This document shows, in pieces, positions 1 to 37,506 of a stretch of 37,506 nucleotides of DNA. The notes beneath the pieces are model-generated. The model saw nothing but the letters and a program-made list of their open reading frames with translations. It was not told where the DNA came from and did not search any database. The stretch comes from Pelagibacteraceae bacterium AG-426-I15 (GTDB lineage: Bacteria; Pseudomonadota; Alphaproteobacteria; Pelagibacterales; Pelagibacteraceae). The position numbers were made by a program, and so were the translations under genes. The stretch covers positions 1 to 37,506 of the forward strand of contig QCNT01000007.1 of the NCBI GenBank assembly GCA_003213135.1, given 5' to 3'. Numbering within the stretch: position 1 is the first letter of the stretch; each line of letters starts with the position of its first letter.

Positions 1-2817
1 TATTATTTGGAAAAAGAAATGTACGAAGCCCATGACGCCCTTACCTGTATTGGTCAAAAAACTTATGTTGAAGACAAAAAGAGAAAAAAATTCTCAACGG
101 AACATTATATAAAAAGCAATGAAGAGATAACTAATATTTACAAAGATCTTCCAGAGGCATTAGAAAATAACTTTCTTTTTCCTTTTAGATTTAGTTATAA
201 ACCGAAGAAATCCGAACCTGTTTTGCCATCTATAAAAATATCAAATGGTCTAAGTGAGTCAGAGGAACTATTAAATTTATCAAAGGAAGGCCTTAAAAAT
301 AGGATCGAAAATTTTATTTTAAAAAAAAATCCGCAAATTAATAAATCTAAAATTGAAAAAATTTACCTTGATAGATTGATGCATGAAATTAAAATTATTA
401 ATGAAATGAAATATGCCGGATATTTCTTAATTGTATCTGATTATATAAAATGGGCAAAACAAAATAATATTCCGGTTGGTCCGGGCAGAGGATCGGGAGC
501 CGGATCTTTAGTGGCTTATTCATTAGATATTACCGATCTTGACCCGATAGAATTTGATTTGATTTTCGAAAGATTTCTTAATCCTGATAGAATTTCAATG
601 CCTGACTTTGACATTGATTTTTGTGAAGAAAAAAGAGATTTAGTTTTTAAATACTTAAGATCTAAATACAAGAGTGGGGTAGCACACATTATTACTTTTG
701 GAAAACTTAAAGCACGTATGGCTTTAAGAGATGTAGGTAGAGTAATTGGCTTGCCTTACGGACATGTAGATAAAATATGTAAAATGATACCATTCGATCC
801 CTCAAGACCATTAACTTTACAGGAGTCAATTGCAAGGGAGCCAAGAATAAAAGAAGAAGAAAAAAACAACCCTAAAGTAAAAAAATTAATTGAATTATCT
901 CTAAAACTAGAAGGTTTGAATAGAAATCTAGCAACTCACGCTGCCGGTGTCGTAATTGCTGGAGAAAAATTATCAGAACAAGTTCCACTTTATAGAGACA
1001 AAAGTTCAGATTTGCTTTTACCATCAACACAGTTTGATATGCACTCATCAGAAAATGCAGGATTAGTTAAATTTGATATTTTAGGATTGAATACCTTAAC
1101 TGTCATCCACAAGACAGTTCAAATGTTAAAAATTAAGAAAATTAATTTAGATATAAACAAAATACCTTTAAATGATCCAGAAATTTTCAATCTATTATCA
1201 ACTGGAGAAACTACAGGATTGTTTCAATTAGAAAGTTCAGGCGTAAGAATTGCTTTAAAACAAATGCAACCGAATAGGTTTGAGGATATCATAGCTCTTG
1301 TTGCACTATATAGGCCTGGCCCTATGAACAATATTCCTATTTACAATGATTGTAAAAATGGTCTAAAAAAACCTGACTATATACACGAAAGTTTAGAAAA
1401 AATTCTAAAACCAACATATGGAATCATAATTTACCAAGAACAAGTTATGCAAATCGCCCAAGTTTTAGCAGGTTTTACTGCGGGAGAGGCGGATATTTTA
1501 AGAAAAGCGATGGGAAAAAAGAAAAGGAAAGAACTTGAAAAACAAGAGGAAAAATTTATCAAGGGAGCTATAAACAATGGAATTAAGAAAGATATCGCTT
1601 CATTTATTTTCCAAAAAATTAAACCATTTGCCGAATACGGATTTAACAAAAGTCATGCGGCAGCTTACGCATTAATTGCTTATCAAACAGCCTATCTTAA
1701 ACATTATCATAAAGAGGATTTTATAGCTGCCACCATGACCACAGAACGTTCAAATACAGATAAGCTGAGAGAATTTGTTCAAGAATTGAAACGCCTCAAG
1801 ATAGAAATACAAAGACCTAATATAAACAAGTGTTACTCAGATTTTAAAGCAGATAAAGGAAAGATATATTATGCACTTTCAGGCATCAAAAGTGTTGGTC
1901 ACGAAGCAGTATCTAACATAGTAAAAGAAAGACAAAAAAATGGATCATATAAATCTTTAGAAGATTTTATAAGAAGAACCAACCCCAAGAATATTAACAA
2001 GCTACAATTAGAAGGCTTAGTAAAAGCAGGTGCTTTTGATGAACTATATAATAACAGAAGATCATTATTTGACTCTATACCAAAAATAATTCAAATTAAT
2101 AAAAGTTTGTGGGAAGAAAAAAATAGCAAACAGAACAATCTTTTTCAGAACAGCGCTGATAAAAATGATGACTTAATTAATATAGAAAATAAAGAAAATT
2201 GGGAAAATAATGAAATACTTATGCATGAATTTCAATCAATTGGTTTTTACATGTCTGATCATCCCCTAAAAGTATACAAAACTTACTTAAAAGAGTCTAA
2301 AATTTTGCCATTTAATGATTTTATGAATAGTCAGAACAACAGCGCGGTAGTTGCTGGAACAATTATGTCTATTCAAGAAAAAAAAAGTATAAAAGGCAAT
2401 CCTTTCGCAATTATTAAATTTAGTGATTTAGAAGGTGAATTTGAGCTTTTTTTATTTTCTGATTTGTTGATTCAAAAAAGAAACGAGCTCAAAGCTGCTG
2501 AATCTTTTATTTTAACTCTTCAGAAAGACTCTTCTTCTAACGGATCAGAAACAAAACGTATAAATATAAAAAAAATAATCAATATTGATGATATTATGAA
2601 TAAAACACATGAAAATGTGACCATCGAACTTAAAGACAAATCATCTTTTGATCAGCTAAAGGATCTTCTCAAAGAAAGCGGTAATACAAAGGTTAAAATT
2701 AAAATTGGTGACACATCAAAAACTTACATATTTGAGCTCAAAAACCCAAGAAAATTCAATTTTAAAACTTTTAACGCTATAAAAGACAAAGATTTCATCA
2801 AAAAAATAAGCTTTTAA
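1..2817 (+). CDS. dnaE: DNA polymerase III alpha subunit, 5' end cut by window
   Basis: Replicative polymerase catalytic subunit. The frame is open to the first base of the window, so about 938 codons are present and roughly the first 200 residues (most of the PHP domain) are missing; the TTG at position 7 is only an internal codon. The polymerase active-site motif PDFDIDF is encoded at 601-621 and the glycine-rich segment GPGRGSGAGS precedes it. Further on are the finger region (LYRPGPMNNIP), a helix-hairpin-helix segment (LEDFIRRTNPKNINKL) and an OB-fold segment near the C-terminus (AVVAGTIMSIQEKKS). The length and motifs fit the DnaE1 type rather than the ImuB-associated DnaE2. The gene ends in a TAA 112 bp before rpsB; that gap contains a promoter, so rpsB need not depend on dnaE transcription. 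Confidence 0.97.
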   Translation, partial: YYLEKEMYEAHDALTCIGQKTYVEDKKRKKFSTEHYIKSNEEITNIYKDLPEALENNFLFPFRFSYKPKKSEPVLPSIKISNGLSESEELLNLSKEGLKNRIENFILKKNPQINKSKIEKIYLDRLMHEIKIINEMKYAGYFLIVSDYIKWAKQNNIPVGPGRGSGAGSLVAYSLDITDLDPIEFDLIFERFLNPDRISMPDFDIDFCEEKRDLVFKYLRSKYKSGVAHIITFGKLKARMALRDVGRVIGLPYGHVDKICKMIPFDPSRPLTLQESIAREPRIKEEEKNNPKVKKLIELSLKLEGLNRNLATHAAGVVIAGEKLSEQVPLYRDKSSDLLLPSTQFDMHSSENAGLVKFDILGLNTLTVIHKTVQMLKIKKINLDINKIPLNDPEIFNLLSTGETTGLFQLESSGVRIALKQMQPNRFEDIIALVALYRPGPMNNIPIYNDCKNGLKKPDYIHESLEKILKPTYGIIIYQEQVMQIAQVLAGFTAGEADILRKAMGKKKRKELEKQEEKFIKGAINNGIKKDIASFIFQKIKPFAEYGFNKSHAAAYALIAYQTAYLKHYHKEDFIAATMTTERSNTDKLREFVQELKRLKIEIQRPNINKCYSDFKADKGKIYYALSGIKSVGHEAVSNIVKERQKNGSYKSLEDFIRRTNPKNINKLQLEGLVKAGAFDELYNNRRSLFDSIPKIIQINKSLWEEKNSKQNNLFQNSADKNDDLINIENKENWENNEILMHEFQSIGFYMSDHPLKVYKTYLKESKILPFNDFMNSQNNSAVVAGTIMSIQEKKSIKGNPFAIIKFSDLEGEFELFLFSDLLIQKRNELKAAESFILTLQKDSSSNGSETKRINIKKIINIDDIMNKTHENVTIELKDKSSFDQLKDLLKESGNTKVKIKIGDTSKTYIFELKNPRKFNFKTFNAIKDKDFIKKISF

Positions 2818-2821
2818 CATC

Positions 2822-2850
2822 TTGATTTTTTTTTAAATAGAAAGTATCTA
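2822..2850 (+). promoter_or_regulatory. Probable sigma-70 promoter for rpsB
   Basis: TTGATT at 2822-2827 and TATCTA at 2845-2850 are separated by 17 bp, a near-canonical -35/-10 pair just after the dnaE stop codon. It would start transcription near 2857 and give a leader of about 73 nt before the rpsB ATG. In such AT-rich DNA promoter-like pairs are common by chance. The location directly before a structured leader is what supports the call. Confidence 0.4.
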
Positions 2851-2856
2851 CTAGTT

Positions 2857-2929
2857 AATTTCGCACACAGTATTGGGTATACGCCCACCGGTCCGAAAGG
2901 AAAACTGTGGAGGTAAAACCGGAAAAATT
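2857..2929 (+). promoter_or_regulatory. rpsB (ribosomal protein S2) leader RNA with pseudoknot
   Basis: This stretch is clearly richer in G and C than its surroundings and can fold. CCAC (2885-2888) pairs with GTGG (2907-2910). Inside that loop CC-GAAA-GG (2893-2900) forms a GNRA-type mini-hairpin. CGGT (2889-2892) pairs with ACCG (2918-2921) downstream, giving an H-type pseudoknot. GGAGGT (2909-2914), a Shine-Dalgarno-like element, overlaps the first stem and lies 15 nt before the ATG, so the fold could control ribosome access. A structured element upstream of the S2 gene was described in Candidatus Pelagibacter ubique and marine metagenomes. Autoregulation by S2 is the likely role but is inferred here. 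Confidence 0.75.
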
Positions 2930-3715
2930 ATGAACGTACCAAGTGTATCTATAAAACAATTACTTGAAGCCGGAGTTCATCTTGGCCACAAAACTCTAAG
3001 ATGGAATCCAAAAATGAAAAACTTTATATTTGGCGAAAAAGATTCCATTCATATACTAGATCTTACACAAACAGTCACATTAATTAAAAAAGCATTAACG
3101 GAAGTTCACAAATGTATTTCAAGTGGTGGAAAAATTCTAATTGTTTCAACAAAAAAACAAGCTTCAGAAACTGTTTTAAAAGTTGCTGCGGAAACTGGGC
3201 AATTTTACGTGAACTATAGATGGCTTGGCGGAATGTTAACTAATTGGAAAACAATCCAAAATTCGATAAAAAGATTAAAAAAACTAGAACAAGATTTATC
3301 AAAAGAAGATATTGGTTTCACAAAAAAAGAAATTCTTAAACTTGGTAAAGAAAAAGATAAACTAAAAAGATCTCTTGGTGGAATTTCCGATATGAAAAAG
3401 GTACCTGATATGCTTTTTGTAATTGATACTAATGTAGAATCATTAGCGATTAAAGAAGCGGTAAAATTGGGTATACCTATTGCAGCAGTTTTAGACTCAA
3501 ATTCCAATCCTGAAGGTATAAGCTTTCCTATACCGGGAAATGACGATGCTAGAAGATCAATAAATCTTTATTGTGAATTATTAAAAGAAACTATTGTAGA
3601 TGCTAAAAAATACATAGCAAAAGAAAAAGTTGAGGACAAAAAAAACAATAACTCTGAAGAAACAAAGCCAAAAAAAGAAGCACAAAGTAAAAAGAAAAAT
3701 TCAGAAAAGAATTAA
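2930..3715 (+). CDS. rpsB: 30S ribosomal protein S2
   Basis: Component of the small ribosomal subunit, 261 aa. Family hallmarks are visible: the N-terminal LLEAGVHLGHKT segment, WNPKMKNFIFGE, the central WLGGMLTNWKT motif, and PDMLFVIDTNVE. The ATG at 2930 is chosen over an in-frame TTG at 2873 because the extra 19 codons would lie inside the structured leader and match nothing typical of S2. The C-terminal 30 or so residues are a Lys/Glu-rich tail of low complexity. It is followed after 18 bp by tsf, the usual partner, and is probably regulated through the leader RNA upstream. Confidence 0.97.
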   Translation: MNVPSVSIKQLLEAGVHLGHKTLRWNPKMKNFIFGEKDSIHILDLTQTVTLIKKALTEVHKCISSGGKILIVSTKKQASETVLKVAAETGQFYVNYRWLGGMLTNWKTIQNSIKRLKKLEQDLSKEDIGFTKKEILKLGKEKDKLKRSLGGISDMKKVPDMLFVIDTNVESLAIKEAVKLGIPIAAVLDSNSNPEGISFPIPGNDDARRSINLYCELLKETIVDAKKYIAKEKVEDKKNNNSEETKPKKEAQSKKKNSEKN

Positions 3716-3733
3716 TTTATTATTTCTATAAAA

Positions 3734-4585
3734 ATGTCTAAAGATAAAATGCTAGAAAATGTAAAAAAATTGAGAGAAATCACTGGCGTTGGTTTTAAGG
3801 ATTGTAAATTAGCATTAGATGAAAATAATGGTGATATTGAAAAATCTATTGATTATCTGAGAAAAAAAGGAATTGCAAAAGCTTCAAAAAAGATGAGCCG
3901 TACAGCCGCAGACGGTTTAGTGTTAGTTTGTGAAAAAGATAATGAAATGTCAGCACTAGAAATAAATAGCGAAACAGATTTTGTTGCAAAAAATAAAGAT
4001 TTCATTAATTTTTGTAAAGAAGTTTCTGAGATAAATTTTAAAAATAAGGGTAGTCTCGAAAAAACAAAATCGTATTTAATGAAAAACAATAAATCAGTTG
4101 ATGAAAATTTAATAAATCTCATAACGAAAATTGGCGAAAAAATAACAATAAGAAGAAGTAAATTTTTTGATAAAAGTGGAAGTAATTTTAGTTATGTTCA
4201 TAATTCTTTAGAAAAAAATGTAGGAAAAGTGGTTTCAATTATTAAAATCAATGGTGGCAAACAACAAGATTTAAAGGATATCGGATCTAAACTAGCAATG
4301 CACGTCGCTGCCTCAGCTCCAATTGCAATTGAAAAAAATGGAATAGAAAAAAGTATTTTAGATAAAGAAATCGAAATTATTAAAGAAGAATTAAAAAATA
4401 GCGGAAAGAAAGAAGAAATGATTGATAAAATTTCTCAAGGAAAATTAAATAAGTTTATATCGGACAATACACTTTTAAATCAGATTTGGATAATGGATCC
4501 TAAAAAAAAAGTTAAAGATATTCTTAAAACCGATATAACAGTTATTGACTTCGTTCGTTTTAAAGTCGGAGAGGGCGTTGATTAA
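3734..4585 (+). CDS. tsf: Translation elongation factor Ts
   Basis: Guanine-nucleotide exchange factor for EF-Tu, 283 aa. The N-terminal UBA-like domain is seen in VKKLREITGVGFKDCKLAL, with the next helix ending in IDYLRKKGIAKASKK. The conserved core motif that contacts EF-Tu appears as SETDFVAKNKDF. The second half of the dimerisation core includes AMHVAASAPIAI. It follows rpsB as in most bacteria. The next gene is frr after only 3 bp, whereas most alphaproteobacteria have pyrH in between. Confidence 0.97.
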   Translation: MSKDKMLENVKKLREITGVGFKDCKLALDENNGDIEKSIDYLRKKGIAKASKKMSRTAADGLVLVCEKDNEMSALEINSETDFVAKNKDFINFCKEVSEINFKNKGSLEKTKSYLMKNNKSVDENLINLITKIGEKITIRRSKFFDKSGSNFSYVHNSLEKNVGKVVSIIKINGGKQQDLKDIGSKLAMHVAASAPIAIEKNGIEKSILDKEIEIIKEELKNSGKKEEMIDKISQGKLNKFISDNTLLNQIWIMDPKKKVKDILKTDITVIDFVRFKVGEGVD

Positions 4586-4588
4586 AAA

Positions 4589-5149
4589 ATGAGTGATACA
4601 TACGATAAAAATGATATTATAAATAAGATGGACAAGTCCCTTGCGGCATTTAAAAAAGATTTAACTTCAATTAGAACTGGAAGAGCAAACCCGGCTATGC
4701 TTGATTTAATTTCTGTTGAAACATATGGAAAGAGAATGCCAATAAACCAATTAGCAACAGTTACTGTTCCAGAAGCAAGATCAATATCAATTCAGGTTTG
4801 GGATAAGTCAAATGTAACATTAATTGATAGCGCAATAAAAAAATCAAATTTAGGTATTAACCCACAAATTGATGGGCAAATTCTTAGAATTCATATTCCA
4901 CAATTAACTGAAGAGAGAAGAGTAGAATTAGTAAAATCATTAAATGGGTTGGGAGAAAAAGGAAAAGTTTCTATTAGAAATATTAGAAGAGATTCTAATG
5001 ATTTAATAAAAAATCTCTTAAAAGAAAAAAAAATTAGTGAAGACGAAAGCAAAAATTATGAAAAAGAAATACAAAAAACCACTGATATTAATATTGAAAA
5101 GATAGATAAAATTTTAGCAGATAAAGAAAAAGAAATACTTAACCAATGA
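4589..5149 (+). CDS. frr: Ribosome recycling factor
   Basis: Releases mRNA and splits post-termination ribosomes together with EF-G. The 186 aa length is exactly that usual for the family. Typical segments are LTSIRTGRANPAMLD near residue 25, the hinge region around YGKRMPINQLATVTVPEAR, and the C-terminal helical part with RVELVKSLNGLGEKGKVSIRN. Its last four bases overlap the start of uppS (ATGA), suggesting translational coupling into the envelope-lipid genes. Confidence 0.97.
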   Translation: MSDTYDKNDIINKMDKSLAAFKKDLTSIRTGRANPAMLDLISVETYGKRMPINQLATVTVPEARSISIQVWDKSNVTLIDSAIKKSNLGINPQIDGQILRIHIPQLTEERRVELVKSLNGLGEKGKVSIRNIRRDSNDLIKNLLKEKKISEDESKNYEKEIQKTTDINIEKIDKILADKEKEILNQ

Positions 5150-5823
5150 ATAAAATCGACCATATTGCCATTATTATGGATGGTAATGGACGTTGGGGTA
5201 AAAAAAAAGGGAAGTCAAGAAAGTTTGGTCACTTGAACGGTGTGAAAGTAATTGAAAAAATTGTCAAATCATCGATTAAATTAAAAGTTCCAATTTTAAC
5301 GTTTTACACTTTCTCCACAGAAAATTGGAAAAGACCCAAAACAGAAATAAGTTTTTTATTTAAATTAATTGAAAGTTATTTCACAAAAGAAATAAATAAT
5401 TTAATAAAGAATAATATTAAAATAAATATAATAGGAAACACAAATAAGTTACCCAATAAAATTAAAAAAAAAATAAACGAAACTATTAAAAAAACCAGAA
5501 AATGTAATAAAATTTTGGTAAATTTAGCCATAAATTATGGATCAAAAGATGAGATAATAAACTCTGTCAAAATTATGAGAAGAAAAAAATTAATTATTTC
5601 AAACAAAAACTTTGAAAAAAATTTATATACTAATAATCTACCTGATCCAGATTTATTAATAAGAACAGGGGGTAAAAAAAGACTAAGTAACTTTTTGTTG
5701 TGGCAGCTAGCTTATTCTGAATTATATTTTACAAATAAGTTATGGCCAGATTTTACCAGTCTAGATTTTAATAAGATTATAAAAGATTTTAGGAATGTAA
5801 AAAGAAACTTTGGAAAAATATGA
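5146..5823 (+). CDS. uppS: Undecaprenyl diphosphate synthase
   Basis: Cis-prenyltransferase that extends farnesyl diphosphate with isopentenyl diphosphate to the C55 lipid carrier for peptidoglycan and O-antigen. 225 aa. The catalytic and diphosphate-binding motif HIAIIMDGNGRWG is near the N-terminus. FSTENWKRP (substrate binding) and the C-terminal RTGGKKRLSNFLLWQ with ELYFT and WPDF are all present. It overlaps frr and cdsA by 4 bp each. Dxr two genes downstream supplies the same isoprenoid pathway. Confidence 0.96.
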   Translation: MNKIDHIAIIMDGNGRWGKKKGKSRKFGHLNGVKVIEKIVKSSIKLKVPILTFYTFSTENWKRPKTEISFLFKLIESYFTKEINNLIKNNIKINIIGNTNKLPNKIKKKINETIKKTRKCNKILVNLAINYGSKDEIINSVKIMRRKKLIISNKNFEKNLYTNNLPDPDLLIRTGGKKRLSNFLLWQLAYSELYFTNKLWPDFTSLDFNKIIKDFRNVKRNFGKI

Positions 5824-6473
5824 CAAATTTACAAAAAAGAGTAATTACATCAATTATAATTTTTCCAATATGTATTTTTTTTATTCTTAAAGGTGGCAAT
5901 TATATTGTCTCATTCTTATATGCTATTTTAATACTTGGAAATTTTGAAGTTTTTTCTGTTTTTAAAAGAAAGTTATCTATAATTTTTTTAGACTTAGTTC
6001 TTGTTTCGGCTTTACTTTCAATTTTATTTTTAAGAAATGATACAATATCATCATATGTTTTATTAATATGGGTAATAATTTTAACAATTTTTTCTGATAT
6101 CGGAGGATACATTTTTGGTAAATTATTTAAATGGGGAAAACTTACAGACATTAGCCCCAGAAAAACATTATCAGGATCAATAGGATCATTTATTTTTTCA
6201 ATAGGATCAGTCTTTATAATCGGACTTATTTTTCAAATATTTTCTAATCTTGATTTTAATTTTTTTAAGGTAAGATATTTTGTCCTAGCAATAGTTTTAT
6301 CATTTATTGCACAACTTGGTGACATTGCAATATCATATTTAAAAAGATTAGAAAAAATTAAGGATACAGGAAAAATATTGCCTGGACACGGAGGTATTTT
6401 TGATAGAATTGACGGACTCATGTTTACTATTTTGTTTGCTACCTTAATTTATCGCTTAGGACTATTTCCTTAA
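5820..6473 (+). CDS. cdsA: Phosphatidate cytidylyltransferase
   Basis: Integral membrane enzyme making CDP-diacylglycerol from phosphatidic acid and CTP, the branch point of phospholipid synthesis. 217 aa with about six hydrophobic segments. The family signature is at the C-terminus: SYLKRLEKIKDTGKILPGHG followed by GIFDRIDG, containing the conserved KR, KD, HGG and DR residues. It is somewhat shorter than many family members because the N-terminal membrane part is compact. It starts in the last 4 bp of uppS and shares one base with dxr. Confidence 0.95.
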   Translation: MTNLQKRVITSIIIFPICIFFILKGGNYIVSFLYAILILGNFEVFSVFKRKLSIIFLDLVLVSALLSILFLRNDTISSYVLLIWVIILTIFSDIGGYIFGKLFKWGKLTDISPRKTLSGSIGSFIFSIGSVFIIGLIFQIFSNLDFNFFKVRYFVLAIVLSFIAQLGDIAISYLKRLEKIKDTGKILPGHGGIFDRIDGLMFTILFATLIYRLGLFP

Positions 6474-7645
6474 TGAAAAAAAAAATTGCTATACTTGGAT
6501 CTACTGGATCAATTGGCACAAATTCTTTAAATATTTTAAAAAATGATTTAAAAAATTTTGATATAGTTCTGCTTTCTTCAGATTCTAATTACCCTCATAT
6601 TATCAAGCAGATTAAAAAATATAAGCCCAAATACTTCGTCATCAATAATCTTCTCGTCTATAAAAAAATTATTAAAAAATTTAAAAAAAAAAAAACTAAG
6701 ATATTAAATACTTTCAATAATATAGAATTAAAAAGGATTAAATTTGATATTACAATTTCCGCAATTGTTGGTATAGCAGGACTAGAACCCACTATACAGT
6801 TTGCTAAAAATAGCAAAAAAATTTTATTAGCCAATAAAGAAACAGTTATTTGTGGATGGCATATACTAAAAAATGTTTGCAAAAAAAATTATACCTCAAT
6901 AATTCCAGTCGACTCCGAACATTTTTCAATAAACGAACTTACTAAAAACTATACTAATAAAGACATCCAAAAAATATATATAACGGGTTCAGGCGGGCCA
7001 TTTCTAAGAAAGTCGATTAATGAATTCAAAAATATTAGAGCTAGTGAAGCTATAAAACATCCTAAATGGCAAATGGGAAAAAAAATATCAGTAGATTCTT
7101 CAACTATGATGAACAAAGTTTTAGAATCTATTGAGGCATTTAAACTTTTTCCATTTGATGAAAATAAGTATGAAATTGTGATACATCCACAATCATTAAT
7201 ACACGCAATAGTTTTCTTTAAAAACGGTCAAACTAAACTTCTTTACCATGAAACAGATATGAAAATTCCATTAGCTAATGCAATATATAATAATAAAATT
7301 AATATAAAAAATTTATTAAAATCAAAAAGTAATTTTTTAAAAAACATCACTACCCTGAGCTTTGAACCCGTAGATAAAAAAAAATTTCCAATTGTTACTT
7401 TGTTATCTAAAAATATATACAGAAATTCTGGAGCTATAGTTTTAAACGCATGTAATGAGGTTTTAGTAGGTGAATTTTTAAAAAAAAGGATAGCGTTTAA
7501 TTCAATTTACCCATGCCTAAAAAGGGTTTTTAGGGATAAAGATTTTAAAAAATATGCTATAAAACGCTCACCATCTATCAAAGAAATATATAAAATTGAT
7601 AAATGGAGCAGACAAAAGACTTTAAAAATTATTAAAAATAAATGA
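6473..7645 (+). CDS. dxr: 1-deoxy-D-xylulose 5-phosphate reductoisomerase
   Basis: Second step of the MEP isoprenoid pathway, converting DXP to MEP with NADPH and a divalent metal. 390 aa, typical. The N-terminal nucleotide-binding motif is ILGSTGSIGTNSL. LLANKETVICGWH, PVDSEHFSI (metal ligands) and GSGGPFL follow, then HPKWQMGKKISVDSSTMMNK and HPQSLIHAIV. The ATG overlaps the cdsA stop by one base and its own end overlaps bamA by 4 bp. In most alphaproteobacteria rseP lies between dxr and bamA; it is not here. The later MEP enzyme IspDF is encoded at 34068-35207. Confidence 0.97.
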   Translation: MKKKIAILGSTGSIGTNSLNILKNDLKNFDIVLLSSDSNYPHIIKQIKKYKPKYFVINNLLVYKKIIKKFKKKKTKILNTFNNIELKRIKFDITISAIVGIAGLEPTIQFAKNSKKILLANKETVICGWHILKNVCKKNYTSIIPVDSEHFSINELTKNYTNKDIQKIYITGSGGPFLRKSINEFKNIRASEAIKHPKWQMGKKISVDSSTMMNKVLESIEAFKLFPFDENKYEIVIHPQSLIHAIVFFKNGQTKLLYHETDMKIPLANAIYNNKINIKNLLKSKSNFLKNITTLSFEPVDKKKFPIVTLLSKNIYRNSGAIVLNACNEVLVGEFLKKRIAFNSIYPCLKRVFRDKDFKKYAIKRSPSIKEIYKIDKWSRQKTLKIIKNK

Positions 7646-9888
7646 AAAAAATAACTTTAAAAATATTGTTTATCGTGAGTCTTCTTTTAATAGGCAATAA
7701 TGCTTTTGCAGAAATTTTAAAAAAGATTGAAGTATCAGGAAATAAAAGAATTTCTAAAGAAACAATTAAAGTTTACGGCGATGTTCAATTAAATAAAAAT
7801 TATCAAGCTGATGATATAAACAATATAATTAAAAAACTATATGATACAAATTTCTTTTCTGACATTTCGACTAGTTTTTCAAATGGTGTATTAAAAATAA
7901 ATGTTACCGAAAATCCCATTATATATTCAATAGATATAAGAGGTGAAGATGCGAAGAAATATAAAGAGCAGATATTTAAAATTATTTCATTAAAAGAAAA
8001 GGCTTCTTATATTGAAAATTTTGTAAAAACCGACATTGAAATAATTAAAAATTTTTATAAATCTTTAGGATTTTATTCTATTTCTGTTAATGCAGAGAAA
8101 AGAAAAGCAGATGCTGGTGAAAATACATTAAATCTAATATTTAATTTAGAAAAAGGTGACAGAAGTAAAATTAAGAAAATTTATTTTATTGGAGATAAAA
8201 AAATTAAAAGCAAAAGATTGAGAGATGTAATTACTTCAGAGGAAGCTAAATTTTGGAAATTTTTAACTAGAAATATTTATCTGAATACAGAACGAATAGA
8301 ATTAGATAAAAGACTTTTAAAAAATTATTATTTAGGCAGAGGATATTATGATGTGCAAGTTTTATCTACTAGTGCAGAAATAACTAATGAAAATAATATT
8401 GATTTAACATTTAGTATTAATGCAGGAAAAAGATATAGATTTAAAAAGATCTCAACAAATCTTGACCCTGTATTTAATACATCTGTTTTTGAAGATTTAA
8501 AACCTATTTATGAAAAGTACGTAGGAGAATATTACTCACCATTTAAAATTAAAAAAATTCTTGATAATTTAGATGAAATTATTGATGACAATCAACTTCA
8601 ATTTGTTCAACATACTGTAAAAGAAACAGCAAGCGAAGATGGTATAGATGTAGAATTTAATGTTTTTGAGGGTCAAAAAATTCAAATTGAAAGGGTTAAT
8701 ATTAGCGGAAATACTGTCACTACCGACTCAGTAATAAGAGCGGGCCTTTATCTGGATGAAGGCGATCCTTATAGCAAAACCAAAGTTGAGAAATCTATAT
8801 CAAATTTAAAATCTATGAATATTTTTAATAAGGTTGACCATAGAATATCCGATGGTTCCGAACCAGGCTTAAAGGTTCTATCAATTTCTATTGAGGAAAA
8901 ACCTACCGGAGAAATAAGTGCAGGCGCAGGTTATGGTACTGAAGGAGGTGCATTTTCTTTTTCAATAAGAGAAAATAATTATTTAGGAAAAGGTTTAAAA
9001 GTATCTGCCAATGCAGATGTAACCTCTCAGTCAATTAGAGGAGGAGTTAATGTGATCAACCCTAACTATAATTATACAGGTAATAAAGTTTTTGGTGGAT
9101 TTTCCAGCAAAAAAACTGACCAACCAGACTCTGGATATGAAAATACTCTTATTAATCTAGCTGGCGGTATTGAATTTGAACAATACAAAGATATTTTTAT
9201 TGCCCCAGATTTAAGCTTTACTATCGACGATCTTACAGTAGATGACACAGCATCAAGTCAGTTAAAGAAACAAGCAGGAAGCTTTACCGATTTTACTTTT
9301 GGGTATTCAATTAAAAGTGACAAACGAAACAGAAGATTCATGCCCACCGATGGACATATATTAGTTTTTAAACAAAATTTACCTATTTATGCTGACTCCA
9401 AAAGTATACTAAATTCATTCAAGCATAGTTCTTATTATACTTTTAATGAAAATGTAATTGGAGCTCTTAAATTCTACGGAGCTGCTGTAACGGCTTTAGG
9501 TGATGATGATGTTCGATTAAGTAAAAGACTTCGTTTAAGTAGAAAACTTTTAAGAGGTTTTGAAACCAGCAAAGTTGGTCCAAAAGATGGGTCTGATTAT
9601 ATTGGAGGAAACTATGCTACCGCATTAAATTTAGAGGCAGCATTACCCAATCTGCTTCCAGAAGGAACAGAAACAGATGTCTCTTTATTTATGGACATAG
9701 GTAATCTCTGGCATGTTGATTATTCAAGTTCTGTCAATGATTCTGACAAAATTAGATCTTCAATAGGTGTAGCTACAAACATGTATACACCGATAGGACC
9801 ATTAAGTTTTGTAATTGCTCAGAACTTATCAAAAGCTGAAACAGATCAAACACAATCGTTTAACTTTCAAATAGGAACGTCATTCTAA
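7642..9888 (+). CDS. bamA: Outer membrane protein assembly factor BamA
   Basis: Central Omp85 protein of the BAM complex that inserts beta-barrel proteins into the outer membrane. 748 aa. The first 23 or so residues form a signal peptide (charged MKK, hydrophobic core, cleavage near NAFA). Repeated POTRA domains fill residues about 24-410, with typical segments such as KIEVSGNKRISKETI and IERVNISGNTVTTDSVIRAG. The C-terminal half is the 16-stranded barrel, with the conserved RGF loop motif (LLRGFE) and a C-terminal Phe, the usual outer-membrane signal. skp follows after 1 bp, a classic pairing. Confidence 0.96.
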   Translation: MKKITLKILFIVSLLLIGNNAFAEILKKIEVSGNKRISKETIKVYGDVQLNKNYQADDINNIIKKLYDTNFFSDISTSFSNGVLKINVTENPIIYSIDIRGEDAKKYKEQIFKIISLKEKASYIENFVKTDIEIIKNFYKSLGFYSISVNAEKRKADAGENTLNLIFNLEKGDRSKIKKIYFIGDKKIKSKRLRDVITSEEAKFWKFLTRNIYLNTERIELDKRLLKNYYLGRGYYDVQVLSTSAEITNENNIDLTFSINAGKRYRFKKISTNLDPVFNTSVFEDLKPIYEKYVGEYYSPFKIKKILDNLDEIIDDNQLQFVQHTVKETASEDGIDVEFNVFEGQKIQIERVNISGNTVTTDSVIRAGLYLDEGDPYSKTKVEKSISNLKSMNIFNKVDHRISDGSEPGLKVLSISIEEKPTGEISAGAGYGTEGGAFSFSIRENNYLGKGLKVSANADVTSQSIRGGVNVINPNYNYTGNKVFGGFSSKKTDQPDSGYENTLINLAGGIEFEQYKDIFIAPDLSFTIDDLTVDDTASSQLKKQAGSFTDFTFGYSIKSDKRNRRFMPTDGHILVFKQNLPIYADSKSILNSFKHSSYYTFNENVIGALKFYGAAVTALGDDDVRLSKRLRLSRKLLRGFETSKVGPKDGSDYIGGNYATALNLEAALPNLLPEGTETDVSLFMDIGNLWHVDYSSSVNDSDKIRSSIGVATNMYTPIGPLSFVIAQNLSKAETDQTQSFNFQIGTSF

Positions 9889-9889
9889 A

Positions 9890-10411
9890 ATGAAGTTTTT
9901 AAAATTTTTTTTAATATCAATTTTGCTCATAATTTATAGCAATTTTTCGTTTGCTTCTGATGTATATTTTGTTGATATGAAAAAAATCCTTAATACAAGT
10001 AAAGCAGGGAAAAATGCCCAAGATTTTCTTAAAAAAAAACTAACAGAGGACACAAAAAAATTTGAGAAAGAACAAGTTGCTCTAAAAAAAGCGGAAACAG
10101 ATTTAATCTCCAAAAAAAAAATACTTTCCTCAGAAGAATATAAAAAAAAATTAAATGAACTTAGAAAAAAAAATATCGCTTTTCAAAAAAAAAAGCAATT
10201 AGCCGCAAATGAAATTTTTAAAAAAAAGGAAAAAGCTAGAGCTGAATTAAATAAAGCTTTAAAACCAATACTAGAAAAATATATGTCAGAAAAAAATATT
10301 CCTGTTGTAATAGATAAAAAAAGTATTGTTGTTGCCAAAACAGAGATAGATTTAACAGATAAAATTTTACAACTTCTTAATAAAGAATTAAAATCTATTA
10401 ACTTAAAATAG
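9890..10411 (+). CDS. skp: Periplasmic chaperone Skp/OmpH
   Basis: Small periplasmic chaperone that carries unfolded outer-membrane proteins to BamA. 173 aa. Residues 1-22 are a signal peptide (MKFLKFF, hydrophobic core, SFAS). The mature start [17 protein letters not shown] matches the family body. The rest is very Lys-rich coiled coil forming the tentacles of the trimer, ending in the conserved segment [12 protein letters not shown]. Located between bamA and lpxD as in most Gram-negatives. Confidence 0.9.
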
Positions 10412-10416
10412 TTTCA

Positions 10417-11385
10417 ATGCCAGAAGTAATTTTTTTTGAACCTAAAGGTCCATTTCCTCTAAACGAATTATTAAAAGATTTATCTGACCGTAAAGAAAAA
10501 ATTAAAATATCCAACATTAAAACTTTAGACAAAGCCACCAAAAATGATATAACTTTTTTTAATTCAGTTGATTATAAAGAGCATGCTAAAAACACTAGTG
10601 CTGCAGCATGTTTAACTACTAGTAATTTAGAACAATATATACCAAAAAAATGTATTAAAATTATTGTAAAAAATGTTTTACTATCAGCAGCACAAATTTC
10701 ACACAAGTTTCATCCTCAAGCACATTTGGATTACCCCGATAAGTCCCTAGCAGATTTTCATAAAATTTCATCGAAATATGACTCTGTTACATTTGGTAAG
10801 AATATTTTTATTGGCAATAACGTTAAAATAGGTTCTAAGAGCTCATTAGGTAGCAATGTTATAATTGAACATGATGTTCACTTAGGCAGCAACTGTTTAA
10901 TTGGTTCTAATGTTACCATTAGGAATTCATTAATTGGAAATGAAGTTGTGATACAAGATGGATGCAAAATTGGTGTTAAAGGGTTTGGATTTATTCCATC
11001 AAAAGAAAAAAATTTTAGGTTTCCACATATTGGCAGTGTCATTTTAAATGACAACGTTGAACTTGGTGCAAATTGCACAATAGACAGAGGATCAATAGGA
11101 GATACAATTATAGGAAAAAATACTTTTTTAGATAACCAGGTTCATGTGGCTCATAATGTAAAAATTGGAAAAAATTGTATGATAGCCGGTCAAGTTGGTT
11201 TTGCAGGAAGCACAACTATTGGAGACAATGTTTCAATTGGTGGACAAGCAGGAATTTCTGGCCATTTAAAAATTGGAAATAATGTTAAAATTGGGGGCGG
11301 AAGTGGTGTTGTAAAAAATATTCCAGATAACACAACTGTTATGGGTTATCCAGCTGTGCCTTTAAGAGAATTTTTAAAAAAATGA
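10417..11385 (+). CDS. lpxD: UDP-3-O-(3-hydroxyacyl)glucosamine N-acyltransferase
   Basis: Third step of lipid A synthesis, adding the N-linked 3-hydroxyacyl chain from acyl-ACP. 322 aa. The N-terminal uridine-binding domain (about 1-100) includes [15 protein letters not shown] left-handed beta-helix of hexapeptide repeats follows ([19 protein letters not shown] and so on). The catalytic histidine is H246 in [11 protein letters not shown]. The end overlaps fabZ by 4 bp. Confidence 0.96.
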
Positions 11386-11834
11386 CTAACAGTATAGATA
11401 AAGAAATTATTAAAAAACTTCTTCCTCACAGAGAGCCTATGCTTTTAATAGATAGATTGATAAATATAGTACCATTAAAATCTGCTACTGCGATTGTAAA
11501 CGTGAAAGAAGGAAATTTCTATTTTGACGGTCATTTTCCTGGACAATCGGTTATGCCTGGAGTTTTAATAGTAGAGGCTTTTGGTCAAGCCGCGGCAGCT
11601 CTCACAGCACATGGAATTGATCCAAATGAATATAAGAATAAGCTTGTTTATTTAATGAGCGTTGAAAAAGCTCGTTTTAGAAATCCTGTCATGCCAAATT
11701 GTGAATTACATTTAGACATAGAAGCTGTCAGATCACATGGAAGAGTTTGGAAGTATAAAGGAATAGCAAAAGTTAATAATAAGAAAATGGCAGATGCAGA
11801 ATGGTCTGCAACAATAGTTGATAGAAATAAATGA
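11382..11834 (+). CDS. fabZ: 3-hydroxyacyl-ACP dehydratase FabZ
   Basis: Dehydratase of fatty acid elongation; it competes with LpxA and LpxD for 3-hydroxyacyl-ACP, which explains its place among lpx genes. 150 aa, a single hot-dog fold. [10 protein letters not shown] near residue 16 and the active-site segment [20 protein letters not shown] are visible; H51 and E65 are the expected catalytic pair. It overlaps both lpxD and lpxA by 4 bp. Confidence 0.96.
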
Positions 11835-12613
11835 TACACAAAACAAATGTAATAAATTCAAAAGCAAAAATAGGAAAAGATGTTAAAATTGGACCTTTTT
11901 GTTTTATTGGTCCAAACGTCCAATTAGACGATGGTGTTGAGCTGATTTCAAATATCCATATAGAGGGTAATACAAAAATAGGAAAAGGAACAAAAATATT
12001 TCCTTTTGCAAGTATTGGAACTGTACCACAAGATTTAAAATACAAAGGCGAAACTAATAGTTTAGAAATAGGGGAAAATAATATTATTAGAGAATATGTA
12101 ACTATTAATCCTGGTACAGCAGGAGGTGGAAGCAAAACCATTGTCGGCAATAATTGTTTACTAATGATCTCATCTCACGTAGCTCATGATTGTAAAATTG
12201 GAAATAATGTTGTTATTGCAAACAATGTACCTTTAGGAGGCCATGTAACTATCGAAGACTCAGTTGTAATAGGAGGTAATTCTGCTGTTCATCAGTTTAC
12301 TAGAATTGGTAGACTGGCAATGATCGGTGGAATGACCGGCGTTATAAAAGATGTAATTCCTTTTGGATTATCTTTTGGAAACAGAAATTATCTAAAGGGG
12401 ATCAATTTAGTAGGTTTAAGAAGAAAAAAGTATGGTAATAAAAAAATAATTGAATTAGACAGGGCCTATAAAAAAATGTTTTCTTCGGTCAATCTTCAAG
12501 AAAATTTAAGTAAAATCAACGGCGAATTTAAAGGAAACGAACTTGTCGAAGAGGTCACAAAGTTTATAGAAAAGGATAAAAAAAGACCTATTTGTGCACC
12601 GTTATCTGAATAA
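11831..12613 (+). CDS. lpxA: UDP-N-acetylglucosamine acyltransferase
   Basis: First step of lipid A synthesis, 3-O-acylation of UDP-GlcNAc. 260 aa. It consists of hexapeptide repeats forming a beta-helix (for example AKIGKDVKIGPFCFIGPNV), with the catalytic H119 in SSHVAHDCKIG and the GGHVTIED and SAVHQFTRIG segments typical of LpxA. The C-terminal helical domain closes the protein (RRKKYGNKKIIELDRAYK). It overlaps fabZ by 4 bp and shares one base with lpxI. Confidence 0.96.
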   Translation: MIHKTNVINSKAKIGKDVKIGPFCFIGPNVQLDDGVELISNIHIEGNTKIGKGTKIFPFASIGTVPQDLKYKGETNSLEIGENNIIREYVTINPGTAGGGSKTIVGNNCLLMISSHVAHDCKIGNNVVIANNVPLGGHVTIEDSVVIGGNSAVHQFTRIGRLAMIGGMTGVIKDVIPFGLSFGNRNYLKGINLVGLRRKKYGNKKIIELDRAYKKMFSSVNLQENLSKINGEFKGNELVEEVTKFIEKDKKRPICAPLSE

Positions 12614-13407
12614 TGATTGGCTTAATATTTGGAGAAACAACTTTCCCAAAAGAAATTTTAAAAAAAATTAAAAGAAGAAAATTAAAATATTTAATTATTG
12701 ATTTGACAAAAGGAAAAGTTTTTAAAAAAGACAAATGTTCATTCAGTCTTTCGATTGGTCAATTCGGAAAAATTATAAATATATTAAGAGAAAATAATTG
12801 TAAAAAAGTTTTGTTCGCAGGAAGAGTTAAAAAACCTAATTTTTCTAGAATTCGTCTAGATCTCAAAGGTTTTTACTATATCCCAAGAATAATTAAAAGT
12901 TCAAGATTTGGAGATGCCGCAATATTAAAAGAAATTATTAAAATATTAAATCAAGAAAAAATTAAAACAATAAGTTCATTATCTTTTAATCCTGAATTAA
13001 CTTTAAAAAAAGGAAGTTACTCTAAATTAAAACCTAATAAAAATGACAAAGCCGATATTAAGAAAGCGATTGAAACATTAAACAGTATAGGAAAATATAA
13101 CTTCTCACAAGGAACAGTAGTAAGAAACAAAAAAATTGTAGCTATTGAAGGTAGAGGCGGAACTCAAAAAATGCTCATGAAATGTAAAAACAAAAGATTT
13201 AAGAGAACCGGTGTTTTAGTCAAATTTCCAAAAAAAAAACAAGATTTAAGAATTGATTTGCCAACAGTTGGTCTTAAAACTTTTGTGCAATCAAAATCTG
13301 CAGGTTTAAAAGGAATTGTATTAAAAAGTAAGCAAAATGTATTTCTAGAAAAAAATAAATGTATCAAATTTGTAGATAAAAACAAAATGTTTATAAAGGT
13401 TGAATGA
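12613..13407 (+). CDS. lpxI: UDP-2,3-diacylglucosamine pyrophosphatase LpxI (DUF1009)
   Basis: Hydrolyses UDP-2,3-diacylglucosamine to lipid X and UMP, replacing LpxH in alphaproteobacteria. 264 aa. Recognisable by the N-terminal FGETTFPKEI, the FAGRVKKP segment in the first domain, and the C-terminal VAIEGRGGTQKML, VLVKFPKKKQDLRIDLPTVG and GLKGIVLK segments that match the DUF1009 fold. The position directly after lpxA agrees. The next gene is not lpxB, as usual, but an inserted sugar dehydrogenase that overlaps by 4 bp. Confidence 0.92.
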   Translation: MIGLIFGETTFPKEILKKIKRRKLKYLIIDLTKGKVFKKDKCSFSLSIGQFGKIINILRENNCKKVLFAGRVKKPNFSRIRLDLKGFYYIPRIIKSSRFGDAAILKEIIKILNQEKIKTISSLSFNPELTLKKGSYSKLKPNKNDKADIKKAIETLNSIGKYNFSQGTVVRNKKIVAIEGRGGTQKMLMKCKNKRFKRTGVLVKFPKKKQDLRIDLPTVGLKTFVQSKSAGLKGIVLKSKQNVFLEKNKCIKFVDKNKMFIKVE

Positions 13408-14465
13408 AAACAATATTTATTTTTTTATTTTTTTTTAATTTCACTATTTTACATAGTATTGAAATTAAATTTGAAAAATTAATTAACAATTTAGATAAAC
13501 CTTGGAGTTTTTCTTTTATTGATCATGAAAATATAATTTTTACAGAGAAATCAGGAAGATTGTATACACTTAATTTAAAAACTAAAAAAAAATCAGAAAT
13601 TCAACACAATCTCTCTGTTTTAGAGGTTGGACAAGGAGGTTTGCTCGATGTTTTAAATCATAATGGAGAAATCTTCGTATCTTATTCTGAAAATCGAGGA
13701 AACTGGGAAACTAGCACATCTGTAGCTAAAGGAATTTTTAATATGAATAATATAAAATTTAAAAATATTTTTAGAGCGGAACCTCCGATCGACTCTGGTT
13801 ACCACTTTGGTTCAAGGTTAGTTATTAAAGATAATCATCTGTACATTACTGCAGGGGAAAGAAGAAAAGGAATGATTGCTCAAGACGCAACGCAACATCC
13901 TGGAAGTATAATAAGGATAAATCTAGATGGCTCTATTCCAAAAGATAATCCTAAATTTAAAAATAAAAGCAAATGGCTACCTGAAATTTTTCAAATAGGC
14001 GTAAGAAATCCTCAAGGTATAGCTTTATCACCTTTTGACAGCCAAATTTATATTACAAATCATGGCGCAAGAGGTGGCGATTGGTTTGGCAAGGTGAATT
14101 ATGGAGAAAATTATGGTTGGAAAATTTTGGGTTGGGGAGGAACAAATTATTCAGGCTCAAAAATTGGCCCCAAATGGAAACCTGGATTTACAAAAGCCAT
14201 TAAATATTGGGTGCCCTCAATAGCCGTTAGTGCAATGACAATTTATAAAGGCAATGCTTTCAAAGAATGGAATGGAGATGCTTTAATTACATCACTCAAA
14301 GATGAATCTTTGAGAAAAATAAAATTTAAAGATAATGAATTAATTGGTGAAGAAACTATTTTTAAAGGAAAGATTGGAAGAATAAGAGATATAAAGATAC
14401 ACCAGATAACAGGGGAAATTTATTTGCTCTCAGATAAAGGAGAACTCTGGAGAATGTATAAATGA
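13404..14465 (+). CDS. Predicted exported PQQ-type sugar (glucose/sorbosone) dehydrogenase
   Basis: 353 aa. Residues 1-18 look like a signal peptide (MKTIFIFLFFF, then cleavage near LHS). The rest is a beta-propeller of the soluble aldose dehydrogenase (YliI/Asd) family: DKPWSFSFIDHENIIFTEKS, VGQGGLLDV, YHFGSRLVIKDNHLYITAGE, IGVRNPQGIAL, HGARGGDWFGKV and NYGENYGW are the usual landmarks. Family members oxidise aldoses in the periplasm with PQQ as cofactor; the substrate here cannot be told. PQQ synthesis genes are not in the window. It overlaps lpxI and lpxB by 4 bp, so it is built into the lipid A transcription unit, but no role in lipid A can be inferred from sequence. Confidence 0.82.
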   Translation: MKTIFIFLFFFNFTILHSIEIKFEKLINNLDKPWSFSFIDHENIIFTEKSGRLYTLNLKTKKKSEIQHNLSVLEVGQGGLLDVLNHNGEIFVSYSENRGNWETSTSVAKGIFNMNNIKFKNIFRAEPPIDSGYHFGSRLVIKDNHLYITAGERRKGMIAQDATQHPGSIIRINLDGSIPKDNPKFKNKSKWLPEIFQIGVRNPQGIALSPFDSQIYITNHGARGGDWFGKVNYGENYGWKILGWGGTNYSGSKIGPKWKPGFTKAIKYWVPSIAVSAMTIYKGNAFKEWNGDALITSLKDESLRKIKFKDNELIGEETIFKGKIGRIRDIKIHQITGEIYLLSDKGELWRMYK

Positions 14466-15589
14466 AAAAAATTTTTATACTAACTGGTGAGCCATCTGGA
14501 GACAAATTAGCATCTAAAGTTATTTCAAAAATTAAAAATTCAAGACCAGATATAGAATATTTATCTGTTGGTGGTGAACATCTAAAAGCTTTAGGTATTA
14601 AGTCACTTTATGATTTAAGGGAGATCACTTATCTTGGATTTACAAGAGTTATATTAAATATTTTTAAAATAAAGAGAAAATTAAACGATACTGTAAAAGA
14701 AATTCTTAAGTTTAAACCAGATATTCTTTTTTCAGTTGATAGCCCTGATTTCACATTACGTGTAGCAAAAGAAGTGAAAAAAATTGACCCAAGTATCAAA
14801 ACAATACATTTTGTAGCACCACAAGTTTGGGTTTGGAGAGAGCAAAGGGTAAAGCAGCTAAAATCCTTTTTAGACCATATTTTATTATTATTTCCATTTG
14901 AAAAAAAATATTTTGATAAAGAGGGTATTCAATCAACATTCACAGGACATCCATTATTAGAGGAGCAAGAAAAAAGCAAAGTAGATTTAAGCCAGATTAT
15001 AAAAGATAACAAAAAAATCATCTCCATCTATCCTGGTAGTAGATTGTCTGAGATTAATATTTTAACGCCAATTTTGTTTGAATTTGTTAAAAAGATGAAC
15101 GAGAAGTACAAGGATTTATTTTTTGTTTTTCATTCCACATCAGAACATGTTCAGTTAATTCAAAATCTTCTATTAAAAAAAGGTTTTAAAAATTGTGGAG
15201 CTATAGGAGATGAAAAAATAAAATCTCATATACTTAAGTCTTCTATTTTTGCAGTATCAAAATCAGGAACTATTTCATTAGAAATCTGTAATGCAAAAGT
15301 TCCATCTATTATAATTTATAAGATGGGCATAATTAACTTTTTTATTGTTAAAATGTTAGTTAAAGTTAAATTTGCAAATATTATCAATATAGCTGCGAAA
15401 GAAGAAATTATCCCTGAATTATTACAATCTAACTGTAATCCTACTAATATTTATAATACAGTTGACAAGCTTTTAAGCAACAAAAGTACATTAGATAAAC
15501 AGGTTATTAAAACTCAAGAAATAATCAGAAATTTTAAAACAGAAAAATCTTCGGAAATAGCTAGTTCAGTTTTAATCAATAGCCTTTAA
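14462..15589 (+). CDS. lpxB: Lipid-A-disaccharide synthase
   Basis: Glycosyltransferase family 19 enzyme that joins lipid X to UDP-2,3-diacylglucosamine. 375 aa. Begins with FILTGEPSGDKLASKVI, followed by YLSVGGEHLKALGI, VDSPDFTLRVAKEVK, HFVAPQVWVWREQRVKQLK, FTGHPLLEE, ISIYPGSRLSEI and the acceptor/donor segment SKSGTISLEICNAKVPSIIIYK. It ends the + strand block; its last bases overlap convergently by 4 bp with the THI5/ThiY-like gene. No clear terminator hairpin is visible between them. Confidence 0.96.
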   Translation: MKKIFILTGEPSGDKLASKVISKIKNSRPDIEYLSVGGEHLKALGIKSLYDLREITYLGFTRVILNIFKIKRKLNDTVKEILKFKPDILFSVDSPDFTLRVAKEVKKIDPSIKTIHFVAPQVWVWREQRVKQLKSFLDHILLLFPFEKKYFDKEGIQSTFTGHPLLEEQEKSKVDLSQIIKDNKKIISIYPGSRLSEINILTPILFEFVKKMNEKYKDLFFVFHSTSEHVQLIQNLLLKKGFKNCGAIGDEKIKSHILKSSIFAVSKSGTISLEICNAKVPSIIIYKMGIINFFIVKMLVKVKFANIINIAAKEEIIPELLQSNCNPTNIYNTVDKLLSNKSTLDKQVIKTQEIIRNFKTEKSSEIASSVLINSL

Positions 15590-16455
15590 ACAAACATATC
15601 TGCGTATTGTAAATCAGATATATCTGAAATTTTTTGAGTCACTACGTATTGGTGTAAATTCTTCCACTTATTTTTTGAATTATCAAAAGGGTTTTTAAAT
15701 CTGTGTATTGTATCTTTAATAATATTATCCATCAAAGGAGAGGGTTTCGTTTTTGTATATGCATAATAAGAAGATTTTGAATAGTCTAAGTCTCTGCTTA
15801 AAATCTTGATACTTTCTTGTGCCATAGATTTAAAGTCATCTATTAAATTCTTATTACTATTAGCAAAGGTTTTAGATGCAAATACATCCAGCGCACAAAA
15901 ATTTGGTATTTGAACATCTTCTAAGTATAATTTTTTAACTTCTAAACCTTCTAGTTTAGACTCAACGCCTTCAAAATTTTCAAAACATAACCATGCAGCA
16001 TCAAATCCGGTTTTTAGATGTTTGATATGATAAAAATCATTAGCTACAATTTTTATATTTTTATTGGTTTTATTAATTTTTTTTAAATGCCTTTGAATAA
16101 TATCGTTAGCTATTTTATCTGTAACAGGGTTGCTTACTGGTGAAGTAATTCTAATTTGTTTTCCATTAATTAAATTTTCATATCCTTTTGTTGTAAATAT
16201 TATGCCACCGTTGGTTTCAAAAAAGTTTCCAATAGAGCAAATATTTTTTTGGTATTTTTCTATTAAGTGTAATGGTTCATTCGTTGCTAATTGAATATTA
16301 TTTAGTGCGAGTTCTTTAAAGCCATCATAATGACCCTCGGGTTCAATAATCTCTAAATCAATATTATGTTTTTTATATAAACCTTTGTCCAAACCTACGA
16401 TAAAGGGTAGGTGATCAGGATTTATAAACCATTCAAGTGCTAATTTAATTTTCAT
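15586..16455 (-). CDS. THI5/ThiY (NMT1)-like pyrimidine protein, riboswitch-controlled
   Basis: 289 aa, NMT1/THI5-like fold (type 2 periplasmic-binding-protein fold): LALEWFINPDHLPFIVGLDK at the N-terminus, then LDLEIIEPEG-like strand, EPLHLIEKY, RITSPVSNPVTDKIAND and GFDAAWLCFENFEG. Relatives either bind formylaminopyrimidine for ABC uptake (ThiY) or, in fungi, make the HMP pyrimidine of thiamine (Thi5). Control by the adjoining TPP riboswitch ties it to thiamine. There is no signal peptide, and an in-frame TGA at 16462-16464 rules out a longer start, so the product appears cytosolic. No ABC permease or ATPase genes are nearby. H63 aligns by eye with the catalytic His66 of yeast Thi5, but the Thi5 lysine (K62) and CCCFC motif are not seen. 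Exact function is open. Confidence 0.75.
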   Translation of the reverse strand: MKIKLALEWFINPDHLPFIVGLDKGLYKKHNIDLEIIEPEGHYDGFKELALNNIQLATNEPLHLIEKYQKNICSIGNFFETNGGIIFTTKGYENLINGKQIRITSPVSNPVTDKIANDIIQRHLKKINKTNKNIKIVANDFYHIKHLKTGFDAAWLCFENFEGVESKLEGLEVKKLYLEDVQIPNFCALDVFASKTFANSNKNLIDDFKSMAQESIKILSRDLDYSKSSYYAYTKTKPSPLMDNIIKDTIHRFKNPFDNSKNKWKNLHQYVVTQKISDISDLQYADMFV

Positions 16456-16456
16456 A

Positions 16457-16520
16457 TTCCCTCACTGAATTACCGGTCAGGTTCAAAGAGTATAATCTCA
16501 GTCTTAATAGACACCCCTTA
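16457..16520 (-). promoter_or_regulatory. TPP riboswitch (THI box)
   Basis: Read on the - strand, the segment carries the thiamine pyrophosphate aptamer landmarks in order: GGGGTGTC, a short GTCT-ATTA-AGAC P3 hairpin, CTGAGA, CTCTTTGAACCTGA, and GTGAGGGA at the 3' side. The aptamer runs straight into the start codon of the downstream gene at 16455; GAGGG (16459-16463) is both conserved aptamer sequence and the apparent Shine-Dalgarno, 3 nt before the ATG. No terminator hairpin fits between them, so translational control (TPP hides the ribosome site) is the natural reading. P3 is minimal in length. Confidence 0.93.
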
Positions 16521-16524
16521 AATT

Positions 16525-17445
16525 TTATTTTCTCAATTCATTGTAAAGGAATGTTGCAATCGAATCCATTCCTTTTAAATCACTTTTACTCTCTGCAATT
16601 GAATTATAATTTGTATTTGTATTGATGTCGTAAGTATAGTGAACACCGTCTTTTCCTTTAATATATTCTATTCCTGCAATTTCAATACCATTTGATTTTA
16701 ATAAATTTTCATATTTTTTAATTTCAGGATTCTTATAATCCTTTAAAATCATAAACTTATTACCATCAGGATTAGTAGGACAAAACTTTTCCTCTACGTT
16801 ACATGCGTCTGCAGGGCATAACTCAAAACCTTCAGATGCATCTACTTGAACAGCATATAAAAATTTTCCTTTAACAAACTCTACTCTAGTTATTATTTTA
16901 GGGTCTGACTGAATATATTCTTGTAATAAAGTAATCCCATCAATTGAGTCTTCAAAATCTCCATTAATATATTTTTCAAGCTCACTGTTATTTTGAAAAA
17001 ACTTTACACCTAGGCCTCTGCCTCCTCGATTATGTTTTGTAATAAATGGTTTTGTAAAATTTTTTGCTTTTTCTAAAATCTCTTTTTTATCTTTAGCATA
17101 GTAAGTTTCTGGATAGTTAATATTAAATTTTTTTAATTCTTTATATTGTTTTTGTTTGCTAATTTCTAATTCCAAAGCTCTTGAGTTATTTACTACTCTT
17201 TTTTTATCTTTTTCTAACCAATCAAGTACATCTTTTGTATTTTCTGGAGCATATCTGTGTCCTCTTGAATGCGCGCTCGCACTCATCCTGTTATAAAAAA
17301 CACCATTTGGTGGTGTTTTTTTAAAATCGAAGCTTTCTTTGTCCATATGCCATTCTTTGAATGGAGCTTTAATTTTTTTAAAACTTTCCCTTAATGGTGC
17401 AAGCCACTCATCATTTTCATGTATCACATAGATATTTTTTTCCAT
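16525..17445 (-). CDS. ATP-grasp ligase of RimK/glutathione-synthetase type, substrate unknown
   Basis: 306 aa, cytosolic. The ATP-grasp core is visible: nucleotide-binding lysine and glycine-rich loop FITKHNRGGRGLGVKFF (about 134-150), LLQEYIQ (173-179), and the metal-binding DINTN (273-277). The N-terminal part has a distinctive YNRMSASAHSRGHRYAPENT (51-70). C210, C215 and C222 form a Cys-rich stretch beside ELCPADAC that could bind metal. Family members form C-N bonds through acyl-phosphates, for example adding glutamate to a protein or small molecule; the substrate here is not recognisable. It lies 51 bp after umuC, and its stop codon is about 5 bp before the TPP aptamer. No own promoter is obvious, so it may be read from the umuDC promoter. 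Confidence 0.75.
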   Translation of the reverse strand: MEKNIYVIHENDEWLAPLRESFKKIKAPFKEWHMDKESFDFKKTPPNGVFYNRMSASAHSRGHRYAPENTKDVLDWLEKDKKRVVNNSRALELEISKQKQYKELKKFNINYPETYYAKDKKEILEKAKNFTKPFITKHNRGGRGLGVKFFQNNSELEKYINGDFEDSIDGITLLQEYIQSDPKIITRVEFVKGKFLYAVQVDASEGFELCPADACNVEEKFCPTNPDGNKFMILKDYKNPEIKKYENLLKSNGIEIAGIEYIKGKDGVHYTYDINTNTNYNSIAESKSDLKGMDSIATFLYNELRK

Positions 17446-17496
17446 GGGTTTTTATAAACAATTCTTTACCCTTTTTTCAACCCAGATTTATTATAT

Positions 17497-18777
17497 TTAT
17501 GACGCACTTACTTTAGGCAAATAATTAAAGGAAGCAGTATCTATTTTCGAAGAATGTTCTCTTCTCATCTTCCAGCCTTTATGTATTCCTGCGCTAGCTA
17601 TTGTTATTGCGTGCCTACCATATTTATTATTTGTATGATCAATAGCCTTCATTAATGTTTTAGATCTATCATCTAAAAGTGGTGTTAATAGATTTACTTC
17701 ATTTTTATCCGCATCTTTTAGTTTTGATAAAATAATCCCAGCTTTTTGATAATGATATCCAGGCTTATACATACCTTTTAAAATATTTCTTGCGTACTTA
17801 ACAAGCTCAATACTATTATTTGTAGCAATTGGTAGTTCAACAGTTTGCGAATTTGAGTAATATTTTCTATTTTTATTAAAAGGGCTAGTCCTAATAAATA
17901 CCGTTAACCCTCTACATATTTGATCGTCGCCTCTTATTTTTTCAGCGGCGTTTAAACAGTAAGTAGATACAGCCTCCTCTAGTTTTTGTAAGTCTGTTAT
18001 TCTTTCCCCAAAAGATCTTGATACACAACAATTTTTTCTTTTCTCTTCATGAAGCTCTAATCCAATACAGGTTATACCTCGTAATTCCATTGCCGTTCTT
18101 GACCCAAGAACATTTGTGCTTTTTTTTACCCACGTATTAGAAACAGACTTTAATTGATAAGCATTTTCTATACCGTTTTTTATATATAGCTTAGATAATT
18201 GTCTACCCACACCCCAAACATCTTGAATAGGAAATTTTTTTAGTCTTTCATCTATGTTTTTGTTTAAATACATAACGCCAGCTCTTTCTTTTTTAGCGAT
18301 ATGATTCGCTACTTTGCTAAGTGTTTTTGTTGTTGAAATTCCAACACTGGTAGGTATCCCCGTCCATTTTAAAACCTTTTTTCTTATCTCTTTTCCATAA
18401 TTATCAACATCTTCTTCTTTTAAAAAAGATAAATCTATAAATGCTTCATCAATAGAATAAATTTCAACGTTAGTTGAAAAAGTTTTTAAAACTTTCATTA
18501 CTCGTCTTGATAGATCACCATATAACGCATAATTCGAAGAAAAAATATGAACATTATTTCTTTTGATTAATTCTTTTACTTTAAAATACGGTTCTCCCAT
18601 TTTTATCCCTAAAGCTTTTGCCTCATTAGATCTTGAAATTACACATCCGTCGTTATTTGATAAAACTACAACAGGTTTGTTTTGTATTTTTGGATTAAAT
18701 AATCTTTCGCAAGAGACATAAAAGGAATTACAGTCTACAAGAGCAAGTTTTTTTTTATTATAATTTATGGATGACAT
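17497..18777 (-). CDS. umuC: DNA polymerase V catalytic subunit UmuC
   Basis: Y-family translesion polymerase, 426 aa. Catalytic residues are D15 in ALVDCNSFYVSCERLF and D110-E111 in YSIDEAFIDLS. VVVLSNNDGCVISRSNEAK, PTSVGISTTKTLSKVANHIAK and the helix-hairpin-helix segment DVWGVGRQLSKLYIKNGI follow. The C-terminal part has the little-finger domain and a UmuC-type tail. It overlaps umuD by 20 bp. Expected to be active with UmuD' after SOS induction. Confidence 0.96.
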   Translation of the reverse strand: MSSINYNKKKLALVDCNSFYVSCERLFNPKIQNKPVVVLSNNDGCVISRSNEAKALGIKMGEPYFKVKELIKRNNVHIFSSNYALYGDLSRRVMKVLKTFSTNVEIYSIDEAFIDLSFLKEEDVDNYGKEIRKKVLKWTGIPTSVGISTTKTLSKVANHIAKKERAGVMYLNKNIDERLKKFPIQDVWGVGRQLSKLYIKNGIENAYQLKSVSNTWVKKSTNVLGSRTAMELRGITCIGLELHEEKRKNCCVSRSFGERITDLQKLEEAVSTYCLNAAEKIRGDDQICRGLTVFIRTSPFNKNRKYYSNSQTVELPIATNNSIELVKYARNILKGMYKPGYHYQKAGIILSKLKDADKNEVNLLTPLLDDRSKTLMKAIDHTNNKYGRHAITIASAGIHKGWKMRREHSSKIDTASFNYLPKVSAS

Positions 18778-19138
18778 AAGTAACTACTCCCCAAATTATT
18801 ATGTTAGGATTTTCACTTAATTCAATTTTATTAGGACCAGAGGTCAGGTAATTATTATTTTTTCCTTTAATAAAAGTCTTTACTACTAATTCTTCATTTA
18901 CATTTGCTATTACTGTTGATGAATTTTTTGGATTAATACTTCTATCAACAATTAATAAATCACCGTCATAAATACCAACATCGGCCATAGACTTGCCTTG
19001 CACTCTTATTATGAATGTTGCTGGTGCATTTTTTATTAGATGTGTATTTAAATCCACATCGTCTTCGATGTAATCTGTTGCAGGTGATGGAAAGCCAGCA
19101 CCGACTTTGTGAATATAAAAAGGTAATTTAAGCTTCAT
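18758..19138 (-). CDS. umuD: SOS mutagenesis protein UmuD
   Basis: Self-cleaving partner of UmuC, a LexA-like S24 peptidase domain of 126 aa. The probable cleavage site is A14-G15 in KVGAGFPSPA. The catalytic serine is S50 (VQGKSMADVGIYDGD) and the lysine is K87 (ELVVKTF). The arm before the cleavage site is only 14 residues, shorter than the 24 of E. coli. The start is fixed by the promoter and operator just upstream. The operator ends 4 bp before the ATG, so expression should be tightly repressed by LexA. Confidence 0.94.
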   Translation of the reverse strand: MKLKLPFYIHKVGAGFPSPATDYIEDDVDLNTHLIKNAPATFIIRVQGKSMADVGIYDGDLLIVDRSINPKNSSTVIANVNEELVVKTFIKGKNNNYLTSGPNKIELSENPNIIIWGVVTYVIHKL

Positions 19139-19142
19139 AAAT

Positions 19143-19157
19143 GTTCTTGATTTGTTC
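19143..19157 (-). promoter_or_regulatory. SOS (LexA) box of umuDC
   Basis: GTTC at 19143-19146 and GTTC at 19154-19157 are separated by exactly 7 bp (GAAC-N7-GAAC on the coding strand). This is the LexA target known from alphaproteobacteria and unlike the CTGT-N8-ACAG site of E. coli. It covers the predicted transcription start and ends 4 bp before the umuD ATG. Confidence 0.88.
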
Positions 19158-19159
19158 TT

Positions 19160-19188
19160 TTTATAAAGATAAGATATAGTATCGTCAA
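19160..19188 (-). promoter_or_regulatory. umuDC promoter
   Basis: On the - strand TTGACG (19188-19183) and TATAAA (19165-19160) are separated by 17 bp, close to the sigma-70 consensus. Transcription would start at about 19153, inside the LexA box, leaving a leader of only about 15 nt. The strong promoter with an overlapping operator is the expected layout of a tightly repressed SOS gene. Confidence 0.7.
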
Positions 19189-19207
19189 GTTTAATTATGA
19201 AAAGAAT

Positions 19208-20599
19208 TTAATTAATTTTCGAAATTCTTTTTATAACTTCATCTTTTGTAAGAGAAAGAATAATATTGTAAATACCTGGACCAAATCTAGATCCAACCAA
19301 AGCTATTCTTAATGGCTGACCAACACCTTTAAAATTTGTGTTATGTTTTTTTATCAAATTATTAATGATTTCCTCAAGTTTTTCTTTATTAGGAACGTCT
19401 ATTTTTTTGAATTTTTCTAAGAATTCTGAGATAATTTTCTTTGCTGCAGCATCTAAAAGTTTTTTATCTTCAGCTACTATGTCAATATTATCTTTAATTA
19501 TGTATTCAGAATTACAATAAATATCATCAAGTGTTTTAGCCTTATTCTTTAAAAAATTTATTGATTGTAGCACAGCTTTTTCTTTTGAGGGGCTTATTCT
19601 ATCTCTAAAATTCTGAGCAAAATCTTTAAGTAATCCAAACAATTGCTTTTCATCAATATGCTTAATGTAATGTTCATTAAGCGACAAAATTCTTGACAAA
19701 TCCAACTTCGATGGGGATTTTCCAACACCATTTAAATCGAATAAATTTATACTTTCTTCAAGAGTAAAAATTTCTTTGTCTTTATGAGCCCAGCCCAAAC
19801 GCAAAAGGTAATTTCTCAATGCGTCTGCTAAAATTCCTTTTTTTATATAATCCCCTATAGTAGAAGCCATATCTCTTTTAGATAGCTTTGATCCTTTTTC
19901 ACTATGAATAAGAGGTATATGAGCAAACTCTGGAATTTTCCATTTCATTGCCTCATAGATCTGTTTTTGTTTAAAAGTATTTATTTTATGATCATCACCT
20001 CTAATAACATGTGTGATTTTCATTTCGTTATCATCAACTACAGCACACAATTGATACGTTGGAGAACCATCTTGTCTTAATATTACAAAGTCCTCAATAA
20101 TTGAGTTTGATATATTTACTTCACCTTGAACTAAATCTTTTATTTTTGTTTCTCCTGAAATTTTGCTTTTAAATCTTATAACTGGCTTAACATCTTTTGG
20201 AACTTCTAAATCTTTTGGTTCTCTCCATTTTCTATTGTAAACATAAGGTATTCCTTGTTTTTTGCATTTTTCTTTTTGTTTTTTTATTTCCTCTTCAGAA
20301 CAATAGCATTTATATGCAAAACCCTGTTTAAGCAGTTCATCTACTATTTGCTTATGTTTTTTTATATTTTCAGATTGAATAAATTCTTTATCATCATGTT
20401 TAATTCCTATCCAACCAAGAGAGTCTATAATTTGCTTTTTGAATTCTTCCTTTGATCTTTCTTTATCGGTGTCTTCAATTCTAAGATAAAACTTACCTTT
20501 GTTTTTTTTAGCTAAAAGCCAATTAAATAAAGCTGTTCTAACACCACCTATATGCAAAGGTCCTGTGGGTGAGGGCGCGAACCTACAAATAAAAGACAT
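19208..20599 (-). CDS. gltX: Glutamyl-tRNA synthetase
   Basis: Class I aminoacyl-tRNA synthetase charging tRNA-Glu, 463 aa. The HIGH motif appears as PSPTGPLHIGG (9-18) and the KMSKS motif as KLSKR (238-242). CYCSEEE with a later Cys (C98, C100, C112) resembles the zinc-binding region of bacterial GluRS. Whether it also charges tRNA-Gln, as in many alphaproteobacteria using GatCAB, cannot be told from this gene alone. It follows lexA by 19-20 bp within the - strand run. The usual alphaproteobacterial neighbour gltA is not on its downstream side, where umuDC stands instead. Confidence 0.96.
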   Translation of the reverse strand: MSFICRFAPSPTGPLHIGGVRTALFNWLLAKKNKGKFYLRIEDTDKERSKEEFKKQIIDSLGWIGIKHDDKEFIQSENIKKHKQIVDELLKQGFAYKCYCSEEEIKKQKEKCKKQGIPYVYNRKWREPKDLEVPKDVKPVIRFKSKISGETKIKDLVQGEVNISNSIIEDFVILRQDGSPTYQLCAVVDDNEMKITHVIRGDDHKINTFKQKQIYEAMKWKIPEFAHIPLIHSEKGSKLSKRDMASTIGDYIKKGILADALRNYLLRLGWAHKDKEIFTLEESINLFDLNGVGKSPSKLDLSRILSLNEHYIKHIDEKQLFGLLKDFAQNFRDRISPSKEKAVLQSINFLKNKAKTLDDIYCNSEYIIKDNIDIVAEDKKLLDAAAKKIISEFLEKFKKIDVPNKEKLEEIINNLIKKHNTNFKGVGQPLRIALVGSRFGPGIYNIILSLTKDEVIKRISKIN

Positions 20600-20618
20600 G
20601 ATTTGAAATTAAACTATT

Positions 20619-21293
20619 TTAATTGAAGTTTCTATATAAAGAAATCAATTTTCCTTGAATCTTAATTCTTTTTGCTGCGTATATTTTGGTATCGTATTTT
20701 TTATTAGCACTTTCTAAAGCTATGGTATTTCCTTTTTTTCTAATTCTTTTTAAAGTTGCTTCCTCGTTATCTATCAGAACTACAGCTATTTGACCATTAT
20801 CAGCATTAGAACTTTTTTTAATAATCACAGTGTCACCGTCATTAATACCAGCCTCGATCATTGAATCTCCTTTTACCTTCAATCCGAAATGATCATCATT
20901 TTTATTAAAGTCTGCAGGCAAATTAACTTTATCAACTTCTTGTTGTATTGCTTCTATTGGGGTACCAGCCGCAATAGATCCAAGAACCGAAATTTTACTA
21001 GACTTATTAGCATTTTTGTCTAATCCACCCTTAATGACGCTTGGAGTGAAACTATTAAATAAATCATGTGCACTAGCATTTTCAGGAAGCTTAATAACCT
21101 CAAGAGCTCTAGCTTTGTGAGCCAATCTTTTTATGAAGCCTCTCTCCTCCAGTGCCGAGATTAACCTGTGGATCCCCGATTTCGACTTTAAGTTGAGTGA
21201 ATTTTTCATTTCTTCGTAAGAAGGCGACACACCAGTCGATCTGATTTTTTTATTGATAAAAATTAATAAGTTTTTTTGTTTTTTTGTTAGCAT
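20619..21293 (-). CDS. lexA: LexA repressor
   Basis: SOS repressor and self-cleaving S24 protease, 224 aa. The N-terminal winged helix starts MLTKKQKNLLIF, with the recognition region SPSYEEMKNSLNLKSKSGIH. The cleavage site is A109-G110 (SIAAGTPIEA), the catalytic serine S144 (KGDSMIEAG) and the lysine K182 (ATLKRI). The ATG at 21293 is chosen over one at 21311 because the family begins at MLT and the extra six codons (MYRICS) match nothing. A LexA box upstream shows autoregulation. moaC, moeA and comEC, common neighbours in alphaproteobacteria, are absent. Confidence 0.96.
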   Translation of the reverse strand: MLTKKQKNLLIFINKKIRSTGVSPSYEEMKNSLNLKSKSGIHRLISALEERGFIKRLAHKARALEVIKLPENASAHDLFNSFTPSVIKGGLDKNANKSSKISVLGSIAAGTPIEAIQQEVDKVNLPADFNKNDDHFGLKVKGDSMIEAGINDGDTVIIKKSSNADNGQIAVVLIDNEEATLKRIRKKGNTIALESANKKYDTKIYAAKRIKIQGKLISLYRNFN

Positions 21294-21315
21294 AGAACAA
21301 ATCCTGTACATTTAT

Positions 21316-21330
21316 GTTCTACAAAAGTTC
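21316..21330 (-). promoter_or_regulatory. SOS (LexA) box of lexA
   Basis: GTTC at 21316-21319 and GTTC at 21327-21330 with a 7-bp spacer (TACAAAA) repeat the arrangement found before umuD. The box lies 22 bp upstream of the chosen lexA start and overlaps the likely -10 region, consistent with autorepression. Confidence 0.88.
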
Positions 21331-21344
21331 TACTACAATATCAA
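21316..21344 (-). promoter_or_regulatory. Probable lexA promoter
   Basis: On the - strand TTGATA (21344-21339) and TAGAAC (21321-21316) are 17 bp apart. The -10 is weak and includes one half of the LexA box, so repressor binding would directly block polymerase. This separates lexA-gltX transcription from the upstream trp genes, although read-through is possible. Confidence 0.45.
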
Positions 21345-21362
21345 TGCTAAATTACCCTTATT

Positions 21363-22157
21363 TTAAGGGGCGATTTTAGCGATTCTTTTTAAAATTGATG
21401 AGTTTTTGTCTAAGTCTTTAAGAAGTGATTCACCAATAAGGAAGTTATTTATATTTGTTTTTTTTAGAATTTCTTCTACTTCCTTTTCAGATTTTATTCC
21501 ACTTTCACAAACTAGCGGACCAGAATGTTTAACTAACACCTTATGTAAATCATAAGTTGTTTTGATATCTGTTTTGAGAGTTTTGAGATTTCTATTATTA
21601 ATTCCAATAATTGCATTTTTATAATCAAGTGCTTTTTTTGCTTCCTCTTCTACATGTATTTCTACTATTGTGCTCATATTTAACTCTTCAGCAACATTAT
21701 ATATTTCTTTGGCGGTCTTTTCATTAATGGCTGCTAAAATAATTAAAATAGCATCTGCACCAAAACTTTTTGCTAGATAAACTTGATAGGGATCTATGAA
21801 AAAATCTTTACATAAAACTGGTAGCTTAACTTCTCTTTTGACCTCCTCTATATGTTCTAATTTACCTTTGAAATAATTTTCTTCTGTTAAAACAGAAAGA
21901 CAAGATGCTCCAGAATTCAAGTACTGTTTGGCAATTTTTTTAGGGTCATAATTTTCAATAATAACTCCCGCAGAAGGACTAGCCTTTTTTATTTCTGCAA
22001 TAACCGAAACTTCGTTTCTATTCAATTTATCTTTAAAATTTAAATAATTTTTACAAGAAGATATTTTTTTTTTAAGATCCTCAATTGTAAAAGTTTTCTT
22101 ATATTTTTCTAAAGTCGTTTTTTTATCGAAGATTATTTTTTCTAGAATGTTGGTCAT
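21363..22157 (-). CDS. trpC: Indole-3-glycerol phosphate synthase
   Basis: Fourth enzyme of the tryptophan branch, closing the indole ring from CdRP. 264 aa, a monofunctional TIM barrel not fused to TrpF. Visible motifs are VIAEIKKASPSAGVI (catalytic Lys and substrate binding), SCLSVLTEENYFKG, PVLCKDFFIDPYQVY, IIGINNRNLKT and VCESGIKS. The gene overlaps trpD by 4 bp and ends the trp unit. A CCCTTA/TAAGGG inverted repeat straddles its stop codon. Confidence 0.96.
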   Translation of the reverse strand: MTNILEKIIFDKKTTLEKYKKTFTIEDLKKKISSCKNYLNFKDKLNRNEVSVIAEIKKASPSAGVIIENYDPKKIAKQYLNSGASCLSVLTEENYFKGKLEHIEEVKREVKLPVLCKDFFIDPYQVYLAKSFGADAILIILAAINEKTAKEIYNVAEELNMSTIVEIHVEEEAKKALDYKNAIIGINNRNLKTLKTDIKTTYDLHKVLVKHSGPLVCESGIKSEKEVEEILKKTNINNFLIGESLLKDLDKNSSILKRIAKIAP

Positions 22158-23146
22158 TTAGGTAATTTTGAAATGTGATTAATAACTTTTCCTGAAAGAA
22201 TATGTTTTCTTAAATCTTGATATCCGTCTTTAAAAGATTTTGATTTTTCTGCCACAAGCAAACCAGCTGCAGCATTAAGACATACGGCAATAGAAAAATC
22301 ACTATCTTTTCCTTCAAAAATTTCTTTCATTTTCTTCCCATTGTATTCAGGATCTTTTCCAATAATATTTTCAAAATTACTTGCTTTAATATCAAAATCA
22401 TGTGGGCTCAAGACAGATTCTGTAATTTTTCCGTTCGTAAGTTCAACAATATCAGTTTTTGCATATGGAGAAATTTCATCAAGACCGTCTTGGCTATGAA
22501 CGATTAATGCTTTTTTCAAATCTAAATTTTTAAGTGCTTCAGCAAAAATTTTAAGTAATTTTTTATCAAAAACACCAACAACTTGCCTTTTTACTTTTGC
22601 GGGACTACTAAGCGGCCCGATCAGATTGAATATTGTTCTTTTACCAATTTTTTTTCTGACTGGACCAACATACTTCATCGCGGCATGGTAACCTGGAGCA
22701 AACATAAATCCAAAATTATTATTTTTTATACTTGTTTCGACTTCTTTAGCCCCAAGATTAATATTAATATTCAATTTTTCTAAAACATCAGCAGAACCAC
22801 ACTTTGAAGAAACGGATTTATTACCATGTTTAGCAACTTTTACTCCGAAGCTAGATAGAAGCAAAGATGCGGCCGTAGAAATATTTAGTGTATTTTTTCC
22901 GTCTCCACCAGTACCACAAGTATCTATTGTGTCGTCCGACACGTTTACATTAGTAGCCTTGTTACGTAAAACATAAACACCTCCAGCAATTTCATCAGAC
23001 GTCTCACCTTTATTAGATGAAAAGGTTAAAAAATCATGAATTTGTTCATCTATAACTTTTCCAGACATAATATTTTCAAATGCGGATTTGCTCTCTTCAA
23101 AAGTTAAATTTTCATTATTTTTAAGCTTTTTGATAATTTGATCCAT
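22154..23146 (-). CDS. trpD: Anthranilate phosphoribosyltransferase
   Basis: Transfers phosphoribose from PRPP to anthranilate. 330 aa, free-standing. The PRPP-binding motif is DTCGTGGDGKNTLNIST (about 81-97), with KHGNKSVSSKCGSADVLE, the anthranilate-binding region FMFAPGYHAAMKYV, and RTIFNLIGPLSSPAKVKRQ following. It lies 1 bp after trpG and overlaps trpC by 4 bp, so the four genes form one coupled unit. Confidence 0.96.
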   Translation of the reverse strand: MDQIIKKLKNNENLTFEESKSAFENIMSGKVIDEQIHDFLTFSSNKGETSDEIAGGVYVLRNKATNVNVSDDTIDTCGTGGDGKNTLNISTAASLLLSSFGVKVAKHGNKSVSSKCGSADVLEKLNININLGAKEVETSIKNNNFGFMFAPGYHAAMKYVGPVRKKIGKRTIFNLIGPLSSPAKVKRQVVGVFDKKLLKIFAEALKNLDLKKALIVHSQDGLDEISPYAKTDIVELTNGKITESVLSPHDFDIKASNFENIIGKDPEYNGKKMKEIFEGKDSDFSIAVCLNAAAGLLVAEKSKSFKDGYQDLRKHILSGKVINHISKLPK

Positions 23147-23147
23147 T

Positions 23148-23717
23148 TTATTTATAATTTAAAAAATTTTTAATTAACTTAATTCCTTCTTTAGTATTTA
23201 TACTTTCAGGGTGAAATTGTACTCCATGTAAATTATATTTTTTGTGCATAATGCCCATAATCACGCCATCTTTTGTTTTGGCAGTAATTATAAAATCTTT
23301 ATTTAACGTTTTCTTATCAATTATTAAACTGTGATATCTGGTTCCAATAAGATTATCCTTAATTCCTTTAAAGATTCCTTTCTTTTTGTGGGAAATCATA
23401 CTTGTTTTTCCATGCATGAGCTTTTTTGCATTAATGATTTTTGCACCAAAAGCTTGACCAATTACTTGATGACCCAAACAAACTCCAAGGATTGGTATTT
23501 TTTTAGACAATTTTTTTACAATTTTTAAACAATTGCCTGCTTGGTTAGGCGTACCAGGTCCAGGCGAAATAACAATTTTTTTAAATTTTTTTTTTAAAAT
23601 TTCTTTTGAGTCAATTTTATCATTTCTTATTACATCGACTTTGCACCTGAAAGATAAAAGGTAATGATAAAGATTATAAGTAAAACTGTCATAATTATCT
23701 ATTAATAAAATTTTCAT
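23148..23717 (-). CDS. trpG: Anthranilate synthase component II (glutamine amidotransferase)
   Basis: Supplies ammonia from glutamine to TrpE. 189 aa, class I glutamine amidotransferase. The catalytic triad is C80 (LGVCLGHQVIGQAF), H169 and E171 (GVQFHPES). The oxyanion loop SPGPGTP and the start LLIDNYDSFTYN are typical of TrpG/PabA. It may also serve aminodeoxychorismate synthase, as in bacteria with a single such subunit. It directly abuts trpE. Confidence 0.95.
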   Translation of the reverse strand: MKILLIDNYDSFTYNLYHYLLSFRCKVDVIRNDKIDSKEILKKKFKKIVISPGPGTPNQAGNCLKIVKKLSKKIPILGVCLGHQVIGQAFGAKIINAKKLMHGKTSMISHKKKGIFKGIKDNLIGTRYHSLIIDKKTLNKDFIITAKTKDGVIMGIMHKKYNLHGVQFHPESINTKEGIKLIKNFLNYK

Positions 23718-25175
23718 TTAACCTATAGCCTTAATTAAAGCCTTAGCTTTATTTACTGTTTCGTTATATTCATTTCTAGGATTACTGTCTGCTACTATTC
23801 CTGCACCTGCCTGCACATAAATTTTTTTATTTTTAATTAAAGCTGTTCTTAAAGCAATGCAGGTATCAAAATCTTGATTTGCTGTAAAATAGCCAATACC
23901 CCCAGCATATAATTTTCTTTTTGATTTTTCTAATTCATCAATAATTTCCATAGCTCTTATCTTAGGTGCCCCACTAACGGTTCCGGCTGGAAATCCTGAC
24001 AAAAATGTTTCAAAAAGAGTTAGATTTTTTCTTTGTTTACCAGTTACATTTGACACAATGTGCATGACGTGAGAATATTTTTCTACTTTAAATTTTTCTG
24101 TCACTTTAACGGTATTTTTTTCTGATACTTTACCAACATCGTTTCTACCTAAGTCTAAAAGCATTAGGTGTTCAGCAAGTTCTTTTGGATCTTTTAATAA
24201 ATCCTTAGTATATTTTATATCTTGTTTTTTATTTTTACCCCTTGGTCTTGTACCAGCTATAGGCCTAATAGTGATTTCATTATTCATGGATCTAACTAAA
24301 ATTTCAGGGCTGCTTCCTAAAATTTGAAAGTCTTCATAATTAAAATAAAACATAAATGGAGAAGGATTTAAAACTCTTAAGGAATTGTAAATTTCCATTG
24401 GAGGTTTTTCTATGGGCGCTTCAAATCTTTGACTCAAAACCACTTGAAAAATATCTCCTCTTCTAATGTATTTTTTTGCTTTAAGAACATTGTTTTTAAA
24501 ATTGGATTTAGTTATATTTGATTTTACCTTAACTTTTTTTGAGATCTTAAAAAAATCTTCAGGTAAATTTATTTGACCAAGGTGCCCTAATTCAATAAAT
24601 GTATTTTTAATTGTTTGATATTTATGCTCATAATTTGCAATAATTTCTTCTTTAAAAATATTTTCAATAAAAAAAATTTTTTTTTTGATATTATCGTAAA
24701 TTATTAAGTTTCTAGGCCTCATTAATCTTATATCGGGTATATTAATATCATCCTTACACTTATCTGGTATTTTTTCGATCAACCTTATAATATCATATGA
24801 AAAATAGCCCACTATCATCGAAGACATCTTTGGTAGATTTTCGGAGGATAGAACTTTGAAATTTTTTAGTAATTCATTCAAATAATTTAAAACATTTTTT
24901 TTGATGGTTTTTTTTATTTTTAAATTATCTATGGTTATTTTATTTTTTTTAATGTTATAAATTCTATCAGGATTATAACCTATAATTGTATATCTGCCTC
25001 TAACAGCTCCTTTTTCAACAGACTCAAAAATAAAACTATTTTTTTTTGACAATATAAATTTATAAAGATTTTCAACAAATTTATAATTTCTACAATTTTG
25101 TGAAAAAAATATTGTATGATTTTTTTTACTACGATGTAGTTTTTTAAATTTTCTTAAACTTATATTTAATTTCAT
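23718..25175 (-). CDS. trpE: Anthranilate synthase component I
   Basis: Makes anthranilate from chorismate, the committed step to tryptophan. 485 aa. The N-terminal regulatory segment FIFESVEKGAVRGRYTIIGY matches the tryptophan-binding (feedback) region of TrpE. The catalytic domain has FQVVLSQRFE, PSPFMFYFN, RPIAGTRPRG, LLDLGRNDVGKV, HIVSNVTG, GFPAGTVSGAPKIRAMEII and YAGGIGYF. It shares one base with ppiD upstream. No leader-peptide attenuator is visible before it. Confidence 0.96.
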   Translation of the reverse strand: MKLNISLRKFKKLHRSKKNHTIFFSQNCRNYKFVENLYKFILSKKNSFIFESVEKGAVRGRYTIIGYNPDRIYNIKKNKITIDNLKIKKTIKKNVLNYLNELLKNFKVLSSENLPKMSSMIVGYFSYDIIRLIEKIPDKCKDDINIPDIRLMRPRNLIIYDNIKKKIFFIENIFKEEIIANYEHKYQTIKNTFIELGHLGQINLPEDFFKISKKVKVKSNITKSNFKNNVLKAKKYIRRGDIFQVVLSQRFEAPIEKPPMEIYNSLRVLNPSPFMFYFNYEDFQILGSSPEILVRSMNNEITIRPIAGTRPRGKNKKQDIKYTKDLLKDPKELAEHLMLLDLGRNDVGKVSEKNTVKVTEKFKVEKYSHVMHIVSNVTGKQRKNLTLFETFLSGFPAGTVSGAPKIRAMEIIDELEKSKRKLYAGGIGYFTANQDFDTCIALRTALIKNKKIYVQAGAGIVADSNPRNEYNETVNKAKALIKAIG

Positions 25176-26629
25176 TAAATTGAGTTAATTAGTCTTTCAA
25201 GAACTTTTTTATTTATATCTATTTTATAAATTGAGTTTATATAGCTATCATAAGATTTGTAAACTTTTGATATATATTCTGCATTAGCTTTTTTAATGTA
25301 TTCTTTATAAATCTCAGACTTATTGTCTATAACCGGATCAATTTCTTTTTCGATTTTAACTAAAAAGTTTTTTTCAGCCTTAGGATAATCAGTTATAATA
25401 AATAATTGACCTGCATTAAAATTATATATCTGTTTAACTAAATCTTTATTAAATTTTGAATTATCTTTAATATTCTTAATCTTATTTATTTCGATTGGAA
25501 CATTATGTTTTTTTGATAATTCGACCATGTCTTTGTCATCAAATTTTTTATCATCTATTTTTTTAATTATTGAGGTGTTTTCTTTTATCAAATTTACAAT
25601 TTTAATTTGTTTATCAACAATTGATCGAACATCTTTATTGGTTATATCCAAAATACTATTTTCTTCTTCCAATATTTCGACAACATAAAAATTATTCTCA
25701 AAATTAATGAAAGTTGGAGTGTTTAAGTTATTTATTTTAAATACCTCAGCAAGTAATTTTTTGTTAACATTAAAAGCTTTTCCACCTTTCAGTAAACTTT
25801 TAATATTAATAGATTTTATATTTTTAATATTTTTATTATAAGGTGAAGTAATATCTTCAAAAGTTTTACCATCTAAAATATTATTCTCAATATCATCTAT
25901 TTTTTTATAAAAAGTTTCATCATATTCACTTTTGCCCTCAAGTATATTTGGAGATAAGTTTAAATATCTAAAGCTTAAAAACTTATCTCTAAAAAATTCC
26001 TTGTTCGTTTCATAGAAATCTTGTATTTCGCTTTCAGTTATTTTTTTTTGGGAATAAATTTTATTTAAATCGAGGATACTTATTTCTTTAGATTTATTCT
26101 CTCTTTTGTATAAATCATCAATTATAAAATTTGGTAATTTAATCCCGCCACTGTAATAAGAAAGTAATTGCCCTTTGGTTTCTAAATTAAAAATATTTTT
26201 CTCATATTCAGATGCAGCAAAACCTTGGGTCAGAAGAAATTTTTCATATTTTGTTCTCAAAAATTTGCCCTTGTCCTGAAATTCGGCATCGCTTATTAGA
26301 ATATCTTTTAGTGAGGCATCAGTTAATTGAATACCTTTTTCAATTGTTTCAATATAAATAATTTTTTCACTTATATAGTTAGTTAAAACCTCGTTAACTA
26401 TTCTATCTTTACCCTTCTCTTTAATATCCTCACTAGTAATATTTACTGCTTGCAAATAATTCATAAATTCTTTGGTACTAATTTTTGTGTCATTAATTTC
26501 AGCAATAACATTTTGATTACCCGACCTGAATACATCTCCCATACCCCAAAGAATAAAAGGTAATGCTATTATAGCCACAAAAACCTTTGCTATAAATGAT
26601 TTAGAGAATTTTCTTATTGAAGCAATCAT
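25175..26629 (-). CDS. ppiD: PpiD-like periplasmic chaperone/peptidyl-prolyl isomerase
   Basis: 484 aa. One N-terminal transmembrane anchor (about residues 15-33, AKVFVAIIALPFILWGMGDV) holds it in the inner membrane facing the periplasm. The following SurA_N-like segment (AEINDTKISTKEFMNYLQ) is the chaperone part. PpiD family proteins help secreted proteins leaving the SecYEG channel. The region where the parvulin domain should lie (about 225-345) lacks its usual GG-containing core, so isomerase activity is doubtful. In alphaproteobacteria a PpiD gene commonly lies between tpiA and trpE, as here; tpiA is divergent 62 bp away. Confidence 0.85.
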   Translation of the reverse strand: MIASIRKFSKSFIAKVFVAIIALPFILWGMGDVFRSGNQNVIAEINDTKISTKEFMNYLQAVNITSEDIKEKGKDRIVNEVLTNYISEKIIYIETIEKGIQLTDASLKDILISDAEFQDKGKFLRTKYEKFLLTQGFAASEYEKNIFNLETKGQLLSYYSGGIKLPNFIIDDLYKRENKSKEISILDLNKIYSQKKITESEIQDFYETNKEFFRDKFLSFRYLNLSPNILEGKSEYDETFYKKIDDIENNILDGKTFEDITSPYNKNIKNIKSINIKSLLKGGKAFNVNKKLLAEVFKINNLNTPTFINFENNFYVVEILEEENSILDITNKDVRSIVDKQIKIVNLIKENTSIIKKIDDKKFDDKDMVELSKKHNVPIEINKIKNIKDNSKFNKDLVKQIYNFNAGQLFIITDYPKAEKNFLVKIEKEIDPVIDNKSEIYKEYIKKANAEYISKVYKSYDSYINSIYKIDINKKVLERLINSI

Positions 26630-26691
26630 AATTTTAATTTATGAAATTTAAATTAATTATACAAAAAAATCTATATAGAAAGTTTTGAATT

Positions 26692-27453
26692 ATGGCTGAT
26701 CGAACAAAGTATTTTATAGGTAATTGGAAGATGTTTGGGCTTTCTGGCTCATATAAAATTTTAGAAAGAATAAATAGTTTTATTCAAAGAGATAAAAAAA
26801 ATAATAAAAAATACAAAGTAATTATTGCACCGCCATTTACTTTATTAGATAGTTTTTCTAAAAGGTTTAAAGGTAAAAAGATTAAAATAGCCGCCCAGAA
26901 TTGTTATGAAAAAGATAATTTTGGAGCACACACCGGATCAATAAGCCCATTCATGATAAAAAAAACGGGTGTTAATTTTATAATTTTGGGTCATTCAGAA
27001 AATCGAGCTTTAGGCGAAGACGATAAAGTTATTAAACTAAAAGTTTCACTTGCAATAAAAAATAAACTTAATGTTATATTTTGTATTGGGGAAAATAAAA
27101 AAGAAAAGAAAAATAAACAAACTTTACCAGTTTTGAAAAGGCAAATATTGAGTGTTTTAAAAAAGGGATATAAATTTAACAATATAATTATTGCTTACGA
27201 GCCTGTTTGGTCTATAGGAAGTGGCAGGGTTCCATCACCTGTAGAATTAAAAAAAATTGTGATTTTTCTTAAAAAATTTGTGAACAAAAAAATTAAATCA
27301 AAAATTCAACCAAAACTTCTTTATGGCGGGTCAGTAGATAAAAAAATTATATATAATTTGAAGTCTGTTAGAGAATTAGACGGTTTTTTAATCGGTGGAG
27401 CCTCAAAATCATCTAAAAATTTTATTGATATAATAAAAAACTTCTATAAATAG
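26692..27453 (+). CDS. tpiA: Triosephosphate isomerase
   Basis: Interconverts dihydroxyacetone phosphate and glyceraldehyde 3-phosphate. 253 aa. Catalytic residues are K13 (GNWKMFG), H101 (ILGHSENR) and E170 (AYEPVWSIGSG); the phosphate-binding LLYGGSV and FLIGGASKSS close the barrel. The 62-bp gap to ppiD must hold promoters for both directions, but the AT-rich sequence shows no convincing single choice. secG follows after 5 bp, a common alphaproteobacterial pairing. Confidence 0.97.
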   Translation: MADRTKYFIGNWKMFGLSGSYKILERINSFIQRDKKNNKKYKVIIAPPFTLLDSFSKRFKGKKIKIAAQNCYEKDNFGAHTGSISPFMIKKTGVNFIILGHSENRALGEDDKVIKLKVSLAIKNKLNVIFCIGENKKEKKNKQTLPVLKRQILSVLKKGYKFNNIIIAYEPVWSIGSGRVPSPVELKKIVIFLKKFVNKKIKSKIQPKLLYGGSVDKKIIYNLKSVRELDGFLIGGASKSSKNFIDIIKNFYK

Positions 27454-27458
27454 CTCAT

Positions 27459-27764
27459 ATGGAAACAATCCTAATATCTGCAAATGTTGTGTTGGCGGTT
27501 ATACTGATTCTACTAATTCTATTGCAAAGATCAGAGGGTGGTGCGTTAGGCCTTGGATTATCAGAAGATAATTTTGCCTCAACTAGATCTGTTGGGAATT
27601 TTTTAACAAAATCCACAGCTGTTATCGCTACTTTATTCATAATTTCAAGTATTTCATTGGTTGTTTTGTCCAGAGCCGATTTGCAAAGCACACAATCAGT
27701 TTTAGAAAAAGTAGAAGATGAAAAAGATTCAAATACGCCACAAATACCAGATTCAACAAAATAA
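27459..27764 (+). CDS. secG: Preprotein translocase subunit SecG
   Basis: Small accessory subunit of the SecYEG protein-export channel. 101 aa with two transmembrane helices (about 4-22 and 50-70) joined by the family loop LLQRSEGGALGLGLSED. The acidic C-terminal tail of about 25 residues is low in complexity. It begins 5 bp after tpiA and is followed by pyrG, the common tpiA-secG-pyrG order. Confidence 0.94.
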   Translation: METILISANVVLAVILILLILLQRSEGGALGLGLSEDNFASTRSVGNFLTKSTAVIATLFIISSISLVVLSRADLQSTQSVLEKVEDEKDSNTPQIPDSTK

Positions 27765-27803
27765 ACTTTATTTTTTTAAAAAAATTAGATATATTGTTCT
27801 TCC

Positions 27804-29429
27804 ATGGCGCGATATGTATTTGTCACTGGCGGCGTGGTTTCATCACTCGGTAAAGGTCTCTCTTCTGCTTCGTTAGCTGCTTTATTGCAACTAAGAGGAT
27901 TTAAGGTTCGAATCAGAAAATTAGATCCATATTTAAACGTTGATCCAGGCACAATGAATCCTTTTCAACATGGAGAAGTTTTTGTGACAGACGATGGCGC
28001 CGAAACAGATTTGGATATAGGTCACTACGAAAGATTTACAGGTATATCAGCAACACAATCTGACAATATTACAACAGGCGGTATCTACAGCGATATAATT
28101 AAAAAAGAAAGAAGAGGAGATTATCTTGGTGGTACTGTACAAGTAGTTCCACATGTTACTGATAGAATCAAAAAGTTCATAACACACAAAGTAAAAGACG
28201 AGGATTTTGTAATTTGTGAAATAGGTGGAACAGTTGGTGATATAGAAAGCCTACCTTTTCTTGAAGCAATTAGACAATTCTCAAATGATACAGGTAAAAA
28301 AAATAGTTTATTTATTCATTTGACGTTGGTTCCTTATTTAAAAGCATCTGGTGAACTTAAAACAAAACCAACCCAGCACTCCGTTAAAGAATTAAGAAGT
28401 TTGGGTATTCAACCAGACATAATTATTTGCAGATCTGAAAGAATAATACCGAAAGAGGAAAGAAAAAAAATATCATTATTTTGCAATGTCCCAATTCAAA
28501 ATGTAATAGAGACAGTAGATGTTAGAACTATATATGAGGCACCAATAAGTTTTCATAAGGAAAAATTAGACGATCAAGTTTTATCTTACTTTAAAATTAG
28601 TAGAAGCAAACCCCCAAATCTGTCGAAATGGAAAAATATTACATCAAGAGTTTTAAATCCAAAAAAAGATGTGAATATTGGGATTATTGGAAAGTATATT
28701 CATCTCAAAGATGCCTACAAATCTTTAGATGAAGCTTTAAGCCATGGCGGTTTATCTAATAATTTAAAGGTAAATCTCAAAAGAATAGATTCTGAAAATT
28801 TAAAGCCAGAAAACATAAAGCTTTTATTAAAAGATGTTTCAGGAGTATTAATTCCAGGAGGGTTTGGAAAAAGAGGCACGGAAGGTAAAATTGCTGCCAT
28901 AAAATACGCAAGATTAAATCGTATACCTTTTTTTGGTATTTGTTTTGGTATGCAAATGGCGGTAATTGAAGCAGCTAGAAACTTATTAAATATAAAGAAT
29001 GCCTCAACAAGTGAGTTTGGAAATAACTGTACGCCAGTTGTGGGTTTGCTTGAAGAATGGCAAAAAGGAAAGAAAAAAATTAAAGGAACTAAAAAAGATT
29101 TAGGCGGAACAATGAGATTAGGTTTATATGATGCTGTATTAAAAAATAATTCTTTAATATCTAAAATTTATTCAGCAAAGAAAATTAAAGAGAGACACAG
29201 ACACAGATACGAAGTGAATCTAAAATATAAAGATGAATTTGAAAAAAAAGGCTTAATTTTTTCAGCTTTATCACCGGATGGAACACTTCCTGAGATAATT
29301 GAGCTAAAAGATCATCCCTGGTTTGTTGGTGTTCAGTTTCATCCTGAATTTAAATCAAGACCTTTTACACCGCATCCATTATTTTCATCTTTTATTAAGG
29401 CGGCAGGTGAAAACAGGAGAAAAAAATAA
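27804..29429 (+). CDS. pyrG: CTP synthase
   Basis: Makes CTP from UTP with glutamine and ATP, 541 aa. The synthetase domain begins [18 protein letters not shown], with the P-loop-like segment and conserved [20 protein letters not shown] and [12 protein letters not shown]. The C-terminal amidotransferase domain has the nucleophile C380 (FFGICFGMQ) and the His/Glu pair in VQFHPEF. A 39-bp T- and A-rich gap precedes the ATG. It shares one base with kdsA, and CTP is also needed by KdsB (CMP-Kdo) and CdsA. Confidence 0.97.
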
Positions 29430-30262
29430 TGTCAAACAAATCTGTTAAATGCGGAAAACTAAATATTTCAAATACAGGCCCGTTCACTTTAATTGCTGGA
29501 CCTTGCCAATTAGAAAATGAAAAGCACGCATTAGAAGTTTCTACTGAACTTAAGGAAATTACGGACAAACTTGGGATAGGTTTAATTTATAAAACGTCGT
29601 TTGATAAAGCTAACAGAACAAGCCTGAAAGGGAAGAGGGGAGCTGGTCTAGAAAAATCTTTGCCGATTTTTGATAAGATTAGAAAAGAAATTGGAGTTCC
29701 TGTTTTGACTGACGTGCATACAGCTGAACAATGTGAAACTGTTTCTAAGCACGTAGATGTTTTACAAATACCAGCATTCTTATGCAGACAAACTGATTTA
29801 CTTGTTGCGGCAGCAAAAACTGGCAAAGTAATAAATGTAAAAAAAGGTCAATTTTTAGCTCCATGGGACATGGTCAATGTTACTAAAAAAATTGAAGACT
29901 CAGGAAATAAAAATATATTAGTTACTGAAAGAGGAGCTAGCTTTGGTTATAATACTTTGGTTTCTGATATGAGATCTTTGCCCATAATGGCAAAAATTGG
30001 TTTCCCAGTTGTTTTTGATGCTACACATTCAGTACAACAACCAGGCGGCATGGGAGATAAAAGTGGAGGACAAAGAGAATTTGTTGAACATCTTTCACGT
30101 GCAGCTATTGCAGTGGGTGTAGCCGCAATTTTTATTGAAACTCACCCTGATCCCGATAACGCACCATCTGATGGACCTAATATGGTACCATTATCAAAAA
30201 TGCCAGAACTTTTAAAACAACTTGTTGAAATAGATAATCTAATAAAGAATGTCAAAAATTAA
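29429..30262 (+). CDS. kdsA: 3-deoxy-8-phosphooctulonate (Kdo-8-P) synthase
   Basis: Condenses PEP with arabinose 5-phosphate for the LPS inner-core sugar Kdo. 277 aa. [42 protein letters not shown] and [11 protein letters not shown] are diagnostic. The N-terminal motif is [10 protein letters not shown] with C26, as in the metal-dependent Aquifex enzyme, whereas E. coli has an Asn at that place. The other metal ligands (His in DATHS, Glu in IETHPD, Asp in PSDGP) are also present. PEP may come from the neighbouring enolase, whose gene overlaps by 14 bp. Confidence 0.96.
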
Positions 30263-31445
30263 AAAAATCAAAGGCCGACAGGTATTTGATAGTAGAGGCA
30301 ACCCCACAGTAGAGGCTGAAATTTTTTCTGACACCTCTTCTGCGTTAGCTATAGTTCCATCTGGAGCTTCAACAGGCACATATGAAGCATTTGAACTAAG
30401 GGATAAAGAAAATAAAGATTATTTAGGGAAAAGTGTATTAAAAGCTGTTGAGAATATAAACGGCCCTATATTTAAAGCTTTAAAAAATTTTGATGTAAGC
30501 AATCAATCAAAATTGGATAAGACATTAATTGATTTAGACGGGACAGAACAAAAGAAAAAACTTGGAGCTAATGCTATTTTAGCTGTATCATTGGCTTCAT
30601 CCAAATTGTTGGCATCTACAAGAAAAATTCCTTTATTTAAATCGTTAACTAACTCTAAAAATTTTCAATTACCTGTGCCGCTTCTGAACATTATAAACGG
30701 AGGTGTTCACGCAAAAAATAATCTTGATATCCAAGAATTTATGATTCGACCAGAAAAAACAAACTCATTTTCCGAAGCTATAAGAAGAAGTTTTTTAATA
30801 ATTCAAAATTTAAAAACTATGTTAGATGACACCAATGTTGGAGATGAGGGAGGATTTGCTCCTAATTTGAAAAACAATGAAGAGGCCATTGAATTAATAA
30901 TAAAAGCTATAGAAAAATCTGGTTTCAAAGCTGGCGAAGAAGTTTCTATTTGTTTAGATGTGGCCGCAAATGAATTAAACGAACCCAAAACAATAGAATA
31001 CTTCTCTAGTTTAATTAAAAAATACCCTATTACATCTATAGAAGACCCTTTCGCCGAGGATGATTGGGATTCCTGGAAAAAATTAACTAAAAGTACGAAT
31101 GTTCAAATTGTAGGTGATGATTTATTTGCTACTAATATAAACAGGTTAAAAAAAGGAATAGATGAAAAATCTGCAAATACAATTTTGGTTAAATTAAATC
31201 AAATTGGAACAGTGAGTGAGACTTTAAATGTAGTAAATATGGCTCACAAAAATGGTTTTAAGACAATTATTTCACATAGATCTGGCGACTCAGAAGACAC
31301 ATTTATTGCGGATTTAGCTGTTGCGACAAATTCATCTCAAATTAAATCAGGATCACTTGCAAGATCAGAGAGGGTGTCCAAGTATAATCGCCTTTTAAGA
31401 ATAGAAGAGGAACTTGGAAATTCTTCAAAAATGGCTAAAATCTAA
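30249..31445 (+). CDS. eno: Enolase
   Basis: Converts 2-phosphoglycerate to PEP in glycolysis/gluconeogenesis. 398 aa, about 30 residues shorter than common bacterial enolases. The missing part is mainly the loop after the first Mg ligand ([16 protein letters not shown]), where E. coli has a longer insertion. The active site is complete: E163, E200, K315 and K366, with Mg ligands D237, E265 and D290. The family signature [13 protein letters not shown] and [10 protein letters not shown] are present. It overlaps kdsA by 14 bp and is followed after 2 bp by ftsB. Confidence 0.96.
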
Positions 31446-31447
31446 AT

Positions 31448-31747
31448 ATGAGATTTTTACATGTTTTTAAAAGAAAAAAATTTATTTTTTTAAATATTTT
31501 TTTGTTTTCCTATATTTTAATAAATTTTTTTGATGGCGATAGAGGACTTTTTTCTTATATAGATAAAAAGAACCATAAAGAGAGCTTGGTTAACAAAAAA
31601 ATATATTTAGAAAAAAATTTAAATATACTTGAAAACAAAAATAAACTTTTATCTGAAAAAATTAATTTTGATTATTTAGATATGTTAATAAGGCAAAAAC
31701 TTAAATTTGGTCATACAGACGAAGTGGTTATTAAATTAAATGAGTAA
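31448..31747 (+). CDS. ftsB: FtsB/DivIC-like septum formation initiator
   Basis: 99 aa. A short cytoplasmic N-terminus rich in Lys/Arg, one transmembrane helix (about 12-28), the small motif [12 protein letters not shown], and a coiled coil (about 45-75) fit FtsB, which joins FtsL and FtsQ at the division septum. The placement just after eno is conserved in many proteobacteria. It overlaps lipA by 8 bp; the pdhA, pdhB, pdhC and lpd genes that often follow in alphaproteobacteria are missing. Confidence 0.82.
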
Positions 31748-32681
31748 AATTAGACATCCAGAAAAAATTAACAAACCTATTAATCCAATCAAAAAAAAAC
31801 CAGAATGGATAAGGTCAAAAATTATTGACAGTCAGGTCTTCTTTAAAACAAAAGAGATAGTGAACAAAAATAATTTAAATACCGTGTGCCAGGAAGCAAA
31901 CTGTCCTAACATTACTGAGTGTTGGAGCAAAAAACATGCTACCTTCATGATAATGGGCGACACTTGCACAAGGGGATGTGCTTTTTGTGATGTCAAGACA
32001 GGTAAACCAGGTAAATTAGATTCGTTAGAGCCTTTAAGAATTTCAAATGCTATAAAAGAATTAAATCTAAATCACGTAGTGATCACATCTGTTGATCGAG
32101 ATGATTTATCAGATGGGGGAGCAAACCATTTCAAAAAAGTAATTTTAGAAAGTAAAAAAAATAATCCAAATACTACTATAGAAGTTTTAACACCAGATTT
32201 TTTAAGAAAAGGCGACTCATTTAAAAAAATTATTGAGGCCAAGCCAGATGTTTTTAATCACAATATAGAGACCGTTCCAAGTTTATATTTATCAGTAAGA
32301 CCTGGATCAAGATATTTTGCTTCAATAAAACTTTTAGAAAATGTTAAAAAAATTAATTCAAAAATATTTACTAAATCTGGATTGATGGTCGGACTTGGTG
32401 AAAACAAAAATGAAATTTTACAAGTGATGGACGATCTTAGAATAGCTAATGTGGACTTCTTAACTATTGGTCAGTATTTACAACCTTCAGCAAAACATTT
32501 TCCCTTAAAAAGATATTACCAGCCCCATGAATTTATCGAACTGAAAAATATAGCTTTATCAAAAGGATTTCTACTTGTTGCCTCATCACCTTTAACAAGA
32601 TCTTCTTATCATGCAGATGAAGATTTTAAAAAATTAAAAATTGCTAGAGATGATGAAATTATATGCCGAGCGCCTCAATAA
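31740..32681 (+). CDS. lipA: Lipoyl synthase
   Basis: Radical SAM enzyme inserting two sulfurs into octanoyl groups on lipoyl domains. 313 aa. The auxiliary cluster ligands are C50, C55 and C61 ([13 protein letters not shown]), and the radical SAM cluster ligands C76, C80 and C83 ([10 protein letters not shown]). The C-terminal RSSYHAD supplies the conserved serine ligand. [19 protein letters not shown] and [19 protein letters not shown] are typical. It overlaps the following RatA-like gene by 19 bp. Confidence 0.97.
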
Positions 32682-33112
32682 AAAAAATTATACCCTGTAA
32701 AAAAAAAGATCTTGTAAATATGATTCTTGATATTGAAAAATACCCAGAATTTGTTCCGTGGTGTTTAAATGGGAAAATACATAAAAAAAATGAAATGGCA
32801 GATATTATTGAACTAGAGGCTGACTTAACAGTAGGAAAAAAATTTTTAAACCAAACATACAAAAGCCACGTGGCATACTATAAAGATAAAGGAAAGATTA
32901 TTGTTAATAATATTGGCGGACCCTTAAAGCACCTCCAAAACGAGTGGTTAATTAGAGAAATTAATAATCAGAGCGAAATAAATTTTAAAATCGATTTTGA
33001 GATTAAAAATATTGTTTACAATATGATAATGTCAAAGTCTTTTGATCAAGGTCTTAAAAAAATTGCTGACGCATTTGAAAAAAGAGCGATACAATTATTT
33101 AAGGTCTCTTAA
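32663..33112 (+). CDS. RatA/COQ10-like START-domain protein
   Basis: 149 aa polyketide-cyclase/START-type protein. Typical family features are the opening [30 protein letters not shown] and the C-terminal helix with [19 protein letters not shown]. Members are called COQ10 (ubiquinone binding in respiration) or RatA (ribosome association toxin in E. coli). In alphaproteobacteria the gene commonly follows lipA, which favours the COQ10-like annotation, but sequence alone does not settle the role. The start at 32663 lies inside lipA. Its end overlaps convergently by 18 bp with pncC. Confidence 0.85.
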
Positions 33113-33568
33113 AATTAAATCTAGTGATTTTTTAATAGCTGATTTCTGAATATATAAACGGCCCTTATTTTTAAAAAAATATCTATTAACTCTGATTTTA
33201 TTACCTTTTTTAATACCTATAAATACTAAACCAACTGGCTTTTTCCTGGTGCCACCGCTTGGCCCAGCTATTCCCGTAACAGAAACTGTAATTTTGCTTT
33301 TAGTAATTTTACTTAAATTTTTAACCATAAAATAACAGCATTGAAAACTTACAGCGCCATATTTTTTAATAGTTTTATTGGGAATTTTTAGCAGAACATT
33401 TTTCGACCTATTAGAATATGTAACTAAACCCAATTCAAATACCTTTGAAGATCCGCTTATAGAAGTGAAAGAACTAGAAAGCATTCCACCAGTACAAGAC
33501 TCTGCAATAGATATTTTTAATCTTTTTTTATAAAGCAAGTTAATGATTTTTTTATTAATATTTTTCAT
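33095..33568 (-). CDS. pncC: Nicotinamide-nucleotide amidohydrolase (CinA C-terminal domain family)
   Basis: 157 aa, a stand-alone CinA C-terminal domain with no N-terminal molybdopterin-binding-like part. It deamidates NMN to nicotinate mononucleotide in pyridine nucleotide recycling. AESCTGGMLSSSFTSISGSS (about 17-36), GLVTYSNRSK and VSVTGIAGPSGGTRKKPVG are the family hallmarks. It follows pgpA with no gap, as in many alphaproteobacteria. Confidence 0.93.
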   Translation of the reverse strand: MKNINKKIINLLYKKRLKISIAESCTGGMLSSSFTSISGSSKVFELGLVTYSNRSKNVLLKIPNKTIKKYGAVSFQCCYFMVKNLSKITKSKITVSVTGIAGPSGGTRKKPVGLVFIGIKKGNKIRVNRYFFKNKGRLYIQKSAIKKSLDLILRDLK

Positions 33569-34078
33569 TTAAAAAAAGAAAGTTTTTCCAACCACATATA
33601 ATACCAGACATAAAACGACATACATTCCAGCCAAAATATCGTCAAATAAAATACCAAAAGAGTTTTTATATTTTTTATCGATATAATCAATTGGAAAGGG
33701 CTTTAATCCATCAAACAATCTAAATAATAAAAAAAACCAAAGATAAATTTGTAACGCCTCTACATTTGAATTTTTTCTATCAATATGAACAAGTTCATAT
33801 AAAATTATAGGTATTGATTGACCAACAAATTCGTCAATCACAATCTCTTGAGGATCTTCATTTGTAAAAAAACTTAAACAATGTTTAATTGCAAAAAAAG
33901 AGTAAAATAAAATTATCAAAAATAAAATTGATAAAATTAAAATTGGAATTTCTAAAATATAAACAACACAAAATAACAACAAAGTGGTAAACAAAGACGC
34001 CCAGGTACCACGATATTTTTGTATCATATTTCCAAAAACAAAAAGTGTTACAAAATAATAATTAATTTTATTCATCAT
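33569..34078 (-). CDS. pgpA: Phosphatidylglycerophosphatase A
   Basis: Inner-membrane phosphatase making phosphatidylglycerol. 169 aa with about four hydrophobic helices. IDEFVGQSIPI (acidic active-site residues), RLFDGLKPFPIDYID and GILFDDILAGMY match the conserved PgpA segments. It overlaps ispDF by 11 bp and abuts pncC. Together with CdsA (5820-6473) it belongs to phospholipid synthesis; PgsA is not in the window. Confidence 0.92.
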   Translation of the reverse strand: MMNKINYYFVTLFVFGNMIQKYRGTWASLFTTLLLFCVVYILEIPILILSILFLIILFYSFFAIKHCLSFFTNEDPQEIVIDEFVGQSIPIILYELVHIDRKNSNVEALQIYLWFFLLFRLFDGLKPFPIDYIDKKYKNSFGILFDDILAGMYVVLCLVLYVVGKTFFF

Positions 34079-35207
34079 TTTTAATCACTGACACAATAAC
34101 TTCAGTGGCTATAGCTTTCTCTTTTCCTATTACACCTAATTTTTCTGTAGTTTTACCTTTAATATTTATTTGGTTTATTGAAATACAACAAATTTTTGAA
34201 ATATTTTTAATAATTTTATTTTTAAAATTTTTAATTTTTGGTGTTTCAGTAATTATATTAATATCTAAATTATTAATAATATATCCTTTTGATTTAATTA
34301 GTTCGATAACTTTTTTTAATAAAATGGTTGATCTTATATTTTCAAATCTTTTATTTTTGTCAGAAAACATTTGGCCAATGTCTCCCATTTTACATGCGCC
34401 AAGTATCGCATCTGTGATAGCATGTAAAACTGGATCTCCATCTGAGTGACCTAAGGTTCCAAGTTTAGACTTAATAGTAATCCCACCAAGATAAAGCTTT
34501 CTTTTGGGAACCAGTCTGTGAACATCAAATCCAATTCCAACTGAGGTTTTAAAGTTATTCAAATTTTTAAACATTAAAAAGTCTTCCATACTTGTAATCT
34601 TAAAATTACTTTTTTCACCATTTATAAATTTAATTTTATTTATGGATTTCATCAAAGATACATCATCGTCCATATATAAATCTTTATTATTCAAATGATG
34701 ATACAAAATTTCATTAAAATTAAAAGACTGTGGTGTTTGTGTTAAAAAAAAATGTTCTCTTGGCAGACTTATTACATTTTTTTTATTTATTATTTCTTTC
34801 ATAGCATCATGGACTGGAATTATCGGAACAACAGAATTTTTCTTCGGTATTTTTAAAATTTTAGATATTAATTTTTGTGATACGTTGGGTCTAGCAGAAT
34901 CGTGAATAAGCACGTTTGAACATTTAATTTTTCTTTTTTTAATATATTTTAATGCTTTAATCGTAGACTCCTGCCTATTTTTTCCACCAACAATTTTTAT
35001 GAATTTATTTACCTTAATATCTTTTAGGTATTTTGTGTGTTTTTTATTTATAACAACAATTATTTTTTTAATTTTTTTAAATTTTTCGAATTTTGATAAC
35101 GAATACTCTAATAGCGTTTTATGACCAATTTTCACAAAAGGCTTAGGAATTTTTGACCCAAACCTTTTACTCTCTCCTGCTGCCAATAAAACTAAGCAAA
35201 AACTCAT
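34068..35207 (-). CDS. ispDF: Bifunctional IspD-IspF (MEP cytidylyltransferase / MEcPP synthase)
   Basis: 379 aa fusion of two MEP-pathway enzymes, a form typical of alphaproteobacteria. The IspD domain (about 1-215) opens LVLLAAGESKRFGSKIPKPF and includes NVLIHDSARPNV and LTQTPQSF. The IspF domain (about 220-379) has the zinc-binding GIGFDVHRLVP and LGHSDGDPVLHAITDAILGA, then IGQMFSDKN and INIKGKTTEKLGVIGK. The intermediate IspE is not encoded nearby. Divergent from ntrY across 47 bp that contain an inverted repeat. Confidence 0.96.
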   Translation of the reverse strand: MSFCLVLLAAGESKRFGSKIPKPFVKIGHKTLLEYSLSKFEKFKKIKKIIVVINKKHTKYLKDIKVNKFIKIVGGKNRQESTIKALKYIKKRKIKCSNVLIHDSARPNVSQKLISKILKIPKKNSVVPIIPVHDAMKEIINKKNVISLPREHFFLTQTPQSFNFNEILYHHLNNKDLYMDDDVSLMKSINKIKFINGEKSNFKITSMEDFLMFKNLNNFKTSVGIGFDVHRLVPKRKLYLGGITIKSKLGTLGHSDGDPVLHAITDAILGACKMGDIGQMFSDKNKRFENIRSTILLKKVIELIKSKGYIINNLDINIITETPKIKNFKNKIIKNISKICCISINQINIKGKTTEKLGVIGKEKAIATEVIVSVIKNDE

Positions 35208-35211
35208 TATG

Positions 35212-35240
35212 TTAATTTACCTCATATTTATGTAAGTTAA
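35212..35240. repeat. Inverted repeat between ispDF and ntrY, possible operator
   Basis: TTAATTTAC (35212-35220) and GTAAGTTAA (35232-35240) are inverted copies matching at 8 of 9 positions, with centres 20 bp apart, or two helical turns. They fill most of the 47-bp divergent intergenic region and could be an operator for a dimeric regulator or overlap both promoters. AT-rich composition makes chance repeats more likely, so the call is tentative. Confidence 0.35.
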
Positions 35241-35254
35241 TAAAATAATTTAAA

Positions 35255-37030
35255 ATGTTCAAAACTATCAAAAACTTCAAGTGGTTTTTTAGCATATCTT
35301 TTTTATGTGTTTTGCTTGGCGTATTTACTTTTATAACTTTTATAAATCAGAACTTTATTTTTTTAAATGAAAATAATCTTCAGTATTTGTTAATATTAGA
35401 CGTAATTTTACTGATAATATTTTTAATTCTATTAGTGAAAGAGACAACAAAGTTATTTTCTCAGTATTCTTTAAAAAAAACTGGATCTAGAACTAGTTTA
35501 AATTATATATTACAATTTTCCTTGTTTGCATTTATACCATCTTTAATTGTAGCAATTTTTTCATTAATTTTATTTAATGTAGCATTACAAAAATATTTTG
35601 ATAGTAAAATTACATCTGCTGTAAATAATTCTTATGAGGTTGCAAAAAAATACATTGAAGAGTCCAAAAGATCTATTGAGGCAGATATTTTTCTAATTAG
35701 CATAGACTTAAACAGATATTATAATGTTTATTTTACCAATCCTAATCAATTTAAAAAATTTGTTAGAACCCAAAGACTTTTAAGAAAAATTGACGAAATC
35801 TATCTAATAGACAGTGCTGGCAGCATTCTTCTAAAGGAAACTAACAATCCGGATATTGAATTTAATGTTCCTACAGAAAAATACTTTGATAAAGCGTTAG
35901 AAGGAAAACCCGTGTCTATAGAACGAACAGAAGAAAAAAAAGCGGCCTATATGGTCAAATTAAATAACTATATTGATACATATTTATATATTGCAAAAAA
36001 TGTACAACCTCAATTATTAAACTATCTAGATGCAACAGAGCAAGCGGTGAACTTTTATTACACAGTAGAAAATAATAGAACAGGAATAAAAATTACTTTT
36101 GCAATTATTTATATAATTGTTGTATCGATGCTTTTATTTTTAACAATTGTACTAGCAATAACATTCGCAAGTAGATTGACAAAACCAATAATTAACTTAA
36201 TAACTGCATCAAAAAATATAAGCTCAGGGCATCTCAATAGCAAAGTTCCAGAAATTGAATCAGATGAAGAAATTAAAACGCTTAATAAAAATTTTAACAA
36301 CATGATCGACAGATTAAAGCTTCAGCAAGACAAACTTTTGGTTGCCGAAAGATTTTCAGCTTGGGAGTCTGTTGCAAGAAAATTGGCACACGAAATAAAA
36401 AACCCATTAACCCCTATACAATTATCTATTGATAGACTTAGAGAAAAATATTCTGAAAAATTAAAAGACGATAAAAATGAGTTTACTAAATATCTTGAAA
36501 CAATTAGTAGGCAAATAGTAGACATTAAAAAACTTGTTGATGAATTTTCTGGTTTTGCAAGAATGCCATCACCAATATTAAAAAAGATAGATTTATTGAA
36601 CGTTATAAAAAGATCTCTTGATTTTTATAAAATATCTCACAAAGATCTCAATATTGAACTAAATACGAACTCAAACAAAAAATTCTTTATCAAAGGGGAT
36701 AGCGATCAACTCTATCGAGCATTCATTAATTTAATAAAAAATTCTATTGAGGCAATTGATGAAAAGAAACAAAAAGATAGCAGTTTACTTGGTAAAATTA
36801 ATGTAGAAATAGACAAGAATAATGAATATATAATGATCAAAATGCTAGATAACGGTCTTGGTTTTGGCGATACAAAAAGTATGTTGAAACCTTACTATAC
36901 AACAAAAAAAGATGGTACAGGTCTTGGTTTACCTATCGTATCAAAAATAATAAATGAACATAACGGTGACATTGAATTCATTAAAAATTCCAAAGGAGCT
37001 GAGATAAAGATTTATCTTCCAACTATTTAA
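35255..37030 (+). CDS. ntrY: Nitrogen-regulation sensor histidine kinase NtrY
   Basis: 591 aa membrane histidine kinase, partner of NtrX. Transmembrane helices lie at about 10-30, 43-62, 85-110 and 280-303, with an extracytoplasmic stretch of about 170 residues between the third and fourth. A HAMP domain (about 304-356) leads directly into the dimerisation domain with the phosphorylated H379 (LAHEIKNPLTPIQ). The ATPase domain has N496 (NLIKNSIEA), DNGLGFG and GTGLGLPI. The PAS domain that normally separates HAMP and kinase in NtrY is absent, explaining the short length. ntrB and ntrC, often upstream in alphaproteobacteria, are missing. It overlaps ntrX by one base. Confidence 0.9.
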   Translation: MFKTIKNFKWFFSISFLCVLLGVFTFITFINQNFIFLNENNLQYLLILDVILLIIFLILLVKETTKLFSQYSLKKTGSRTSLNYILQFSLFAFIPSLIVAIFSLILFNVALQKYFDSKITSAVNNSYEVAKKYIEESKRSIEADIFLISIDLNRYYNVYFTNPNQFKKFVRTQRLLRKIDEIYLIDSAGSILLKETNNPDIEFNVPTEKYFDKALEGKPVSIERTEEKKAAYMVKLNNYIDTYLYIAKNVQPQLLNYLDATEQAVNFYYTVENNRTGIKITFAIIYIIVVSMLLFLTIVLAITFASRLTKPIINLITASKNISSGHLNSKVPEIESDEEIKTLNKNFNNMIDRLKLQQDKLLVAERFSAWESVARKLAHEIKNPLTPIQLSIDRLREKYSEKLKDDKNEFTKYLETISRQIVDIKKLVDEFSGFARMPSPILKKIDLLNVIKRSLDFYKISHKDLNIELNTNSNKKFFIKGDSDQLYRAFINLIKNSIEAIDEKKQKDSSLLGKINVEIDKNNEYIMIKMLDNGLGFGDTKSMLKPYYTTKKDGTGLGLPIVSKIINEHNGDIEFIKNSKGAEIKIYLPTI

Positions 37031-37506
37031 TGAAACAAGAAGTACTTATTATAGATGATAATTTTGATATTCGTAATTTGGTTTCAAATATTCTTAAAGA
37101 CAAAAATTACGATATTCGAGAAGCAGCTAATTTTGATCAAGCAGTAAACGAAATTGATAAGAAATTACCTGATTTAGCAATAATTGATGTAAAGTTGGAC
37201 AAAGGAGATAAGGACGGAATAGATCTATTAAAAAAAATTAAAAATATTACTGATACAGTCCCAGTAATTGTTATATCAGGCCATGCTAATGTTGAGATGG
37301 CCGTAGAGGCTCTAAAACTGGGCGCGTATGAATTTATTACTAAACCCTTTGCTGCCGAACAACTTCTAAACTTTGTTAACAGAGCATTAGAAAATATAAA
37401 TTTAAAAAAAGAGAACAAACAATTAGAAAATAAGCTCTTCCACTCATTTGATTTAGTAGGTGATAGCAATCAAATAGCAAAAATAAAAAAGATGATTAAC
37501 AAACTA
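37030..37506 (+). CDS. ntrX: Nitrogen-regulation response regulator NtrX, 3' end cut by window
   Basis: The first 159 codons, open to the end of the window. The receiver domain has the acidic pair D9-D10 (LIIDDNFDIR), phospho-acceptor D53 (AIIDVKLD), S83 (VISGHA) and K105 (ITKPF). The following helix and LVGDSNQIAKIKKMI are the start of the AAA+ domain of NtrC-family activators. Whether the sigma-54 contact motif (GAFTGA) is kept cannot be seen. It overlaps ntrY by one base (TAATG). Confidence 0.93.
   Translation, partial: MKQEVLIIDDNFDIRNLVSNILKDKNYDIREAANFDQAVNEIDKKLPDLAIIDVKLDKGDKDGIDLLKKIKNITDTVPVIVISGHANVEMAVEALKLGAYEFITKPFAAEQLLNFVNRALENINLKKENKQLENKLFHSFDLVGDSNQIAKIKKMINKL

Follow-up and report, generated by a model that had tools for sequence, protein, structure and literature searches.

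The rpsB motif (Rfam family RF01815) was first described in 'Candidatus Pelagibacter ubique' by Meyer et al. (2009; PMC2704228). As set out in the text of that paper, the published fold consists of the helices P1, P2 and P3 and of a pseudoknot in which J2-3 pairs with a 3' extension following P1, and the 'Candidatus P. ubique' version has a P2 of 3 bp and a P3 of 2 bp (PMC2704228). An rpsB RNA was reported in alpha proteobacterium HIMB5 in a later study (PMC6429828). The other system used for comparison is the rpsB-tsf operator of Escherichia coli (tff/t44, RF00127), where ribosomal protein uS2 together with bS1 is reported to repress rpsB-tsf through the leader (PMC10931766). The same source says that this operator excludes the ribosome-binding site, describes the mechanism as unclear, and indicates that deleting a conserved bulge located far upstream of the ribosome-binding site may abolish regulation by uS2 (PMC10931766).

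We analyzed a stretch of 37,506 nucleotides from Pelagibacteraceae bacterium AG-426-I15 (contig QCNT01000007.1), to which we refer as the window. We hold with high confidence that the segment immediately upstream of rpsB in this window represents the rpsB motif in its SAR11 form and constitutes a cis-acting leader on the rpsB-tsf mRNA, through which S2 would exert feedback. The leader is a member of an already published family, found in the clade in which that family was discovered. It shares with RF01815 the gene it precedes, the arrangement of P1, P2 and a candidate P3 and the pseudoknot between J2-3 and the 3' extension; the differences are only in detail, namely a P2 of up to 5 bp and a score below the Rfam gathering cut-off. 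In effect, this cut-off hides the leader in the very clade of its discovery, so that it will escape standard annotation of these very abundant marine bacteria. Our analysis also extends the published motif by approximately 150 SAR11 sequences, in which compensatory changes are clear.

Genomic setting and detection of the leader

The features of the locus are as follows.

2817: stop codon of dnaE, the upstream neighbour of the leader (open reading frame; gene name read from its translation)
2822 to 2850, forward strand: candidate rpsB promoter, TTGATT (2822-2827) and the AT-rich hexamer TATCTA (2845-2850), 17 nt apart
2862 to 2922, forward strand: rpsB leader RNA, whole structured core (RF01815 and the held-out SAR11 model R1)
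2930 to 3715, forward strand: rpsB, ribosomal protein uS2 (open reading frame named from its sequence and the RF01815 context)
3734 to 4585, forward strand: open reading frame which we take, from its protein sequence, to be tsf, elongation factor Ts, the second gene of the operon

The gap between dnaE and rpsB amounts to 112 bases; the leader RNA sits inside it and directly precedes rpsB, which starts at 2930. The same gene order, dnaE followed by rpsB, is listed for 'Candidatus P. ubique' in the table of Meyer et al. (PMC2704228). Together with the gene content, this neighbourhood suggests that the window belongs to the SAR11 clade. The TTGATT/TATCTA pair, placed between the dnaE stop and the leader, is a probable if weak candidate for the rpsB promoter; a sigma-70 consensus scan did not include it among its listed sites, which leaves the assignment weak. 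A TTGA is found 33-46 nt upstream of P1 in 86 of 154 SAR11 loci, compared to 27 of 154 on the reverse strand. Because TTGATT lies between dnaE and the leader and TTGA occurs at a like distance in these 86 loci, the 5' end of the leader is probably near 2857. Downstream of the operon, tsf is followed immediately (4585-4589) by an open reading frame that reads as frr, and pyrH, whose usual place is between tsf and frr, is absent there. The cut-off of the pyrH model TIGR02075 is reached by none of 60 SAR11-family genomes and by 10 of 14 control genomes, and weaker partial matches to it are present in 57 of the 60, mostly in longer open reading frames of 370-425 aa.

Rfam models applied at their gathering scores have no match anywhere in the window. 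When 2750-3050 was scanned at a permissive threshold, RF01815 came out on top (25.7 bits, E 0.0025, 2862-2938), with a match that covers the whole model. An Rfam scan had been proposed along with the original prediction, and its outcome is thus divided between the right family as best match and a score short of the gathering score of 40 bits, which is a curator's cut-off and not a biological feature. The window shares this shortfall with its relatives: none of the 197 SAR11-family genomes reaches the RF01815 gathering score, nor does any of 147 genomes sampled from the order, as opposed to 73 of 289 sampled from the class. A held-out covariance model, R1, was constructed from 40 SAR11 leaders, none of them from the window's genus. 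It matches the window at 2862-2932 with 59.2 bits (E 6.5e-12), and the runner-up match in the whole genome scores 15.9 bits. Among the 31 genomes of the window's genus that were searched, matches of at least 54 bits occur in all 18 in which S2 was found; the other 13 comprise 12 without a match and one (G136) with a weak match of 24.6 bits. The latter, at C4:16103-16185, may represent a chance match, a relic or a copy at the edge of a contig. The 13 genomes in which S2 was not found have a stated completeness of 59-82%, and the gene is probably on missing contigs.

The comparative analysis relies on S2-like proteins, identified in 155 of the 197 SAR11-family genomes, and on 157 SAR11 leader loci. 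A search pattern combining GGNGG, CCGG and a start codon matches 155 of the 157 loci; in the two that fail, the leader is present by eye, one having a changed pseudoknot base and the other a TTG start. Covariation was counted in a non-circular set, an alignment of 153 distinct SAR11 leaders built from sequence alone. A second, position-parsed set holds 139 distinct SAR11 leaders and 67 from other alphaproteobacteria, and its P1 counts are partly circular, rows having been admitted at 4 or more of 5 P1 pairs. On the SAR11 side, it leaves out L101, L112 and L113 of 159 loci, for which the parser failed on an A opposite G at the bulge; on the other side, 70 loci were fetched and L171, L175 and L185 were not parsed. 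The 67 include two leaders (L228 and L229) from the same order but another family, which also lack a Shine-Dalgarno (SD) site. For some genomes there were two retrievals (for example, L018 and L058); identical sequences were counted only once. P2 and P3 were counted by position because MAFFT misaligns them between genera, which makes its values of 50% and 28% paired unusable.

Helices and pseudoknot

The elements of the leader, all on the forward strand, are listed below.

2862 to 2870, forward strand: P1, 5' strand, C2862 G2863 C2864, bulged A2865 and CACAG (2866-2870); covariation
2874 to 2887, forward strand: P2, hairpin UGGGU-AUAC-GCCCA; minimum-energy fold
2888 to 2892, forward strand: J2-3, 5' strand of the pseudoknot, CCGGU; invariant in 153 of 153 SAR11 rows
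2893 to 2900, forward strand: P3, CC-GAAA-GG, 2 bp; sequence
2905 to 2909, forward strand: P1, 3' strand, CUGUG; covariation
2909 to 2913, forward strand: GGNGG element, GGAGG here; conserved and SD-like by sequence
2918 to 2922, forward strand: 3' strand of the pseudoknot, ACCGG, with its end 7 nt upstream of the start codon

P1 covaries strongly. Across the 153 distinct SAR11 rows, CACAG and CUGUG are paired in 756 of 765 alignment cells, 48 of which are double changes, compared to 10-75% paired and 0-18 double changes in controls where the partner was slid by 1-3 bases. The pair 2868/2907 alone occurs as C-G, A-U, G-C, G-U and U-A. In a separate alignment of 40 rows, where P1 and the pseudoknot were taken together, there are 30 double-change cells, all of them in P1; the shuffled mean is 7.1 and none of 500 shuffles is as high. 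Judging from these compensatory changes, P1 is the helix that closes the element and encloses P2 and P3.

At the foot of P1, G2909 of the GGAGG pairs with C2866, G2910 with C2864 and G2912 with C2862, while A2911 faces G2863 and G2913 is unpaired. C2862, C2864, A2865, G2909, G2910, G2912 and G2913 are invariant in 153 of 153 SAR11 rows. Position 2911 is U in 132 rows, A in 18 and C in 3; the opposite base, 2863, is mostly G, and the oppositions in SAR11 are often mismatched (G-A, U-C, A-A). In other alphaproteobacteria the two positions are mostly A-A, G-A or A-C, and a standard pair is found in 6 of 67. C-N-C-A and GGNGG thus make up a single conserved unit, in which an unconstrained opposition lies between two invariant C-G pairs and an A is bulged. 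A natural variant of P1, GAGGAAA/UUUCCUC, occurs in genus g7 (L101, L112, L113), where the A that is usually bulged faces G.

The pseudoknot consists of 5 bp formed by CCGGU (2888-2892) with ACCGG (2918-2922), just 3' of P1. Its CGGT/ACCG portion is paired in 594 of 612 cells over the 153 SAR11 rows, the unpaired cells arising from a slip of the alignment in 9 rows whose linker is longer by one base; likewise, 4 rows with a longer linker in the 40-row alignment break two pseudoknot pairs by misalignment. When read without the slip, the complete pseudoknot is present in 138 of 139 distinct SAR11 leaders, the remaining row having lost an end pair, and in 67 of 67 leaders from other alphaproteobacteria. 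Since CCGGU/ACCGG is otherwise invariant in SAR11, there is no covariation of the pseudoknot within the clade. Its support comes from other lineages, where both strands have changed: three of the 67 leaders (L192, L222, L225) carry U-A where the second pair is otherwise C-G, and E. coli has GGGGU with ACCCC in the same position.

P2 and P3 are more variable. P2 is 4 bp or longer in 97 of 139 distinct SAR11 leaders (mean 43.9 for shuffled segments), and the same pair appears as G-C, C-G, A-U or U-A in different leaders. P3 reaches 4 bp or more in 26 of 139 leaders compared to 23.8 for shuffled ones, so that it is short or variable and beyond its first two pairs approximately at chance level.

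Shine-Dalgarno sites and the Escherichia coli operator

The E. coli operator segment, CACACACGUAUC...GAUACGUGGAGGCAUAACCCC, shares with the SAR11 leader the end of P1 with its bulged A and GGAGG, and the two leaders have GUGGAGG...UAACC in common. On a 501-base stretch of E. coli, the SAR11 model has its best match at the rpsB operator with a weak 12.3 bits. The t44 RNA model (RF00127), with which E. coli scores 83.5 bits, has no match at 2750-3050 up to E 10. We would guess that the bulge whose deletion may abolish regulation in E. coli is the same as that of A2865 at the foot of P1.

The original prediction took GGAGGT (2909-2914), which lies 15 nt from the ATG at 2930, as a ribosome-binding site hidden by the fold. 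The distance, and the overlap of this hexamer with a GTGG, were correctly given, whereas the role assigned to it has to be discarded. GGNGG is a part of the RNA with a variable N, most often U (132 of 153 rows), and in the E. coli homologue the last G of GUGGAGG is 33 nt before the AUG, which is too far for that GGAGG to be the SD site. In E. coli, a distinct SD-like GAGG is found closer to the AUG, and 24 nt lie between pseudoknot and AUG; the window has 7 nt (AAAAATT) and no SD site.

We counted SD sites as any of the four 4-mers AAGG, AGGA, GGAG and GAGG. An SD-like 4-mer is found between the pseudoknot and the start codon in 58 of the 67 leaders from other alphaproteobacteria, a count that is if anything low because some starts were cut too early (for example, L191). 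It is absent from 134 of 139 distinct SAR11 leaders, and all five that have one belong to genus g9. The spacer from pseudoknot to start codon is mostly 6-8 nt in SAR11 and mostly 14-18 nt in other alphaproteobacteria. Loss of the SD site at rpsB fits a general trend better than a change particular to this gene, since SD-like 4-mers are scarce before the other open reading frames of the window (11 of 39 in the usual place compared to 6 of 39 at a control position). The term "Shine-Dalgarno" does not occur in the main text of Meyer et al. (PMC2704228), and in searches of the literature on SAR11 SD sites and rpsB leaders we recognised no report of SD loss after the pseudoknot. We offer this loss as a modest new detail, and solely as a hypothesis. 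It sets the SAR11 leader apart in a concrete and testable way from the E. coli operator, the mechanism of which has been called unclear.

Alternative readings and possible regulation

The original prediction proposed an H-type pseudoknot in which CCAC (2885-2888) with GTGG (2907-2910) interlocks with CGGT (2889-2892) and ACCG (2918-2921), concealing GGAGGT as an SD site. All of these letters are where they were said to be, this single sequence allows Watson-Crick pairing throughout both stems, and the general claim of a structured S2 leader with a pseudoknot near the start codon, as in 'Candidatus P. ubique' (PMC2704228), is borne out by the RF01815 match and the conserved fold. The CGGT/ACCG stem also survives as part of the genuine 5-bp pseudoknot, being conserved and having partner changes across lineages. 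The other stem does not: CCAC/GTGG can form in full in 53 of 139 distinct SAR11 leaders and in 1 of the 67 others, 58 of 152 SAR11 rows have a standard third pair (2887/2908), and the stem has no double changes compared to 48 for CACAG/CUGUG of P1, with whose 3' strand its own 3' strand overlaps, so that both cannot form. The supposed SD site, furthermore, reads GGUGG in most relatives. The conserved fold instead has P1 around P2 and P3 plus the J2-3 pseudoknot, and we regard the two-stem fold as very improbable, the comparison having refuted it. Stem pairs of this interlocking kind appear in 562 of 2000 dinucleotide shuffles of the segment, and therefore the two stems alone are no more than its composition gives; of 3744 tiles of 73 nt across the AT-rich window, 21 contain a pair of interlocking 4-bp stems that each have 3 or more G/C. 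The nested minimum-energy fold (-16 kcal/mol, z 0.26) is ordinary as well. We consequently rejected stem counting and fold energy as evidence, neither being above chance. It is conservation as seen in the alignments, not stems alone, that lifts the leader above chance. The unremarkable fold energy and the promoter-like TTGATT just upstream would agree with a segment that has no RNA function at all and is a conserved promoter or chance GC-rich DNA; this we consider extremely improbable, and refuted by covariation, in view of P1 compensatory changes far above the shuffled and slid controls and of a leader preceding rpsB in all 157 SAR11 loci (155 by pattern, two by eye).

An alternative that accepts the RNA is that it does not sense S2 and is either a constitutive translation element, at which bS1 or the 30S subunit would land on an mRNA lacking an SD site, or a sensor of another ligand. 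The near absence of an SD site after the pseudoknot in SAR11 means that the leader could help in loading, the scarcity of SD-like 4-mers across the window points in the same direction, and the literature consulted describes no S2 experiment for the SAR11 clade. However, the same architecture precedes rpsB in alphaproteobacteria that do have an SD site, and uS2 reportedly represses the E. coli leader, with its shared GUGGAGG...UAACC and pseudoknot position (PMC10931766). We judge this alternative unlikely, and by analogy with E. coli the leader RNA is probably a feedback switch for S2.

As a feedback switch, the leader could be expected to work as follows. uS2 present in excess over 30S subunits would bind the leader RNA, probably together with bS1 as in E. 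coli; a bS1 is encoded in the genome by a 577-aa open reading frame with six S1 domains. Bound uS2 would stabilise P1 and the pseudoknot, and the stabilised pseudoknot, 7 nt before the AUG, would keep the 30S subunit off the start codon, which would lower S2 and, through coupling, EF-Ts. Control at the level of translation is favoured because no terminator-like hairpin is found in 2700-3000; transcription attenuation was rejected for the same reason. In SAR11, blocking of the 30S subunit would be direct, since the pseudoknot occupies the usual position of the SD helix. Tentatively, the SAR11 leader may have become fused with the initiation site, the separate SD site having gone, the spacer having shrunk and the regulatory pseudoknot having taken the place of the SD helix, such that S2 feedback acts on an SD-independent start. 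This is a possibility to which we give distinctly less than even weight; if true, S2 feedback in SAR11 would be exerted directly and not at a distance as in E. coli. In one SAR11-family genus, g9 (L031, L035, L036, L059, L134, L137), an AAGGA is retained downstream of the pseudoknot, and the P1 element reads GGAGG.
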